Source: Geminocystis sp. NIES-3708 (GTDB lineage Bacteria; Cyanobacteriota; Cyanobacteriia; Cyanobacteriales; Cyanobacteriaceae). Taken from it: a stretch of DNA of 64,000 nt. The number at the start of each line of letters is the position of its first letter. The stretch's first letter is position 1. The notes under the pieces were generated by a model that saw only the letters and a program-made list of their open reading frames with translations, had not been told where the DNA came from and searched no databases. The stretch covers positions 1,177,656-1,241,655 of the forward strand of contig NZ_AP014815.1 in the NCBI RefSeq assembly GCF_001548095.1. Direction: 5' to 3'. This document shows positions 1 to 64,000 of the stretch, in pieces. Made by a program: the position numbers and the translations under genes.

Positions 1-1152
1 TTGAGGTGATCGATTTTCGATGAAATCCTTAGTTTGTTCAATTTTAGTCAACTCTTGATCAATTAAAATTTTAGCTTCTTCTAATTCTTTTTGCAATGCT
101 TGTAACTGTTCTGTATCTTCAATTTTCCGTTCTTCGATAACAGTTTTAATACCCTGCTGTATAGTATCACGAGTTTCTGTCAATTTGTGCCTAACTTCAG
201 GAATAGAAGATAAAACTTTTCTAACTCTCGTCTCTTCAATTCTCTGATTTAACTTTTCTAAATCTTGAATTTGGGGAAAATCTTTGATATTTAAAGCCAA
301 TAATTCCTTAAAACCTTCAGGAGTTAATTTGAGGTTTTCTAAATCTTGAAAATTCAAATCACCAATGCGAGAATCAACAAAATTAGCCAAATTATTTCTA
401 ATTTCTTCTACTTTTATATCGACAGTTTTTAATTTTTCTAAATCTTGGTTAGTAGTTAGTTTTAAATCCTCAATTTTTGTATCTATTTTTTTTGTAATTT
501 CATCCTTTTTTAACTGTTCATTTTCTTTTGCTATTTTGATTTTTTGATCTAGATTATTAACTAATTCTGTTACTCTTGTATTAGTGCCTTTACTCATTAA
601 ATAATTGAGAGAATTTAAAGCTGAGGGAGTTCGATTAGCTTGTTTACTTAAGTTAATAGTATCACCTAAATTAACGTAATAACCATCAAAAATAAGTCCA
701 AATCTACCTTTCCATGCTTCCACCCTAGCACTGGCAGTAAAGTTTAAAGAGTCTAATATTTGCCCTAAATTCATATCATAATCAACAGTTCTACCTCTAG
801 CTGTAGCTGTGCCGTAAGTGTTTAAGGGTACTGTTACATAGGGTTGAAATTGAAAACGCCATTTATTCGGATCTACGACTGTGGTAATTTCTGAATTTTG
901 GGCTTGAATTTGAGGAAATAAATTATTATTATTTTGATTAAATTGATTGTTTTGAAAAGTATCTAAATTTGGTTTTTTAAGCTGTGATTCTTGAAAATAA
1001 TTCCCTCTCAAATCTTCTGCACAATCACAGCTATTAGAGGGAAATAGATCGTCTTTTTCTTGAAGAGATATAGGTTCAGCAATCGCCTTTAAAGGAGAAC
1101 AAATACTACCGAATGCCAATATAAACATGAAAGATTTTGTGAAAAATAACAT
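1..1152 (-). CDS. Outer-membrane-like protein with long coiled coil (3' part outside window)
   Basis: The frame is open from an ATG at 1152 to base 1 (384 codons) with no stop, so the C-terminus lies outside the window. The first ~27 residues form a signal peptide ending in an Ala-x-Ala-like site (KAIAEP). Residues ~90-190 look like beta-barrel strands (KWRFQFQPYVTVPLNTYG; ASARVEAWKGRFGLIFDGYY), as in cyanobacterial outer-membrane proteins. From ~200 to the window edge the sequence is Lys/Glu/Leu-rich with heptad character, suggesting a long coiled coil interrupting the barrel. It starts 5 bp downstream of the DUF202 gene, so the two are probably cotranscribed. The exact family is not recognised. 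A porin-like or envelope-spanning role is inference. Confidence 0.75.
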   Translation of the reverse strand, partial: MLFFTKSFMFILAFGSICSPLKAIAEPISLQEKDDLFPSNSCDCAEDLRGNYFQESQLKKPNLDTFQNNQFNQNNNNLFPQIQAQNSEITTVVDPNKWRFQFQPYVTVPLNTYGTATARGRTVDYDMNLGQILDSLNFTASARVEAWKGRFGLIFDGYYVNLGDTINLSKQANRTPSALNSLNYLMSKGTNTRVTELVNNLDQKIKIAKENEQLKKDEITKKIDTKIEDLKLTTNQDLEKLKTVDIKVEEIRNNLANFVDSRIGDLNFQDLENLKLTPEGFKELLALNIKDFPQIQDLEKLNQRIEETRVRKVLSSIPEVRHKLTETRDTIQQGIKTVIEERKIEDTEQLQALQKELEEAKILIDQELTKIEQTKDFIENRSPQ

Positions 1153-1157
1153 ACTAT

Positions 1158-1601
1158 TTAAAAATTTAAGGATTTAATTAACACGCCAATAAAGCTAAGT
1201 AAGCCAATCACCAGTAAAGCCACCGCTACAATTTCTGCACTTTGAGAGTTTTCATAAGTATAACGATCGCTTTCAATTTGTTTAAGTACTTTACGATGTT
1301 CTTTCAATCCTAAAGCCAAACCAAACATTCCTACACTGATAAAACAAAGTCCCACAATTACGGAAAATCTGATGGGGTTTAGATGACTAGCAGTATCAAT
1401 TTTTTCAATGGCAGTCGTAATGGTAGGAATACCGAAACCAAAACCGATTAAAGATAAAGAAGTCCGTATCCAAGCCATTAAAGTACGATCTGCTGCGGCA
1501 CGACTGCGATATTTCGCTAATTCAGTACGATCGATCGCCAAATCATCATTAGAAAGTTTTTTCGGTGTCTCTGAGTCTTGAAAAGGTTGATTCATAATCA
1601 T
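1158..1601 (-). CDS. DUF202 family membrane protein (YidH-like)
   Basis: A 147-residue protein. The DUF202 signature is visible at residues ~22-55 (LAIDRTELAKYRSRAAADRT, then LMAWIRTSLSLIGFGFGI), followed by two further hydrophobic segments, giving three membrane helices. The family is common and its function unknown. It lies 22 bp after the DUF1622 gene and 5 bp before the outer-membrane-like gene, which indicates a three-gene envelope unit at the end of the AraC-linked cluster. The start at 1601 has no clear Shine-Dalgarno; the second ATG at 1595 is equally possible. Confidence 0.85.
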   Translation of the reverse strand: MIMNQPFQDSETPKKLSNDDLAIDRTELAKYRSRAAADRTLMAWIRTSLSLIGFGFGIPTITTAIEKIDTASHLNPIRFSVIVGLCFISVGMFGLALGLKEHRKVLKQIESDRYTYENSQSAEIVAVALLVIGLLSFIGVLIKSLNF

Positions 1602-1623
1602 TAGTTTAGGGCAACAATTTGAT

Positions 1624-1974
1624 TTACTTTTCCTTTGTATTGCGTTGAGATTCTAATTCTTTAGTCAGAAAATAATTAAGAAACGTTCGGATTAGTGCAA
1701 CCATTCCTAATTTCCCTAAAGAATCAAAGGTTGAACTTATACTTGTGGAAACAATATCAGCACCTAACTGAAACTCTAACGCTAGTACAAGCCACATTCC
1801 AAATTCTAGGCGTATTTCTGTAAATAAGTTTTTATTACGATCGTATTTTGACCGATAAGCTAATAGTCCAGTTTTTAATACACCTAAAAGGATACAAAAA
1901 ACAGCGATGGCTTCTAATAAAAATTTGAGGAATGTAACAAGGAGTCCTAATCCACTTTCTAAATTTTCCATCAT
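1624..1974 (-). CDS. DUF1622 family membrane protein
   Basis: A 116-residue protein with three or four hydrophobic segments. The central segment reads EIRLEFGMWLVLALEFQLGA, followed by ADIV, which is characteristic of DUF1622, a small membrane family of unknown function. The C-terminal helix (MVALIRTFLNYFL) also fits. It is followed closely by DUF202. A 139-bp gap containing a G/C-rich hairpin repeat separates it from the DUF1254 gene, so transcription may restart or be attenuated here. Either of two adjacent ATGs (1974 or 1971) could be the start. Confidence 0.85.
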   Translation of the reverse strand: MMENLESGLGLLVTFLKFLLEAIAVFCILLGVLKTGLLAYRSKYDRNKNLFTEIRLEFGMWLVLALEFQLGADIVSTSISSTFDSLGKLGMVALIRTFLNYFLTKELESQRNTKEK

Positions 1975-2050
1975 TATTTTAAGTACTTATTACAAGATTG
2001 ATTAAGATCTAAGGTGGTTTCCAAGAAAGAATATACCCATATTCTCAATA

Positions 2051-2085
2051 ATTCCCCCTTTTTTAAGGGGGGTTAGGGGGGTTGT
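2051..2085. repeat. Dispersed palindromic repeat, CCCCCC-TAA-CCCCCC-TT family
   Basis: On the minus strand this reads ACAA, C6, TAA, C6, TT, A6, G5, AAT. The second C-run pairs with the G-run to form a 7-bp stem and small loop (plus strand 2054-2060 with 2065-2071). This arrangement is typical of short intergenic repeats dispersed in cyanobacterial genomes. It lies between DUF1254 and DUF1622 and could act as a weak terminator or RNA-processing site. A related sequence occurs inside ureC at 26632-26667. Confidence 0.65.
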
Positions 2086-2113
2086 ACTTGGTATAATTAT
2101 TGTCAGAAATCAC

Positions 2114-3448
2114 CTAATCTACTTGTTTTACGGCTGGAGGATTCCAAACACCATTAAGCACTGATGACTTAGGTGCATATAAACGCATTGTTACCCCTAA
2201 CACACCCTCCGCAGGAGAAGGCAACCAGTTAGACACTTTATTATCTTCAGGAGATTCATGTTGAATGTATATATCAAGTGAACCATCTGAATTATATTTT
2301 AGAGCATCTCGATCGCCGATAGCAAAACGATCGAGTTTATTCGCTACTTGAAAACCCTCAGCATCATACATGGTAATTGACCAAAAAGCCTCCACAGGGG
2401 GTATTTCATCTTTTTCAAAGTGCAATATATAATTATTTTCACCTTTCATGGGTTTTCCATGATCATCAAAGACATTCATAGGATAAATAGCATCTTCAGG
2501 TTGATTTGCTCCTAATCCCACCATAGCCACGATCGCCCGTTTCAGGTAATAATTGCCGTAAACTCCCATGGTATCAGTGTTCATTTGCCAACCATTTTCA
2601 ATTCGAGCTAAAGTTGGTAACTTCTCCATCATGATTTTCAGTCCACCTACCACCGCCTTTTGTAAACCTGCTTGTACCGCAACAGATACATTATTAAAGT
2701 CAAAACTCTTACCTCGCTCAATACCTATACGTTGCAGACGGGCAATAATTGACCAATCTGTAACTTGAGGGGGATTAATTTTGATCAATTCTGCACCATA
2801 GCTAAAGTATTGACTTGCGGACATACTATTTACCTGTTTGAGGGGATCTGTTTCCATGTCAACCGTAGGATCAATAACTGTTTCCACAGGTTCAATGGTT
2901 TTACCCCACTGAGAAAGAGGAACGATTTTAAAACCATCTTGAATTTCATTTACCGCCGAATAATCCTCAACTCCGTTAGTTTGAATACGCCCTATAATCC
3001 AAATATGAGGAGTAGGAGATTCGATCTTTTCGATCGCTTCTGGTAACTCTCCTGTCCATCCTTGAGGTACGATCGCATATTGTTGTGCTTGAGTGCCAGT
3101 GGTACGTTTACCCGGTACAGCAAAAACATTTGACCACATATCCAACATCGGTAATAGATAGTAACGTCCATTAGTATCAGGAGTTAAGACAATCATCGAT
3201 TCTTTGGTGATGTCAACCCACGCAACGGTATAGAGAGTATCAAAGTTAGGGCGCACTACTGCTCGAAAATTAGCTGGAGGAAATTGTCGCAGATGATGAA
3301 ATGTGTTGACTGGACCAAATCCGGGTTTTTCTCCCGATTTATAGTTAGTACATACCCGTCTTGTGAAGTCCATTGTAATCAACGGATAAAAGTAATGATA
3401 AGCCTCAATACCAATTTCGTAAGCTTCTTGTTCGGTGATGTTGTTCAT
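2114..3448 (-). CDS. DUF1254/DUF1214 domain protein
   Basis: A 444-residue protein. The N-terminal half carries DUF1254 features: an EAYHYFYPL helix, RPNFDTLYTVAWVD, then a strand-rich section with YYLLPMLDMWSNVFAVPG and TTGTQAQQYAIVPQGW. The C-terminal third is the DUF1214 region (AFWSITMYDAEGFQVANKLD, then RFAIGDRD). The family is widespread and its biochemical role is not established. Many relatives are exported, but no signal peptide is visible here, so a cytoplasmic location is likely. It sits in the middle of the minus-strand AraC-linked cluster, 125 bp after a secreted paralog and 139 bp before DUF1622. No obvious Shine-Dalgarno precedes the ATG. Confidence 0.88.
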   Translation of the reverse strand: MNNITEQEAYEIGIEAYHYFYPLITMDFTRRVCTNYKSGEKPGFGPVNTFHHLRQFPPANFRAVVRPNFDTLYTVAWVDITKESMIVLTPDTNGRYYLLPMLDMWSNVFAVPGKRTTGTQAQQYAIVPQGWTGELPEAIEKIESPTPHIWIIGRIQTNGVEDYSAVNEIQDGFKIVPLSQWGKTIEPVETVIDPTVDMETDPLKQVNSMSASQYFSYGAELIKINPPQVTDWSIIARLQRIGIERGKSFDFNNVSVAVQAGLQKAVVGGLKIMMEKLPTLARIENGWQMNTDTMGVYGNYYLKRAIVAMVGLGANQPEDAIYPMNVFDDHGKPMKGENNYILHFEKDEIPPVEAFWSITMYDAEGFQVANKLDRFAIGDRDALKYNSDGSLDIYIQHESPEDNKVSNWLPSPAEGVLGVTMRLYAPKSSVLNGVWNPPAVKQVD

Positions 3449-3573
3449 AGATAATTTAATTTTTATGGTGGATAAAGGTTAAAATCTTGAGACAAATAAC
3501 CTATTTTTTGTTTCTCGCAAAGGTGCAAAGAGAATAACGCAAAAGGTTTTTCTGATGGTTTATACAAAAGTAT

Positions 3574-4230
3574 TTAGTACACTACTATGGGACGGGGTGC
3601 AATATACACTGGAGGTGTATAAACTGGAGTGACAGGTGCATAAACTGGAGCAACAGGATCAACAACAACGGGGGGATTATAATAATAACTACCAGCACCT
3701 GCCATAGCCGCCCCAGCCGCCACACCAGCTCCATACATTCGCCAACGTCCTAAAATGTCGATAAATAAAGATGATTCTTCAAAATTAGCGGGTAATTCTC
3801 CCTGTAAAACCTTCACTTGATAGGAAAGATTGTTATTTTCTAACTTGGGATTAGTTAATTCAATTACTACGCTATTAACCCCTTTTTCTCCAAAAATCGA
3901 TAGTGTGGCGTTAGGTGGATTAGATGCAAAATTATCCGAACCTTGATCCCAATGACTAATAAATTCAGCGTTTTGTACATGGCCAGAAATACGTTCAGGG
4001 CGATCGCTGAAAAAGATAGTCGAACCGACTCCATTGAGATTTAATCTTTTACCATCATAACTACCTTTGACAGAATTTTGCACAAAGAGTAGTTGTACTG
4101 GATCAGAAACTTCTTTGGTTTCAGGGGCTGGTTTTGCCTCAACAGATTTATTAGTAATCAGATTACCTGCGGATAAAGTTAAGGTAAGCATACTAACGGT
4201 AAATAAAGCACAAAGAGATTTTTTGTTCAT
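3574..4230 (-). CDS. Secreted protein of unknown function, paralog A
   Basis: A 218-residue protein with an N-terminal signal peptide (~residues 1-32). The core, ~residues 45-165, matches the protein at 9464-10057: both contain VQL[LM]FVQ, a [SA]DRPxRxxGHV segment, GSDNF followed by PPNATLS, and a hydrophobic [SA]LFID near the end. The C-terminus differs, with a Gly/Ala-rich stretch and a Pro/Val/Tyr-rich tail (APVTPVYTPPVY). The family name is not recognised. The paralogs flank the arylsulfatase/Coq4/DUF2808 genes, so they probably serve the same envelope process. That link is inference from position and shared sequence. Confidence 0.8.
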   Translation of the reverse strand: MNKKSLCALFTVSMLTLTLSAGNLITNKSVEAKPAPETKEVSDPVQLLFVQNSVKGSYDGKRLNLNGVGSTIFFSDRPERISGHVQNAEFISHWDQGSDNFASNPPNATLSIFGEKGVNSVVIELTNPKLENNNLSYQVKVLQGELPANFEESSLFIDILGRWRMYGAGVAAGAAMAGAGSYYYNPPVVVDPVAPVYAPVTPVYTPPVYIAPRPIVVY

Positions 4231-4293
4231 GATTTTAATAATTGAGTAGGGTGGCCAATGCCCACATTAAATTTGGGTACGGTTTTTTCTTAA

Positions 4294-5055
4294 TTAGGCG
4301 ATCGCCTTTTGAAGTTCAGGTCGGCTATACCAACTATAGTCCCCTGTTTTAACGGGTTTAATGTTAAACATTTCCCGCAATTCTTCTAAAGGATGCTCTA
4401 AATGTTCTTCCCACTTAACAGGGAAAAGGGGTTTAGCGATTTCTCCCATTTTCAAGCCAGAAGAAACGAGATCAAAAGCATAAGAGAGGGTTTTGTGTTT
4501 TTCTTCTGGAGGCATCTGTTCGTTATACATTTTGTCATTCATCAAAAATTTGAAAAGAAAAGAGCTTAAATCCAGAAAAATAAACCCCGGATAACCAATT
4601 TGAGCAACTGTTACGGAAATAACCCCTAATTCCCCCATATCATCAAGACTATAACCTGTCAAAATATGATGAATGTCATGGGTTTTATAGACTCGAAAGG
4701 TAACATAATCAGCATCGGTTTCAAATGTTTCGGGAATACGATAAAATTGAGGGTCATAACCAAGAGTACTCATAACCGTAGCATAAGTCCAACCTAAAGA
4801 ACCTTTGGGCATTTTTAACATCTCATTGAGATCGTAAAGAGGACCAACATATTTTTCCTTAAGCATTTGAAGGCAAGATGGTTCTTTCTCAATCGCTTGT
4901 AAACACACTTTCATGGGACGACTATTGTGCAATCTTTCGCTTAAATCAAAAGCATTATTAACATCTTTCCCCGAACCAGCGGCAAGATCAACCAGTTCCA
5001 AAAATTGATTAAGATTATCAGAATTACTCATTTGATTGATATATTTAAAACCCAT
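4294..5055 (-). CDS. Coq4-like protein
   Basis: A 253-residue protein with the Coq4 hallmark HDxxH-(11 residues)-E, read here as HDIHHILTGYSLDDMGE. Other family-like parts are a helical N-terminus and VGPLYDLNEMLKMPKGSLG. In ubiquinone-making organisms Coq4 binds a divalent metal through this motif and serves the quinone-synthesis complex. Cyanobacteria make plastoquinone instead, so the role here is open. A Shine-Dalgarno-like GGGAGA precedes the ATG at 5055. The gene lies between arylsulfatase (122 bp upstream in transcription) and secreted paralog A (63 bp downstream). Family assignment is firm; substrate and pathway are unknown. Confidence 0.85.
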   Translation of the reverse strand: MGFKYINQMSNSDNLNQFLELVDLAAGSGKDVNNAFDLSERLHNSRPMKVCLQAIEKEPSCLQMLKEKYVGPLYDLNEMLKMPKGSLGWTYATVMSTLGYDPQFYRIPETFETDADYVTFRVYKTHDIHHILTGYSLDDMGELGVISVTVAQIGYPGFIFLDLSSFLFKFLMNDKMYNEQMPPEEKHKTLSYAFDLVSSGLKMGEIAKPLFPVKWEEHLEHPLEELREMFNIKPVKTGDYSWYSRPELQKAIA

Positions 5056-5177
5056 AGCAGAGATTCTCCCGTTTTGATTTTTTAATAATTTAGATCTTTT
5101 AGAGTCAATTTTAAATTTATAGGTTAAGACTGACAGAAACCTCTTGATTCCTCCCCGTTTGGAGTAAAAAAACTAAA

Positions 5178-7736
5178 CTATTCAGAAACTTTATTATTTC
5201 TCTGGGCTTGTTTTAGTTTCTCTATATCTTGAGGGCTTAATTGAGGACGATCGATCGTCAAAGTCAACTTATCGAGATTACCGTTAAATTGAAAAGGCAC
5301 TTGATAATCGGCATCATCAACAGGTGTACCCGTATCAGCACCAACATCGAAGTTTTCATCCCATTGCAAAATAAGAGGTAAGGTTTTCGCCATTTTTTGG
5401 GTAGCCACTACATTACCATCAACTTTGAGAACCCCAGTACCACTGCGTCCAATACCGCTTAAATCATTGAAGGCAAGAGTACCCATACCTAAACCATCAT
5501 ATTTAAAGTCAAATTCTACGGTATGTTTACCTGAAGATATGGTTTGTAGCCCTTCCCAACGGATTCTTTCTAAGTCCACCAAATTCCAGACAAAAACAGG
5601 TTTTCCTTTGAGCAGATAAAAACCATAACCGCCAAAACGTCCCCCTTGAGTAGCAATCATACCGTTTCCTCCGTCTTGAGATACTTCAACTTCGGCTTTA
5701 AAGTTATAGGAGGTGTTTAAAAGATTTGGTGCATCACCGTTGGGTATGCCTGTTAATTCTCCTCGATAGGTAAACACATTACGTCCAGCGGTAAGACTAG
5801 GGCGAGGGGTAATTAAACGAGGGGTTACAGAACCATCAAGGGGTAAAACCTGATATTTATTGGCTTCCGTCCAAAATAAATCCTGTAATTCTTTCAATTT
5901 TTGGGGATTTTGATCCGCAATATTGTTAGATTGTGTCCAATCTTTAGTTAAATCGTACAATTCCCATGGTGATGATGCTGGATCAAGATTTCCCAAACCT
6001 CCTGTTACCCAAGGAGGACGCACAACCTTAGTACTGGCGATCCAACCTTCATCATAAAGGGCATGATCTCCAAACATCTCAAAATACTGAGTTTTATGGG
6101 TAGATGGTGAAGAAGCATTCTTAGCGTCAAAGGTATAGGCTAAACTTACTCCTTCTATGGGTTTTTGTTCAATACCATCAACGATTTTTGGTTGAGGAAT
6201 ACCTGTTACTTCTAAGATTGTGGGAACTATATCGATGACATGATGGAATTGATTACGAATACCGCCTTTGTCTTTAATGACTTTGGGATAAGAAATCGCC
6301 ATACCTTGACGCACTCCGCCCAAATGAGAGGCAACCTGTTTTGTCCAAGAAAAAGGAGTATCAAATGCCCACGTCCAAGGTACAGCCATGTGACCATAGG
6401 TTTGATCCGTTCCCCACACGTCATAGAAATTTTTGAGTTGTACTTCTACAGGAACTTCTACCCCGTTAAACATTGCCACTTCGTTGGGAGTACCCATCAT
6501 CGTACCTTCTGCACTGCTTCCATTATCCCCACTAATATAAATAACGACGGTGTTATCTAGTTTACCGATGTCGTCCACTGCTTGAATAACCCGCCCAATT
6601 TCGTGATCAGTGTAAGCTAAATAGGCGGCATAAACTTCCACTTGGCGAATAAACATTTTTTGTTCATCGGGGGTGAGATCTTCCCATTTTTTGAGTAAAT
6701 CATCGGGCCAAGGGGTTAATTTTGCGTCCGCAGGAATAACACCTAATTTCTTTTGATTGGCAAAAATTTCTTCTCTTAAAGCGTTCCAACCTTGATCAAA
6801 GAGGTGCATATTATGGATCTTCTCTACCCATTCTTTGGTGGGATGGTGAGGAGCATGAGTACCGCCGGGAGCATATTTAATGAAAAAGGGTTGATTAGGA
6901 TCTAAACTGTTAACACGATTAACATATTCGATCGCATCGTCTGCCATAGCTGTAGTTAAATTCCAATCTTTTTTACCAACATAAGGCTGAATAGGAGTAG
7001 TATTAAGGAATAAATTAGGTTGCCATTGACTGGTATCACCACCGACAAAACCATAAAAGTAATCAAAGCCCATACCGATAGGCCACTGATCAAAAGGACC
7101 ATTCTGACTAGCTTGAAAGGCAGGAGTGTTATGATCTTTTCCAAACCATGAGGTAACATAACCGTTATCTTTGAGGATTTTACCCACCGTTGCCTTATCC
7201 TTAGTAATAATGCTGTCATAACCCGGATAACCTGTCGCCATTTCGGAAATAACACCAAATCCTGCTGAATGATGATTTCTTCCTGTAATTAAAGCCGCTC
7301 TGGTGGGAGAACAAAGGGCGGTAGAATGAAAGTTAGTGTATCTTAAGCCATTATTTGCCACTCGATCAAGCGTAGGAGTAGGAATAACACCGCCAAAGGT
7401 AGAGGGTGCACCAAAACCCACATCATCGGTAATAATTAACAAGACGTTTGGGGCATCTTTCGGAGGTTGAATACGGGGTTGCCAATAAGGTTTAGAATCT
7501 GAGACATTACGGTTAATAACTCCCCCAAAAGGTTGCTCAGGAGATGGAAGTTGATCCCCTTTAATATTGATAACGGCACTAGGAGATCCAGCCGTACCTC
7601 GAATTTGTTGAGCGATCGCAGGGGCAAATAATACTCCTGAACCCATTACCATAATGAAAACCAATATTCCTGCGGATATAAGCTTAAAATTGCTCGGAAA
7701 TACCCTGTTAAGAAAAGATTTGAAACGTGTAAACAT
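5178..7736 (-). CDS. Arylsulfatase (sulfatase family, exported)
   Basis: An 852-residue sulfatase when started at the ATG at 7736. An upstream in-frame ATG at 7808 would add 24 residues and overlap the preceding gene, so 7736 is preferred. A signal peptide ends near PAIAQQ. Catalytic features are present: PNVLLIITDDVGFG with the metal-binding Asp pair, and the CSPTR motif whose Cys (residue 142) is converted to formylglycine in active sulfatases. SGDNGSSAEG is a further metal-site segment. A C-terminal beta-rich domain of ~200 residues follows. The enzyme would release sulfate from sulfate esters in the periplasm. No formylglycine-generating enzyme is encoded in this window. Substrate is unknown. 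Confidence 0.93.
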   Translation of the reverse strand: MFTRFKSFLNRVFPSNFKLISAGILVFIMVMGSGVLFAPAIAQQIRGTAGSPSAVINIKGDQLPSPEQPFGGVINRNVSDSKPYWQPRIQPPKDAPNVLLIITDDVGFGAPSTFGGVIPTPTLDRVANNGLRYTNFHSTALCSPTRAALITGRNHHSAGFGVISEMATGYPGYDSIITKDKATVGKILKDNGYVTSWFGKDHNTPAFQASQNGPFDQWPIGMGFDYFYGFVGGDTSQWQPNLFLNTTPIQPYVGKKDWNLTTAMADDAIEYVNRVNSLDPNQPFFIKYAPGGTHAPHHPTKEWVEKIHNMHLFDQGWNALREEIFANQKKLGVIPADAKLTPWPDDLLKKWEDLTPDEQKMFIRQVEVYAAYLAYTDHEIGRVIQAVDDIGKLDNTVVIYISGDNGSSAEGTMMGTPNEVAMFNGVEVPVEVQLKNFYDVWGTDQTYGHMAVPWTWAFDTPFSWTKQVASHLGGVRQGMAISYPKVIKDKGGIRNQFHHVIDIVPTILEVTGIPQPKIVDGIEQKPIEGVSLAYTFDAKNASSPSTHKTQYFEMFGDHALYDEGWIASTKVVRPPWVTGGLGNLDPASSPWELYDLTKDWTQSNNIADQNPQKLKELQDLFWTEANKYQVLPLDGSVTPRLITPRPSLTAGRNVFTYRGELTGIPNGDAPNLLNTSYNFKAEVEVSQDGGNGMIATQGGRFGGYGFYLLKGKPVFVWNLVDLERIRWEGLQTISSGKHTVEFDFKYDGLGMGTLAFNDLSGIGRSGTGVLKVDGNVVATQKMAKTLPLILQWDENFDVGADTGTPVDDADYQVPFQFNGNLDKLTLTIDRPQLSPQDIEKLKQAQRNNKVSE

Positions 7737-7752
7737 GATTTTGCTAAGTTGT

Positions 7753-8214
7753 TTAATTCCAAAATGGGTTGGTTTGATCGATCGTACAAGCCATACTTTG
7801 ATTTTCAAAGGTGTTAATCCAATTTTTCATTGATGATTTACCCTCATTACCTTTTATCCAAGTAACAGTAATCAGGTTAATGGTATTTTCATTGGATTCA
7901 CAGGAAAACTGGACGGCATTATCAGAAATATTTATTAATTGTTCTTGACATTGCCATTGATTAGTCTCCATCTCCATGATTTGTTGCCAATTTGTTACCA
8001 TTTTCACTTCCACTAAAATCTCTTGATTTCCTTGACTACAAGACCAAGTTTTCATTTGTTCTGTATTATTCGGTAAATCATCCACATCTGCGGAAATTTT
8101 CGAGGGTGTTTGAGCTTTAAGGGGATTTAAGATTAAATTACCCCATACAACGCTTAATAACATAGCAATTCCTAAATGACGTTGGGTACTCGTAAATACT
8201 TTTAAATTCATCAT
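7753..8214 (-). CDS. Secreted hypothetical protein
   Basis: A 153-residue protein with an N-terminal signal peptide (to about ...NPLKAQT). The mature part contains four cysteines (WSCSQ, WQCQE, FSCES, MACTID), which could form two disulfides in the periplasm. No domain is recognised. It ends 16 bp before the arylsulfatase start and begins 15 bp after the DUF2808 gene, so all three are almost certainly one transcript. A periplasmic role with the sulfatase, as partner or sensor, is inference from position only. Confidence 0.75.
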   Translation of the reverse strand: MMNLKVFTSTQRHLGIAMLLSVVWGNLILNPLKAQTPSKISADVDDLPNNTEQMKTWSCSQGNQEILVEVKMVTNWQQIMEMETNQWQCQEQLINISDNAVQFSCESNENTINLITVTWIKGNEGKSSMKNWINTFENQSMACTIDQTNPFWN

Positions 8215-8229
8215 GTAAATATCTTTTAA

Positions 8230-8790
8230 CTAAAACAATCGATAAAAGCTCAATCTTCCAACTCCCATGGGTAAACCAGTGGCATTATCTCCAGCAGGAA
8301 AAGCGGTTACGCTATACAGATAAGTGTCATCATCCGGTGGATTTCGGAAGGCTTCAAGACGAACACTGAAAGTCGTTCCGGGTGGTACTGGGGGATCAAA
8401 AACCACCGTTACTGCTTGAGTTTGCGGCTCTTGAGTAGTTTGGATAGTAAGGGGTTTACCGACATTTCCTTGAGTACCAATAAAAGCATACGTACTCGAT
8501 ATATTGACGGGAATGACATTAACGTTTTGTTGTTGTTGTATCGTTACTTTTCCTAAAGATTCGATCGAATTATTAGGTAGATGAAAGGTGAAATAATAAT
8601 GAGCATTAGGCCAGTTTATGGTGGGATCAGGGGTTTGCGCACCTACAAAAACGGGGGGTTGCCCAGTGAAAAAATTAGGATTATCAGTCTGTTGAGCATA
8701 AGTAGATGGACTAAAAAAAAGGCCACTTGTACTTAATAAAAAAGGTGAAATCAGTTTAACTATTTTCATAGATTTTATTTTTGTCATCAT
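8230..8790 (-). CDS. DUF2808 family secreted protein
   Basis: A cyanobacterial DUF2808 protein. A signal peptide ends near STYAQQ, followed by the family pattern WPNAHYYFTFHLP, SLGKVTI, then a beta-rich section with DPPVPPGTTFSVRLEAFRNP and a conserved C-terminus (GVGRLSFYRLF). The chosen start at 8790 has AGAAGG about 7 bases upstream. A start at 8769 (MKIVKLIS) is possible and would give a shorter signal peptide. An 8823 start is less likely because it extends further into the upstream gene. With the 8790 start it overlaps the membrane protein gene by 35 bp, suggesting translational coupling. Function is unknown; the location is probably periplasm or outer membrane. Confidence 0.82.
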   Translation of the reverse strand: MMTKIKSMKIVKLISPFLLSTSGLFFSPSTYAQQTDNPNFFTGQPPVFVGAQTPDPTINWPNAHYYFTFHLPNNSIESLGKVTIQQQQNVNVIPVNISSTYAFIGTQGNVGKPLTIQTTQEPQTQAVTVVFDPPVPPGTTFSVRLEAFRNPPDDDTYLYSVTAFPAGDNATGLPMGVGRLSFYRLF

Positions 8791-9295
8791 CAATAACCTT
8801 CTGTTCAAAATTTTTGGGAGCAAAAAATAATTTACTCAAGTTTCCTTTACCTAAATAATTATCAATTTCTTGAAAAATATTGTGAATTAAAAAAATCATC
8901 GAGACACATAAAGTTACCGCTAAAAAATGAGAGAAATGACGGGTTTCTAAAAATAGCTTGATCGCCCCTCCAATAGCTTTAGTTTCCTTATAGGCATGGA
9001 AAAGATTTTCAATAACAGAAATCACAAAAACCGCGAAAGTGTAAAGAAAAGTCTTATATAAAACATTGATATAACGGGGTGATTGAGCATAACGATTTAA
9101 GAACGGAGTCATGTCCATAATTGCCACTGCTTTAGCCGCCACTAATGCACTAATAATTGCCTTAGAAAAAACATAAGTATTAATATCATATTCATCTAGC
9201 AAAAGTTTCATCATTAGCAAAATAAAGCCAAATCCTATTAAAAAAAATAAGGAGAGAGAGCCAATTTTTTTGATTTCTTCTTTAAGTTTTTCCAT
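8756..9295 (-). CDS. Four-helix membrane protein of unknown function
   Basis: A 179-residue protein with about four hydrophobic helices (near residues 11-31, 41-58, 80-97 and 125-142). The N- and C-termini are charged. No named family is recognised. It overlaps the DUF2808 gene start and follows secreted paralog B after 168 bp, so it belongs to the same minus-strand unit. The size and helix layout suggest a small inner-membrane protein rather than a transporter; this is inference. Confidence 0.7.
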   Translation of the reverse strand: MEKLKEEIKKIGSLSLFFLIGFGFILLMMKLLLDEYDINTYVFSKAIISALVAAKAVAIMDMTPFLNRYAQSPRYINVLYKTFLYTFAVFVISVIENLFHAYKETKAIGGAIKLFLETRHFSHFLAVTLCVSMIFLIHNIFQEIDNYLGKGNLSKLFFAPKNFEQKVIDDDKNKIYENS

Positions 9296-9463
9296 TATTA
9301 AAAATACTTCATTATCTATATTTATTTTTATTCAAACAGGAATCTTATTTTATTGTTATCCTTTTTTTTAGTTAGTAGGAATATACAAAAATTTACCTAA
9401 AATTAAAGATGAATTAAGAAACTTTGTTTGTTAAGTATTTTTGTTCTAATGCCATGACTCACT

Positions 9464-10057
9464 TTAACGACCAACCCCACCAACACCATAACCAGGTCCA
9501 CCATAACCTCCGTAAACACCAACTCCACGAGTACCAACTCCCACCCCGTAATAACCTGGGCCTACTCCTCCTCCTGCACCAATCCAGTCAATAAATAAAG
9601 CACTTTGACCACCAGATTTAGGCATTTTACCTTCAATTACTTTATAGTTATAAACTAAATCTTTACCATCAATAACAGGATTACTAATTTCGATCACCAC
9701 AAGACTATTTTGAGGTTGTCCTTTTTCATAAACTGAAAGGGTAGCGTTCGGAGGATCATTCGTGAAATTGTCCGAACCTCCACTAGCAGTCCATTCTTTC
9801 ATATATTCAGGAGTAGTAACATGACCTGCTAAACGTACAGGGCGATCGGCAAAATAGAGAGTTTGAGGATTGACGTTAACTAGACGAATAGTTTTGTTAT
9901 CGGTTTTGATGTCATCGGCAGTTTGAACAAACATTAACTGTACTTTTTGTTCTTCTGTTTTTTGTTCTTGAGCTTTGACGGGGTAAAATGTAGTGGAAAC
10001 AGAAATTAGAGATACTGTTAAAGCAGAAATAGCGAGAAATTGACGTATTTTTATCAT
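9464..10057 (-). CDS. Secreted protein of unknown function, paralog B
   Basis: A 197-residue protein with a signal peptide (to about ...FYPVKAQEQ). Its core aligns by eye with the protein at 3574-4230: VQLMFVQ, ADRPVRLAGHV, GSDNF followed by PPNATLS, and SALFIDWIG. The C-terminal ~35 residues are almost entirely Gly, Tyr, Val and Pro (GPGYYGVGVGTRGVGVYGG), a low-complexity tail often seen on surface proteins. It is the first gene of the minus-strand cluster, opposite the AraC-type regulator, with a candidate promoter about 150 bp upstream. Function is not known. Confidence 0.8.
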   Translation of the reverse strand: MIKIRQFLAISALTVSLISVSTTFYPVKAQEQKTEEQKVQLMFVQTADDIKTDNKTIRLVNVNPQTLYFADRPVRLAGHVTTPEYMKEWTASGGSDNFTNDPPNATLSVYEKGQPQNSLVVIEISNPVIDGKDLVYNYKVIEGKMPKSGGQSALFIDWIGAGGGVGPGYYGVGVGTRGVGVYGGYGGPGYGVGGVGR

Positions 10058-10202
10058 GAAATTACTCTTAAATTTGTTAATTGAAGATCAAAAAAAGAAC
10101 AGAGACTATTGCTAATATAAAAAGAACATTTTTCATGATCGGAAGATAAACTTGATCATTGATCTTGATTAAAGGAAATTAACTTTTATTAAAATTTACT
10201 TA

Positions 10203-10233
10203 AGTATAAGCAAAGCATAAATATTTGTGTAAA
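10203..10233 (-). promoter_or_regulatory. Candidate promoter for the sulfatase/DUF1254 cluster
   Basis: On the minus strand a -35-like TTTACA (10233-10228) is followed after 19 bases by TATACT (10208-10203). Reading the -35 as TTACAC gives an 18-base spacer. Transcription would start near 10196, about 140 bases before the first gene. The repeated TGCCA sites lie directly upstream of this -35, where an AraC-type activator would bind. Confidence 0.4.
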
Positions 10234-10241
10234 ACTTTTTC

Positions 10242-10316
10242 TTGCCATTTCGTGCCAATCTATAATTAAAAAATCCGTAAATACCCTGAAATTGTTTTCT
10301 GCGTTAACTTGCCAAT
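10242..10316. promoter_or_regulatory. TGCCA direct repeats, candidate AraC-type operator
   Basis: Three TGCCA cores occur in the same orientation: TTGCCAT at 10242-10248, GTGCCAAT at 10252-10259 and TTGCCAAT at 10309-10316. The first two are exactly 10 bp apart, one helical turn. This suits AraC-family regulators, whose two helix-turn-helix motifs contact adjacent major grooves. The pair lies between the leftward candidate -35 and a rightward TATAAT. Binding by the adjacent regulator is inference. Confidence 0.4.
10261..10266 (+). promoter_or_regulatory. Candidate -10 box of the AraC-type regulator
   Basis: A perfect TATAAT lies about 75 bp upstream of the regulator ATG. No good -35 is visible; the region where it would sit is occupied by the TGCCA pair at 10242-10259. 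Such an overlap would allow autorepression while the divergent cluster is activated. Confidence 0.35.
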
Positions 10317-10341
10317 TATTGTTAATTTTTGTTAATTATTT

Positions 10342-11361
10342 ATGACGAAATATGTACCCCTTTTACGAGTTTCGACTCTAATTCCTTTTATCGATTTTTT
10401 GCAAGAATTAGGCACTCCCACAGAAAAACTATTAAGACAATATAAATTGCCTATTTTTGCCCTCGATGAACCAAATTTCCTACTATCTCGTCATCAAGTC
10501 TTTGATTTTTTGAAGAAAACAGCATATCAAGAAGGAATAGAAAACCTAGGGTTTTTAGTAGGAGAAAAAACTCCTGTGGAATCTTTGGGCATCTTAGGTA
10601 AATTAACTTGTCAATCTCTCACTTTATATGATGCTATATTTAAAGCTATTTATTTGGGAAATTTGTTTAATTCGGGAGAACGTTTCTGGTTATTAGAAGA
10701 TAAAGAAACAGCTTATTTTTGTCAAGAATATACTAATTTAGAAAGTTTTGATTCTCATCATCCCAGTCATTTTTCTCTAATGTTAATGATGGATTTAATT
10801 CGTAAAGTAGCAGGAAAAACATGGTATCCACAACAAATTACTCTACAAACTCCATGCAGTAATTTTAGAGATCATTATTTGCAAGAAGTTTTTATCAATA
10901 AAGATATTACTATTACTTCCATCACTTTCCCTCGCTCTTTTTTAGCCTTACCTTTTCCTTCTGAGTTTAATTTATGTCAAGATCAAAAACATCAAGAATA
11001 TGAAAAACTACATCAATCTGTCCCTTCTTCTCAATTTACTGACTCTTTGACACAAGCCATCAAATCTCATTTAAGAGAAGGTTATCCGTCTATTAATTTA
11101 GCTTCAGAAATGGCAAAAATGCCCGTTCGTAGTTTACAAAGAAGATTAGCGAAAGATGGTTTGACTTATTCTCAATTAGTAACTGGTATTCGTTATGAAA
11201 AAGCTGTTGATTTACTGCAAAATTCTTCTTTAAAAATGATTGAAATTGCCTATGAATTAGGTTACGAAGATCCTGCTCATTTTACCCGTGCTTTCAAACG
11301 TTGGACAGGAATAAGTCCCCATAATTTTCGTTGCCATAAACTGAACAAAAATATTAGTTAA
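10342..11361 (+). CDS. AraC-family transcriptional regulator
   Basis: A 339-residue regulator. The C-terminal ~100 residues carry two helix-turn-helix units (INLASEMAKMPVRSLQRRLA; MIEIAYELGYEDPAHFTRAF) and the conserved KRWTGISPHNFR ending of AraC/XylS proteins. The N-terminal ~200 residues resemble the arabinose-binding-like sensor domain (LLRQYKLPIFALDEP; ENLGFLVGEKTP; LGILGKLTCQSLTLYDAI). It is transcribed away from the eleven-gene minus-strand cluster, sharing a 284-bp intergenic region with TGCCA direct repeats, so it probably controls that cluster. The ligand is unknown; a small organic molecule or stress signal is possible. Confidence 0.9.
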   Translation: MTKYVPLLRVSTLIPFIDFLQELGTPTEKLLRQYKLPIFALDEPNFLLSRHQVFDFLKKTAYQEGIENLGFLVGEKTPVESLGILGKLTCQSLTLYDAIFKAIYLGNLFNSGERFWLLEDKETAYFCQEYTNLESFDSHHPSHFSLMLMMDLIRKVAGKTWYPQQITLQTPCSNFRDHYLQEVFINKDITITSITFPRSFLALPFPSEFNLCQDQKHQEYEKLHQSVPSSQFTDSLTQAIKSHLREGYPSINLASEMAKMPVRSLQRRLAKDGLTYSQLVTGIRYEKAVDLLQNSSLKMIEIAYELGYEDPAHFTRAFKRWTGISPHNFRCHKLNKNIS

Positions 11362-11724
11362 CATAATTTATTTACATCTTACTACTGAAGCTGTGTAATT
11401 TTTGCCGATGGATTCTACACTGTTAATAAATTATCCCTTTGTTTGATAACTATATTTGAGATATATTCTGACATCAAAAAGGCAATAGAAGTAAAGGTTT
11501 TGATTAATCTTTTTTATAATCTAATTATTAGGCTATGGTGGTTTTTCCTTCTTTTTGGATTACTCATCTTAGATTTAGAGTCACTGCTTTCTTTTGTTAA
11601 TAATAATAAATAAATTTATTTTCTTCACAAAAAATATTTTATCTTACGACTCATTCTTAAAATTGTCCATTACTCATTGCTATACTATTTGAGATTGATC
11701 AATGAACTATTATCTTAAAGAATA
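11362..11724. other. Intergenic region upstream of chlG
   Basis: These 363 bp are AT-rich and hold no convincing gene. A TATACT at 11681-11686, about 39 bp before the chlG ATG, could be a -10 box, but no good -35 is visible. Nothing else was recognised. Confidence 0.5.
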
Positions 11725-12720
11725 ATGACTGAAACTGAAAATAAAGATTACACAACGGTTGACTTAGATAGAGAAGATAAAGGCTCAAAAGCTAGACAAT
11801 TATTGGGCATGAAGGGTGCAACGACGGCTAAAAATATCTGGCAAATTAGACTTCAGTTGATGAAACCCATTACTTGGATTCCTCTAATTTGGGGTGTGGT
11901 ATGCGGTGCGGCTTCCTCCGGCGGTTATGTTTGGAACTTTGAGCATTTTCTGATGGCTTTAACTTGTATGTTAATGTCAGGACCTCTTTTAGCAGGTTAT
12001 ACTCAAACTATGAACGATTTTTATGATCGAGATATAGACGCTATAAACGAACCTTATCGCCCTATTCCTTCAGGTATTATTTCTATTCCTCAAGTTGTCA
12101 CTCAAATTTTATTTTTGCTTTTTGCAGGTATTGGCGTGGCTTATGGTTTAGATGTATGGGCTAATCACGAATTCCCGATTCTAACCTGTTTAGCCATTGG
12201 TGGATCATTTATTTCTTATATTTATTCTGCACCGCCATTAAAACTCAAACAAAATGGCTGGTTGGGTAATTATGCTTTAGGTTCAAGCTACATTGCACTA
12301 CCTTGGTGGGCTGGTCATGCTTTATTTGGTGAGTTAAATTGGACTATTGTTATTCTTACTCTTATCTATAGTATGGCAGGTTTAGGTATAGCGGTGGTTA
12401 ATGATTTTAAAAGTGTCGAAGGCGATCGCCAATTAGGTTTAAAATCTTTACCAGTGATGTTTGGAGTCACTACCGCCGCATGGATTTGTGTAATTATGAT
12501 CGATGTATTTCAAATTGGTATGGGTGCGTATTTAATTTACTTGAATCAAAATCTTTATGCTACCATCTTGCTGTTGTTAGTAATTCCACAAATTACTTTT
12601 CAAGATATGTACTTTTTGCGTGATCCCTTAAAAAATGACGTAAAATATCAAGCAAGTGCACAACCATTTTTAGTTTTAGGAATGTTAGTGATGGGATTAG
12701 CATTAGGACATTCTGTGTAA
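11725..12720 (+). CDS. chlG: Chlorophyll synthase ChlG
   Basis: A 331-residue UbiA-family prenyltransferase that attaches a phytyl/geranylgeranyl chain to chlorophyllide, the last step of chlorophyll a synthesis in the thylakoid membrane. The first Asp-rich motif is NDFYDRDIDAINEPYRPIPS and the second is NDFKSVEGDRQLGLKSLP. The N-terminal KARQLLGMKGA and MKPITWIPLIWG are typical of cyanobacterial ChlG. About eight or nine hydrophobic helices span residues ~48-330. The length matches the family. It stands alone, with a transfer-degraded fragment and a HAS-barrel gene downstream. Confidence 0.97.
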   Translation: MTETENKDYTTVDLDREDKGSKARQLLGMKGATTAKNIWQIRLQLMKPITWIPLIWGVVCGAASSGGYVWNFEHFLMALTCMLMSGPLLAGYTQTMNDFYDRDIDAINEPYRPIPSGIISIPQVVTQILFLLFAGIGVAYGLDVWANHEFPILTCLAIGGSFISYIYSAPPLKLKQNGWLGNYALGSSYIALPWWAGHALFGELNWTIVILTLIYSMAGLGIAVVNDFKSVEGDRQLGLKSLPVMFGVTTAAWICVIMIDVFQIGMGAYLIYLNQNLYATILLLLVIPQITFQDMYFLRDPLKNDVKYQASAQPFLVLGMLVMGLALGHSV

Positions 12721-12785
12721 TTAAGAATTAGTAATGAGGAATGAAAGAAAATATTAAGCTAAAACCCATTTAACTGACAATATAT

Positions 12786-12902
12786 ATGTTGCTTAAAAAA
12801 GCCAATGAATCTTTATATTGGTTAGAATTATTACACCAGTCAAATTATTTAGAAGAACAAAGATTTAATTTCATATATTCTGAATCTTCAACAGATAAAT
12901 AA
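12786..12902 (+). pseudogene. Remnant of a four-helix-bundle (23S rRNA intervening-sequence-type) protein
   Basis: A short 38-codon frame contains KKANESLYWLELLHQSNYLE, followed by EQRFNFIYSES. This closely resembles the third and fourth helices of the S23/four-helix-bundle protein family (consensus near KEANESLYWLELL). Normal members are ~120 residues; the N-terminal half is absent and the C-terminus stops early. Upstream codons in the same frame contain stops. It is most likely a decayed copy from horizontal transfer or duplication. Recognition is by eye from family knowledge. Confidence 0.55.
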
Positions 12903-12963
12903 AGATCTTAGTTTCTGTAAATAAAACTGCAAAAAATAATCATTCCTAATTCCTCATTAAAAC

Positions 12964-13635
12964 ATGAGATTACCACTATCAAAATTAAACAACGAAGATC
13001 GTTCCTCGGATCATATCGGGGAAGTAATCGAAACTTCCACCATCGAATTTTTAGCTCAATGTTTAGAGCCTGAAGAACTTAATTTCCCAGCTATGCCACC
13101 TTTTGGCAGTTGGGTTAAATCTTTTGATGAAGAATCAGGGAATAAAATATTTTCTTTAGTTACCAATGTTACTACTGCACCTATCGACTCAGTACATCGA
13201 GCTAGAGCATTAGGTTTAACATTAGCAGAATTAAAAGATCAACAACCGCAAATTTTCGCTATGTTAAAGACAGAATTTCGAGCGGTAATAATCGGTTTTG
13301 AAACCCCCTCAACTAACGATAATAATGGCTATAGTCCTTCTAATGGAAATATATATCAATATTTACCTCCTCGTCCGCCCCAAATTCATCAAGCAGTTTT
13401 TAACTGCAACATAGACGAAATAATTAATTTTACATCTAATCCAGATTTTTTACGAGTTTTATTGCAGGTACAAAATACTCCTGTTGAATCTCTTATTGCA
13501 GCTACTTTAAGAGAAAGTTATCGTTTAAGAGGTGGAGATAGGCAATGGTTAGTCAATGCAGGACGTACTTTAAGCGTTTTATTAAAAAATGATTATGATT
13601 GCTTAAAATATATTTTAAGTCAAGTTCATTGGTAA
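12964..13635 (+). CDS. HAS-barrel domain protein
   Basis: A 223-residue cyanobacterial protein whose N-terminus is recognisable: RLPL, then DHIGEVIETSTIEFLAQC, then EELNFPAMPPFGSWVK. This fits the HAS-barrel seen at the start of HerA-type ATPases and ATP synthase subunits. The C-terminal half is helical (VESLIAATLRESYRLRGGDR). No ATPase motor domain follows, so this is the barrel alone with a helical extension. The cellular role is unknown. Neighbours are chlG and an aminotransferase gene, without close spacing. Confidence 0.75.
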   Translation: MRLPLSKLNNEDRSSDHIGEVIETSTIEFLAQCLEPEELNFPAMPPFGSWVKSFDEESGNKIFSLVTNVTTAPIDSVHRARALGLTLAELKDQQPQIFAMLKTEFRAVIIGFETPSTNDNNGYSPSNGNIYQYLPPRPPQIHQAVFNCNIDEIINFTSNPDFLRVLLQVQNTPVESLIAATLRESYRLRGGDRQWLVNAGRTLSVLLKNDYDCLKYILSQVHW

Positions 13636-13753
13636 CTAAAAATTATCTTATGTAAATAAAAATATTTTCAGCTTTTCTTGGAACTTTATTCATAACTTTA
13701 AGTCTAAAATGATATAAGATTTTTCTACCTCAATGTTTTGAGTATTTACCATT

Positions 13754-13954
13754 ATGCTTAAACAAATTAATGTACAATTTAGTTTTATTCGCAACTGCTT
13801 AATTATTTATATTTTAGTTGGTTTTTTATCTGCTTTAATTGCTGATTCTCATAAAAGTTTTCAAATGAGTTCTCAATCTGGTAATAGTAATCAACTTTCT
13901 CGTATAATATCCCTAGCTGTTGCTTATCAAGCTAAAGAAAGTTTATATAAATAA
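13754..13954 (+). CDS. Small hypothetical membrane protein
   Basis: A 66-residue frame from an ATG, with one hydrophobic helix (CLIIYILVGFLSALIA) near residues 15-30 and a Ser/Gln-rich remainder. It ends 27 bp before the aminotransferase start, so the two could be cotranscribed. There is no clear Shine-Dalgarno and no family recognised. It may be a real small protein or a chance frame. Confidence 0.35.
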   Translation: MLKQINVQFSFIRNCLIIYILVGFLSALIADSHKSFQMSSQSGNSNQLSRIISLAVAYQAKESLYK

Positions 13955-13980
13955 ATTATTATTTAGAGTTCTAATATTTA

Positions 13981-14766
13981 ATGTTTTATTATCATGGAAA
14001 ATTACACGAAAATAATCATATCAATTTAGATATTAATGATTCTACTTGGCTTTACGGTGCAACAGTTTTTACTACTTTAAGAGTTTATCAAAAATCTTTA
14101 AATCATCCTTTAACAAATTGGCATAATCACTATAATCGCATTAACGCCAGTATCAAAAAATTTGATTGGATAAGTCCAGATTGGCAACAAATAGAAATAG
14201 AAATAAGTTATTTATTAAAATATTTTACGGTATTAAGAATTACTATTTTTCCCGATGGTAAAGAATTGATTATAGGACGACAATTGCCCAGTAACTTAGA
14301 AAATAAACAAACCAAAGGTATAGAAGGATTAGTTTGTTTAAATCCGGAAATAAAACGCTCTTTAGCTTTAGATAAAACTGGAAATTATTTAGCTCCTTAT
14401 TTAGCTTTACAACAAGCAAAAAAACAAGGGTATGATGAAGCAATTTTGACAGATGTAAATAATAATTGGTTAGAAACTAACACTGGAAACTTATGGGGAT
14501 ATAAACAAGGAATTTGGTTTACTCCAACATTAGAAACGGGAATTTTGCCCGGTATTGCTAGAAAAATGATTATAGAAAATGCTCAATTTCCCCTTGAAAT
14601 AAATCATTGGACTCCAGATTTTATTGTGGATTTAGAAGCCATCGCCTATAGTAATTGTGTTGTAGAAATTATTCCTTTTAAAAATATTAAAATTGGAGAT
14701 ACAGTTAAAAAATATAATATTAATAATCAGGGGTATTCTTTATTAAAAAAATGTTATAAATTATAG
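13981..14766 (+). CDS. Class IV aminotransferase, probably aminodeoxychorismate lyase
   Basis: A 261-residue PLP enzyme of fold type IV. It has the N-terminal FYYHGKLHENNHINLDINDS block, the catalytic Lys region DKTGNYLAPYLALQQAKKQG, then YDEAILTD and ETNTGNLWGYKQG (substrate/PLP contact), and TGILPGIARKMI near the end. Among type IV enzymes the length and the isolated context fit PabC, which makes 4-aminobenzoate for folate from aminodeoxychorismate. Branched-chain or D-amino-acid aminotransferase activity cannot be excluded. The stop codon coincides with the first bases of a TAGGACTTACGCA sequence, so the last residues may have been altered by an old element. Confidence 0.8.
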   Translation: MFYYHGKLHENNHINLDINDSTWLYGATVFTTLRVYQKSLNHPLTNWHNHYNRINASIKKFDWISPDWQQIEIEISYLLKYFTVLRITIFPDGKELIIGRQLPSNLENKQTKGIEGLVCLNPEIKRSLALDKTGNYLAPYLALQQAKKQGYDEAILTDVNNNWLETNTGNLWGYKQGIWFTPTLETGILPGIARKMIIENAQFPLEINHWTPDFIVDLEAIAYSNCVVEIIPFKNIKIGDTVKKYNINNQGYSLLKKCYKL

Positions 14767-14776
14767 GACTTACGCA
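14764..14776 (+). repeat. TAGGACTTACGCA, possible mobile-element end
   Basis: This 13-mer begins with the TAG stop of the aminotransferase gene. Sequences of the type GGACTTACGCA often form the ends of cyanobacterial insertion sequences or MITEs. No matching inverted copy is seen nearby, so at most it is a remnant. Confidence 0.25.
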
Positions 14777-14969
14777 CCGCCATTAAATGTAAATATGGTA
14801 ATTCCCATCCTAAAATATTTCTGCGTTGAGAAGATAGTTATAAGAATTCACTGAAAATGATAATTAATTTTTACAAAATATTTACTAAACTTAATACTAA
14901 TTCTTTGCTTTAATTTAAGTTAAAATTTAAGGCAAAAACTTAATATTCGAGGGAGTAAATGATCAGACG

Positions 14970-15173
14970 ATGACGATGGAAACATTAGAATTTATTATTT
15001 ATCCTGATGGGAGAGTACAAGAAAAAGTGACAGGAATTATCGGAAAGTCTTGTGAAGAAGTAACAGCAGCCATTGAAGCACAATTAGGAAGAGTTATCTC
15101 ACAGGAAAAAACAGCAGATTATTTCCATGAAAAATTAACGACAAATAATCAAATTCACAATCAGAGTTGGTAA
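14970..15173 (+). CDS. DUF2997 family protein
   Basis: A 67-residue protein with the DUF2997 pattern LEFIIYPDGRVQEKVTGIIG, then SCEEVTAAIEAQLGRV. It is small, soluble and of unknown function, and usually encoded beside Ycf35 as here. A strong GGGAG lies at 14951-14955 but is placed for an ATG at 14959. That ATG opens a four-codon frame whose TGA overlaps this gene's ATG. The distance from GGGAG to 14970 is longer than usual, so translation may depend on reinitiation. Confidence 0.85.
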   Translation: MTMETLEFIIYPDGRVQEKVTGIIGKSCEEVTAAIEAQLGRVISQEKTADYFHEKLTTNNQIHNQSW

Positions 15174-15232
15174 ACTTTTATATATAAATCTGATTTTTTG
15201 TAAGATTTAATTAACTTTAGTAACAGAATCTT

Positions 15233-15616
15233 ATGTCACATTTTAGCAGTATAAAAACCCAGATCCGCAATCTTGCCTCATTAAAAGTCGCTTTAGGTGA
15301 TTTAGGAATAGATTGGAAAGATGGTCCTTCTTTAGTAAGAGGGTATCAAGGACAAACTAGCCAAGCTGAAATTGTTATTCAACAAGAAAATAACTATGAT
15401 ATTGGTTTTAGCTGGAATGGTCAAGAATATGAGTTAGTCGCTGATTTACAATACTGGCAACAGCCTTGGACTGTTGATGGTTTTTTACAGCGTGTGACTC
15501 AAGGTTATGCTTTACAAACAGTTTTAAATGAATCCTCAAAACAGGGTTTTGCTGTTACTGAGAAACAAAAAAATGAAGATGGTTCAATTCGTCTAGTGGT
15601 TCAACGCTGGAGTTAA
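15233..15616 (+). CDS. ycf35: Ycf35 (DUF1257) protein
   Basis: A 127-residue protein with the Ycf35 features SHFSSIKTQIRNLASLKVAL, LGIDWKDG, then a central GFSWNGQEYELVADLQYW and a C-terminal RLVVQRWS. It is conserved in cyanobacteria and some algal plastids; its exact role is not established. It follows DUF2997 by 59 bp and precedes a ferredoxin by 98 bp. This grouping suggests a small redox or Fe-S-related unit, which is inference. Confidence 0.92.
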   Translation: MSHFSSIKTQIRNLASLKVALGDLGIDWKDGPSLVRGYQGQTSQAEIVIQQENNYDIGFSWNGQEYELVADLQYWQQPWTVDGFLQRVTQGYALQTVLNESSKQGFAVTEKQKNEDGSIRLVVQRWS

Positions 15617-15714
15617 TTATCCCTCATTTTTAATATCGTCATTACCACTAAACAAGGGGATTAAATTCTCCTTGTTTATCAGTTACAAAATAATTATATT
15701 GATCACTAGAAAAA

Positions 15715-16140
15715 ATGTTAGATCAACCAGAAGAATTATCAATTACAGGATTTGAACCAGAGTTAGGTGGAATTTGGCGAGATAATCCCGACAGAAGCGG
15801 ATTTGAGCCAGAATTAGGAGGTGAAGATCGACAAAAAGGCATTTACGTGGATGAAGCCACCTGTATTGGTTGTAAACATTGTGTTCATGTTGCACCTAAT
15901 ACTTTTTATTTGGAAAATGATTTCGGAAGATCAAGGGTTTATAATCAAGATGGTGACATGGAAGAAATTGTTCAAGAAGCTATTGATACTTGCCCCGTAG
16001 ATTGCATTCACTGGTTAGACTATACTGAGATTAAACAAAAAGAAGCAGAACGAAAATTTTTAGATGTACGTCCTTTAGGTTATCCTCAAACTCATAAATC
16101 TCCTAAACCCAAAAAAAGGAACAACCGACAAAAAGATTAG
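15715..16140 (+). CDS. [4Fe-4S] ferredoxin with repeated N-terminal tail
   Basis: A 141-residue ferredoxin with CIGCKHC (Cys50, 53, 56) and CPVDC (Cys93, 97), enough for a single [4Fe-4S] cluster. YVDEATCIG and APNTFYLENDFGRSRV surround it. The N-terminal 40 residues contain an exact duplicated octapeptide, GFEPELGG, at residues 12-19 and 29-36. The C-terminus is Lys/Pro-rich. It lies third in the DUF2997-ycf35-ferredoxin unit. A role in electron transfer to a partner of Ycf35 is plausible but unproven. Confidence 0.9.
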   Translation: MLDQPEELSITGFEPELGGIWRDNPDRSGFEPELGGEDRQKGIYVDEATCIGCKHCVHVAPNTFYLENDFGRSRVYNQDGDMEEIVQEAIDTCPVDCIHWLDYTEIKQKEAERKFLDVRPLGYPQTHKSPKPKKRNNRQKD

Positions 16141-16227
16141 AACAACATTAATTTCTTTATCTTATATTGTTAATTTCTTCTTTAATTTACTACAATACAG
16201 ATAATCACTTGATTAATCTCCAGATCT

Positions 16228-17541
16228 ATGAATCAGTCAAAAAAACCCTCCAAAAAACTAATACCTGTATTCAAATCAGTTTTAACTACTTTAGCCACAG
16301 GAAGTTTAATTACTTTTTTTTCCCCTTCCATGATTCGAGCAGAAATGACTGATAGCCCAAAAATGGTTGTAGATGAAGTTTGGCAAATAGTTAATAGTGA
16401 ATTTGTTGATCGTGATTTCAATCAAGTGAATTGGCAAAACAAAAGAGAAGAACTTTTAAAGCAAAATTATAATAGTAAAAAACAGGCTTATCGTGCCATA
16501 AATCAAGCCTTAAAAGAATTAGGTGATCCTTATACTCGTTTTCTTCCCCCCGAACAATTTGAAGTGCTTACCAGTCAAACATCAGGAGAAGTATCAGGGG
16601 TGGGTATTCGTATTGCGATCGATCCTCGTACCCAAGATTTATATGTTGTGGATGCCATCAAAAAATCTCCTGCCGCCGAAGCTGGTTTACAAAGAGGCGA
16701 TCGCATTGTCAGAATTGATGGTAAACCAACAGCATTAATGAATTTAGAACAAGCCTCAGAAGCCTTAAAAGGAGAATTAGGTTCACAGGTAAGTATTGAA
16801 ATTTCGAGAGAAAAAAAACCAGCTTTTGAAGTTAAAATCACTCGTAGTGAAATTGAAGTTCCTTCCGTTGACTTTAGCTTGAAAAAAGAAGGAGAGTTAA
16901 ATGTTGGTTATATCAAATTAGATGAATTTAGTTCTTTGGCGGCACAACAAATGAAACAAGCCATTGATGAACTACAAAAACAGAAAGCCTCAGCCTTCGT
17001 TTTAGATTTAAGAGGCAATCCGGGTGGGTTGTTATTTGCTAGTGTTGATATTGCAAGAATGTGGATGTCTCAAGGGGAAATTGTTGACATTGTTGATCGT
17101 CGTGGCGGACATCGTACTTATCAAGCGAATAACTCTGCTATTACCGATTTACCTTTAGTCGTATTAGTTGATGGTAATTCTGCTAGTGCTAGTGAAATTT
17201 TAACAGGTGCTTTAAAAGAAAACAAAAGAGCTACTATTGTAGGTACAACAACTTTTGGAAAAGGACTCGTACAATCTGTTCATTCTTTGTCTGATGGTTC
17301 AGGATTAGCGGTGACAATCTCTCGTTATTATCCTCCTAGTGGCATGAATATCAATAAAAAAGGTATTTCACCAGACATAGTTCAAAATCTTACGAGAGAA
17401 CAAGAGTATCTTCTCAGTCAAGATCCTTCTTTATTAGCCACCAAAGCTGATCCTCAATACTCAAAAGCGATAACAGTATTAAAAACAAGAACCAATATTT
17501 CCACTGAAACTTCTTCTAATTCTACAAGTTTGTTACAATAA
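16228..17541 (+). CDS. Carboxyl-terminal processing protease (S41 family)
   Basis: A 437-residue protease with a signal peptide (to about ...SMIRAEM), a PDZ domain (~residues 115-205, SGVGIRIAID and SPAAEAGLQRGDRIVRIDG) and a catalytic core. The dyad is visible: Ser320 in NSASASEI and Lys345 in TFGKG, spaced 25 apart as in known D1 processing proteases. FVLDLRGNPGG is also characteristic. Cyanobacteria have CtpA, which matures photosystem II D1, and paralogs CtpB and CtpC; which one this is cannot be decided from sequence reading alone. Location is lumen or periplasm. Confidence 0.93.
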   Translation: MNQSKKPSKKLIPVFKSVLTTLATGSLITFFSPSMIRAEMTDSPKMVVDEVWQIVNSEFVDRDFNQVNWQNKREELLKQNYNSKKQAYRAINQALKELGDPYTRFLPPEQFEVLTSQTSGEVSGVGIRIAIDPRTQDLYVVDAIKKSPAAEAGLQRGDRIVRIDGKPTALMNLEQASEALKGELGSQVSIEISREKKPAFEVKITRSEIEVPSVDFSLKKEGELNVGYIKLDEFSSLAAQQMKQAIDELQKQKASAFVLDLRGNPGGLLFASVDIARMWMSQGEIVDIVDRRGGHRTYQANNSAITDLPLVVLVDGNSASASEILTGALKENKRATIVGTTTFGKGLVQSVHSLSDGSGLAVTISRYYPPSGMNINKKGISPDIVQNLTREQEYLLSQDPSLLATKADPQYSKAITVLKTRTNISTETSSNSTSLLQ

Positions 17542-17560
17542 GTTTTATCGCTTAATATTT

Positions 17561-17583
17561 AGGGGTTAGTGGTATCAACCCCT
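17561..17583. terminator. Bidirectional hairpin between ctp and glmU
   Basis: AGGGGTT (17561-17567) pairs with AACCCCT (17577-17583) around a 9-base loop, between two convergent genes. The downstream sequence on the plus strand is AT-rich (ATTAATTTTTA) but not a pure T-tract. A shared terminator is likely. Confidence 0.6.
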
Positions 17584-17593
17584 CGATTAATTT

Positions 17594-18946
17594 TTACTTT
17601 GATTTCATTTTCCAACCTTCTATAACTTTTTGTTTCTCTCTTGCGATCGCTAAACTATGATCAGGAACATCATGGGTAATAACGGAACCAGCCGCAACAG
17701 TAACACCCTCGCCAATAGTTACAGGGGCAACAAATACACTATTTGAACCTGTTTTTGTGCCATCGCCAATAATGGTGGGATGTTTTTTAACACCATCGTA
17801 GTTAGCAGTAATTGTACCTGCACCTACATTAACTTTATTGCCTAAAGTCGCATCTCCTAAATAGGATAAATGAGCAACGTTAGTATTATTTCCGATGATA
17901 GTCTTTTTAATTTCAACAAAGTTACCTACTCGGCAATTTTCCCCTAATTGAACACTTCCCCGTAGATGTGCATAAGGACCAATTCTAGTATTAGATGAGA
18001 CTCTACTATCAGAAATAACGGAATATAAAACGCAGATATTCTCTTCTAGTTCACTATTTTCGATTAGGCAACCTGGACCTATTTTACAACCATCACCAAT
18101 AATCGTATTTCCTCGAAGATGAGTTTGAGGTTCGATAGTCACATCTGTTCCTAATTCGACTGTTTCATCAATAGTAATGCTATCTGGATCAATCATCGTG
18201 ACACCAGCCATCATCCATGCTTCTTTTATTCTAGCTTGTAAAATATCGTAAGCTACAGCTAATTGACGGCGATCGTTAATACCACTAATTTCTAAATGAT
18301 CATCTACATCTAAAGCCATAACGGGATTAAGATAATCTACAACTTCCGTTAGATAGTATTCTTGTTGATCATTGTTGGTGCTTAATTTCGGTAAAACTTC
18401 CCTTAATTTTTGCCAATTAAAACAATAAACTCCAGCATTAATACGCTTATTTTGTTTCTGTGCCGTATTACAATCTCGATCTTCAACAATTTGAGTAACT
18501 AGATTATTCTGATCACAAAAAACCCTACCATAACCTGTTGGATTAGGTAAATTAGCAGTTAAAAGAGTGGCGGCATTACCATTTTCTTGATGAGTTTTGA
18601 CTAACTTTTCGACTGTTTCAGGGCGTAATAAAGGTACATCACCGTTTAAAACAATTAAATCCCCGATAAAGTCTTCTAAATGGGGAACTAACTGCATAAT
18701 AGCGTGACCTGTACCTAATTGTTCCTTTTGTTGGACAAATTCTACCCTTTGAAGATGATTAAGGGCGTTTTCAATTTTGTCACCTTCATAACCAATAATA
18801 ACTAATTGGCGATCAGGACTTACAAGGTTACAACTATCTATAGCTCTTTCTACAAGACTTTTACTTCCTAATGGGTGTAAAACTTTAGGAAGTTTCGATT
18901 TCATTCGAGTTCCTTTTCCGGCGGCAAGAATTGCGACTGCTAACAT
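17594..18946 (-). CDS. glmU: Bifunctional UDP-GlcNAc pyrophosphorylase / GlcN-1-P acetyltransferase GlmU
   Basis: A 450-residue enzyme of cell-wall precursor synthesis. It acetylates glucosamine-1-phosphate and then forms UDP-GlcNAc. The N-terminal nucleotidyltransferase carries [26 protein letters not shown] and [10 protein letters not shown]. The C-terminal left-handed beta-helix shows hexapeptide repeats and [20 protein letters not shown], then [18 protein letters not shown]. The length matches the family (~450). It converges on the Ctp protease gene with a shared hairpin. It is a single gene with no operon partner here. Confidence 0.97.
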
Positions 18947-19295
18947 GAGATCATCTTATTTTCGTTCGCCTATGAGTATATCTTAACAATTAACAATTAA
19001 CAATAACAAAGGTGAAGGGCAATGGTTTTAAGTAAGTAAGCTAGATTAATTGTGTATTTTACTTTTCTCAAGTCTATAGTAACAATTAGTTTAAAGCCCT
19101 TGCCGATGAGATTTAATTAATTTTGCCTTCGTATTTTTTGCTTTTCAGATAAGATATATTTCCTAGATTTTAGTATTATAAAACTGAATAAAAAAAACTC
19201 GATTTTTGATACCTTTTTTTGTTACTATTTCTAAGTCCTTGATTATAAAAGGCGAAAAATTTTCCCACGCAGATCTTAATGATTAATTATTAATT
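18947..19295. other. Intergenic region between divergent glmU and gatD-like genes
   Basis: These 349 bp hold promoters for two divergent genes but no clear -35/-10 pair. The only structured element is a three-copy heptamer tandem repeat at 18983-19003. No gene is evident. Confidence 0.5.
18983..19003. repeat. Heptamer tandem repeat (TTAACAA)x3
   Basis: Three perfect copies of TTAACAA occur in tandem, followed by a partial copy. This resembles the short tandemly repeated repetitive (STRR) heptamers known in cyanobacteria. The same register recurs at 50844-50871. Confidence 0.7.
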
Positions 19296-20069
19296 ATGCA
19301 CCTAACGATTGGTTGGCTTTATCCTAAATTAATGAGTACCTATGGTGATCGGGGTAATGTTATCTGTTTAGAAAGAAGATGTCAATGGCGTAACTTAGAT
19401 GTATCAGTTTTACCATTAGATCAAAATACTGATGTAAAAACTTTTCAAGAATTTGATTTGATTGTCGGTGGTGGAGCACAAGATAGACAACAAGAAATTG
19501 TCATGCGAGATTTACAAGGGAAAAAAGCCGAGATTATGAAAGAAAAAATCAATCAAGGTATTCCGGGAGTTTTTACCTGTGGTTCTCCACAACTACTAGG
19601 GAAATATTATGAACCAGCCATGGGACAAAAAATTGAGGGTTTAGGTATTTTGGATTTAGTAACGAAGCATCCAGGGCAAAATGTACCTCGTTGTATAGGA
19701 AATGTTGCTTTTGATATAGTTCCTTCTATCCTTGCCAATGATTTAGAAGAAATGTTCGGAGAATCACCTACGGTTGTTGGTTTTGAAAATCACGGTGGTA
19801 GAACTTATTTAGGAGATGTATCTCCTTTAGGCAAAGTAGTTAAAGGTTATGGTAACAATGGTGAAGACGGTTTTGAAGGTGCTTTTTATCAAAATGCGGT
19901 CGCAACTTATGCCCATGGTCCTCTTTTACCCAAAAATCCATTTCTAGCTGATTGGTTAATTATCAAAGCCATTGAACAAAAATATCATCAAAAAATTACA
20001 TTAATACCTTTAGATGATACTTTAGCTAATAAAGGACGTAAAGCCATGTTAAAAAAGATTTTAGCTTAG
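19296..20069 (+). CDS. GatD-like glutamine amidotransferase (lipid II isoglutaminyl synthase subunit type)
   Basis: A 257-residue class I glutamine amidotransferase of the CobB/CobQ-like type. It has the GatD N-terminus LYPKLMSTYGDRGN, the nucleophile Cys95 in VFTCGSPQLLGKYY and the His in TYAHGPLLPKNP. Family knowledge: GatD supplies ammonia to MurT, which amidates the D-Glu of peptidoglycan stem peptides. MurT is usually adjacent, but neither neighbour here is a Mur ligase (glmU upstream, pheT downstream). MurT may be elsewhere. The assignment to GatD is good; partner and substrate are inferred. Confidence 0.85.
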   Translation: MHLTIGWLYPKLMSTYGDRGNVICLERRCQWRNLDVSVLPLDQNTDVKTFQEFDLIVGGGAQDRQQEIVMRDLQGKKAEIMKEKINQGIPGVFTCGSPQLLGKYYEPAMGQKIEGLGILDLVTKHPGQNVPRCIGNVAFDIVPSILANDLEEMFGESPTVVGFENHGGRTYLGDVSPLGKVVKGYGNNGEDGFEGAFYQNAVATYAHGPLLPKNPFLADWLIIKAIEQKYHQKITLIPLDDTLANKGRKAMLKKILA

Positions 20070-20081
20070 GGAATATCTTAG

Positions 20082-20101
20082 GGTGGGTTGTTTATCCCAC
20101 C
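20082..20101. terminator. Hairpin between convergent gatD-like gene and pheT
   Basis: GGTGGG (20082-20087) pairs with CCCACC (20096-20101) around an 8-base loop, between two convergent stop codons 40 bp apart. There is no strong T-tract. A shared terminator or a small cyanobacterial intergenic repeat is possible. Confidence 0.5.
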
Positions 20102-20109
20102 AACATTAA

Positions 20110-22542
20110 TTAACTACGTAATTCCACCGCAAACTGCTTAGTTAAGGTTTCCCGAACTTTGTTATGAATAGGATCAACGTCACTGTCTTTTAATGTACCC
20201 TCAGGTGATCTATAAACTAAACTAAAAGCTAAACTGCGCTTACCTATTTCCACATTATCCCCTTTATACTCATCAAATAATTTAACATCCACTAAGGTTT
20301 TACCACCTGCTTTACGTATAGCATTGGTAATTTCCGCTACTGTTAAATTGGTATCAGCAAAGAAAGCTAAATCACGCTCAACACTAGGATAAGTAGAATA
20401 AGCCTTAAAAGTCGGAGTTTTTAGATATTTTTGGTCTAAATAAGCAATTAATGGCTCTAATTTTAATTCAAACACATAGACACTATCAGAAAAATCTTTC
20501 TGTTGACATAATTGAGGATGAAGTTGTCCGAAAATGCCTATTCTAATCTTATTTAACCATAAACTAGCTGTACGACCCGGATGTAAACGATTATCTTCTG
20601 AATAGGGTTGATAACTAATCGGAGCTTTTAAGCTATTAAATAAACTCTCTAAAATACCTTTAGCTTGATACCATGTCATTGGTTGAGGTTTTCCGCTTTT
20701 TGTCCAGATACCATCGGCATATAAATCACCTCCTACAATACCTGCTAAAGCGTCACCTTCTCTCATTTCTTCACCTTCTAGCCAAAAAACTCGTCCAATT
20801 TCATAGCCTTTTAAATACCCGTTTCCTTGGGCTTTATTATATTCAAAAGCATTGATTAAACCATCAATTAGGTTACTACGAAGAGCGGAATATTCCGAGA
20901 AGAGGGGATTAGCTATTTTAATTTGAGCTTTTTCGGGGGAGACAAGGGAATACTGCACTAATTCTGTTAACCCTAAACTCTGTAAACTTGCTCTAATTCG
21001 TCGTTGAATTTGTACCTCAGGGGATAAATAACCTACTTGAGATTGAGTAGGTAAAGTGTCTATAAAACGATCATAACCGTAAAGTCTTGCCACTTCCTCA
21101 ATTAAGTCTATTTCTCTTTCCAAATCACGGTAACGGTAAGAAGGCACAGTGACAAACCAAACTAACGGGGATTGGGTTTTAACTTCTAATTGGCAACCTA
21201 AATCCTCTAAAATTCTGACTACATCCTCTGGGGAAACATTATCTATATTATTGCCTTCTTTAACTTTACCTAAGACTTGATGAATTCGCTCTAATCTCAA
21301 CTCAATAGTATTTGTTAATTTTTCAAGGCGATTATCGGCGATGCTTTGACTGCTAATATCACCACCAGCTAACTCTTGGATTAAAATAACAGCACGATTC
21401 AAAGCTTTTTCCAACTCTACCTGATTAACTCCTCTTTCATAACGAGTAGAGGCTTCCGTGCGAATACCTTGACTTTTAGCACTTCTACGAATAGGCACAG
21501 GCTCAAATAACGCCGCTTCAAGTAAAATATTATGGGTATTGTTATCAACTTCGCTATCTTCACCTCCCATGACACCAGCTAAAGCAACGGGTTGATTGTT
21601 ACCAGTGATAAGTAAATTTTGCTCTTTTAAGTTTCGTTTTTGCCCATCTAAAGTAGTAATCGTTTCATTTTCGGTAGCAAAACGCACTCCGATATTTAAA
21701 TCTTGACTATTTGCAATCTTTTGAAGTTTTTCTCTATCAAAAGCGTGTAAAGGTTGTCCCCATTCTAATAAAATATAATTAGTTATATCAACAACATTAT
21801 TAATGGGGCGTACTCCTGCCGATTCTAAACGCCATTGCAACCATTGAGGAGAAGGTGTGATATTCACATTTTCAATAATTGTACCAATATAAGCGGAACA
21901 AGCAGAAGTTTCTTGAATATCAATTTTTAAAGTGGAAGTATCTTTCAGGTTAAGACTGCTTTCAATTTGAGGGAGTTTTAATGTGCCACCAGTCAAGGCA
22001 GCAACTTCTCTGGCAACTCCTACCATACTCAAAGCATCAGCACGGTTGGCAGTAGCGGTGACGTCTAAAATAACGTCATCTAAGCCTAAAATTGGGCGAA
22101 TATCTTGCCCTACTCGCAATTCTCCTTCTAAGATTTTAATTCCTTCGCTTTCTTTCGCCAAACCTAACTCTGCTAAAGAGCATATCATCCCTTTACTATC
22201 AACCCCTCTTAACTTAGTAGGCTTTAGTTTTAAGTCAACTTTTGGTAAATAACTGCCTAAAGTTGCCACAGGCACAAAAATATCTTTTTTAACATTAGGT
22301 GCGCCACAAACGATTTGAGAGAGACTTTCTCCACCAATATCCACTTGACAGACACTTAGTTTATCAGCATTGGGGTGGCGATCACATTCTACAACTTTAC
22401 CAACAACGACACCATCCGCCCAACTTCTCCTGTCTTCTATATCTTCTACTTCAAAACCAGCGATAGTGAGAGTTTTCGCTAATTCTTCAGGAGTAATGCT
22501 AATGTTAACTAATTCTTTTAACCAATTGAAAGAGATACGCAT
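20110..22542 (-). CDS. pheT: Phenylalanyl-tRNA synthetase beta subunit
   Basis: A full-length 810-residue beta subunit of PheRS, which charges tRNA-Phe together with PheS. Domains in order: N-terminal EMAP-like tRNA-binding fold (~40-150, [20 protein letters not shown]), B3/B4 editing region (~215-390), B5 (~410-490), the catalytic-like core with [20 protein letters not shown], and the C-terminal ferredoxin-like anticodon-binding domain ([17 protein letters not shown] to the end). pheS is not in this window, which is common in cyanobacteria. Start [12 protein letters not shown] is typical. Confidence 0.97.
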
Positions 22543-22660
22543 TTTAAAATATCAAATTATTGTAAATAAGCTGATCTCCTATTATCAACTAACTTCCGTC
22601 ATCAGTAAACCAATAATCAATATCTGAATCAAGTCATTGCAAAAAATTGAAGCAAAATAC

Positions 22661-22689
22661 TTGCTTAATTATCAAAAATCAGTTACAAT
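22661..22689 (+). promoter_or_regulatory. Candidate tRNA-Arg promoter
   Basis: TTGCTT (22661-22666) and TACAAT (22684-22689) are separated by 17 bases. Transcription would start near 22696, about 16 bases before the tRNA. The -10 is good and the -35 moderate. Confidence 0.5.
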
Positions 22690-22711
22690 GTTTAATCGTG
22701 TTTTAATTATT

Positions 22712-22785
22712 GGGTGCGTAGCTCAGATGGATAGAGCAACTGCCTTCTAAGCAGTCGGCCACAGGTTCGAGTCCTGTCGCACCCG
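22712..22785 (+). tRNA. tRNA-Arg (anticodon UCU)
   Basis: A 74-nt cloverleaf. The acceptor stem GGGTGCG pairs with CGCACCC, with a G discriminator. The D-arm is GCTC/GAGC. The anticodon stem ACTGC/GCAGT holds the loop CTTCTAA, giving anticodon TCT, which reads AGA/AGG. The T-arm is ACAGG-TTCGAGT-CCTGT. The CCA end is not encoded. The stop codon of the convergent JAMM gene begins 3 bp after the tRNA, leaving no room for a separate terminator. Confidence 0.97.
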
Positions 22786-22787
22786 TC

Positions 22788-23261
22788 TTAATATAAATAG
22801 TCTTGAAAATTTATTAGTTCTTTGATGAATTTCTGATTACGATCTAAAATCCAACTAAATAAATCTTTACTCTTACCTTGTATTACTGACACAATGACAT
22901 AAGAGTATATATCCCACGCAATCGCTTCATCAAAAATTGAGGGAGTTGCATTAGAATCAGGATGAGAATGATAAATTCCAATAATATTGAGATTATCTTG
23001 ACGGGCTTGTTTTTGTATCTGAATAAAAGTAATAGGATTAATAGCAAAACTATCTTTTAAACTACTATTTAACCTAGCATTTAATGATGTAAATAAATGC
23101 TTTTGATTATCCCAATCATTAATAGTTGGTAAAACTTTAATAACAGTTTTTTCTTTATTTTTGATATTTCCTAGGAGTAAACCACAACACTCATGTGGAT
23201 AACATTCAACTCCGTGTTGTTGAATAATTTTTATATTTTTTTGACTAATATTAATTGTCAA
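22788..23261 (-). CDS. JAMM/MPN metalloprotease (Mov34/M67 family)
   Basis: A 157-residue protein with the full JAMM zinc site: Glu24 in PHECCG, then HSHP (His98, His100) with Ser108 and Asp111 in the HxH-(7)-Sxx-D spacing. Prokaryotic relatives remove C-terminal residues from ubiquitin-like sulfur carriers such as ThiS/MoaD types or act as general isopeptidases. No ubiquitin-like or E1-like partner is adjacent. The gene converges with tRNA-Arg and lies downstream of cpcA in the same direction, 181 bp away. Catalytic competence is likely; the substrate is unknown. Confidence 0.88.
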   Translation of the reverse strand: MTINISQKNIKIIQQHGVECYPHECCGLLLGNIKNKEKTVIKVLPTINDWDNQKHLFTSLNARLNSSLKDSFAINPITFIQIQKQARQDNLNIIGIYHSHPDSNATPSIFDEAIAWDIYSYVIVSVIQGKSKDLFSWILDRNQKFIKELINFQDYLY

Positions 23262-23364
23262 TTTTTAATCCCTAATTCCAAAAACAACATTGCCCGAAAA
23301 AACAAACAAATACATTTATTAATTTGTATTCGCTAATTTTCTCAGGCAACGAGCATTATTTCAA

Positions 23365-23387
23365 CCTTGTTTTACAAGGATTTTTTT
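23365..23387. terminator. Hairpin downstream of cpcA
   Basis: CCTTGT (23365-23370) pairs with ACAAGG (23374-23379) around TTT, followed by A and seven T on the plus strand. The T-run favours termination of rightward transcription, for example from tRNA-Arg readthrough. On the minus strand the hairpin follows cpcA but is preceded by A7 and trailed only by TTGAAATAAT. It may work in either direction. Confidence 0.45.
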
Positions 23388-23442
23388 GATGACAAAAGCC
23401 TAATTAAGCCTTTGAGAATCATTCTGAAGTAGAAAAAGGAGA

Positions 23443-23934
23443 CTAGCTAAGAGCGTTGATAGCGTAGTCAATGTAAGAATTAGCTTCAACAGCAGAGTCA
23501 CCACTTAAACCATGGTTAGCTTTGATGTATTTTAAAGCTTCAACATACCAGCTAGGAGACAAGTCAAAAGTACGGTTGATTTCATCAATACCAGCAATTA
23601 AGTACTCATCCATAGGACCTGTACCACCAGCTACTAAACAGTATGTTACCATACGGAGGTAGTAACCAATGTCACGAGAACATTTTGCTTTACCTTCAGC
23701 AGTAGAAGCGAAGTTAGCACCGGGGGTGGTGGTGGTGTAAGGGAATTTGCTGTAAACAGCATTAGCTGCACCATCAACTAAACGTTGTGCATTATCGGTT
23801 AAAGATTTAGCGGCTTGTAAACCAGCAGTTGCTTGACGGAAACGACCGAAAGCAATTTGAAGTTCGGTGCTGCTTAAAAAGCGTCCTTGAGAATCTGCTG
23901 CGGATACTGCTTCAGTTAAAGGGGTTTTCGACAT
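23443..23934 (-). CDS. cpcA: C-phycocyanin alpha subunit
   Basis: A 163-residue phycobiliprotein of the phycobilisome rods. The bilin-binding Cys85 (Cys84 in usual numbering; there is one extra N-terminal residue) is in [18 protein letters not shown]-terminus [20 protein letters not shown] and C-terminus [11 protein letters not shown] are typical. It pairs with cpcB, 72 bp upstream, in a dicistronic operon, with AGGAG ~11 bases before the ATG. The rod-linker genes (cpcC, cpcD) that often follow are absent here; next is a JAMM protease. Confidence 0.98.
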
Positions 23935-24006
23935 TTGATTTATTTCTCCTAAATTATGTTTTTCGTTACAAAAATGAAATTTAACTTGGTTGGTATATAT
24001 TTATAC

Positions 24007-24525
24007 CTACGCAACTGCAGCAGCAGCACGATCAAAGTAAGTAGCAACTTCAGCCATTAAAGCACTACAATCACCAAGGGTAATATTGTTGGTATCATTA
24101 GCGATCGCAATAGCTGCATCTTTCATTTTTTGTACGCCAACAGCTACAGAAGAACCAGGAGTACCTAAAGCTAAATAGGTTTCACGAAGTCCATTTAAAC
24201 AACGATCTTCTAATACGGAAGCATCACCTGCGAAGATTGCATAGGTAACGTAACGTAAGATGATTTCCATGTCACGAAGACAAGCTGCCATACGACGGCT
24301 AGTATAAGCATTTCCGCCAGGAGCGATTAATTGAGGTTGCTCAGCAAATAAAGAACGAGCAGCGTTGGTAACAATAGCAGAAGCGTTACTGGTGATACGG
24401 TTAACGGTATCAATACGTTTGTTGCTGTCACTTACCATTTGGCTTAAAGCGTCGATTTGGCTAGAGCTTAAGAACTCACCACGAGCGTCAGCTTGAGAAA
24501 CAACCCTTGTGAATGCGTCGTACAT
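24007..24525 (-). CDS. cpcB: C-phycocyanin beta subunit
   Basis: A 172-residue beta subunit, the first gene of cpcBA. It has both bilin-attachment cysteines, Cys82 ([18 protein letters not shown]) and Cys153 ([18 protein letters not shown]), and the Asn72 that is normally methylated (PGGNAY). It assembles with CpcA into hexameric discs of phycobilisome rods that harvest orange-red light. TTAGGAGAT lies upstream of the ATG. A ~470-bp leader region upstream is consistent with a strongly regulated light-harvesting operon. Confidence 0.98.
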
Positions 24526-24994
24526 TTTAAGTTAATCTCCTAATAGAATTAGTTTGTTTTGTTTGTTTTTTTATTAAATTTTAGTTCAACAGAAAGTTAA
24601 ACCGAGTGGGATTTAATTCCCGAAAATTAGTTTCTCTTATTATGTGCTTAAGTACAAGTTATTGTTAAGCATTTGTAAAGAAACTTAATCTTTTGACAAC
24701 TTCTTTTTTCAAAAAATTTGTCTTGGAAAAGTCGTTTAACCTTTCATATAAGTTTATAACTTTTATCTGCGCATTTGTTTATTACGTCTTGTTAATTTTT
24801 CTGGAATAGTTGTTTATATTTCTTTATATTCTCTGAAAAGTCTACTAATGAATTGTTTCAGAAAAAAAGATACAAGAGTCGTGAAGAGAAATACTCTTAA
24901 AACCAGTACAAAAAATTGACCACATAAAAACCATTGATGGTAGGAAGGTGGCTGATGTCCTTCCTAAATTTGAGGAGGGTATTGAAAATTAGAG
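24526..24994 (-). promoter_or_regulatory. Upstream region of cpcBA
   Basis: These 469 bp lie between cpcB and the hli gene (same strand). On the minus strand a TTTACA (24679-24674) and a weak TGTACT (24656-24651) are spaced by 17 bases and could form a promoter, giving a ~120-nt leader. No gene is visible. The hli transcript must end in the same region, but no clear terminator was found. Confidence 0.35.
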
Positions 24995-25210
24995 TTATAG
25001 ATTTGTTAACCAACTGATTAAACCTTGCCCCGTCAAAGCTTCAAAACTTAAAAGAGAGATAAAACCAATCATCGCTAAACGACCATTTAATTTTTCTGCA
25101 TATCTATTGAAACCGAATTGTTGAGTCGAATCAACATACATTTTTGGTTCGATGGCGTAATTATTTAAACGTCCTTGTTCTTCTATTACGAAACTGTTTC
25201 TTGTTTGCAT
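24995..25210 (-). CDS. High-light-inducible protein (Hli/Scp)
   Basis: A 71-residue one-helix chlorophyll-binding protein. The motif is FNRYAEKLNGRLAMIGF, with the E-x-x-NGR-x-AM-x-G signature whose Glu, Asn and Arg bind chlorophyll and stabilise helix pairing, followed by a hydrophobic helix. Such proteins protect and aid assembly of photosystem II and chlorophyll synthase under light stress in thylakoids. It lies upstream of cpcBA in the same direction. No Shine-Dalgarno is visible before the ATG. Confidence 0.93.
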   Translation of the reverse strand: MQTRNSFVIEEQGRLNNYAIEPKMYVDSTQQFGFNRYAEKLNGRLAMIGFISLLSFEALTGQGLISWLTNL

Positions 25211-25461
25211 GATGAATATATTTTTTATGATTGCTTATGTTAAAAATTATAACGTTTTATTAAGATTATTAACAAGATATTGATTTTTTTAATGTTTTAT
25301 GGTAACAGAAGGCGTTGAGTAAAATAAATCTTGTCCCTTTAATTCTGAAAGTTTGGGCTGAGTTGAATTTTTTGATGTAAGTCTTGATAAAATTTTTACA
25401 CTTTATGAGAAATTCGATTGTTATAATTACTCGTTGCTAATTATATTAATTACTAATTTTT

Positions 25462-27192
25462 ATGAGTTATTTTATGGATAGACGTGCCTATGCTGAAACT
25501 TATGGCATTACGGTAGGCGATCGCCTTCGATTGGCGGATACAGAATTAATGATCGAAGTTGAGAGAGATTACACAGTTTACGGCGATGAAGTGAAATTCG
25601 GTGGCGGAAAGGTAATTCGGGATGGGATGGGGCAATCGGGCATTTCAAGGGCAGATGGTTCAGTAGATACGGTTATCACTAACGCTTTAATCCTAGATTG
25701 GTGGGGAATAATTAAAGCAGATGTGGGTATTAAAGACGGTAAAATTTTCAAAATTGGTAAAGCAGGAAACCCTGAAATTCAGCCCCAAGTGGATATTATC
25801 ATCGGTGCGGTAACAGAAGTTATCGCTGGAGAAGGAATGATTTTAACTGCCGGTGGTATTGATACCCATATCCATTTTATTTGCCCTCAACAAATTGAAA
25901 CCGCTCTTGCATCTGGAATTACAACTATGATTGGTGGTGGTACAGGACCAGCTACAGGCACAAATGCAACCACTTGCACCCCCGGAGAATGGCATATATA
26001 CAGAATGCTAGAATCTGCTGATGCTTTTGCTATGAATATCGGTTTTTTAGGCAAAGGTAATAGTAGCCAACCAGAGGGATTAATTGAACAAGTTAAAGCG
26101 GGTGTAATGGGGTTAAAATTACATGAGGATTGGGGTACAACTCCTTGGAGTATAGATACTTGTTTAAGTATAGCTGATGAATATGATGTACAAGTTGCTA
26201 TTCATACCGACACTCTAAATGAGGCGGGATTTGTGGAAGATACCATTAACGCTTTTAAAAACAGGGTGATTCATACTTATCATACGGAAGGGGCAGGAGG
26301 TGGTCACGCACCAGATATTATTAAGGTATGTGGGCAAATGAATGTTTTACCTTCTTCAACTAATCCTACTCGCCCTTATACCATGAATACCCTCGAAGAA
26401 CATCTCGATATGTTGATGGTATGTCATCATTTGGATAGAGGTATTCCTGAAGATGTCGCTTTTGCTGAGTCTCGCATTCGCCGTGAAACCATTGCTGCTG
26501 AAGATATTTTACATGATTTAGGGGCTTTTAGCATGATTGCCTCAGATTCTCAAGCTATGGGTAGAGTAGGAGAAACTATTATTCGCACTTGGCAAACCGC
26601 CCATAAAATGAAGGTACAAAGAGGACATTTGAACCCCCCTCAATCCTCCCTTATCAATGGAGGAGATATGAATGATAATTTTCGGGCGAAGCGTTATGTT
26701 GCTAAATATACTATTAACCCTGCTATTACTCATGGTATCGCTGATCATGTGGGTTCGATCGAGGAAGGTAAATTAGCCGATTTGGTGTTGTGGAAACCTG
26801 CTTTTTTTGGGGCAAAACCTGAGTTAGTCATCAAAGGTGGCATGATTGCCTATGCACAAATGGGAGATGCTAATGCTAGTATTCCGACACCGCAACCGAG
26901 ACACTCTCAACCGATGTTCGGTAGTTTTGGAGGTGCGATCGCATCTACATCTTTAACTTTTGTTTCTCAAGCATCTTTAGATTTAGATATTCGAGGAAAA
27001 TTAGGATTACATAAGCCAACGATTGCAGTAAAAAATACTCGTAATTTAAGTAAAGCAGATATGAAGTTAAATGATTATGCACCGAATATGGAAGTTGATC
27101 CTGAAACCTATGAAGTACGAGCAGATGGAGAACTTTTAACTTGCGAACCTGTTGATGTATTACCAATGGCACAACGTTATTTCTTGTTTTAA
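25462..27192 (+). CDS. ureC: Urease alpha subunit
   Basis: A 576-residue catalytic subunit of nickel urease, which hydrolyses urea to ammonia and carbamate. The nickel ligands and carbamylated Lys regions are intact: [47 protein letters not shown]. The flap segment [20 protein letters not shown] is also intact. Residues 389-403 ([15 protein letters not shown]) replace a shorter loop of about eight residues between KMKVQRG and NDNFRAKRY. The bases match a dispersed repeat, so this looks like an in-frame repeat insertion. No ureA, ureB or accessory genes are in the window. Confidence 0.97.
26632..26667 (+). repeat. Palindromic repeat inserted in frame within ureC
   Basis: The bases AACCCCCCTCAATCCTCCC, then TTATCAAT and GGAGGAGAT, form a 6-bp stem (TCCTCC with GGAGGA) with a 9-base loop. 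They align with the minus-strand repeat at 2051-2085 (AACCCCCC-TAA-CCCCCC-TT-...-GGGGG). The match of both C-runs and the G-run, and the extra length relative to the family, support insertion of the same repeat family into the coding frame. Confidence 0.55.
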
Positions 27193-27522
27193 GGCAGGAC
27201 GCATTTGAGTTTACAGGTGAGGGTAGGAAATGGGCAATAGTTAAAGAGTTTTAAAAATTTTTACTGATTTTAAAAAATGCAAGTAAAATGCGTTTTAGCT
27301 TAAGTTAACCTAAGTTCGATGTCAGAAACTTTGAAAAATAAAGATTTAAAACTAATGAAATACCAAATTTTAGCCCCTGAAAAAAATTAAATTTGATAAA
27401 TAAGTGTCAAAATCAATTTTAATAATGTTTGAATTAATTCTCTCCTAGTCATCTCCTCCGCCAGTCTCCTAGTCTCATCTTCGCCAACAAATTTATAGAA
27501 AACTAAGGTAAGTTAATATCTA
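27193..27522. other. Intergenic region between convergent ureC and kinase gene
   Basis: These 330 bp lie between two converging genes. A pyrimidine-rich stretch with repeated TCTCCTAGTC words occurs near 27438-27475. No gene, hairpin terminator or promoter was recognised. Confidence 0.5.
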
Positions 27523-29376
27523 TTACCATACCGAGCCGGGGGCAGATATGGGTATTTTTTGAGTTGTGGGGGGATTTTTTTTAGGTGTATAATTAGATGG
27601 ATTTTTATTCAGATTTTTATTGTTATTATTTGTAGCTTTTGACGTTTTTTTAGATCTATTTTGAGTCTTTTGAGGTGCAGTATATTTTACAACAGGGGAA
27701 GAAGGTGATGTATATGTTCTTAATTGCACTTTTTCTTTTGCAATTCTATCAGCTTTAGCTTTAGCTTGAGCCTGTAAATTTTGAATATTTTGATTTATTT
27801 TAGCAATATTTTCTTCTGTTTCAGTAATTTTATTACTTACTTGAGAACTTATTAAGAGATTAGAGTTAAATTCATTTAATTTTACGTTTATTTGTTCCCA
27901 TTCTAATTTTAAATTTCGATTTTTTTTAATAGTATTAGCTGTTGAAGTTTTTTCTTTTAAGTTATCCATGTTTTTGACTAATTCTTGAAACTCTAAATTA
28001 GTTTGATTTTCTGTTTGAATTTTTTTATCAATTACAGTTAATTTATCTTGATATATTTTTAATTCTTGCTGTGCTTGATCATAAACTTTAACATCATTAG
28101 GAATATTTTTAAAATCTTTAATTATTTCTTGCATATCTTGTTGCTGTAATGTTAAATCTTCTATCTTTTTAATATTTTTTTCACGAGTCATAACTTCTTT
28201 TCCATCGACTAAAATATCATTAAAAATTTCTTGATATTGTTTATCTCTAGCACAGTTATCTAATCTTTTACAAATAGCATTGATATGGGGTGCTTGTAAA
28301 ACTAAAGTGATGATAGTTAAACTAAAGACTATTATTCCAGATAAAAGTATAAAATTTTTAAAAGATTTTTCTTCTGTATTTTTAAAAGTATTTTTCTCTA
28401 TTTTTTGCTCAAGATTTTCATGAATAACTGTATTGTCATTTTCAGTCTTAGTTATATTTTGTAATGGTATAATAAGATGAGTTTTCTCATTATCTAGTGT
28501 AGAATAATTATCAATACTTGTCTTATTCATCTTTTCCAAATCTGCTAAAACATCCATCGCTGAATTATATCTATCTTGAGGATATTCTTCTAGCATTTTT
28601 TCTAAAATTAATCTCAATTCTTCACTAAAATTAACATACTCTATCCAAGATTTTTTTCGACTAAAACTATTAAATAATATTTCTGGCTCTTTTCCTGTTA
28701 ATAAGACTAAAGCTGTTGCACCTAAAGCATAAATATCACTATTTTGATAACATTCTCCTGTGGTTAATTGTTCTGGAGCAGAATAGCCTCTTTTACCAAT
28801 TATTGTACCTTTTTTTTCTTTATAACCATGATTAATAATCTCTGTCATTTTTTCTTTAACACCGCCAAAATCTATCAAAACAGGTTTATTAATTTCAGTA
28901 GAATAAATAATATTATCAGGAGATATATCTCGATGAATAATTCTATTGTGATGTATATAATCTAATACTATAAGTAGATCTTTTAAAAATAAGACAATTT
29001 CTGATTCTGAAAATAATTTTTGTTCTATTTTTTTTGTATAAAGTAATTGCCAATAGTTATCTCCTTTAATGTATTCTTGTACAATAAAAAAATTATTATT
29101 TTCTTGAAACCAATCTAAAAATCTAGGTATTTGAGGATGCTTTAATTTTGATAAAATAGATGCTTCTTGATTAAATAAATTTAAAGATTTCTGATTAAAT
29201 TCTGTCTTAATATTATCATTCGGTAAAAATTCTTTTAATAAGTATTGTTGAAAATTTTCTTGAATATTTTCTATTAAATAGGTTCTACTAAAACCGCCTT
29301 TCCCTAATTCTTTAATAATTCGATATTTATTTATTAAAATTGTGCCGTTAGATAAAGAAAGATTCATATAGATCAT
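27523..29376 (-). CDS. Transmembrane Ser/Thr protein kinase with C-terminal Trp tail
   Basis: A 617-residue kinase. The N-terminal catalytic domain has the G-loop GKGGFS (25-30), Lys48, Glu71, HRD at 148-150, Asn155, DFG at 169-171 and APE near 200, so it should be active. A single membrane helix lies at ~342-360, followed by a Cys-containing extracytoplasmic part (residues ~369-375) and a coiled coil (~395-540). The tail is basic and Pro/Asn-rich and ends SAPGSVW. The protein ends in Gly-x-x-Trp like two neighbours. It is the last gene of a minus-strand run of secreted peptidases, 28 bp after a DUF4344 protein. Phosphotargets are unknown. Confidence 0.92.
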   Translation of the reverse strand: MIYMNLSLSNGTILINKYRIIKELGKGGFSRTYLIENIQENFQQYLLKEFLPNDNIKTEFNQKSLNLFNQEASILSKLKHPQIPRFLDWFQENNNFFIVQEYIKGDNYWQLLYTKKIEQKLFSESEIVLFLKDLLIVLDYIHHNRIIHRDISPDNIIYSTEINKPVLIDFGGVKEKMTEIINHGYKEKKGTIIGKRGYSAPEQLTTGECYQNSDIYALGATALVLLTGKEPEILFNSFSRKKSWIEYVNFSEELRLILEKMLEEYPQDRYNSAMDVLADLEKMNKTSIDNYSTLDNEKTHLIIPLQNITKTENDNTVIHENLEQKIEKNTFKNTEEKSFKNFILLSGIIVFSLTIITLVLQAPHINAICKRLDNCARDKQYQEIFNDILVDGKEVMTREKNIKKIEDLTLQQQDMQEIIKDFKNIPNDVKVYDQAQQELKIYQDKLTVIDKKIQTENQTNLEFQELVKNMDNLKEKTSTANTIKKNRNLKLEWEQINVKLNEFNSNLLISSQVSNKITETEENIAKINQNIQNLQAQAKAKADRIAKEKVQLRTYTSPSSPVVKYTAPQKTQNRSKKTSKATNNNNKNLNKNPSNYTPKKNPPTTQKIPISAPGSVW

Positions 29377-29404
29377 TAATAACTTTTTATTTAATTATAC
29401 TTAT

Positions 29405-30370
29405 TTACCAATAAATTCCTCGTTCAGATAAACCTCTAGGATTATTAGCAGGAGCAGGTGACATGGGATAATTATTTTTAATAGCATAATGAGGTAATAA
29501 TAATCGATTCCAACTTTCATTTTTTTTGACAAATTCCTGTTGACATTTTGCCGCTCTAATTTTTAAGTGATCTTCTGATGCAATATCTTCTTCATCCAAT
29601 AAATTAAACTTTTCTATAAATATTTTTTCATATTTTTCAGGATCACTACCATAAACAAAACATACTAAATTAAATAGTCTTTTATCATGAGGAGTATGTT
29701 CATCCCAACTGGGACTTTTTTCGCTTATTTTGTATAATAGTTCATAGTATTCTGAAGAATCTAAAATTACTTCTCCCGCAAAATTTTGATCATGATTTCG
29801 ATATAACATAACAGAGGCAAATTCATCGACAGTATCTTCTTCTTGCCCTACAGCATTTAGTGGTAGAATATCAATTAAAGCGTGTCCTAATTCATGATAA
29901 AAGGCAAAAATTGTTTCGTTAAGGGATTTTTCCATTGCTTTTTCTATAGGATATTGAGCATTTTCATGAAAAAGAACTAAATCATAAGCTGTATTTTCAT
30001 AACAAATAATAATTTCTTTTTTTTCAGCATTCCAATAAGCATTAGGATCTCCACAATCTTGAAAAACAATAGCTATATTATCTCTCATAATTAATCCTGA
30101 ATTATTTAAGTAATCAGTGATTTGATTAAAAATTTTACTTTCAACCAAAATTTGTCTTATTTCTTCATAAGAATTAGTAGGTTCATATTTTAAGATAAAT
30201 TTACCAATTCCTTGATTATTTTTAGGAAAGTTTTGCTTAGTATAACTTTGTATTGGTTTAGCAAAAACATTTTTATTATTTTTAAAAAAGATAAAATTTG
30301 AGGAAAATAAAATAGTAAAGAGGAAAGAAATGATAAGTTTAAAATATGAACTTTTATTTATTTTATTCAT
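29405..30370 (-). CDS. DUF4344 zinc metallopeptidase, exported
   Basis: A 321-residue protein with an N-terminal hydrophobic signal (residues ~10-30). The zinc motif HELGH (His159, Glu160, His163) is in FYHELGHALIDILP, with EDTVDEFASVMLY about 15 residues on as the likely third ligand region. These fit the DUF4344 metallopeptidase family. Two Cys pairs (FQDCGD, IICYEN) could form disulfides. It ends SERGIYW, sharing a C-terminal Gly-x-x-Trp with the kinase and COP23 proteins next to it. It begins 11 bp after the trypsin-like gene, in one operon-like run. Confidence 0.85.
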   Translation of the reverse strand: MNKINKSSYFKLIISFLFTILFSSNFIFFKNNKNVFAKPIQSYTKQNFPKNNQGIGKFILKYEPTNSYEEIRQILVESKIFNQITDYLNNSGLIMRDNIAIVFQDCGDPNAYWNAEKKEIIICYENTAYDLVLFHENAQYPIEKAMEKSLNETIFAFYHELGHALIDILPLNAVGQEEDTVDEFASVMLYRNHDQNFAGEVILDSSEYYELLYKISEKSPSWDEHTPHDKRLFNLVCFVYGSDPEKYEKIFIEKFNLLDEEDIASEDHLKIRAAKCQQEFVKKNESWNRLLLPHYAIKNNYPMSPAPANNPRGLSERGIYW

Positions 30371-30381
30371 GGTATTAAATA

Positions 30382-31239
30382 TTACTTAAAATTAGTTAAA
30401 TCATGATTACTTTGTTTATTAAACTTTGGGGCAAGGCGTAAAAAAGTTTTAATGGGAATTGCCCAACTAGATTGACTCATTTCTTCTTTTTGTTGTGGAG
30501 ATGCAATACTACCATTCTCAAATATATAAGGGTTTCCCCACGCTGGATATTTATGTCTTCCATTAATACCAATAATTTCTTTTTTACTATTAAATAAAGG
30601 ACCTCCACTCATGCCTTTTTGAATATCATTACTATAACCAATTTGATATCCTCCTCTAAAAGATAAATCACTAATAGAATTAATTCGCCCACGAGTAAAA
30701 GTAAAATTATTATTAGTCAAATTATCAGGTTTATAAGGAAAACCCGCCGCATAAACAACTTCATCGATGACTGGAATCGATAATTCTGAGAATGAAGCTA
30801 TTTCATAATTATTTTGACTTTGAAATTCTAGTACTCCTAAATCATAATTTTGAAAATTAAATTCTTTAACAATTTTTGCTTGATAAGTTTCACCATCAAA
30901 GGTGATTATTTTATAAGATTGATTTTGATTACCAAACAATAAAACATGATCATTGGTTAATACTTGATAACTATTATTATTTTTATTAATTAAAATACCT
31001 GAGCCTGAATTTTCACCTGACAATACTTTAACAGTAACTTTTTTGGCGTAGATTTCTATTTCTTCTTCTTTTGATGTTATATTAAAATTTTCCCTTTGCT
31101 GTAAGCTAGATGGATAGATCGGTACTTCTTTGCATTCAATTCTGGTTTCAACGCTTTTAACGGGGAGAATATATTGAGTAAAAATACCTCCAAAAAAGCA
31201 AGTTATACCAAATAAGCTCATAGCTAAAATTTTATTCAT
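30382..31239 (-). CDS. Trypsin-like serine protease (S1 family), membrane-anchored or exported
   Basis: A 285-residue protein with an N-terminal hydrophobic segment (residues 3-25). The catalytic triad is visible in order: His in LTNDHVLLF, Asp in NYDLGVLEF and Ser in KGMSGGPLF. It is a compact chymotrypsin fold without a PDZ domain, unlike DegP/HtrA proteases. It is tightly linked (11 bp) to the DUF4344 gene. It could process partners outside the plasma membrane under kinase control; this is inference. The C-terminus ends LTNFK and does not carry the Gly-x-x-Trp tail. Confidence 0.9.
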   Translation of the reverse strand: MNKILAMSLFGITCFFGGIFTQYILPVKSVETRIECKEVPIYPSSLQQRENFNITSKEEEIEIYAKKVTVKVLSGENSGSGILINKNNNSYQVLTNDHVLLFGNQNQSYKIITFDGETYQAKIVKEFNFQNYDLGVLEFQSQNNYEIASFSELSIPVIDEVVYAAGFPYKPDNLTNNNFTFTRGRINSISDLSFRGGYQIGYSNDIQKGMSGGPLFNSKKEIIGINGRHKYPAWGNPYIFENGSIASPQQKEEMSQSSWAIPIKTFLRLAPKFNKQSNHDLTNFK

Positions 31240-31318
31240 AACATCGCTTTTTTTGAGACGAGAGCATTTTTTAGCAACAAAACTGATTTATTAAATATTA
31301 CTTATTACTTATTGTCAT

Positions 31319-31981
31319 TTACCATTTTATGCCCGGTGCAGAATTAGGTTGTTTTCCAGTATTTGAAGGAGCAACGATAGGTTGTTGATTTAACCCTGTA
31401 TTATCAATAGGTGAATTCTCGGAAAGATTTTTTGAAATTCTGGGGGCAGATTCAATATAACTGACTAAATTCAGTGCAACTGATCCTTTTTCAGTTTTGA
31501 CTAAATTACTTTGTTTTTTAAGGTTATTTTGACCTCCAGAAGAACCACTCAACTGCATAGAAGGACCACCCGCACCATCTCTAGTATTATCAATTTCTGC
31601 TAATACTTGGGCGGGATTTTGATCAGGACGCAAAGTTAAGAGAACATTATTACCAGAGCGATCGCAATCAGTTCCAGCACAAATAACATTATAGTTATTA
31701 ACTCGTCCAGCCACTAAATAACGGGGTTGAAAATTATTCATTCTCTGGGTAACTTCTAAACATCTTTGCATAGGAGTGTAAGGTCCTTGAAAATAATTAC
31801 TTTTCCATTTAAAAATTTCGACGATACCCCCTTGAGTTTCAACGTAGGTAGTAGGATAATTGTTATTATCTACAGAACATTCAAATTGAATAGATTGTGC
31901 TTGACTGGGAGAAGCAAATCCCAAAGAAGTACTAATTAGAACTCCTGAAATGATTGATAGATAGATTTTGTTCGTTGACAT
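31319..31981 (-). CDS. COP23 domain protein, secreted
   Basis: A 220-residue protein with a signal peptide (to about ...SPSQAQS). The domain at ~residues 30-135 begins with a Cys-containing strand (FECSVDNNNYPTTYVE), has FKWKSNYF and TPMQRCLEVTQRMN, then LVAGRVNNYNVICAG. This matches the cyanobacterial COP23 family, named for a circadian-oscillating protein in Cyanothece. Four Cys suggest two disulfides. The remainder is Ser/Asn/Gln/Pro-rich, ending NSAPGIKW, nearly the same as the kinase end (SAPGSVW). It is 79 bp upstream of the trypsin-like gene. Confidence 0.82.
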   Translation of the reverse strand: MSTNKIYLSIISGVLISTSLGFASPSQAQSIQFECSVDNNNYPTTYVETQGGIVEIFKWKSNYFQGPYTPMQRCLEVTQRMNNFQPRYLVAGRVNNYNVICAGTDCDRSGNNVLLTLRPDQNPAQVLAEIDNTRDGAGGPSMQLSGSSGGQNNLKKQSNLVKTEKGSVALNLVSYIESAPRISKNLSENSPIDNTGLNQQPIVAPSNTGKQPNSAPGIKW

Positions 31982-32019
31982 AATTTTAATTTGGAAAATT
32001 TAGATAGTAATGTTAATGA

Positions 32020-33060
32020 TTAATTGAGATAACGATTTAAGTCATCTTGAGTTGTCCCAGTTATAGGGAATACTTTTAAGCCAGATAAAGTTCCCCCCCC
32101 TTCTCGTTGATAATTAAAAATCTCATATCTTAAAGGAGTTGGTTTTGCCGTCAGAGAAGTTTTACCTTTTGCTTTTAAAGTTTCTGGGGGATTTTTTGCC
32201 ATTAAAGCATTTATCTGTTGAGTGCGTTTTTCAGGAGCAGGATGGCTACTACCTTCTGATTGTGCTCCGGGCATTCTTCCTAAAACATCCATTACTGCAA
32301 TACAACCATTAGGATCAAATCCAGCCGTTACACTGTAAATATAACCCGTTTCGTCAGCCTCCAATTCTTGAGATTGACTGATTTCCATTAAACGCTTATT
32401 ATAATTAATCTCCGCTTCTTGTTCAATTTTGGCTTTAATGGCTTCAATATTTTTGGCTTTTTGTTGACTTGCACCACCAAATAATGCACCCCCCAATTGA
32501 AGTAATCCTCCCCCAATACCGCCAACTTGTTGACCAACGGTAGCGATACCAGTACCTACACCAGCACCGATTAAAGCCTGAGTTTGAGCATCTTGTTCCG
32601 CTATAATTTTATTTCTTTCCGCTTTTTCAATTTCTTCTTTTCTTGCTTGTTCTTGTTTTGCCGGACCGTAGCCTAAATGTTGTTTTACATGATGTCCCAT
32701 TTCATGGGCAATGGCACAAGCTAAAGCCGAAGCATTACCTTCTAATTGATCCATCAAACCTGCTTCAAAAGTTAGTAAGTTGGTATCAGAAGCGAAGGCA
32801 TTGACAGTATAGTTTGGAGTAACAACGATACGCCAAGGTTTATTATCTAAACCATTCGCTCTGGCAATTTTATCAACGATGGCATAAACGACAAAATAGT
32901 CTTTTGGTAATTCTTTTTGTGCTTTTTGTAACGGTGTTTCTGACACGGGGGGGGGAGTCGGTTTCGGCTTTGGTTTAGCGAAAGCCAACAATGGATTGAA
33001 TAATAGAGATACGAACAATAAACTACCAATCAAATTCCCTGATTTTCCTCTTTTGCTCAT
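32020..33060 (-). CDS. M48 family metallopeptidase, exported
   Basis: A 346-residue M48 (Ste24/HtpX/LoiP-like) protease with a signal peptide followed by a Lys-Pro-rich linker (KPKPKPTPPP). The zinc motif HEMGHH (His119, Glu120, His123) and a downstream ELEADETGYIYSVTAG Glu ligand are present. Between them is a Gly-rich helical insertion (residues ~165-200). Close relatives act in periplasmic and outer-membrane protein quality control. It lies 38 bp upstream of the COP23 gene in the same direction. The HPAPEKRTQQI segment near the end is also typical of the family. Confidence 0.93.
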   Translation of the reverse strand: MSKRGKSGNLIGSLLFVSLLFNPLLAFAKPKPKPTPPPVSETPLQKAQKELPKDYFVVYAIVDKIARANGLDNKPWRIVVTPNYTVNAFASDTNLLTFEAGLMDQLEGNASALACAIAHEMGHHVKQHLGYGPAKQEQARKEEIEKAERNKIIAEQDAQTQALIGAGVGTGIATVGQQVGGIGGGLLQLGGALFGGASQQKAKNIEAIKAKIEQEAEINYNKRLMEISQSQELEADETGYIYSVTAGFDPNGCIAVMDVLGRMPGAQSEGSSHPAPEKRTQQINALMAKNPPETLKAKGKTSLTAKPTPLRYEIFNYQREGGGTLSGLKVFPITGTTQDDLNRYLN

Positions 33061-33147
33061 GGTATTATTTATTTTTGATTAATCTTATTTAGGCACAATT
33101 ATAGCTCAAGGCAATAGAATTATGAATGTAACTAATTACAGAAACAA

Positions 33148-33690
33148 TTATTTTATGGATTGAGGAAACGGAATATTTTTCAGGCTACCCAAAACTCCCT
33201 CCAGTTTTTGATAAATTTCCATTAAGCGATCGCCATCAAGATGAACTTCGCTCGTGGGATAATTTTCAGTTATTTCCATAATACTAAGATCATTATTTTT
33301 CAATGCCGATGTAACCACCGCACCACGCAAAGATTCACGACTAGCTCTTTGACTCGGAGTAGTAATCACCTCAGAAAAACCATCTAAAATAACCCCTCCA
33401 AAAGGACTATTAAGAATTTGTGAGAGCATAACTCCATTGACGGGAATTTTACGGCAAAGAGTATTTTTGACATTATCAGGTTTTTGATTAGCTAACCTCA
33501 AAAAATAACTTAATGCCGAAGAAGTTTCTCCTGTTTCACAAAAAATACTGAAATCTGCCACAGGAATAGACTGTCGTAATATTCCATATTTAAGGACAAC
33601 AGTATCCGCCGCCATCGCCTTCGTTAAAGGATTCAAAATTAAAGTAATAGAAGTAGAAATAATCAAACAATAACGAGTTAAACAAAACAT
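33148..33690 (-). CDS. Stand-alone DUF1400 domain protein, exported
   Basis: A 180-residue protein from ATG 33690; an upstream TTG at 33723 is possible but less likely. A signal peptide ends near KAMAAD, followed by the DUF1400 pattern VVLKYGILRQSIPVADFSIF, then a series of helices (SALSYFLRLAN, SQILNSPFGGVILDGFSEVI). DUF1400 usually precedes an alpha/beta hydrolase domain in cyanobacterial proteins. No hydrolase follows here, and the gene stops at the end of the DUF1400 part. It is first in the minus-strand peptidase/kinase run, 87 bp before M48. Confidence 0.75.
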   Translation of the reverse strand: MFCLTRYCLIISTSITLILNPLTKAMAADTVVLKYGILRQSIPVADFSIFCETGETSSALSYFLRLANQKPDNVKNTLCRKIPVNGVMLSQILNSPFGGVILDGFSEVITTPSQRASRESLRGAVVTSALKNNDLSIMEITENYPTSEVHLDGDRLMEIYQKLEGVLGSLKNIPFPQSIK

Positions 33691-34215
33691 AGTTATGAAA
33701 AATAAAATTAATTCTAACGTCAATAATTAGACGCACACTAATTTTAAAAGTTCATAAATATCATTAACCATGTAGTATTGCTTTAATAACATAAAAGTTT
33801 TTTTGAGAATGTTAAATTATGTTACAAAAAAACAACTTTTATTTAATTAATACTAATAAGATCAAATATAATTTTAAAAGAGAATTTTTATTAATCTGAA
33901 ATTTACAAAAGTTGAAACCATAAATTGAGAATATATCAAAAAAAATTGATGTATTTTCCCCTAATCAGGACTGAAAATTATAAACTTAGTCAATAATTAA
34001 TAATATTAATAATTGATATATGTTTTATTGACAAATGTTAAAAATATAATAAAATTCAGTAAATATATGGAAAAATTTTCTTGTTCAGATTGACAAAGAT
34101 AAGGGAAAAAATTGAGATTATCTCTTTGTTTTCTTCGTATTTTTTCTTAACTTTATCAATTCTTAAAAATTTAACTTATTACAAATCACACTTATACTCA
34201 TAATAGGGAATTAAA
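33691..34215. other. Intergenic region upstream of the RTX surface protein
   Basis: These ~525 bp are very AT-rich and divergent between the DUF1400 and RTX genes. Apart from a candidate promoter at 34028-34055, no gene or hairpin was recognised. Confidence 0.5.
34028..34055 (+). promoter_or_regulatory. Candidate promoter of the RTX surface-protein gene
   Basis: A perfect TTGACA (34028-34033) and TAAAAT (34050-34055) are separated by 16 bases. This gives a leader of about 155 nt before the ATG at 34216. A second TTGACA at 34090 lacks a good -10. Confidence 0.45.
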
Positions 34216-37032
34216 ATGGCAATAACAATCAACGGTACTAACGGTCCAGATACCATAAATCCGGGATCTTTCAGTGATGACTTACTCATCTTCGGTTTAC
34301 TGGGAGACGATTCTATACAAGGTTCGATCGGAACTGATGCCATTGACGGTGGCGACGGTAATGATACTCTCTCTGGTAATAACAATGATACTCTTCTTGG
34401 AGGTGCAGGAAATGATAGCTTATTCGGTACAGGTACAATCACCATCGGGAATTATCTTGACGGTGGTAGTGGTGATGATACCATTAATTCTTCTACCAGT
34501 GGTAATGCAAGTATTTTAGTCGGTGGCATTGGTAATGATAGCTTATTTGCTAGTGGTGATATAAATAGTCTTGATGGTGGTACTGGCAATGATACTTTGA
34601 ACGCAAATGGCAATACAAATACTCTTGCTGGTGGTACTGGAGATGATACTTTAACTTCTTCTGGTACAACGAATACTCTTAGTGGTGGTACTGGCAATGA
34701 CACTTTAACGGTCACATCTGGTGGAACGAATACTCTTAATGGTGAAGACAATAACGATATTTTAACTTCTTCTGGTGGAACGAATACCCTTAATGGTGGT
34801 ACTGGCAATGACACGTTAACTTCTTCAGGTGGAACGAATACCCTTAATGGTGAAGACGGTAATGATAGTTTAACGGTCACATCTGGTGGAACGAATACTC
34901 TTAATGGTGGCAGTGGTAATGATACTTTAACTTCTTCAGGTGGAACGAATATCCTTGACGGTGGTATTGGCAATGATATATTAGTGGTGACTTCAGGATC
35001 TGGTCCTAGTACTTTGATCGGCGGTGCAGGAAGCGATAGCCTTGTTGGTAGTAATGCTCCCGGAAATCTTAATGGTGGTGCAGGAAGCGATACCCTTATC
35101 GGTGGTAGTAGTCCTGATATTTTAGACGGTGCTGATGGTAATGATTCCCTTATCGGTAATGCGGCACCTGATGCCTTTATTGGTAGTCGTGGGAATGATA
35201 CATTGATTGGTGGTGATGATAATGATATCGCCGATTATTCTAGTCTCTTGCAGCGTGTTACATTAAGACCCCAAGGAGTTCTTGCCAAAGACGGTGGTTT
35301 CGGGACAGATGTCCTTGATAGTATCGAAACTATTGTGGGTGCAACAGGACAAGATAACCTCATCGATGTTTCTAGTGCTGGTACTGGTATTACAATTGAT
35401 GTGAATCTGAGTTCGTCTTCTGATAATTTAATCGTATCTGGTCCTTTCTCTAGTACTTTCACCGTAACTAACTTCGTTGATGTTATTGGCACAAGTGGTA
35501 ATGATTCTATTACAGGTAGCACAGCGGCTAACGATTTACAAGGCGGTGCAGGAGATGACACTATCAACGGCGGTGCAGAAAATGACGCTATCAACGGTGG
35601 TGCGGGTACTGATAGCTTATTAGGTGGTGTTGGCGATGATACGATTACTGGTAGTGCTGGTAATGATATAATTGATGGTGGTGATGATAGTGATACCGCT
35701 AATTATTCTAGTCTTACTCAAGCAGTAACCTTAAGACCTCAAGGAGTACTCCTAAAAGGAACTTTAGGTACAGATACCCTTATTGACATCGAAACCATTA
35801 TTGGTGCCAATAACCGAGTTAACGTACTCGATGTTGCTTCCGCAGGTTCAGGTATTAGCATTAATGTTGACTTAGGTACAACAAATCCAGATAACTTAGT
35901 CGTTGCCGGTCCTTTTTCGGATACATTCACCGTTCGCAACTTTGTCAATGTCTTCGGCACAAGTGCTGATGATACTATTATTGGTAGTGCCGCTAATAAT
36001 AACTTACAAGGTGGTGCAGGAAATGATACTATTGACGGTGGTACTGGTGGTAATGATACTATTATTGGTGGAGCTGGTAATGATAGTTTAAGTGCCGTAA
36101 GCGGTAATAACTTATTTATTGGTGGTCAAGGTGACGATACGATTACTGGTGGCACTGGTAATGATACCGTTGATTACTCTACTTTAAGCAATGCTATTAC
36201 CGTTGAATCTCAAGGAGCAATTAATAAAGGTGCTTTAGGTACAGATACCGTCAGTGTAGAAACAATTATCGGTCCTACAGGTAAAATTAATGTCATTGAT
36301 GCTACTGGTTCTACTGCAAGTATTAATGTTAATTTGGCTACGACTACTAATAACTTAAGTGTTGACACAGTAGGTACTTTTACCGTTCGTAATTTTGTTA
36401 ATGTAACTGGTAGCACGGTTGATGATACAATTATAGGTAGTTCCAGTAATAATATTCTTTCTGGTGATGGTGGTGCTGATTCTATCGATGGTGGTACTGG
36501 TAACGACACTCTGTCGGGTGATATAGGTGCTGATACCTTAATTGGTGGTACTGGTAACGATAACCTTGATGGTGGCGATAATGATGATAGCTTAGTTGGG
36601 GGTACTGGTAACGATAATCTAGTGGGTAGTGCAGGAAATGATACCTTAATCGGTGGTGCAGGTATAGATATTCTTACTGGTGGTACTGGTACGGATATTC
36701 TTGACTACACAACGCTTACAGATTCCCGTTTAACTAACCTTGATATCATTACTGATTTTAGTGCTGTGGATGATGATATTCGTGTTTCTACGGCTATAAG
36801 TGCATTTAATGCTTTAGGCCCTGTTACCAGTCTAACTCAAACTGCTATTGGAGCGGTATTAACATCTGGTGTCTTTACTGCAGACAGTGCCGCAACTTTC
36901 ACATTTAATGGTGAAACTTATTTAGCCATCAATAATAACGTGGCTGGTTTCTCTTCTTCCACTGATGCCGTCATCAAATTTGGTGCATTATCAGATTTAA
37001 CTGGATTTGGCAATTCAAACTTTTTCGTCTAA
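34216..37032 (+). CDS. RTX-type calcium-binding surface protein with bluetail C-terminus
   Basis: A 938-residue protein without a classical signal peptide. Residues ~30-335 are RTX nonapeptides (GGxGxDxLx). At ~130-270 they alternate canonical turns (GGTGNDTLT) with degenerate SSGGTNTLN turns, giving 18-19-residue units. Then come three copies of a ~150-residue module (~336, ~492 and ~650; each with DYSxL, a QG[VA] loop and TFTVxNFV), separated by RTX turns. The end (FNGETYLAINNNVAGFSSST) matches the bluetail domain of putative cyanobacterial surface proteins. Type I secretion through a C-terminal signal is likely. No secretion genes are adjacent. A roles in adhesion or S-layer is inference. 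Confidence 0.88.
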   Translation: MAITINGTNGPDTINPGSFSDDLLIFGLLGDDSIQGSIGTDAIDGGDGNDTLSGNNNDTLLGGAGNDSLFGTGTITIGNYLDGGSGDDTINSSTSGNASILVGGIGNDSLFASGDINSLDGGTGNDTLNANGNTNTLAGGTGDDTLTSSGTTNTLSGGTGNDTLTVTSGGTNTLNGEDNNDILTSSGGTNTLNGGTGNDTLTSSGGTNTLNGEDGNDSLTVTSGGTNTLNGGSGNDTLTSSGGTNILDGGIGNDILVVTSGSGPSTLIGGAGSDSLVGSNAPGNLNGGAGSDTLIGGSSPDILDGADGNDSLIGNAAPDAFIGSRGNDTLIGGDDNDIADYSSLLQRVTLRPQGVLAKDGGFGTDVLDSIETIVGATGQDNLIDVSSAGTGITIDVNLSSSSDNLIVSGPFSSTFTVTNFVDVIGTSGNDSITGSTAANDLQGGAGDDTINGGAENDAINGGAGTDSLLGGVGDDTITGSAGNDIIDGGDDSDTANYSSLTQAVTLRPQGVLLKGTLGTDTLIDIETIIGANNRVNVLDVASAGSGISINVDLGTTNPDNLVVAGPFSDTFTVRNFVNVFGTSADDTIIGSAANNNLQGGAGNDTIDGGTGGNDTIIGGAGNDSLSAVSGNNLFIGGQGDDTITGGTGNDTVDYSTLSNAITVESQGAINKGALGTDTVSVETIIGPTGKINVIDATGSTASINVNLATTTNNLSVDTVGTFTVRNFVNVTGSTVDDTIIGSSSNNILSGDGGADSIDGGTGNDTLSGDIGADTLIGGTGNDNLDGGDNDDSLVGGTGNDNLVGSAGNDTLIGGAGIDILTGGTGTDILDYTTLTDSRLTNLDIITDFSAVDDDIRVSTAISAFNALGPVTSLTQTAIGAVLTSGVFTADSAATFTFNGETYLAINNNVAGFSSSTDAVIKFGALSDLTGFGNSNFFV

Positions 37033-37072
37033 AGGTGAATGAAGTTTATACCTGATTAAATAATTAACTAAA

Positions 37073-37114
37073 AATCCTCTCTATCTCAGTTTTTTGATAG
37101 GGGGGATTTTTTTT
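37073..37114 (+). terminator. Intrinsic terminator of the RTX gene
   Basis: AATCCTCTCTATC (37073-37085) pairs with GATAGGGGGGATT (37096-37108), a 13-bp stem with two G-U pairs. It is followed by an uninterrupted T-tract. This is the strongest Rho-independent terminator in the window. Confidence 0.9.
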
Positions 37115-37447
37115 GTCAGTACTTATACAAAATTAATTAATTGTACAGTGAGATCTTGCACCTGAGACAGAAATTGTCGGCTAAGGTAGCTAATAAGCAA
37201 TAGTGGAAAAAATTGATATTCTTTTTTCGTTTTCAAGCACAAATATACTTATACAAGATCTAAATATATGGGCAATAAAAGGCAAGGGGTTTAAACCTCT
37301 TGTTAACCATTTTTACTAAAGCTTTAAGAAAAATAAAATACAAAATTAATTTTACTCACTCATTTAAATGAATAGCCCATGGGAAATAGTCACTTTTTAT
37401 CTTTTCCCTATCATGCTTTAGGTTTTGATACTATGATTAGAGATTTT
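37115..37447. other. Intergenic region after the RTX terminator
   Basis: These ~330 bp lie between two convergent genes. No gene or promoter was recognised; a weak GGGAAA...TTTCCC inverted repeat near 37381-37407 has no T-tract. Confidence 0.5.
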
Positions 37448-38299
37448 TTATGTACAGGGGTTATGGAAAGGGAAAAATATCCAAGGAATAAAAATTAAAA
37501 TTAACCAGATTATTTGTTGCCAATTAAATGTAGAAAAATTAGTAGAATCATTTAATAAATTTTCAATTCTTTCCTCTAAACGACAGTTAGTAAAAGGACA
37601 TTCTAATTTAAATATTAATGGTTTTGGTACATTTATCGCTGCCTTTGTTACCATTAATAATGCTTCGGCAATTAATAAATAATCTACAGTTTTTGATGCC
37701 GTATTATCGGCTCTTAATTCTCTTAGTAGAAGTAAATTATTCCATAATTTTTCATTATTTGGTAGCCAGAATGTTAATCTTTCTAAATAAGACAACCAAA
37801 AGAAAAAGAATGGATCTTTGTGAATTTCATGGGCTGATTCATGGGCAATGACAGCATTTAAATGTTCTTCAGATAAAAGTTTTATTAATCCTTTACTGAT
37901 AACCAATTGCGATCGCCAAAAGCCAACTTGAGCCGCATAAGGAAAAGAAGTTTCTAAAATTTTAATATTTTTTCCATGCAGATTTTTTGAGGGGTATTCA
38001 TGGACTAATTTCGATAATTGATGAAGATCCCATGTTATTTTAATGAAAGTAAAAACAGAAAAAATTAAAAAAGAAACTGATAAATAATAACTAAATTTAC
38101 TCGCTTTTATCCCCCACATTTCCCCATGATAACCCATTAAAAAAACCGTAAAACAAGTCATAAATAAAAGTAAGGGAGGAAAACCAAATAAAAATAAAGA
38201 TAAACCCCACTTTTTCTGATATTTTATCCCTTTTAATTGACTAATTAATCGAATTCCATAAGCAATTAATAAAGCCGAAAAAATTAAGATAAAGTGCAT
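37448..38299 (-). CDS. M56 (BlaR1-type) membrane metallopeptidase
   Basis: A 283-residue protein with about four membrane helices and the gluzincin motif HESAHEIHKDP between helices. It is the M56 protease of BlaR1/MecR1 sensors, but there is no extracellular penicillin-binding domain; the protein ends soon after the last helix. It is translationally adjacent to the BlaI-like repressor gene (1-bp gap). In the classical system the protease, once activated, leads to cleavage of the repressor. The signal here is unknown. Confidence 0.88.
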   Translation of the reverse strand: MHFILIFSALLIAYGIRLISQLKGIKYQKKWGLSLFLFGFPPLLLFMTCFTVFLMGYHGEMWGIKASKFSYYLSVSFLIFSVFTFIKITWDLHQLSKLVHEYPSKNLHGKNIKILETSFPYAAQVGFWRSQLVISKGLIKLLSEEHLNAVIAHESAHEIHKDPFFFFWLSYLERLTFWLPNNEKLWNNLLLLRELRADNTASKTVDYLLIAEALLMVTKAAINVPKPLIFKLECPFTNCRLEERIENLLNDSTNFSTFNWQQIIWLILIFIPWIFFPFHNPCT

Positions 38300-38300
38300 T

Positions 38301-38723
38301 TTAGTTATTTTCCTCTCTTTGTTGACGAATTCTAGTTAAACGATCAGCAATAGCTTGTATTTGTTCTACACTAGCAGTATCTAAACTATCAGCAAAAGAA
38401 GCGACAACATCAGGATTACTAACTGCTAGAAAACTGTTTAATTGCTCATAAGATTGAATCGCTTGTGCTTGTTCACGAGAAATGAGAGGATACCAGTAAA
38501 AGGCACGACTTTTTTTTACATATTTTAACCAACCTTTTTTAGTCAATCGTTGTAAAACGGTCATCACCGAAGCATAGGCTAATTCTCGTTCGGGATCTGC
38601 TAAAATTTTTTCATGAATATCTTTAGCACTAGCACAACCTAAATCCCAAATAATCTCGACTACTTCTTGTTCTAAAAACCCTAATGATAATTTTTCAGGT
38701 CGGTATTTAGGTAAAAAAGACAT
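38301..38723 (-). CDS. BlaI/MecI-family transcriptional repressor
   Basis: A 140-residue winged-helix protein. LGFLEQEVVEIIWDLGCASA, followed by KDIHEKI, AYASVMTVLQRLTKKGWL and RAFYWYPLISREQAQA are typical of BlaI/CopY repressors. The C-terminal half is the dimerisation and protease-sensitive region. It is first in a two-gene operon with the M56 protease. A TTATAAA-AAC-TTTATAA palindrome lies 67 bp upstream and may be its operator. In cyanobacteria such pairs regulate varied targets rather than only beta-lactamase. Confidence 0.9.
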   Translation of the reverse strand: MSFLPKYRPEKLSLGFLEQEVVEIIWDLGCASAKDIHEKILADPERELAYASVMTVLQRLTKKGWLKYVKKSRAFYWYPLISREQAQAIQSYEQLNSFLAVSNPDVVASFADSLDTASVEQIQAIADRLTRIRQQREENN

Positions 38724-38789
38724 TGATGTTATAAAATTAGAATATATTATTGTCCAATTTTATCACCTCTTTTCAAAATCAGAGATTTT

Positions 38790-38806
38790 TTATAAAAACT
38801 TTATAA
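38790..38806. promoter_or_regulatory. Inverted repeat, possible BlaI-type operator
   Basis: TTATAAA and TTTATAA are perfect inverted repeats separated by AAC, 67 bp upstream of the blaI-like gene. The region is AT-rich, so a chance occurrence is possible. It lacks the TACA half-site of classical operators. Confidence 0.25.
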
Positions 38807-38975
38807 TTTTAAAATTATTTAGATAATGGATAAGGAAATATTTATTAAGAAAATAATCAAATTACTCTGAGTCACTATTGGAATATTAAAAATCAAAATT
38901 ATCTACAATATATAAAAATCTAAACTTAAATTTATTAAAAACGTTATTAATATAGGAAAAAAGGAGTAAATAATA

Positions 38976-39773
38976 ATGGGATTTAAAACCTTAGTGTTTT
39001 TGATAAGTATTATAATAATGGGCTTATTTTTTGTTCAAAATTTAGAATCTATATCATTAGTATTTTTAGGATTTAATTCTCTTAGTTTGCCATTATCTTT
39101 TTGGATTATTTTAGCATTATTTGCGGGAATTTTATCAAGTTTAATAATTCAAGTTTTGAGTAATAATTCTACGGAAACAATAAAATCTAATCAATCTTTT
39201 TCTAGTAATAATACTCCACCATCATACAATTCACCTTCTGTACAATCATCTTTTAAAAATAAAAGTCAACCTGAAAAAAAAGTCTTTTCTTCTCCCCCTA
39301 TTTATCAAAAAAGTATAGTTTCCAATAATATATCTGATGATATTGATTCTGATTTTGAAGAAATTCCAGAAAATATTGATGAATATAACCAAAATTTAGA
39401 AGAAAATATAACTATAAATAATATTGATATTAATCCTCCTTTAGAAAAAGAATCCATAGCCAATGATGACAAAGAATCAGAAAAAGAATTAACTTCTTCT
39501 CCCTCAGAAGATATAGCTTTAGATAGAATTTTAAAACCTCGTGAAGCCTCAATTTATTCTTATCAATCCAGAGAAAAAACAGACATTAAACCTCCATTAT
39601 CAACTTCACAACCCAATCGACAAAAACCATCATTACCTAATAAACGGGTAAATAATTATCAAGGTGGAATATATGATGCACCCTATCGAGTTATTACTCC
39701 TGCTTATAATGATGAAAAAGAAGAAAAAATTAATAGCAATTTTGATGATGAAGATGAAGATTGGGATTTTTAA
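38976..39773 (+). CDS. LapA-domain (DUF1049) membrane protein with acidic disordered tail
   Basis: A 265-residue protein. Residues 1-62 contain two membrane helices with the LapA pattern (FFVQNLESISLVFLGF; PLSFWIILALFAGILSSL). The remaining ~200 residues are Ser/Asn/Pro/Asp/Glu-rich with no predicted fold and end in an acidic DEDEDWDF. LapA proteins assist outer-membrane/lipopolysaccharide assembly in proteobacteria; in cyanobacteria the role is unproven. AGGAG precedes the ATG at 38976. The long disordered tail is unusual for the family. Confidence 0.82.
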   Translation: MGFKTLVFLISIIIMGLFFVQNLESISLVFLGFNSLSLPLSFWIILALFAGILSSLIIQVLSNNSTETIKSNQSFSSNNTPPSYNSPSVQSSFKNKSQPEKKVFSSPPIYQKSIVSNNISDDIDSDFEEIPENIDEYNQNLEENITINNIDINPPLEKESIANDDKESEKELTSSPSEDIALDRILKPREASIYSYQSREKTDIKPPLSTSQPNRQKPSLPNKRVNNYQGGIYDAPYRVITPAYNDEKEEKINSNFDDEDEDWDF

Positions 39774-39946
39774 TCAAATAATAACCAATGTAGAGATAGA
39801 TAATATTTATCCAATTAATCACAATATTACTATTCATCCAATTAATAATCAAAGTAATATTCATTCCATTAAATAATTATTAATTATATTTGATTTTTTT
39901 CCTGTAAATTATTAAGATTATAATAGGTGGCAATACTTAGCTAATA

Positions 39947-40393
39947 ATGAATAAATATACGGTCAGTTTTTGTTATTTTTGTTTTTTGATTATCCCCTTT
40001 CATTGGTTAACTTTTTCCGCTTTAGCACAATCAAAAGTATATAATCCTATACCGATACAAGAAAATCAACTTATTAGTGATAACCTTACCAATGAAGATA
40101 TACCCACAGGAGAAGGAGGTTTTGCTAGGGATTACGTCATCAATCTCGAAAAAGGTGATCAAATTGCTATCGATTTAACCTCTGAAAATTTTGACACTAT
40201 TCTCATGCTGATTAGTGAAGATGGTGCAACTATCGCCGAAAATGATGATAGCCCAGATAGTGACAGCAATTCTCTATTATTCACTCGCATTGCTGAAGCT
40301 GGAAGATACTTCATCAGAATTAAGGCTTTTGGAGTAACAGGAAGTGGTAATTTTACCCTTAAGTTTACGAGATTACAGCCGATTCAACCCTAA
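39947..40393 (+). CDS. PPC-domain secreted protein
   Basis: A 148-residue protein with a signal peptide (to about ...ALAQSK) and one pre-peptidase C-terminal (PPC) beta-sandwich domain (~residues 55-145). YVINLEKGDQIAIDLTSENF and the LFTRIAEAGRYFIRIKAF run are typical. PPC domains usually accompany secreted proteases; here it stands alone. It ends 3 bp before the cupin gene, so the two are coupled. Possible periplasmic carbohydrate or protein binding is inference. Confidence 0.85.
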   Translation: MNKYTVSFCYFCFLIIPFHWLTFSALAQSKVYNPIPIQENQLISDNLTNEDIPTGEGGFARDYVINLEKGDQIAIDLTSENFDTILMLISEDGATIAENDDSPDSDSNSLLFTRIAEAGRYFIRIKAFGVTGSGNFTLKFTRLQPIQP

Positions 40394-40396
40394 TTT

Positions 40397-40714
40397 ATGA
40401 AAGATAACATTTTTAGTAACACACCTTCTTTGATTACAGGGGAAATTTTCTCGGAGTTATTGAAGTGTCGAAATGTCGTGATTCAAAAAATAGTTAGTAG
40501 TGATAAACCTGATCATATTATATATAATCAACCTCAAGATGAATGGGTCATTTTGTTGCAAGGAAAAGCCACTTTACAACTAGAAAATAACATCATAAAT
40601 TTGACTTCAGGAGATTATCTTTTTATTCCCGCTAATACTTGTCATCAGGTAACAAAAACTTCTACTAACCCTTATTGTATTTGGTTAGCCGTACATATCA
40701 ATCCTGAAGATTAA
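40397..40714 (+). CDS. Cupin-domain protein
   Basis: A 105-residue single-domain cupin. The fold is shown by DEWVILLQGKATLQLENN, then INLTSGDYLFIPANTCHQV. The first metal motif lacks the usual two His (HxH), with Asp/Glu-Trp instead, while the His in the second motif is kept, so metal binding may be altered. It lies 3 bp downstream of the PPC-domain gene. It could be a small sugar- or acid-binding protein. Function is not known. Confidence 0.82.
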   Translation: MKDNIFSNTPSLITGEIFSELLKCRNVVIQKIVSSDKPDHIIYNQPQDEWVILLQGKATLQLENNIINLTSGDYLFIPANTCHQVTKTSTNPYCIWLAVHINPED

Positions 40715-40744
40715 TTAATATTTTTAAAATTATTTTGAACTATT

Positions 40745-41011
40745 TTACTTCTCAATTTGTTTAATAACTTCATCACTTTTTTTATTATTATATTTGTCAT
40801 TTTTGAAAGTATCTTTGTTAAGAGAGCCTACTAGAGTCTGATTAATACTGGTTCGGATTTGAAAACTAAAATCACTTAAAGGGGAAGGTAAAAAGCGATC
40901 GCCATAAGCAATAAATACGATGATATAGACAGGGATAAATTTACCGAATATTGAACTGAAACGTCCTAATAAACCCCAAAAACCATTTAAAAATCTAATA
41001 TTAAAATTCAT
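40745..41011 (-). CDS. Small conserved cyanobacterial membrane protein
   Basis: An 88-residue protein with one hydrophobic segment (FIPVYIIVFIAYGD). The N-terminus FNIRFLNGFWGLLGRFSSIF and RTSINQTLVGSL resemble small conserved proteins of other cyanobacteria. GAGGAAAATA precedes the ATG. It follows the SRPBCC gene on the same strand by 60 bp. Function is unknown. Confidence 0.65.
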   Translation of the reverse strand: MNFNIRFLNGFWGLLGRFSSIFGKFIPVYIIVFIAYGDRFLPSPLSDFSFQIRTSINQTLVGSLNKDTFKNDKYNNKKSDEVIKQIEK

Positions 41012-41071
41012 TATTTTCCTCTTTAATATTGCAATTATTTTTTTACTGATTAGTTTTAATGTAACAAAAAA

Positions 41072-41518
41072 TTAAGATTTCAACTGTATTTGATCTACAT
41101 AAATTTTAAAACGATTCAAATCTGCTTGAATAGTTGATTCGACAATTTGTCCTAAAAATAAATTATCCATTAGTTGACCTAAAACCCCCGGAATTGCATA
41201 GGCGATTGTTAATTTAACGATACTACCCTGATGGCGATCATAAAAACGTACAGCACCACGATTAGGTAAACCATCCACAGATTCCCATTGAATAATTTGA
41301 TGTTTTTCTAACTTGACAATACGAGATAACCATGTAAATTGAAAACCACCACTAGCTAATTTCCAACGAGACAAATCTGGATCATCAACTAAAACTTTCA
41401 CCGAGTCAATCCATTTCATCCAACGAGGCATTTGTTCTAAATCTGACCACAAATTCCACACCAAATCAATAGGTGCATCTACTTCTACTTGTACGCTATG
41501 TTCTAACCAATTAGTCAT
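41072..41518 (-). CDS. SRPBCC (START-like) family protein
   Basis: A 148-residue protein of the SRPBCC superfamily. VDAPIDLVWNLWSDLEQMPR, then WMKWIDSVKV begins the lipid/ligand-binding helix-grip fold, and RGAVRFYDRHQGSIVKLTIA follows. This is close to the polyketide cyclase/coenzyme Q-binding group and to cyanobacterial relatives (Coq10-like). It may bind a quinone or lipid, but no active site can be read. It is transcribed with the small membrane protein gene downstream. Confidence 0.85.
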   Translation of the reverse strand: MTNWLEHSVQVEVDAPIDLVWNLWSDLEQMPRWMKWIDSVKVLVDDPDLSRWKLASGGFQFTWLSRIVKLEKHQIIQWESVDGLPNRGAVRFYDRHQGSIVKLTIAYAIPGVLGQLMDNLFLGQIVESTIQADLNRFKIYVDQIQLKS

Positions 41519-41684
41519 CAGAGGATTTTTAAACTCAATTTTCTAAGATTTTTAGATCATAACAGTTAAGAATTGTTAATGAGTAACTATCTTTGAGGGA
41601 AAAACTTTACTGAGAGAAATGTAAATTATTGTAAAGTTAGTTAAGATAACGAATAGAATAAAAGAATAAATAAAAATATCAAAA

Positions 41685-42008
41685 ATGAATCCATCTCAAC
41701 CTACAGAAAAAGAACTTTTAAAACAAATATTAGAACCTTTATTACAAGACTTTGAGTATTGGTTTTCTCGATCCCATTCTTTGTTACAATCAGAGAAGAT
41801 TTCTTTTTTATCTTTAGAAGATCAAACAAAATTATTACAAAGAATCGAACAAGCTCAAGGTGAAGTTAAAACTGCTATGATGCTTTTTCAAGTCACCAAT
41901 GGTCAAGCAGGAATTGATACAAAAGTATTAATTCCATGGCATCAATTAGTATCTGAATGTTGGGGAATTGCTCAAAGATTCCGATTAGAAAATGGACAAT
42001 CAACTTAA
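41685..42008 (+). CDS. DUF2605 family protein
   Basis: A 107-residue, largely helical, soluble protein with the DUF2605 pattern LLKQILEPLLQDFEYWFSRS, then a central helix (QTKLLQRIEQAQGEVKTA) and a WHQLVSECW segment. The family is cyanobacterial and its function unknown. It lies 121 bp upstream of the DUF2973 gene, with which it commonly pairs. Confidence 0.82.
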   Translation: MNPSQPTEKELLKQILEPLLQDFEYWFSRSHSLLQSEKISFLSLEDQTKLLQRIEQAQGEVKTAMMLFQVTNGQAGIDTKVLIPWHQLVSECWGIAQRFRLENGQST

Positions 42009-42129
42009 TATTTGCTCTATTAAAAAATTTATGAGTACGACAATCGTAGCGGTCTTTGTTTGTTCTTTACCTTGATTTATTTTCTTTTTAATTTTTTACC
42101 CTGTTTATTACCTTTTTTTGGAGGCTCGA

Positions 42130-42444
42130 ATGTTACATTTAATTTATATCCTAGCTTTTACCGTTATTGCTTTTTTTGCTATTAGTAATTTAATTCGTAG
42201 TCTGATTACTATTAGTGGTGAATCTCAACGTGGTTCATGGACAGATACTCCTAGACCGATAAAATCCCCTTATAAAAATAATTATAGACCTACTCACCCT
42301 GAATTATTTGATAATCAAGGCAACCCTATCAATGAACCTTTGTTAGTAATTCGTTCTGTATCAGTAGAAGATGCCCGTCAAAAATTAGATTCAATTTATG
42401 AATCTTCTCCTAGTCAAACCAGACAAACTGAAGACGAAGTTTAA
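42130..42444 (+). CDS. DUF2973 family membrane protein
   Basis: A 104-residue protein beginning MLHLIYILAFTVIAFFAISN with one membrane helix, then SQRGSWTD and a Pro-rich middle; these fit DUF2973. A GGAGG at 42120-42124 sets the ATG at 42130 as the start, so an upstream TTG is not used. The partner DUF2605 gene lies upstream. The function is unknown; a membrane-anchored accessory protein is likely. Confidence 0.82.
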   Translation: MLHLIYILAFTVIAFFAISNLIRSLITISGESQRGSWTDTPRPIKSPYKNNYRPTHPELFDNQGNPINEPLLVIRSVSVEDARQKLDSIYESSPSQTRQTEDEV

Positions 42445-42572
42445 ATATAATTTATAAAAAATAATTTGATATTAAATATTGATAAAGGAAAGACAAGAAA
42501 ATTTTAAGATTGTCGAGTTACTTCTTGGCATCAGATTATGATTTATATGAGTATAGTAACAGGTTTTAAAAA

Positions 42573-43247
42573 ATGGTAATTTCAGTTACGGATATTGATA
42601 TAGCTCATTATATTGATCAAGCAATACTTAATCCTATGGCAACAACAAAAGATATTGAGCAATGTTGTCATCAAGCTATTCAATATAATTTTCCCGCAGT
42701 GTGCGTTTATCCTAGTGCTGTCAGAAAAGCATCAAAATTACTACACAATCAGAAAATAAAAGTGGCAACGGTAATCGGATTTCCTACGGGTGCAACCACA
42801 ACTCGTTGTAAAGTTTACGAAGCCGCCGAAGCAGTCGAGAATGGTGCATCAGAGCTTGATGTGGTAATAAACTTGGGTTGGTTAAAAGAAGGAAAATCAG
42901 AATTAATTTATCAAGAAATAGCTTCTATTTGTGAAGAAACAGGACAAATCGTTAAAGCTATTTTAGAAACTAATCGTTTAACAGATACAGAAAAACGCTT
43001 TGCGGCTGAAATTTGTATGGATGCCGGTGCAAGTTTTTTAAAAACCTCTACAGGATGGTTTGGTGGTGCTACCGTTGATGATGTAAAGTTTTTACATAAT
43101 ATTACCAAAGGCAAAGTGCAAATTAAAGCCTCTGGGGGTATCAAAGATTTACAACAAGCGATAGACTTAATCAATGCTGGGGCAACTCGACTTGGTACAT
43201 CTCAAGGAGTAGAATTAGTTAAGCAACAGAAAACAATGAGTAATTAA
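42573..43247 (+). CDS. deoC: Deoxyribose-phosphate aldolase
   Basis: A 224-residue class I aldolase that splits 2-deoxyribose-5-phosphate to glyceraldehyde-3-phosphate and acetaldehyde. The Schiff-base Lys is in FLKTSTGW and the second catalytic Lys in [29 protein letters not shown] and [16 protein letters not shown] are typical. The length matches the family. It participates in deoxynucleoside salvage. No other deo genes are adjacent; recO follows 217 bp later on the same strand. Confidence 0.96.
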
Positions 43248-43464
43248 TAATAATCGTTACATTAACAAAAAAATGCAAGATTTTGGTTACTTTTATTCAA
43301 CAACCCAACATTTAAAATCTGATTCTATAAATAAAGTATTCTCATATTGAGTCACAATATTGAAATAAACATCTTTATTGATAATATTTCTCTTAATCTC
43401 CTAGTCTTCTAACCTCACCAAAAAACTTTTTCAGCAAACTATAATTACTTATTACTTATCCTCC

Positions 43465-44295
43465 ATGAGCCTTACATATCAGACTACTGGAATTATCGTC
43501 AGAAAACAGGGTTTTGGGGAAAATGATTTATTGATTACTCTTCTTTCTCCTGAAAATGGATTAGTAAAGGCGATCGCTCCTAACGCCAGAAAACATCAAT
43601 CAACCTTAAGAGGAAGAACAGAATTATTTGTAGTAAATAAATTTCTCATGATTAAGGGAAAAAATCTTGATCGTATTTCACAGGTAGAAACAGAAAAAAC
43701 CTATCGTAAATTGAGCCAAAGTTTAGGTAAATTAACTGCCAGTCAATATTTAGCCGAATTAGTTTTAAATTTAGCCATAACACAAGAACCACAATCAGAA
43801 TTATATGTGATCTTGAATGAACATTTACAGCGTATTGAGCAATTATCTCCCAGTGAAAATCTTTTTCCTTATATCTCCCAAAGTGTTTTTCATTTTTTAG
43901 CCATAACAGGAATAGCTCCCAATGTTTATAGTTGTGTTCAGACTCAGGAGGCAATTATTCCTAACTTTGAACAAAAACACTGGAAAATAGGATTTAGTTT
44001 TCAAGCTGGTGGTTTACTGAAAACTCTTAATACTTGTAAAATTAACCCTCAATCAAGTCAGATACCAATCAATAGTCAACTAAATGCTCTTGAATTAGCA
44101 TTATTGCAGAGTTTAGCCCATAAAATTTTATTACCAATCAACGAAATTCTCCCCTGTGTTTACCCAGATTCTGTGATCGAAAATGGATGGATTCGAGTAG
44201 AAAAAATACTTAAGGGTTACATAGAATTTTACTTAGGTCATGCGCTAAAATCAGCACAGGTTATTAATACTAAATCATTAACTATCAATAATTAA
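43465..44295 (+). CDS. recO: DNA repair protein RecO
   Basis: A 276-residue RecO of the RecFOR recombination pathway, which loads RecA on SSB-coated DNA. The N-terminal OB fold is shown by YQTTGIIVRKQGFGENDLLI, then LSPENGLVKAIAPNARK, followed by RTELFVVNKFLMIKGK; the helical C-terminal half follows. There is no clear Cys-rich zinc knuckle, as in many cyanobacterial RecO proteins. It is downstream of deoC and upstream of an MFS transporter. Confidence 0.93.
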   Translation: MSLTYQTTGIIVRKQGFGENDLLITLLSPENGLVKAIAPNARKHQSTLRGRTELFVVNKFLMIKGKNLDRISQVETEKTYRKLSQSLGKLTASQYLAELVLNLAITQEPQSELYVILNEHLQRIEQLSPSENLFPYISQSVFHFLAITGIAPNVYSCVQTQEAIIPNFEQKHWKIGFSFQAGGLLKTLNTCKINPQSSQIPINSQLNALELALLQSLAHKILLPINEILPCVYPDSVIENGWIRVEKILKGYIEFYLGHALKSAQVINTKSLTINN

Positions 44296-44556
44296 ATGAA
44301 AAACATAGTTGACGATTAATAATCTTTAATTGATCAGACAAATTAAATTTTTTTATGATTAAACATTTTCTATAATTATCTGGTATAGTTTACAATTTTC
44401 AAAATTCTCTAAGTTATAATAAAGTGATACATATTTATAAAAAAACTTACATTCCTGTAACAATTTTATATTAAGATAAAATCAATAATAATATTTGATT
44501 CATGAAATTAATTTAATTTATTATGAATAATTAAAACTGAATAAAAGTTACTAAAA

Positions 44557-45918
44557 ATGCAAGTATCAGACACTGAAAAAGAAGAAAAATCTTCTATAGA
44601 ATCTTTTAATTTTGACAACCTAGAATCAACCTTTAATCAAGAACACTCTAGCACAGGATTTATGAATGTATTGAGAAATACAAGTTTTTTAATACTCTGG
44701 CTAGGACAGATTTTTTCTCAATTAGCGGATAAGGTTTATCTAGTTTTAATTATTGCTATTATTAGCGCCAATTTTCAATCAGAAGGTCAAAGTATTAGTG
44801 GTTGGGTTTCCATGGTAATGATTGCTTTTACTATCCCTGCTGTATTATTTGGTTCATTAGCTGGAGTATATGTTGATCGTTGGTCAAAAAAAGCAGTTTT
44901 AGTAATTTCAAATTTACTCAGGGGAATACTGGTTTTAATGATTCCTTTTTGCTTATCAATAGATAGTATAAACAAACAAATTTTTTCTTTTCCTTTTGCA
45001 TTTTGGTTACTATTATTAATTACATTTTCAGTTTCAACATTAACCCAATTTTTTGCTCCTGCCGAACAATCAACAATCCCTTTAATTGTCAAAAAACAAG
45101 ATTTATTAGCGGCTAATTCCCTTTATACCACTACGATGATGGCAATGCTAATAGTTGGCTTTGCTATCGGAGATCCTTTGTTAGTATTAGTAGAAAAATG
45201 GGGAGAAAAATTTGCCTTTAATTATGGACAAGAATTATTAGTCGGTGTTTCCTATGGAGTGGCAGGATTAATTTTAATTATTCTTAATACTCAAGAAAAA
45301 AATCATCATAAACAAACACAAGAAAAACATCCTTTTGAAGATATAAAAGAAGGATTACGTTACTTAAAGAAAAATCATCGAGTACGTAACGCCTTATTTC
45401 AATTAGTAATTTTATTTTCAATTTTTGCCGCTTTAGCAGTATTAGCCGTACGTTTAGCCGAAACAATTCCCGGAATGGAGGCTTCACAATTTGGCTATCT
45501 TTTAGCTTCCGCAGGTTTAGGTATCGGTATTGGTGGAACATTTGTCACCCATCAAGGAAAAATGACATCCCATGCCAAACTTGGTTTCTGGGGCTCGATT
45601 GGTATGGCTAGTGCATTAAGTGGCTTATCAGTATCGACTCATAGCTTAGTTTTTGCGTTAATGATGACAGTTATTTTGGGATTTTTTGCCGCCTTAGTTG
45701 GTGTGCCGATGCAAACAACCATTCAAGCTGAAACTCCTCCAGAAATGCGAGGCAAAGTTTTCGGATTACAAAATAATGCTGTCAATATAGCCTTATCTTT
45801 ACCTTTAGCTTTAGCTGGTGTTGCTGAAACTTATTTTGGTTTAAGGGTAGTTTTAATTATTTTGGCTTTATTAGCTGTGGGTGCTAGTGCATTAAATTCT
45901 CTGATTACTCCTAAGTAA
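44557..45918 (+). CDS. Major facilitator superfamily transporter
   Basis: A 453-residue permease with about 12 membrane helices after a ~40-residue charged N-terminus. FLILWLGQIFSQLADKVYLV and LAGVYVDRWSKKAVLVISNL, followed by LRG, are the MFS signature between helices 2 and 3. A cytoplasmic loop (residues ~250-275, His/Lys-rich) separates the halves. It resembles the MFS exporters of the MFS_3/EntS-like type. The substrate is unknown. Nothing adjacent suggests a metabolite. Confidence 0.85.
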   Translation: MQVSDTEKEEKSSIESFNFDNLESTFNQEHSSTGFMNVLRNTSFLILWLGQIFSQLADKVYLVLIIAIISANFQSEGQSISGWVSMVMIAFTIPAVLFGSLAGVYVDRWSKKAVLVISNLLRGILVLMIPFCLSIDSINKQIFSFPFAFWLLLLITFSVSTLTQFFAPAEQSTIPLIVKKQDLLAANSLYTTTMMAMLIVGFAIGDPLLVLVEKWGEKFAFNYGQELLVGVSYGVAGLILIILNTQEKNHHKQTQEKHPFEDIKEGLRYLKKNHRVRNALFQLVILFSIFAALAVLAVRLAETIPGMEASQFGYLLASAGLGIGIGGTFVTHQGKMTSHAKLGFWGSIGMASALSGLSVSTHSLVFALMMTVILGFFAALVGVPMQTTIQAETPPEMRGKVFGLQNNAVNIALSLPLALAGVAETYFGLRVVLIILALLAVGASALNSLITPK

Positions 45919-46274
45919 AATCTCAGTTAAAATGAGTTCGATATAAATAAATTTGTTGGAAATTAGGAGATTAGGAGGGAATTAACTTAAAATTATTAAA
46001 ATTAATTTTCGACAATTCTTTCTTAAATATAATTATTTTCAGTTAGTAAAATTCAGCATTTAATTAGTATTAAACTCTTATTTATAAAGGTCTTTTATAT
46101 TAAATTTAAGTCAGTTAAACAGAAGAAAAATGACGAAGACAAGATTAGTAAATAATTAATTAGAATGAATGGTAATACTTTTTAACTCTATAATTTTTAC
46201 TTTTGCCTCTTGTCTCTTGCATAACTGCTTATTCTCACCAATAATTTTCGATTAAAATAAGGTGATTTTTAGAC
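45919..46274. other. Intergenic region between MFS and dynamin-like genes
   Basis: These 356 bp lie between convergent genes. They are AT-rich with no clear terminator hairpin, promoter or gene. Confidence 0.5.
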
Positions 46275-48662
46275 TTATTCATAAACAGTAATTAAAGGTA
46301 ATTTACGTTCATAAACTTGCATTGCTTCTAAACAGTTATTAATATTATAAATTGCTTCATTATAACTTTGAGCATCTTGTATAATTTCCTTTAATAATTG
46401 TTGATTATAAGCGATTTTTTCTACAGCTTCTTCTTCAAGAGTTTGTTCTAAATTTTCTCTGGCTAAGTCGTGTTTTTCTAAGATATTTTCTTTCATTTTT
46501 TCTGCTAAAGGTAGCAAATTGGTTTTGATGGTGTTATTAATTGTTTGTCGAAAAACTTGGCGAATTGTTTTATAAACTTTTGGCTCAAAATCGAGTTTTA
46601 ATAGTTGACGAATAGCTGGTTCAGCTTCTATCATGGCAGTAACATCAAAGGCTTGTGATGTCTGTTTTAAGGTTTCTCTGAATTGATAAATAGAAAATGT
46701 ACCTTCACTATAAAACTGAGAGGTTTCTCTTACATACCGATCACATTCAATTTGGGCTGACGTTTTTAACGCATAAAAGAGTTTATTTCCTAACTCTGAT
46801 AAATCGTTTTCAATACCACCATCATTACCTAATAAACGATCAAGTTGACGGTAGAATTCTTGTTGTCTAACATCAAAAATTAAGTTTGTGACAAAATTAG
46901 ATACTAAAATTTCTAACTCCTCAATCAATACATCTTCAAGGGAGTTAGAAAGATAGTACAAAGCTTCTACTAAAACGGCAATTAAAGGAGCTGTTTGGTT
47001 ACGAGGATGAGCTTTTACTGCACGACTATAGGTGTCACTGACAGAAAAAGTTTGCAACAATTCATCAAGGTGATTGACAAAACGACTTTGTAACTTTTGA
47101 AAACCTTGATCAAATGCTGGATTTTCGCTGTTAATAATTTGGTTAACTGCTTCGTTTACATAGTCATAAAAACTTTTGCCAATTTCTTGTAACTCAATAT
47201 TGACAAAATTTAATTGTTGTTGTTTCATTGCCTCAATTTCTTGAGGTTGACTGTTCAAATCTTGCTGTGATTTTTGATAAAATTTCTTTAATTCTATACA
47301 AATAGGATGTAAATCGTCAGCTAAATTTGTAAAAAGTTGTGGACGTTTTTCCTCAGTTAAGTAACGGGTAATTTCTTGTTTAAAATTATCTATGCCACTA
47401 TCTTTAATTAACTGATCAATTAAAGGCATTCCCCATTCGCTTAAAATCCTTAAATAGTTTTGATTGGGCGTTTCATAACCATTGACTGAAACTTTAAAAT
47501 TAGTAGTAATTAATTTACCTGAATTAGCACAATAATTATTAAATTCACTAACAAATTGAGGAGTTTCTTCTTCCCCACCTAAACCTTTTATACTATCAGC
47601 AAAAATGCTATCTAAACCAAAACGATCACTGAAAGAAGTCTGTTTAATTTGAGTACCATAAAATCCCAGTAAACCACTTGTTTTATATAATCGATTAGTG
47701 TGATGAAAATCAGTGTTAATTAAACTATCTAATCTCTCTCTTAATTGGCTATTATACCATGTTTGATCAATGCGATTAAATACATAAAAAACTCGATCTC
47801 TGATAGCAGAATTAGACTTAATTTTCTCCAACAAATCCGTTTCAGCTTGAGTTAAATCTCCTGCCGCAGCAGGTTTCAAAACAGAAACTACAACTGAAGT
47901 ATCAGGATCTTCGATTTTATTGAAAGCTAAATCTGCATCTTTTTTGATAGGTGCATCAATACCGGGCAAGTCAACTAAAACGTTACCATCTTCGAGTAAA
48001 GGATGATTACAATAATAATCAAGACGTTTCAACACCGCAGAATTTTTCCCTCTACGCGCATAAGTAGCCGCTTCAGTAAGATTATTAAAGTTAAATTGTG
48101 CCATTGAATAAGTAGCGTTATTTTTAGGGTGAATTTTCTCTTTATTCTCTTCAAAACCCTCTAATAATAATTTTAAAGCGTTAGCTTGTTTTGCCTTTTC
48201 CGATTTATTAACCCCACCTTCTTGATTGATAATTTGCTCACATTGCTCTTTAATTTGAATAATAACATGAGACTGATTCACGAAAATATCCGTCAAATTT
48301 ATATTGAGATGTCTAGCGAGGGTTAAAATCTGTTCTAAAATTTCCTCTTCACTTAAAAAGGTTAATACGACTCTTTCTTGATCTGGTTCTGAATATTCTA
48401 TGTAACATTCAATACCTGTTGCGTGACCTTCTGCACTATAAAGTAATTCACGACCTAATAAACCGTTGATTAACATTGATTTACCAGCACTAAATGCACC
48501 AGCAAATACTATTTCAAATTTTGGGGCAATGGCTTTTTGTAGTGATATTTCTAACTTAGAGGTTTCTTGATGAACTCGTAATTCAGAATTTTTCTTGATT
48601 AATTCAAGAATTTGATTAACTTGAGATGCTAGATTTTCGCACTGAGGAGGAATTTTTGTCAT
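46275..48662 (-). CDS. Dynamin-like GTPase
   Basis: A 795-residue large GTPase of the bacterial dynamin-like (BDLP/DLP) family. The P-loop is GAFSAGKS (55-62), followed by INGLLGRELL and the switch Thr-containing AEGHATGIE. G3 is DLPGIDAP and G4 NRID. A long helical C-terminal half (from ~residue 430) forms the stalk and the lipid-interacting tip. Such proteins remodel membranes; in cyanobacteria they may assist thylakoid maintenance. No second dynamin gene is adjacent, unlike many paired bacterial DLPs. Confidence 0.88.
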   Translation of the reverse strand: MTKIPPQCENLASQVNQILELIKKNSELRVHQETSKLEISLQKAIAPKFEIVFAGAFSAGKSMLINGLLGRELLYSAEGHATGIECYIEYSEPDQERVVLTFLSEEEILEQILTLARHLNINLTDIFVNQSHVIIQIKEQCEQIINQEGGVNKSEKAKQANALKLLLEGFEENKEKIHPKNNATYSMAQFNFNNLTEAATYARRGKNSAVLKRLDYYCNHPLLEDGNVLVDLPGIDAPIKKDADLAFNKIEDPDTSVVVSVLKPAAAGDLTQAETDLLEKIKSNSAIRDRVFYVFNRIDQTWYNSQLRERLDSLINTDFHHTNRLYKTSGLLGFYGTQIKQTSFSDRFGLDSIFADSIKGLGGEEETPQFVSEFNNYCANSGKLITTNFKVSVNGYETPNQNYLRILSEWGMPLIDQLIKDSGIDNFKQEITRYLTEEKRPQLFTNLADDLHPICIELKKFYQKSQQDLNSQPQEIEAMKQQQLNFVNIELQEIGKSFYDYVNEAVNQIINSENPAFDQGFQKLQSRFVNHLDELLQTFSVSDTYSRAVKAHPRNQTAPLIAVLVEALYYLSNSLEDVLIEELEILVSNFVTNLIFDVRQQEFYRQLDRLLGNDGGIENDLSELGNKLFYALKTSAQIECDRYVRETSQFYSEGTFSIYQFRETLKQTSQAFDVTAMIEAEPAIRQLLKLDFEPKVYKTIRQVFRQTINNTIKTNLLPLAEKMKENILEKHDLARENLEQTLEEEAVEKIAYNQQLLKEIIQDAQSYNEAIYNINNCLEAMQVYERKLPLITVYE

Positions 48663-48800
48663 AAGAAAGTGTTAAGATTAGATTTCATGTTACTATCTTA
48701 ACTCAATATTTCAAAAATAAATTAACTTGTTCATAATTGTTTATGCACAATTAAATAAAAAAAAATTTACCTTTTTTTTAACTATATATTTTTTTTACGA

Positions 48801-49535
48801 TTAACTATCAATAATAACTGGAGTTTTTTCTTTCAGATGCTGATAAATTTTAGTATTAGTTTTTAATGATTGAATAGATGTCAAAGATATTTTTTCAAGG
48901 CTTTTTTGAAGTCTATTGATTATAACTGGTTCAATTTCAAGATCTTTTAATAAGATAAAATATTCTTTAATCTGATTAATTTCAGAAGAAGTCAATTGAT
49001 TATGATGGCATAATTCCATAATTTGATTAATAGCCCATAAACGCTGTAAAGGTTCATGGCTATTAAGTAATTTTATTAATTCATCAAAAGAGGAAATATT
49101 TTCGTGATTTTGAATAGACTTTTTTTTCCATAACTTATCACTCATAAATGCAATACTTGCGGTGGAGAACATTGTTTGCCAAATAATTCCCCATGCTAAC
49201 CACTTATTATCTATTTCTGTCCAAATATTCAAAATTATATAACTAGCTATTGCCAAAGTTCCAGCCGTAGTAACAGATAAAATTAATTGCTTATTTTGAT
49301 AAGTTAAAAGTTTAGTTAAATATCGATGATAATTTTTCCAAGGAATGTTTTTTATTTGATAAGAAAATAACATTGTGCCAACAAAAATTGAGGTGGCTAA
49401 AATAAGTTTTATATCGCCAACACTCAAAGTTAATCCTAAGAAAAATAAATAAAATTGACGATTATTGACACATCTCCAATATTGACGACGGAAAATCATA
49501 TTTTGAGGAAAAAAATTAGGTCGATAAATAGACAT
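48801..49535 (-). CDS. Membrane protein with armadillo-like C-terminal domain
   Basis: A 244-residue protein with about four hydrophobic segments (residues ~28-110) and a soluble C-terminal ~110 residues of short paired helices (LINSH-like LLNSHEPLQRLWAINQIMEL). This fits proteins annotated in cyanobacteria as armadillo-type-fold. It is upstream of the dynamin gene on the same strand, 138 bp away. No enzymatic motif is visible. A scaffold role is only a guess. Confidence 0.65.
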   Translation of the reverse strand: MSIYRPNFFPQNMIFRRQYWRCVNNRQFYLFFLGLTLSVGDIKLILATSIFVGTMLFSYQIKNIPWKNYHRYLTKLLTYQNKQLILSVTTAGTLAIASYIILNIWTEIDNKWLAWGIIWQTMFSTASIAFMSDKLWKKKSIQNHENISSFDELIKLLNSHEPLQRLWAINQIMELCHHNQLTSSEINQIKEYFILLKDLEIEPVIINRLQKSLEKISLTSIQSLKTNTKIYQHLKEKTPVIIDS

Positions 49536-49718
49536 TTTTTTAAGATTGACAATTGATAACGGATAATTGACAATATTGTTTGGTGATTATAGTTTAAGAA
49601 TTAATTACTAATTCAGAATAATCTTATTAAAGAAAGAATTATTGACTTTTATAAGTATATTTTAAATTTGGTGCAAGATCTAAGTAAAATAACATTGAGA
49701 TCTATAAAGTAACTGACA

Positions 49719-50837
49719 ATGAATTCAGGAATTGATTTACAAGGTAGTTTTATCACCTCCCTCACAGATTTTGGTTTATCTCCAGAATTGGCAAAAACCC
49801 TTTGGATACCTTTACCCTTAGGGTTAATGATTATCGGTGCAACCGTAGGAGTCTTAGTTAGCGTTTGGCTAGAAAGAAAAATTTCTGCGGCAGCACAACA
49901 AAGAATTGGTCCTGAATATGCAGGTCCTTTGGGTGTACTTCAACCTGTGGCTGACGGTATCAAATTAGTTTTCAAAGAAGACATTATACCGGCAAAAGCT
50001 GATAGTATCTTATTTACTTTCGGTCCTGCTATTGTAGTAATACCAGTTTTTCTTTCTTATCTTATCGTGCCTTTTGGACAAAATTTAGTCATCACCGACT
50101 TAAATGTGGGCATTTTTCTTTGGATTTCTCTTTCTAGTATTGCACCTATCGGCTTATTAATGTCTGGTTATGCTTCTAACAATAAGTATGCTTTGTTAGG
50201 AGGGTTAAGAGCCGCTGCACAATCTATTAGTTATGAAATACCTCTTGCTCTATCGGTATTGGCGATCGCCATGATGTCCAATAGTTTAAGTACAATTGAT
50301 ATTGTAGAGCAACAATCAGGTTATGGTATTTTAGGATGGAATATTTGGAGGCAACCCGTTGGTTTTCTAGTATTTTGGATAGCAGCCTTAGCAGAATGTG
50401 AGCGTTTACCCTTCGACTTACCCGAAGCAGAAGAAGAATTAGTCGCTGGTTATCAAACAGAATATACAGGGATGAAATTCGGTTTATTTTATGTAGGTTC
50501 TTATGTTAACCTAGTATTATCTGCTCTAGTTTTCGCCGTGTTATTTCTTGGTGGTTGGGATTTTCCGATTCCCTTAAATAACCTTGCGAATTGGATAGGA
50601 GTAAGTGAAAATACCCCTTGGTTACAAGTCATTACTGCATCTTTAGGTATTAGTATGATGTTATTAAAATCCTATTTTTTGATCTTTATTGCGATTTTAT
50701 TACGTTGGACTGTACCTCGTGTCAGAATTGATCAATTATTAGACTTAGGCTGGAAATTTTTGTTGCCAGTATCTTTAGTTAACTTATTACTAACTGCCGC
50801 CTTAAAATTGGCTTTCCCTGTTGCCTTTGGAGGATAA
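49719..50837 (+). CDS. ndhA: NDH-1 complex subunit A
   Basis: A 372-residue homolog of NuoH/ND1, the membrane subunit of NDH-1 near the quinone site. [30 protein letters not shown] and the diagnostic [20 protein letters not shown] are visible, with about eight membrane helices. Family knowledge: cyanobacterial ndhA is normally followed by ndhI, ndhG and ndhE. Here the next gene is a pentapeptide-repeat protein on the opposite strand, so the usual operon is broken at this locus. Confidence 0.96.
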
Positions 50838-50843
50838 GTTTAT

Positions 50844-50871
50844 AATTAACAATTAACAATTAACAATTAAC
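50844..50871. repeat. Heptamer tandem repeat (AATTAAC)x4
   Basis: Four perfect tandem copies of AATTAAC occur right after the ndhA stop. They are the same heptamer, shifted in phase, as the array at 18983-19003. They fit the STRR class of cyanobacterial repeats. Confidence 0.75.
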
Positions 50872-50925
50872 GATATAAATTTTTCCTCGTCTTTCCTCTC
50901 CCAAGTCATTCCCCTCAAGGTTTTT

Positions 50926-51930
50926 CTAAAAATGAATTTTACCGTCTGGCATAGTTACTCCTTCCAAAATTGTCTCCGATAAATCTACTCCTGATAAATC
51001 TGCATCTCGAAGATTTGCACCGCTTAAGTTCGTATTTTTTAAGATTGCACCATTAAGACAAGCACCCCAAAGATAAGCACCCTGTAGGTTAGCATCCGTT
51101 AAGTCTGCACCCATCAGATTAGCCATATTCAAATTAGCAAAACTTAAATCAGATGATCGCAAATCAGTTTCACTCAGATTACTTTTCATTAAATTAGCTT
51201 GAATAATCTCTGCACCTCTTAATTGTCCATTTTGTAGATTAACATCTTTCAAGTTTGCCTTATTTAACACACTACGACGCAATACAGAATTGGTTAAGTT
51301 ACTACCAGATAAATTACTTCCGTATAACTTCGCCCCACTCATTTTTGTTTCCGTTAAATCCATAGCACTAAAATTAACCCCATGTAAGTCTAAACCATTA
51401 AGAAATGAGCCTTTGAGCTTAATTCCGTACAAACTTGCACCTCTTAAATTTGCACCACTCAACCTTGCATGGTTTAAATTACTCCAGTTTAAATTTGCAC
51501 CTTGTAAATTTGCCCCTCTTAAGTTAATACCGTCTAAATTAGCACCGCAAAGATTAACACCGGGTAGATTTGCCATGTAAAGATTCACCCATGTTAACAC
51601 TGCACCACTTAAAGTTGCTCCTTCAAGATTAACTTTATTTAATTGGGCACCATGTAAATCAGCTTTAGTCAAATCCGCCTCAATTAATAAAGCTTCTTTT
51701 AGCTTAACAAAACTTAAATTTGCACCATATAAAAAAGCACCTCTCAAATCAGCTTCCAAAAGAAAACAACGCTCTAAATTAGACCATGCTAAATGTGCTT
51801 CAATAAGTTTAGAATTGGATAAATTTGAGTGACTCAGTTTCATGCCACTTAAATTAATTTTACTTAGATTAACATTACGAAAATCTCTATCTCCGTCTTT
51901 ATATCTTTTAAGTATTTCATTAATAATCAT
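50926..51930 (-). CDS. Pentapeptide-repeat protein
   Basis: A 334-residue protein built almost entirely of A(D/N)LXX pentapeptides forming a right-handed quadrilateral beta-helix. Repeats start near residue 20 and run to the end (for example LRGANLQGANLNWSNLNHAR). GGAG lies ~8 bases before the ATG at 51930; an upstream TTG is not needed. Cyanobacteria have many such proteins; most have no known activity. It converges on ndhA. Confidence 0.93.
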   Translation of the reverse strand: MIINEILKRYKDGDRDFRNVNLSKINLSGMKLSHSNLSNSKLIEAHLAWSNLERCFLLEADLRGAFLYGANLSFVKLKEALLIEADLTKADLHGAQLNKVNLEGATLSGAVLTWVNLYMANLPGVNLCGANLDGINLRGANLQGANLNWSNLNHARLSGANLRGASLYGIKLKGSFLNGLDLHGVNFSAMDLTETKMSGAKLYGSNLSGSNLTNSVLRRSVLNKANLKDVNLQNGQLRGAEIIQANLMKSNLSETDLRSSDLSFANLNMANLMGADLTDANLQGAYLWGACLNGAILKNTNLSGANLRDADLSGVDLSETILEGVTMPDGKIHF

Positions 51931-52160
51931 CAACTTTTCTCCACAACAACTCTCAACTTATTAATAATTAACCATATTATATTAATGGCTAAATTTTTTT
52001 TAAAGAACTTTGGTTTAAATTATTATATATTTTTTTTTAATAAATTTCTTTCAAATAAACTCATTAAACATGAAAATTATTTAAACTTTATCTTTATTAA
52101 TATTTAAAAAAATTTTTTTTATTTAATTTTACATTATCTATTAACACTTATTTTATAATA

Positions 52161-52189
52161 TTGACAAAAAAAGACAATAAAGATACAAT
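52161..52189 (+). promoter_or_regulatory. Consensus-type promoter overlapping a palindrome
   Basis: TTGACA (52161-52166) and TACAAT (52184-52189) are spaced by exactly 17 bases, the best promoter match in the window. A 7-bp inverted repeat, AAAGATA (52179-52185) and TATCTTT (52190-52196), overlaps the -10 and the predicted start and could be an operator. The nearest downstream gene begins 255 bp further on. Confidence 0.6.
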
Positions 52190-52195
52190 TATCTT

Positions 52196-52303
52196 TGAGC
52201 AACTAATGTTAACATAATTGAAGACGTGTCTGTTCGATTAGCTCAAATACATCTAAGTGAAATGATAAGTGAAACAATAGACAATAGTTTTTTAGATTTT
52301 TAT
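52196..52303 (+). ncRNA. Candidate small RNA or structured leader
   Basis: Downstream of the consensus promoter, TTTGAGC (52194-52200) pairs with GCTCAAA (52241-52247). ATCTAA (52251-52256) pairs with TTAGAT (52292-52297), followed by TTTTATT, a weak terminator-like end. The product would be ~108 nt. An alternative is a 5' leader of the oxidoreductase gene at 52444. A 26-codon frame starting with GTG at 52226 also spans this stretch, without a good Shine-Dalgarno. Confidence 0.35.
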
Positions 52304-52443
52304 TAATTTAACAAAAGCAAGTTAAATGTTTTGTAGCTTAATTGGAAAATACCAAAAACAATTTCGGACAAAACAAGTTAAAAAAAGAAATAATATAGAA
52401 ATATTTTTTGTTTAATTTTACCATTTTTTACTAATTGTTTTTT

Positions 52444-53559
52444 ATGTTAAATTTAGTATTTATTGGCGGTGGACATAGTCATGTTATTGCTCTAAAATTA
52501 TGGGGAGAACAGCCAGTATCAGGAGTAAATTTTACCATGATTAGTAATGTCAAAAAAACTCCCTATTCAGGAATGTTACCCGGTTATTTAGCTGGTTATT
52601 ATAACTATGATCAAAGTCATATCGACTTAGAAATATTAGCTAAATTTGCTAAGATAAAATTAATTATCGATTCAGTCATTGATATAGATACTGAAAATAA
52701 AAAAATTATTTGTGATTCTAAAAATATTATTGATTTTGATTTACTTAGTGTTGATATAGGTAGCACTCCAAAAAATAATGATATTGAAGGAGCAAAATTA
52801 TATACAATTCCAGTAAAACCAGTCAATTTATTAATAAAAAAGTGGGAAGACATTATTAATAAAAGTGAAAAAAATAAAATGTTAATATTGAATATCATCG
52901 GTGGTGGTGCTGGTGGTGTTGAATTAGCAATGAATATTCATCAAAAATTAAGTACTATTTTGACAAATGAGAACTTTAAAATTAATTTGATTCATAAACA
53001 AGAAAAATTATTATCAAATTATCATAAATTAGCTAGTAAAAGAATAACAAATATACTCAAAAGTAAGAATATTAATATTTATTTGAATAGTATTGTTAAA
53101 AAAGTTTATCAAGATCATCTTATCACTAAATCAGGATTAATAATTAAAGGTAATTATCATTTTTTAGTTACTCAAGCCTCCGCACCTTTATGGTTAAAAA
53201 ATGGCACCATTGCTACGGATAAAGAAGGTTTTATTCTCATCAAAAATACTTTACAATCCATCAATTATGATTATATTTTTGCCACAGGAGATATTGCAAC
53301 TATGATTAATTATTCTTATCCAAAAGCAGGAGTTTTTGCAGTCAAACAAGGCAAACCATTATATGAAAATATTTGTAATTGGTTAAATAAAAAACCTTTA
53401 AAATCTTATCATCCTCAAAAATATTATCTAAATATAATTGGTATAGGTAATCAAAGCGCCGTAGCGATTTGGGGTAATTTAGTTTGGGAATCACCCCTAG
53501 TTTGGCAATGGAAAAAATACCTAGACCACACATTCATGGAACAATTTAGACATCTATAA
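52444..53559 (+). CDS. FAD-dependent pyridine nucleotide-disulfide oxidoreductase, SelD-partner type
   Basis: A 371-residue flavoprotein from ATG 52444. The N-terminal FAD motif is LVFIGGGHSHVIAL, and PYSGMLPGYLAGYY follows. The NAD(P)H Rossmann motif is IIGGGAGGVELAMNIHQ, and the second FAD contact is IFATGDIATM. The N-terminal segment matches the oxidoreductase that in many cyanobacteria is fused to selenophosphate synthetase (SelD). The protein stops where that fusion would begin; no SelD domain follows before the next gene, 301 bp away. The role may be in quinone or thiol redox chemistry. Confidence 0.85.
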   Translation: MLNLVFIGGGHSHVIALKLWGEQPVSGVNFTMISNVKKTPYSGMLPGYLAGYYNYDQSHIDLEILAKFAKIKLIIDSVIDIDTENKKIICDSKNIIDFDLLSVDIGSTPKNNDIEGAKLYTIPVKPVNLLIKKWEDIINKSEKNKMLILNIIGGGAGGVELAMNIHQKLSTILTNENFKINLIHKQEKLLSNYHKLASKRITNILKSKNINIYLNSIVKKVYQDHLITKSGLIIKGNYHFLVTQASAPLWLKNGTIATDKEGFILIKNTLQSINYDYIFATGDIATMINYSYPKAGVFAVKQGKPLYENICNWLNKKPLKSYHPQKYYLNIIGIGNQSAVAIWGNLVWESPLVWQWKKYLDHTFMEQFRHL

Positions 53560-53860
53560 CAACCTTAAGTATGGAGTTATGATATTTTTTATCGGTGTTA
53601 TCTATCAGTTATCATTGTTCAGATTTCAATTAGCATTCAATTATACTAAAGTTTATAAATTTATTTTTTAATTTTTTATTATTCACAAATGATTTAGGAT
53701 TGCTATAGATAATTATCGAACTATTAAACAAAATTAAAAGATTGAATTTCCTTGAATTGAGTTAGAATTAAGAGCATATATTTAGCTAACTAATAAGTCT
53801 TAAGACTAAGTAAAAATACGTATATTAAATTTAAGCCTAAATCATTAGAGGAAAGATTCA
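53560..53860. other. Intergenic region upstream of the phototaxis-type cluster
   Basis: These 301 bp are AT-rich. Apart from a good Shine-Dalgarno (AGAGGAAAG) for the next gene, no clear promoter or gene was recognised. Confidence 0.45.
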
Positions 53861-56800
53861 ATGACCCAAACTTCTCCACAGCAACCTAATCAAGAAAAAA
53901 ATATTGAAACTGAAAATAACGTTTCTTCCCCTACTAATCAATTATCCAACAACGATAAAACGACATCTTCTGCTGATAGTATTAAAAATAAAGGAAACAC
54001 GAACAATACAAAACAACAACAAGAATCTCAAAGTATTGTTACTTGGTGGCAAAATAAAAATCTTAGGTTTAAAAGTACTTTCGTCGCTATCGCTTTAGGA
54101 ATCTTACCTATCGTGGTTGTGGGAACAATCATTTCTGGTTCGGTTCATACAGCATTTCGTAATACCATTGAAGAAAACGAAATTCATGAAGTGGAAAGTA
54201 TTTCTAGGGAAGTTAGCTTACTTTTAAATGATCGCTATATCGATATAAAAACTTTAGCCGAAAAATTTCCTCATTTTCCTGCTTTTCAAACTAGAAATAA
54301 AGCAGAATTAGCTAACGAATTAAATAAATATCAAAAAATTTACGGATATTATGATAGTATCGCCATTTTTGATAATCAAGGTAATGTTATAGCTCAAAGT
54401 AACGGAAAACCTTTAGGAAACCATCTCAATCGAACTTATATAAAAAACGCTAAAGCCATAAATGGAGCTGTGGTAAGTCAACCTGAAATTTCTAGCACAG
54501 ACGGAATTTTTAGCATTTATTTTGCTTCTGTTTTAAAAAATCCTGTGACAGGACAAAATGAAGGTTTTATTCGCACTCGCTTACCTGTTTCTGAGCTTCA
54601 AAAAATCATCTCCAATGGTGAAGAAACAAAAGGAGAAGTGGTTTATTTAGCAGATAAAGATAATCAATTATTTCTTTCCTCTACTGGTGAATTTTTGACA
54701 GGTATGACCAGTGTCGGTACGATGACAACAGACAAAAATATAAAACCTGTAAAAATAAATGATGTTTTTCCGAAACTCAAATGGGCTGAAGATCAAAAAG
54801 AACCTTTAACCATGACGGATAATAACACCCTAACAAAAACTAAACAAATTCTTGCTTATCAAAAATTTAATCCCGAACAAGATGTCCTCAAATTAAATTG
54901 GTCTGCGGTAATTGCAGGAGATACAAACGTTATTTTAGCCCCTGCTAATCGTATTTTAAACTCAATTTTCTTAGGAGTAGTTTTATCTTCGGCTCTTGTT
55001 GGTTATATTGCCTTTGTTTTAGCAGAAAAGTTGATTGCTCCCATTACAAAAACATCCTCTACCATTAAAAAAATTACTGCTGGAGATTTTGATATACAAA
55101 TCGAAGTAGAAGGGAAAGATGAAATTGCTGATCTAGGTAAAAGCATAAATGAAATGACTACACAGTTAAAGCAACTCTTGGTAGAACAACAATTATTTGC
55201 CAGTCAGTCTAGTTTACTTAAAAATATTACCCTAGAAATGACAAAAGCGTTTAACGTTAATGAGGTTTTCCAAATTGCTGTAACGGAAATTCGTCAAGCC
55301 TTACAATCTGATCGAGTAATAGTCTATAGTTTTGATGAGAGTTGGAAAGGTACAGTTATCGCCGAATCCGTTGATCGAAACTATCCCAAAGCCTTAGGTG
55401 CACAAATTCATGATCCCTGTTTTGCAGATAATTATGTAGATAAATATAAACAAGGAAGAGTACAAGTAACCCCAGATATTTATAAAGCAGGTTTAACCCA
55501 GTGTCACCTCCAACAATTAGAACCGTTTGCTGTAAAAGCCAATCTCGTTGCACCTATTATCGTTGAAGGAAAATTATTAGGTTTATTAATCGCCCATCAA
55601 TGTTCTTCAGCCCGTAACTGGGAAAGTGGGGAAATCGACTTTTTCATGCAAACTGCCACCCAAATGGGCCCTGCCTTAGAAAGGGTAATGTTGTTACAAA
55701 ACCAGCAATTAGATAGTTTCTTATCGGGCAAATTAAAAGATATTGGTTTCAAAATTACTGAATCTTTAACCAAAGAGAAAATTTTTGAAGTCGCTACCAA
55801 TATGGGTAGAGAAGCCTTAAGAACAGATCGGGTTATTATTTATACTTTTGATGATGATTGGAAAGGTACGGTTATCGTCGAATCTGTTGATCCAAATTAT
55901 CCTCAAGCCTTGGGTGCAAATATAAAAGATCCTTGTTTTGCCGAAAAATATGTAGATAAATATAGACAAGGTAGAGTACAAGCGACCAACAATATTTATA
56001 CCGCAGGATTAACTAGCTGTCATATTCAACAATTAGAACCCTTTGCCGTTAAAGCAAACCTTGTTACTCCCATTCTTGTAGATGGAAAATTATTAGGATT
56101 ACTTATTGCTCACCAATGTGATGCACCTCGTCAATGGACAGACTCTGAATCAACCTTTCTCTCTCAATTGGCTACCCAAATCGGTCCTGCATTAGAAAGA
56201 ATACAGCTATTAGCTAAACAACAACAATCAGAGTTGGAACAAAGAAAAGCAAAAGAAACCATCCAACAACGAGCGTTAGAACTATTGATGCAGGTTGATC
56301 CTGTGTCTCAAGGAGATTTGACTATTCGTGCTAGTGTAACCGAAGATGAAATTGGAACTATTGCTGACTCTTATAATGCTACTATCGAGAGTTTGAGAAA
56401 AATTGTAACTCAAGTACAAGGCGGTACAAAAGCCGTTAGTGAAGTTATTATCGAGCAAGAAAGTTTTGTTGATAATTTAGCTACAGAAGTTGTTCGTCAA
56501 GCTGATGACATCAATATCGCCCTTGAAAAAATCCAGACTTTATCCTTTAGTGCCCGTATGGTACTTGATAATGCTGAACAAGCAGAAGAAGCTGTTAAAC
56601 AAGCTAACCACAGTGTAGAAGAAGGGGAAGTTGCGATGAATCGTACCGTAGATGGTATTCTTGCCATTCGTGAAACCGTAGCGGAAACTGCCAAAAAAGT
56701 TAAAAGATTAGGGGAATCAACTCAGAAAATTTCTAAGGTAGTTAACCTCATCAGTAGCTTTGCAGATCAAACGAACCTTTTAGCGTTAAATGCTTCTATT

Positions 56801-57247
56801 GAGGCAGCCCACGCCGGAGAAGAAGGAAGAGGTTTTGCGGTGGTTGCGGAAGAAGTTCGGTCTCTCGCTCGTCAATCAGCCTCTGCAACGGCGGAAATTG
56901 AAAAAGTGGTGGCTGAAATTCAAGAAGAAACCAACGAGGTGGTAAAAGCGATGGAGTCTGGTACTGAGCAAGTAGTAGAAGGTACAAGATTGGTGGAAGA
57001 AACCCGTGCTTCATTGACTAATATTACCGCCGCTTCGGCTCAAATTAACCAATTAGTCACGGCGATCGCCACGGCAGCGGCAGAACAGTCTCAAACTTCC
57101 GATGACATTACAGAAACCATGGCAGATGTAGCGGGAATTTCTAACGATACTTCTAATACGGTTAAAAAAGTATCTCGAAGTTTCAAAAAACTGTTAAAAG
57201 TATCTCAAAACTTAGAGCAAAGTGTTAGTAAATTTAAAGTCAAATAA
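53861..57247 (+). CDS. Chemoreceptor with two DXCF cyanobacteriochrome GAF domains (PixJ-like)
   Basis: A 1128-residue methyl-accepting protein. Order: Ser/Asn-rich N-terminus, TM1 (~72-94), dCache-like sensor (~100-360), TM2 (~367-388), HAMP (~389-443), GAF1 (~455-607), GAF2 (~625-785), a second HAMP-like segment (~803-855) and the signalling domain ([20 protein letters not shown]) to the end. Both GAFs keep the DPCF Cys and the canonical Cys-His: Cys520/Cys548 and Cys692/Cys720, each pair 28 residues apart as in TePixJ. They should bind bilins with blue/green photochemistry. The next genes are a second receptor and a CheA-type protein, resembling the pixJ-pixJ2-pixL order of Synechocystis phototaxis. 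AGAGGAAAG precedes the ATG. Confidence 0.93.
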
Positions 57248-57255
57248 ATCTCCCT

Positions 57256-57270
57256 TCCCCATTTTGGGGA
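57256..57270 (+). other. Hairpin after the first chemoreceptor
   Basis: TCCCCA (57256-57261) pairs with TGGGGA (57265-57270) around TTT, 9 bp after the stop codon. No T-tract follows. It may be an mRNA processing or partial termination site between cotranscribed genes. Confidence 0.4.
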
Positions 57271-57331
57271 GTAAATTAACAAGGGATTTAGAAGTAGCAA
57301 AATCTTTTTTAACACTATTAAGGAAAGAGTT

Positions 57332-57436
57332 ATGACATCTATTATTCCAAAACCAAAATTATCTTTTTGTAAATTTATCAATCAATTACTCGATCAAGTG
57401 GCGATCGCATCATTTCTTCAATCTTTCCCGAACTAA
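57332..57436 (+). CDS. 34-residue small ORF between chemoreceptors
   Basis: The frame from ATG 57332 to TAA 57434-57436 encodes 34 residues (MTSIIPKPKLSFCKFINQLL, then DQVAIASFLQSFPN). AAGGAAAGAG lies directly upstream with good spacing, as strong a ribosome site as in the neighbouring genes. The peptide has one Cys and an amphipathic pattern, no membrane helix. It lies between two receptor genes of the same direction, so it is probably transcribed. No family is recognised; it could also be a remnant. Confidence 0.45.
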   Translation: MTSIIPKPKLSFCKFINQLLDQVAIASFLQSFPN

Positions 57437-57515
57437 ACTTAACTATTTTAGAAATATTTAATTGATACGAATAATTAACAACTTATTCACTATTCACTAT
57501 CAACTATTCACCATC

Positions 57516-60500
57516 ATGACTCAAGCACCAGAAAGACCAAAATTAAGCCTATCCTCCACAACGAAAACCAATCCAGCCGTAGAAATACCTTCTTCTGTTA
57601 ACGTCACCCCGAAGAAAAAAAAATCAAATCCCATAGTAAATTGGTTTTATGACCTCTCTATTCGAAAAAAACAATTATTAGTATTATTCACCGCTCAAAC
57701 TATATCCATTTTGGCGTTATTGGGGGTTGGAGTAACTCAGATTATTGAAGGGGGAAGAGAACAACTTGTCAATCAATCAACCTCTGAATTAGAAGCCACT
57801 AAAATTAATTACGGTATCAAAATTAATCAAATGGGTTTTGGTTTTCGTGGACAATCTGATAACGTAGCAATTATTAATGCCGCTTTAACTGATGTTAATG
57901 GTGGTAATTTAACTCCACAACAAAAATCTGTTATTAAACAAATTCTTCAAAACGAAATCAAAGCCCGAAATATTGAATATGCGACTCTGGTGGGGATAGA
58001 TCAAAAAATTATTGTCAATGCTAATAGCGATCGCACAGACCAAATTTTTAATCCTAATGGTTTAGTCTCTGAAGTTATTAATAATCCTGAACAAATTAAA
58101 ACCACAGAAATTGCCTCTTGGAAAGATCTCGTAAAAGAATCACCACCAATATTACCTATTCTGCCACAAAATCAAGATGTATTAATCCGTTATACCTTTA
58201 CTCCCGTCTTTCGTCCAAATACATCTCAAGTGATTGGGGTATTAGTTTCAGGAGATGTAGTAGATGGTAAATTTTCCATCGTAGAAGACACTATTAAAGA
58301 ATTTAATGGCGGTTATAGTGGTATTTATAAAATCATCGAAAACCAAAAATTTGATTTATCTAGTGCTTTAACAGAAAATGATACGAATAAAGGACAAACC
58401 ATCGCCTCAGAAAAAATACTTAATCTTTCGTTAGAAAATCTTGAGGATATTGTTTCCCTTCGAGATCAGATAGGAAATACTACTTATACTTTTACTGCTC
58501 AAATCTTGAGAAATTTTGAGAATCAGCCCGTCGGAGTCTTAGTAAGAGGAACTCCTGAAACTGCATTGAACCAAATTATATCCAATAGTTTAAGTGCCCA
58601 AGGACAAACTGCTGCAACAGTATTAATTATTAACGTATTATTAATTTTAATTTTAGGACGAGTAATTGCAAAACCCATTGAGTCATTACAATTAACCGCC
58701 GAAAAATTTGCAGAAGGAAATTATCGTCTTCGTGCGAATGTTTTAGGAAAAGATGAAATTGGCAAATTGGCAAGTACCTTTAATGATTTAGCTGATAACA
58801 TTGAACAAAGCGAATCTATCCTTATGTTAGATTCTACTAAAGTTAGTTTATTCCAAGAAATTACAGGAACGACAACCCTTGATGAAGATGATGTTAATAA
58901 AGTTTTCGATCGTGCATTACCTAAAGCAAAAGAAATTTTAGAAATTGATCGCCTTGTTATTTACCGTTTTAAACCTGATTGGAGTGGTTATATTAGCAAC
59001 GAAGCTGGAGATTTGGATTTACCTAGTGCACTAGATGAAAAAATTAATGATCCTTGTATTCCACCAGAACTAAGACAGGCTTATATTAACGGTCGAGTTG
59101 TAGCCACACAGAATGTTTATACCGCAGGATTTGCTCCTGAACACGAAGATTTAATGTATCGTTTACAAATTAAGTCCAACCTAGTAGTTCCCATTGTAAC
59201 TCAAGGACAATTATTTGGTTTATTAATCGCCCATCATTGCCGACAACATCACGAATGGGAAGAAAGAGAGATCGCCTTTTTAGGTCAGATTGCTTTACGA
59301 TTTGGAGTAATTTTAGATCGGATCAATATTTTGAAAGATCAAATGGCAGCAGCCACAAGGGCAGAACAATTAAAAGAAATTACTCTTGCTTTAGCCGCTA
59401 GTTTAAATCGTAACCAAGTATTAGACACTGCAGTGAGACAAGTTCGTAATGCTTTAAAAACTGACCGTACTATCGTTTATGAATTCGATGAGAGTTGGAA
59501 AGGTACAATTACAGCTGAAGCTGTCGGGTTAAATTTCCCTTCTGCTTTAGGTGCAACTATTGCAGATCCTTGTTTTGCAGACAAATATGTAGAAAAATAT
59601 CAACAAGGTAGAGTTAAAGCAACTTCTGATATTTATAGAGCTGGTTTAACTCAATGTCACCTCCAGCAATTAGAGCCTTTTGCCGTCAGAGCAAATTTAG
59701 TTGCTCCCATTTTAGTCAATCGTAAATTAATTGGTTTATTAATCTGTCATCAATGTTCTGATGTGCGTAACTGGGATACTAACGACATTGAATTATTCAG
59801 TCAACTAGCCACTCAAGTTGGTTTAAGTTTAGAACGAGTAAAACTTCTTGAATTACAATTAAACTCCGAAAAAATTCAACGGGAAGGAAAAGAATTATTA
59901 CAAAAACGAGCATTAGAATTATTAATGCAAGTTGATCCTGTTTCTCAAGGAGACTTAACCATTCGTGCTAGTGTAACGGAAGATGAAATTGGAACTATTG
60001 CAGATTCTTATAATGCCACTATCGAGAGTTTAAGAAAAATTGTATCTCAGGTACAAATGGCGGCGGTAGAAGTAGCACAAACGACTATTAATAATGAAAA
60101 TGATGTACGGATGTTGCGGGATGAAATTGAAGAACAGGTAACAAATATTTCTGAAGCCTTACAAACTATCAATCAAATGAGTCGCTCAAGTAACTTAGTC
60201 GCTGAAAATGCAGAACAAGCAGAAGAAGCTCTCCAAAAAGCTCAAGAAAGTCTCGAAATAGGAGACTCGGCGATGAATCGTACGGTAAGATCTATCATCG
60301 AAATTAGATCAACTGTACAACAAGCATCGGAACAAGTCAAAAAATTAGGAGACACTACCCAAAATATTTCTACTGTAGTCGGATTAATCGGACGATTTGC
60401 CGCTCAAACTCACCTTCTAGCTTTAAAAGCATCCATTGAAGCCGCTCGTGCAGGGGAACAAGGAACTGGTTTTGCGGTAATTGCTGAAGAAGTAAGATCT

Positions 60501-60884
60501 TTAGCCACTCAATCAGCTCAAGCAACTGCTGATATTGATAAACTGGTTAATGAGATTCTCTCTGAAACTAAAATCGTTGTTACTGCTATGGAAGAAGGTA
60601 GTGACCAAGTAATTGAAGGTAGTAAACTGGTGGAAGAAACTCGCCAAAGTTTAAACCAAATTGCAGCAGCTACTATCCAAATTAACGAATTAGTTGAAGC
60701 CATTGCCGCAGCGGCGTTTGAACAATCAGAAAATTCAGAAAATGTAAAATTGAAAATGGGGGATGTAGCGAGGGTTGCACAAAAAACGACTCTTTCAGTA
60801 ACTCAACTATCGGATTCTTTTGTAGAATTACAACAAGTAGCCCGTACGTTAGAATCTAACGTTTCTCAGTTTAAAGTCAGCTAA
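57516..60884 (+). CDS. Chemoreceptor with one intact and one chromophore-less cyanobacteriochrome-type GAF
   Basis: A 1122-residue receptor from ATG 57516 (MTQAPERPKL); an upstream TTG frame extension is ignored. Order: TM1 (~50-75), periplasmic sensor, TM2 (~366-386), HAMP, GAF-A (~445-605), GAF-B (~620-780), second HAMP-like segment, signalling domain. GAF-B has DPCF Cys686 and Cys714-His715, 28 apart, and should bind a bilin. GAF-A keeps DPC (Cys514), but at the canonical position is Glu542-His543, so covalent attachment there is impossible. The signalling tip reads QTHLLALKASIEAARAGEQG, then TGF, which differs from the canonical QTNLLALNA. It is likely PixJ2-like. Confidence 0.92.
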   Translation: MTQAPERPKLSLSSTTKTNPAVEIPSSVNVTPKKKKSNPIVNWFYDLSIRKKQLLVLFTAQTISILALLGVGVTQIIEGGREQLVNQSTSELEATKINYGIKINQMGFGFRGQSDNVAIINAALTDVNGGNLTPQQKSVIKQILQNEIKARNIEYATLVGIDQKIIVNANSDRTDQIFNPNGLVSEVINNPEQIKTTEIASWKDLVKESPPILPILPQNQDVLIRYTFTPVFRPNTSQVIGVLVSGDVVDGKFSIVEDTIKEFNGGYSGIYKIIENQKFDLSSALTENDTNKGQTIASEKILNLSLENLEDIVSLRDQIGNTTYTFTAQILRNFENQPVGVLVRGTPETALNQIISNSLSAQGQTAATVLIINVLLILILGRVIAKPIESLQLTAEKFAEGNYRLRANVLGKDEIGKLASTFNDLADNIEQSESILMLDSTKVSLFQEITGTTTLDEDDVNKVFDRALPKAKEILEIDRLVIYRFKPDWSGYISNEAGDLDLPSALDEKINDPCIPPELRQAYINGRVVATQNVYTAGFAPEHEDLMYRLQIKSNLVVPIVTQGQLFGLLIAHHCRQHHEWEEREIAFLGQIALRFGVILDRINILKDQMAAATRAEQLKEITLALAASLNRNQVLDTAVRQVRNALKTDRTIVYEFDESWKGTITAEAVGLNFPSALGATIADPCFADKYVEKYQQGRVKATSDIYRAGLTQCHLQQLEPFAVRANLVAPILVNRKLIGLLICHQCSDVRNWDTNDIELFSQLATQVGLSLERVKLLELQLNSEKIQREGKELLQKRALELLMQVDPVSQGDLTIRASVTEDEIGTIADSYNATIESLRKIVSQVQMAAVEVAQTTINNENDVRMLRDEIEEQVTNISEALQTINQMSRSSNLVAENAEQAEEALQKAQESLEIGDSAMNRTVRSIIEIRSTVQQASEQVKKLGDTTQNISTVVGLIGRFAAQTHLLALKASIEAARAGEQGTGFAVIAEEVRSLATQSAQATADIDKLVNEILSETKIVVTAMEEGSDQVIEGSKLVEETRQSLNQIAAATIQINELVEAIAAAAFEQSENSENVKLKMGDVARVAQKTTLSVTQLSDSFVELQQVARTLESNVSQFKVS

Positions 60885-60968
60885 AACAAACAATTAATTA
60901 ATAATTAACAATTTTCTCTCTTCCTAATCTTCTAATAACCTTGTCAACCTCTCTTGTAATTTACGATC

Positions 60969-63900
60969 ATGAATCCACTAAATCAAGCATATCAATTATT
61001 TATTGACGAAGTACCTGAACATTTACAAGCCATTGAAAACGGTTTACTTAATTTACGAGAAAATAAGACTACTTCTAGTGTTCATGCTATGATGAGGTCG
61101 GCACACTCCATTAAGAGCGGTTCAGCTAGTGTTGGTTTAAAAGGCATTAAAGATATTGCTCATAGGTTAGAAGATTATATTAAAGCCCTTTATAATGATG
61201 AGCTTGTCATTGATACAGAGTTAGAAGATTTATTTTTAGAGGGTTATGATTGTTTAGCATTACCTTTACGACAACAATTAGAAACAGGTAATTTTGATCG
61301 TCAAGAGGCACAAAGTAGAGCCAATGAGGTATGGCAAAAATTAGAATTAAAATTAGGGAATACCCTTAAACAAGTCGAAAACTATCTTCCTTCTTCCGAA
61401 GATTTAGGTATTGATATTATTGCTTCTATTTTTGAAGTGGATGTTGCCCAAGAAATTCGCCGTTTAAAAGGTTTAGTTGCTTCTCCTGAAAGTTTTAATC
61501 CCCCCCAAGAATTACAAGAATCCCTTGATATTCTCATTGGTTTTAGTGAATTAGTCAATCTTTCGGGTTTTTCTTTACTTACGAATATTACTCAACAAGC
61601 CTTACAAAAACATCCTGAAAAAGCTATTACCATTGCTAAATTATTTGTTCAAGATTTAGAGAAAAGTAGGGATGTAGTATTATTAGGCGATCGCACAGAG
61701 GGAGGCAATCCTTGTTCAGCATTACTTACTTTAGCACAAGACACCAGTGCAGAAGTTGAACTTAATCTCATCGAAGAATTAACTCATAACTATCAAGTTA
61801 CATTTAGCATAGAAGATCCAAGTTATCAATTTTTTATTGCTGAAGTACCTGATTTATTACATAACCTTGAAAGTGGATTACTCACCGTCAAGGAAGATAA
61901 AAGTATTTCTAAAGTTAATGATATGATGCGATCGGCACACTCCATTAAAGGTGGTGCGGCTAGTGTGGGTTTAGAAAGCATAAAAAATATTTCCCATAAA
62001 TTAGAAGATTATTTAAAAGCCTTATTTGATGAAAGTGTGATAGTGGATGATGAACTAGAAACCTATTTATTAGAAGGATTTGATTGTTTAAAAAATGCCT
62101 TGAATGAACAAATAGAAACAGGAAATTATCAAAGAGAATGGGAAGAAAATGCTTCTATGATTTGGGATAAACTAGGACAAAAATTAGGACACATTCAAGT
62201 TAATGATTATTTACCCTCATCAGCAGATTTAGGCATCGATTTAGTACAATCTTTATTTGAAGTTGATATTCTACAAACTATTGAACATCTCAAAGAAAAT
62301 CTCAATCAATTACCCATTATCGAGTTACAAGAAGATGTGATTTTACAGTTAGAAATGTTAGTTGGTTTCAGCGAAATGACCAATTTATTTGGTTTAAAAA
62401 ATATTGCGGATACAGTTTCTTTAGCTATCCAAAATTATCCCCATCGTATTCAACAAATTACTTCTTATCTAATCAATGATTTAACAGAAGCTAGACAACA
62501 AGTCTTATCAGGTGATAGAGAACAAGGAGGTAAACCCTGTACTATACTCCAAGAATTAGCGGGGATATTAGACATAAATGAATCGAAAGAATCAACTCTT
62601 GATTTTGGTGATTTAGCTCAAGAGTATAACCATGATGAAACTCTGAATAACAGAATTTTACCAGAAGAAGAAAAATTCAATAGGTCCAATACTTTAAATG
62701 AAGGAATAGAAACACCTTCAGAAAACGCTCAGATATGGGCTGAAAATATTGAATTTAGTGATTTAATTAATGAAAATGAGAATTTTGACCTCAATGATGA
62801 TTTCATAGCCTTAAACAACAATAATCAAGGAAATGAGTCAACAAATTTTGATAATTCAGAAATTAATAACCCCGAAAATTCTCAGATATGGGCTGAAAAC
62901 ATTGAATTTGGCGATTTAATTGATGAAAATGAGAATTTTGACCTAAATGATGATTTCACAGCCTTAAATGATGCACCTATCGAAGAAGATAATCAACTAG
63001 ATTTTTCCTCTTTAGCTGAAGATTATCAAGAAAAAACTTCAAATACAAATAATTTTGATGATTTAACAGATTTTGTTTCTTTTATAGAGGATTCAGAAGA
63101 AATTGTGCAAAATGGTGAAATGGCTTCAGAATTTGATAATTTAGAACCATTTATAGATAATTTCCCTATAGAAAATGAGGGTATTAATTCAGAAGGGGAT
63201 AACACTCTAACACAGCAACAAGAATTACAAGCTCAAGCCTATATCTTTTATCTTGAAGAAGCAGTGGATTTAATTGCACTTATTGATAATGGTTTAGAAA
63301 ATGCTTTAGAAACAAGAGATATAAATGAAGTCAACGAAGTAGCAAGAGCGGCTCATTCTCTAAAAGGTGGTGCAAGAAGTGCAGGTTTAGAAGATTTGGG
63401 TAACATTGCTTTACGGGTAGAAAAGAGTTTAAAAGCCTTATTTAACGAAAATATTCCCCTTGATGATGAAACAAAAGTCTATATTCGTCAAGTTTATCAA
63501 TTATTACGTCAACCTCTTGTAGCAAGACTAGAAGAACAAGATTTTGATGAAAAATTTGCCTTAGAATCAGCAAACGAACTTTGGGCAGAGTTTGAAGACA
63601 AATATGAAGAAGAAATTGCTAAATCTGAAGAATTTTTACCATCTTCTAGTGATTTAGGTATTGATATTGCCACATCTATTTTTGAGGTGGATGTAGTAGA
63701 GGGAATCAATGCTTTAAAAGAAGCCTTAAATCAGGGAAATGAAACTGAAATGCAAGATTTGGTGTCCATGCAAATTGACATCTTTTCTGGCTTTGGTGAA
63801 ATGTTGGCTTTACCCGGATTTGTCGCTATTTGTGAAACAGCAAAAAAAGCCCTTGAGAATAATTGTTCTCAAATTACTAATGTTACTCAAGCCTTTATTT

Positions 63901-64000
63901 ATAACTTAGAAATTGCCCAAAACTTAGTTATGGAAGGTGATCGAGATTCTGGTGGCGAACCTAGTATAGAATTATTAAGACTTGCAGGAGAAGTCATAAC
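60969..64000 (+). CDS. CheA-type histidine kinase with repeated Hpt modules (3' part outside window)
   Basis: The frame from ATG 60969 stays open to the window end (1010 codons). Three Hpt domains carry AHS[IL]K phosphorylation motifs: His46, His324 and His796. Each is followed by a ~150-residue segment with SS[ES]DLGID, then a[IS]-IFEVD-type helix and a Gly/Cys turn (GGNPCSAL, GGKPCTIL). Between modules 2 and 3 is a ~290-residue acidic Asn/Glu-rich linker holding an 88-bp repeat. The catalytic ATPase, CheW-like and receiver parts must lie beyond 64000. It is probably the PixL/PilL-type kinase that reads out the two receptors upstream. Confidence 0.88.
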   Translation, partial: MNPLNQAYQLFIDEVPEHLQAIENGLLNLRENKTTSSVHAMMRSAHSIKSGSASVGLKGIKDIAHRLEDYIKALYNDELVIDTELEDLFLEGYDCLALPLRQQLETGNFDRQEAQSRANEVWQKLELKLGNTLKQVENYLPSSEDLGIDIIASIFEVDVAQEIRRLKGLVASPESFNPPQELQESLDILIGFSELVNLSGFSLLTNITQQALQKHPEKAITIAKLFVQDLEKSRDVVLLGDRTEGGNPCSALLTLAQDTSAEVELNLIEELTHNYQVTFSIEDPSYQFFIAEVPDLLHNLESGLLTVKEDKSISKVNDMMRSAHSIKGGAASVGLESIKNISHKLEDYLKALFDESVIVDDELETYLLEGFDCLKNALNEQIETGNYQREWEENASMIWDKLGQKLGHIQVNDYLPSSADLGIDLVQSLFEVDILQTIEHLKENLNQLPIIELQEDVILQLEMLVGFSEMTNLFGLKNIADTVSLAIQNYPHRIQQITSYLINDLTEARQQVLSGDREQGGKPCTILQELAGILDINESKESTLDFGDLAQEYNHDETLNNRILPEEEKFNRSNTLNEGIETPSENAQIWAENIEFSDLINENENFDLNDDFIALNNNNQGNESTNFDNSEINNPENSQIWAENIEFGDLIDENENFDLNDDFTALNDAPIEEDNQLDFSSLAEDYQEKTSNTNNFDDLTDFVSFIEDSEEIVQNGEMASEFDNLEPFIDNFPIENEGINSEGDNTLTQQQELQAQAYIFYLEEAVDLIALIDNGLENALETRDINEVNEVARAAHSLKGGARSAGLEDLGNIALRVEKSLKALFNENIPLDDETKVYIRQVYQLLRQPLVARLEEQDFDEKFALESANELWAEFEDKYEEEIAKSEEFLPSSSDLGIDIATSIFEVDVVEGINALKEALNQGNETEMQDLVSMQIDIFSGFGEMLALPGFVAICETAKKALENNCSQITNVTQAFIYNLEIAQNLVMEGDRDSGGEPSIELLRLAGEVI
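62728..62968 (+). repeat. 88-bp direct repeat in the CheA linker
   Basis: 62728-62815 and 62881-62968 are near-identical copies of 88 bp, offset by 153 bp (51 codons), so the reading frame is kept. They encode QIWAENIEF followed by a run containing DLI and NENFDLNDDF in both copies. A recent in-frame duplication of an acidic linker segment is likely. Confidence 0.85.

Follow-up and report, generated by a model that had tools for sequence, protein, structure and literature searches.

We analysed a 64,000-nt window of Geminocystis sp. NIES-3708 (NZ_AP014815.1) that contains a run of six minus-strand genes. From upstream to downstream, these encode a DUF1400 protein (33148..33723; PF07176), an M48 metallopeptidase with a Sec-like N-terminus (32020..33060; PF01435), COP23 (31319..31981; PF14218), a trypsin-like, HtrA-type serine peptidase without a PDZ domain (30382..31239; PF13365), a DUF4344 putative metallopeptidase (29405..30370; PF14247) and a Ser/Thr kinase (27523..29376; PF00069). 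The intergenic gaps are, in the same order, 87, 38, 79, 11 and 28 bp, and both open reading frames and Pfam domains confirm the original prediction of six same-strand genes separated by 11-87 bp. The DUF1400 gene reaches 33723 with a TTG start; the end at 33690 given previously is a shorter start of the same ORF. A promoter-like site between DUF1400 and M48 (TTCATA-17-TATAAT; 33098..33126, minus strand), identified by consensus match only, is a possible operon start. The region holds 43 such matches while 37 are expected.

M48, COP23, the HtrA-like trypsin, DUF4344 and the single-pass kinase form a real five-gene cassette with M48 in first position. The complete set occurs in one further genome, the congener G387 (locus L317), with all five genes in unchanged order between different flanking genes; two Crocosphaera metagenome-assembled genomes (L173, L189) carry M48-COP23-trypsin-DUF4344, and M48 comes first at all three loci. 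DUF1400 is missing from the congener's cassette and therefore is probably a neighbour rather than the member it had been taken for. The recurrence of COP23 with trypsin is far above chance: 44 of 62 COP23 genes, ascertained independently of trypsin, have a same-strand trypsin gene within 500 bp, and from the trypsin side the pairing is found at 72/80 loci. Among 20 arbitrarily placed 20-kb control stretches of such genomes there were three trypsin-profile matches and no COP23, and among 20 stretches of the own genome two and none. Moreover, 38 of the fetched loci have an ORF that contains the extracytoplasmic domain of the kinase, and at 23 of them COP23 or a trypsin is encoded in the stretch, in line with the earlier proposal that an intracellular kinase is coupled to exported peptidases. 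Linkage and membership are thus established, and of the earlier interpretation the recurrent linked set stands, the membership of DUF1400 is not supported, and a role in conflict has nothing specific in its favour.

A conflict or defence cassette, in which the proteases would be effectors and the kinase the trigger, would fit the patchy distribution of DUF4344 (11/292 genomes, nine above the cut-off), the AT-richness of the genes and the presence of putatively exported proteases alongside a kinase. The kinase matches the PADLOC profile PD-T4-6 at 250 bits, but this similarity is generic, given that the genome encodes six further kinases with scores of 218, 232, 245, 304, 312 and 386 bits, three of them above the cassette kinase; we therefore rejected an identity as a PD-T4-6 anti-phage kinase. 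No recognised defence partner was found among the five proteins in Pfam, NCBIfam or PADLOC, including vWA, MoxR and VMAP components in the first two, and most parts are predicted to be extracytoplasmic. With nothing specific in favour of an anti-phage role, we regard this explanation as highly improbable.

The kinase has its catalytic domain at residues 18-275 (28552..29325, minus strand), with an HRDISPDN loop, and a single hydrophobic stretch at residues 342-360 (28297..28353, minus strand; Kyte-Doolittle scan) that would form a transmembrane helix. Family alignments (A3, A4) indicate that this is followed by a putatively extracytoplasmic domain with a Cys pair and a coiled coil, for which no Pfam match was found, and then by a Lys/Asn/Pro-rich linker; the score for the NCBIfam PASTA kinase model (Stk1/PknB) is 118 bits against a cut-off of 450. 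COP23, which is probably exported, and DUF4344 score well above their Pfam gathering thresholds (96 versus 27 bits and 184 versus 29.6 bits, respectively), and DUF4344 contains the HExxH motif as HELGH; no solved relatives of DUF4344 were found at E<=1. The COP23 core is modelled confidently by AlphaFold. It has no PDB match at E<=0.001, and an inhibitor-like fold can therefore not be claimed. The window trypsin contains an HtrA/Deg-type protease domain, and the nearest solved structures of its family (A5) include DegQ, DegP, DegS and HhoA. Pfam gave no PDZ domain in this protein, and its score with the Do-family NCBIfam model (52.6 of 416 bits) falls below the cut-off.

The main find at this locus, overlooked in the original prediction, is a C-terminal tag. 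Three non-homologous products share a common tail type: the kinase ends in SAPGSVW (27526..27546), COP23 in SAPGIKW (31322..31342; SSPGIKW in the congener) and DUF4344 in SERGIYW (29408..29428; identical in the congener), all encoded on the minus strand. M48 and the window trypsin lack the tag, while trypsins in other cassettes carry it. Three Trp ends among five cassette genes have a binomial p of 3e-6, a post hoc value calculated once the motif had been spotted, and in the entire genome a nucleotide pattern encoding APGxxW-stop is limited to two places, the ends of the kinase and COP23 genes. Across loci, the tail is a Pro/Ser/Asn-rich linker that usually ends in [LVIA]-W-COOH: position -2 is L, V, I or A in 95 of 115 distinct Trp-ending members, and linker Pro is enriched 3.2-fold. 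Tags occur on COP23, on trypsins and DUF4344, on sensor proteins of the kinase or WD40 type, and on some papain-like and CAP-domain neighbours. Trp is terminal in 37/148 COP23 proteins, 34/227 trypsins and 7/9 DUF4344 proteins, compared with 4/608 background ORFs in the 40 control stretches and 6/376 and 16/1022 other ORFs near cassettes, where some of the 16 are tagged neighbours that look exported. None of the five DUF4344 genes without COP23 or trypsin in their 1.5-kb flanks encodes an aromatic end, a count that leaves out two broken and one sub-cut-off match. Tag sharing is thus established, though it is not universal: at 46 of 80 named loci no profile match ends in Trp, in one cassette (L100) DUF4344 ends in GIRWGD and COP23 in FQIVH, and the own genome has two further kinases with a Trp end that belong to no such cassette (L113, L117). 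The tag is not described in the parts covered here of the open literature on COP23, DUF4344, cyanobacterial C-terminal motifs and sorting signals, or conflict systems.

Comparison with the congener establishes that the kinase and DUF4344 tags are conserved. The last eight residues of the kinase are 88% identical, against 33% in the 52 preceding linker columns, and those of DUF4344 are 88% identical against 71%, while in the untagged trypsin the end is 12% identical against 79% before it. COP23 shows little difference between its end and the part before it (75% versus 67%). End conservation also exists outside the tagged proteins, in the untagged M48 (88% versus 81%), and this is one argument for an ordinary accessory operon whose like C-termini arose by descent or gene-end exchange and have no role. 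Within loci, tags agree: with COP23 cores more than 70% identical removed, Trp on COP23 goes with Trp on a second member of the locus (20/25 versus 11/61, p 1e-7), and the last four residues are more similar inside loci (z 5.4, p<=0.0005). Same-strand kinases detected by a general profile show no Trp agreement with COP23 (0/7). Shared descent accounts for some of the concordance, because Trp is clustered on the COP23 tree (14 changes versus 22.9 when shuffled), and a phylogenetic independent-pairs test, limited to six pairs on supported branches, was not significant (on average 1.7 pairs the same way and 0.2 opposite). Descent without a role nevertheless fits poorly with a tag that is common to non-homologous proteins, that the kinase keeps while its linker diverges and whose variant end letters co-occur in separate lineages: Y/Y in Hyella (L137), F/F in Tychonema-type loci and in a congener (L348), and a Cys motif on the kinase and three COP23 proteins at L049. 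At Tychonema-type loci the end letters also vary among members (PLF, SLW, PVW, REW). On balance, we find it very unlikely that these ends have no role.

Could the tag be a secretion or surface-sorting signal similar to PEP-CTERM? Most tagged proteins look exported, as judged by hydrophobicity: 84/92 Trp-ending COP23, trypsin and DUF4344 proteins have a hydrophobic segment at the N-terminus, and 21/23 Trp-ending kinase-type proteins have an internal one. The tag is also present on one papain-like neighbour and on two with a CAP domain. The same tag is found on the kinase and a WD40 sensor, both bearing predicted transmembrane segments, making it unlikely that it directs release from the cell. 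Also, neither a hydrophobic helix nor a basic run follows the motif, as it would in PEP-CTERM proteins, and the three window proteins have no C-terminal hydrophobic segment. A sorting function is, in our judgement, quite unlikely.

The ends resemble PDZ ligands, which are C-terminal, hydrophobic-aromatic and placed on flexible linkers, and DegS is activated by the aromatic peptide at the C-terminus of outer-membrane porins. The tags might be ends that envelope proteases with a PDZ domain (HtrA/HhoA/HhoB or CtpA) recognise, as a signal for turnover or activation rather than assembly. Consistently, the cassette trypsins are of the HtrA type by their nearest solved structures and the window trypsin lacks a PDZ domain of its own, while PDZ was found in 3/3 scanned other trypsin-domain proteins of the genome, in a CtpA-like gene at 16228-17541 of the window and in long trypsins at some untagged COP23 loci (L140, L183; seven by a home-made profile). 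CtpA-like genes are present in few fetched stretches (L317, L332, L197; 10 kb from the cassette in the window) and in one control stretch; CtpA adjoins the cassette in L317, yet such genes are not enriched, and we rejected CtpA as a linked reader. PDZ-bearing trypsins and Trp tags were never seen together in one locus: all seven are in loci without Trp tags (0/62 versus 7/92; de-duplicated 0/36 versus 3/59, not significant), and an in-cassette PDZ domain was likewise rejected as the reader. It would also be odd, though possible, for the proteases and their sensor alike to carry a pure degradation signal, and we hold this explanation to be unlikely. No tag reader was found among the CtpA-like genes and PDZ-bearing trypsins at the loci. 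At L141, L169, L199 and L207 a terminal Trp is present on COP23 as well as on both trypsins, so the reader there would itself be tagged or lie outside the COP23 and trypsin families. Docking of a tail on its own domain was also considered and rejected, since the tails of COP23 (block pLDDT 42-48) and a tagged trypsin (pLDDT 51-63) are predicted to be disordered and undocked in cis.

Altogether, the common Trp-ending tail suggests that these proteins are parts of one cell-envelope signalling system. We favour, at roughly even odds (about 0.5), a model whereby the five genes form an envelope proteolysis and signalling cassette whose members are gathered via the C-terminal tag on a common extracytoplasmic partner. 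In this model, which takes export and topology from hydrophobicity, COP23 and the peptidases would be exported, and the kinase would span the inner membrane, its catalytic domain facing the cytoplasm and a disulfide/coiled-coil sensor lying on the other side. The tag, which closes the flexible linker at the extracytoplasmic C-termini of several members and ends in a hydrophobic residue and Trp (at other loci in Phe, Tyr or a Cys motif), would be read outside the cytoplasm by the partner, with an envelope protein that bears a PDZ domain as the foremost candidate. This reader would collect the proteases, COP23 and the kinase sensor at one site, and proteolytic or ligand events at the gathered complex might lead to phosphorylation in the cytoplasm. 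More tentatively, and with considerable doubt, we speculate that the tags constitute a cyanobacterial C-terminal address code, in which matching tags on the non-homologous exported proteases, COP23 proteins and kinase or WD40 membrane sensors of one locus bind one dedicated extracytoplasmic reader to form a locus-specific protease-receptor signalling complex, and tag classes (xLW, PLF, VIY, CPPILC, REL) keep paralogous complexes apart in one cell. Should the tag prove to be a docking code, it would offer a compact route to extracytoplasmic protease-receptor complexes invisible to domain annotation and a handle for finding more members and the reader.

COP23 has been on record since 1996 as a strongly diel-regulated membrane protein. 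The window protein belongs to the same family as COP23 of Synechococcus RF-1, a circadian oscillating membrane protein that is diel-regulated and has no assigned function (PMC6315102, PMC10153697, PMC11131595); the parts of these papers covered here mention neither the trypsin linkage nor a C-terminal tag. COP23 thereby gains a testable context of trypsin-like proteases, a metalloprotease, a membrane kinase and a shared terminal tag.

Similarly to PknB-type membrane Ser/Thr kinases, the window kinase combines an N-terminal kinase domain, a single predicted transmembrane helix and an extracytoplasmic sensor, but it differs in having HRDISPDN in place of HRDxKPxN, the Cys-pair/coiled-coil domain and the C-terminal tag. 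DegS/HtrA and porin peptides share with the cassette an HtrA-type protease domain and a short aromatic C-terminal peptide as a putative envelope signal; by contrast, the window protease lacks PDZ, trypsins with a tag have the peptide on their own chain, and a kinase serves as the membrane partner. The PEP-CTERM/exosortase system, as far as the covered part of its description goes (PMC1569441), likewise uses a short C-terminal signal common to unrelated exported proteins, whereas the window tag is at the very end of the protein without a C-terminal transmembrane helix or basic run. Finally, the multi-peptidase conflict systems of Kaur et al. 2020 (PMC7159879), over-represented in multicellular bacteria, resemble the cassette, in the portion of that paper covered, in their operon-borne trypsin-like peptidases and in adaptors common to their components; COP23 and DUF4344 are absent from that portion, and the parts of the cassette share instead a terminal peptide that would lie outside the cytoplasm.

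The DUF1400, M48 peptidase, COP23, trypsin-like, DUF4344 and Ser/Thr kinase genes form a run on the minus strand (window 27523-33723, by ORF calls and Pfam domains) with intergenic gaps of 87, 38, 79, 11 and 28 bp, and a Pfam scan bore out the domains that the original prediction had assigned to all six. The DUF1400 gene, which it had included in the run, probably does not belong. Of 388 genomes of the order searched with an alignment (A4) of the kinase's extracytoplasmic Cys-pair/coiled-coil domain, 50 gave hits at E ≤ 1e-18; around the stronger hits we chose 40 stretches (L-numbers denote sequence stretches from other cyanobacterial genomes, whichever search they came from), 38 of which retain an ORF with the domain. 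One of the 40, from a congener (L317), carries the M48, COP23, trypsin, DUF4344 and kinase genes in the same order as in the window (27523-33060), with identities of 86, 80, 69, 77 and 63%, respectively; its flanking genes differ, and no DUF1400 gene lies within 2.2 kb upstream. Because a DUF4344 search found none in two other congeners, this five-gene cassette looks accessory; its first four genes are present in Crocosphaera MAGs L173 and L189. Genome searches of the host (4.04 Mb, 6 contigs) gave single copies of COP23 and DUF4344, five of trypsin_2 and 19 Ser/Thr kinases over the cut-off; the catalytic loop, seen in 16 of 20 closed kinase ORFs, reads HRDISPDN in the cassette kinase only, HRDxKPxN in 14 and HGDLQHGN in one. 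GC content drops along the cassette (M48 39%, COP23 36%, trypsin 29%, DUF4344 26%, kinase 25%; window 33%), hinting at differing histories of its genes.

Elsewhere in the window, Pfam identifies a 938-aa RTX nonapeptide-repeat protein (34216-37032, plus strand, divergent from the cassette) and, at 37448-38723 on the minus strand, a BlaR1-like M48/M56 peptidase gene adjoining a BlaI/penicillinase-repressor gene; a protein that looks very similar by eye follows COP23 in L034 (701-1123). A match to the Rfam 5' ureB sRNA (RF02514; 25618-25903, minus strand, antisense to the urease gene) probably owes its score to conserved urease coding sequence, not to a true sRNA.

The association of COP23 with trypsins is recurrent. 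A COP23 search of 117 genomes of the phylum gave 124 matches in 42, from which 58 stretches around COP23, most long-type COP23 (about 260-300 aa, LNPxxFR-like end) omitted, and two around DUF4344 were taken. A trypsin gene lies on the same strand within 500 bp of 44/62 COP23 genes, whereas 20 arbitrary 20-kb control stretches of such genomes held 3 trypsin-profile matches, 0 COP23 and 5 kinases, and 20 stretches of the own genome 2, 0 and 0. Kinases are present in 19/57 COP23-ascertained loci; of the 80 named loci ascertained through trypsin, the best among 427 matches, 72 contain COP23 and 37 a kinase. Kinases are thus in excess by about two- to three-fold, measured against a small control. 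The family profiles were home-made from window proteins, the trypsin profile also captures trypsin-TPR proteins, and L093, L094, L130 and L177 have single ORFs that are hit by the trypsin profile as well as the COP23 one. No obvious trypsin was seen by eye within 1.5 kb of six long-type COP23 genes (L032, L037, L038, L041, L042, L043), whose LNPxxFR-like end is perhaps another C-terminal signal. Another kinase family with a MINSLEIN-like end stands beside COP23-trypsin loci (L131, L135, L138, L143 and others); the one scanned (L131) has a PsbP-like domain. The COP23-kinase pair of L089 is plasmid-borne (34 kb, Nostoc sphaeroides; COP23 positioned as in NZ_CP031944.1), and COP23 occurs on three further cyanobacterial plasmids.

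Several members of these loci share a C-terminal tag, a short end on a linker. In the window the kinase ends SAPGSVW, COP23 SAPGIKW and DUF4344 SERGIYW, and the APGxxW-stop DNA pattern has two sites in the whole genome, those of kinase and COP23. With two duplicate loci dropped and near relatives retained, a terminal Trp occurs in 37/148 COP23, 34/227 trypsins, 7/9 DUF4344 (one further ends in Tyr) and 4/61 general kinases; the figures are 6/376 and 16/1022 for two sets of other ORFs around cassettes, and 2/307 (relatives) and 2/301 (own genome) in 40 control stretches. At least one profile match ends in Trp in 34 of the 80 named loci. Trp ends COP23 and both trypsins in L141, L169, L199 and L207, and in Roseofilum acuticapitatum (L130) four consecutive genes are tagged (COP23 GGNVW, trypsins PNAIW and DGRIW, DUF4344 EYIW), immediately downstream of two untagged profile matches. 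Tagged neighbours include a papain-like protease (L149, GWLW) and CAP-domain proteins (L148, SPIW; L160, NTLW). In L051 the kinase's extracytoplasmic domain is fused to WD40 repeats (Pfam) and the protein ends PPLW; ORFs in L321, L324, L326, L327, L334 and L341 resemble it in length and end. Across the 38 loci retaining this domain, COP23 is found in the stretch at 17/24 with an aromatic-ended sensor (kinase or WD40 protein bearing this domain), several of them near relatives, vs 2/14 without (p = 0.002). Among 115 distinct Trp-ending members, 95 have L, V, I or A directly before the Trp, and linkers show an abundance of Pro (3.2-fold), Ser and Asn.

Tags also agree within loci. Removal of COP23 cores >70% identical left 95/153 loci, 86 with a partner gene; Trp then ends another member in 20/25 loci with Trp on COP23 vs 11/61 without, and the within-locus similarity of the last four residues (z 5.4) was matched in 0/2000 permutations. 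Other ends follow suit: Hyella pairs COP23 VIY with DUF4344 PLY; Tychonema-type loci, L313 excepted, pair kinase PLF with a next COP23 ending NPLF or NQLF; congener L348 has sensors CVF and CLF with COP23 SLF; L049 has kinase CPPILCPE with COP23 ECPPILCD, CPPILCP and ECSPLLCD; and L312 has COP23 RREL and trypsin LREL, its kinase ending differently in CPDFC. The Cys-type class (CPPILC, CPxGxPxWxC) spans L049 4894-8844 on COP23 and kinase; Cys-type COP23 ends also occur in L145, L154, L182, L183, L185, L188, L195, L196, L200 and L209, and Cys-rich trypsin ends in L056, L059 and L158. Against an agreement beyond shared descent, COP23 proteins with terminal Trp cluster on their tree, and an independent-pairs test, small in size, gave no significant result; general-profile kinases agree with COP23 in Trp in 0/7, and aromatic tags are absent from many cassettes. 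Between the window and L317, the last eight residues and the preceding 52 columns are 88 vs 33% identical in the kinase, a clear contrast of end with linker, and 75 vs 67% in COP23, a weak one; DUF4344 gives 88 vs 71%, and the untagged M48 and trypsin 88 vs 81% and 12 vs 79%.

Predicted export signals, the single kinase transmembrane segment (both called by hydrophobicity only) and its adjacent Cys pair would place the tags outside the cytoplasm. That soluble exported enzymes and a membrane sensor have the tag in common argues for its being read in the periplasm rather than serving release, and signal might flow from proteolysis to phosphorylation. No description of tag or cassette was found in the open literature searched. 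In the portions available, COP23 is a diel membrane protein without assigned function (PMC6315102, PMC10153697, PMC11131595), and accounts of trypsin-centred conflict systems mention neither COP23 (PMC7159879, PMC10907252) nor DUF4344 (PMC7159879).

Structure models did not predict cis docking of a tail on its own domain, and Pfam found no PDZ in the window trypsin. PDZ domains occur inside long trypsins at 7/92 loci without a Trp tag vs 0/62 with one (p = 0.04), or 3/59 vs 0/36 after de-duplication (p = 0.29). Untagged COP23 loci with PDZ in long trypsins are L135, L140, L143, L175, L183, L185 and L188; those of L140 and L183 add TPR repeats (Pfam). Our leading candidate for the tag's reader is a PDZ protein encoded elsewhere in the genome, because the cassette trypsins are HtrA-like by their nearest solved structures, 3/3 scanned other HtrA-like proteins of the host carry PDZ, and porin-type C-terminal aromatic peptides are what the PDZ domains of HtrA proteases classically bind.
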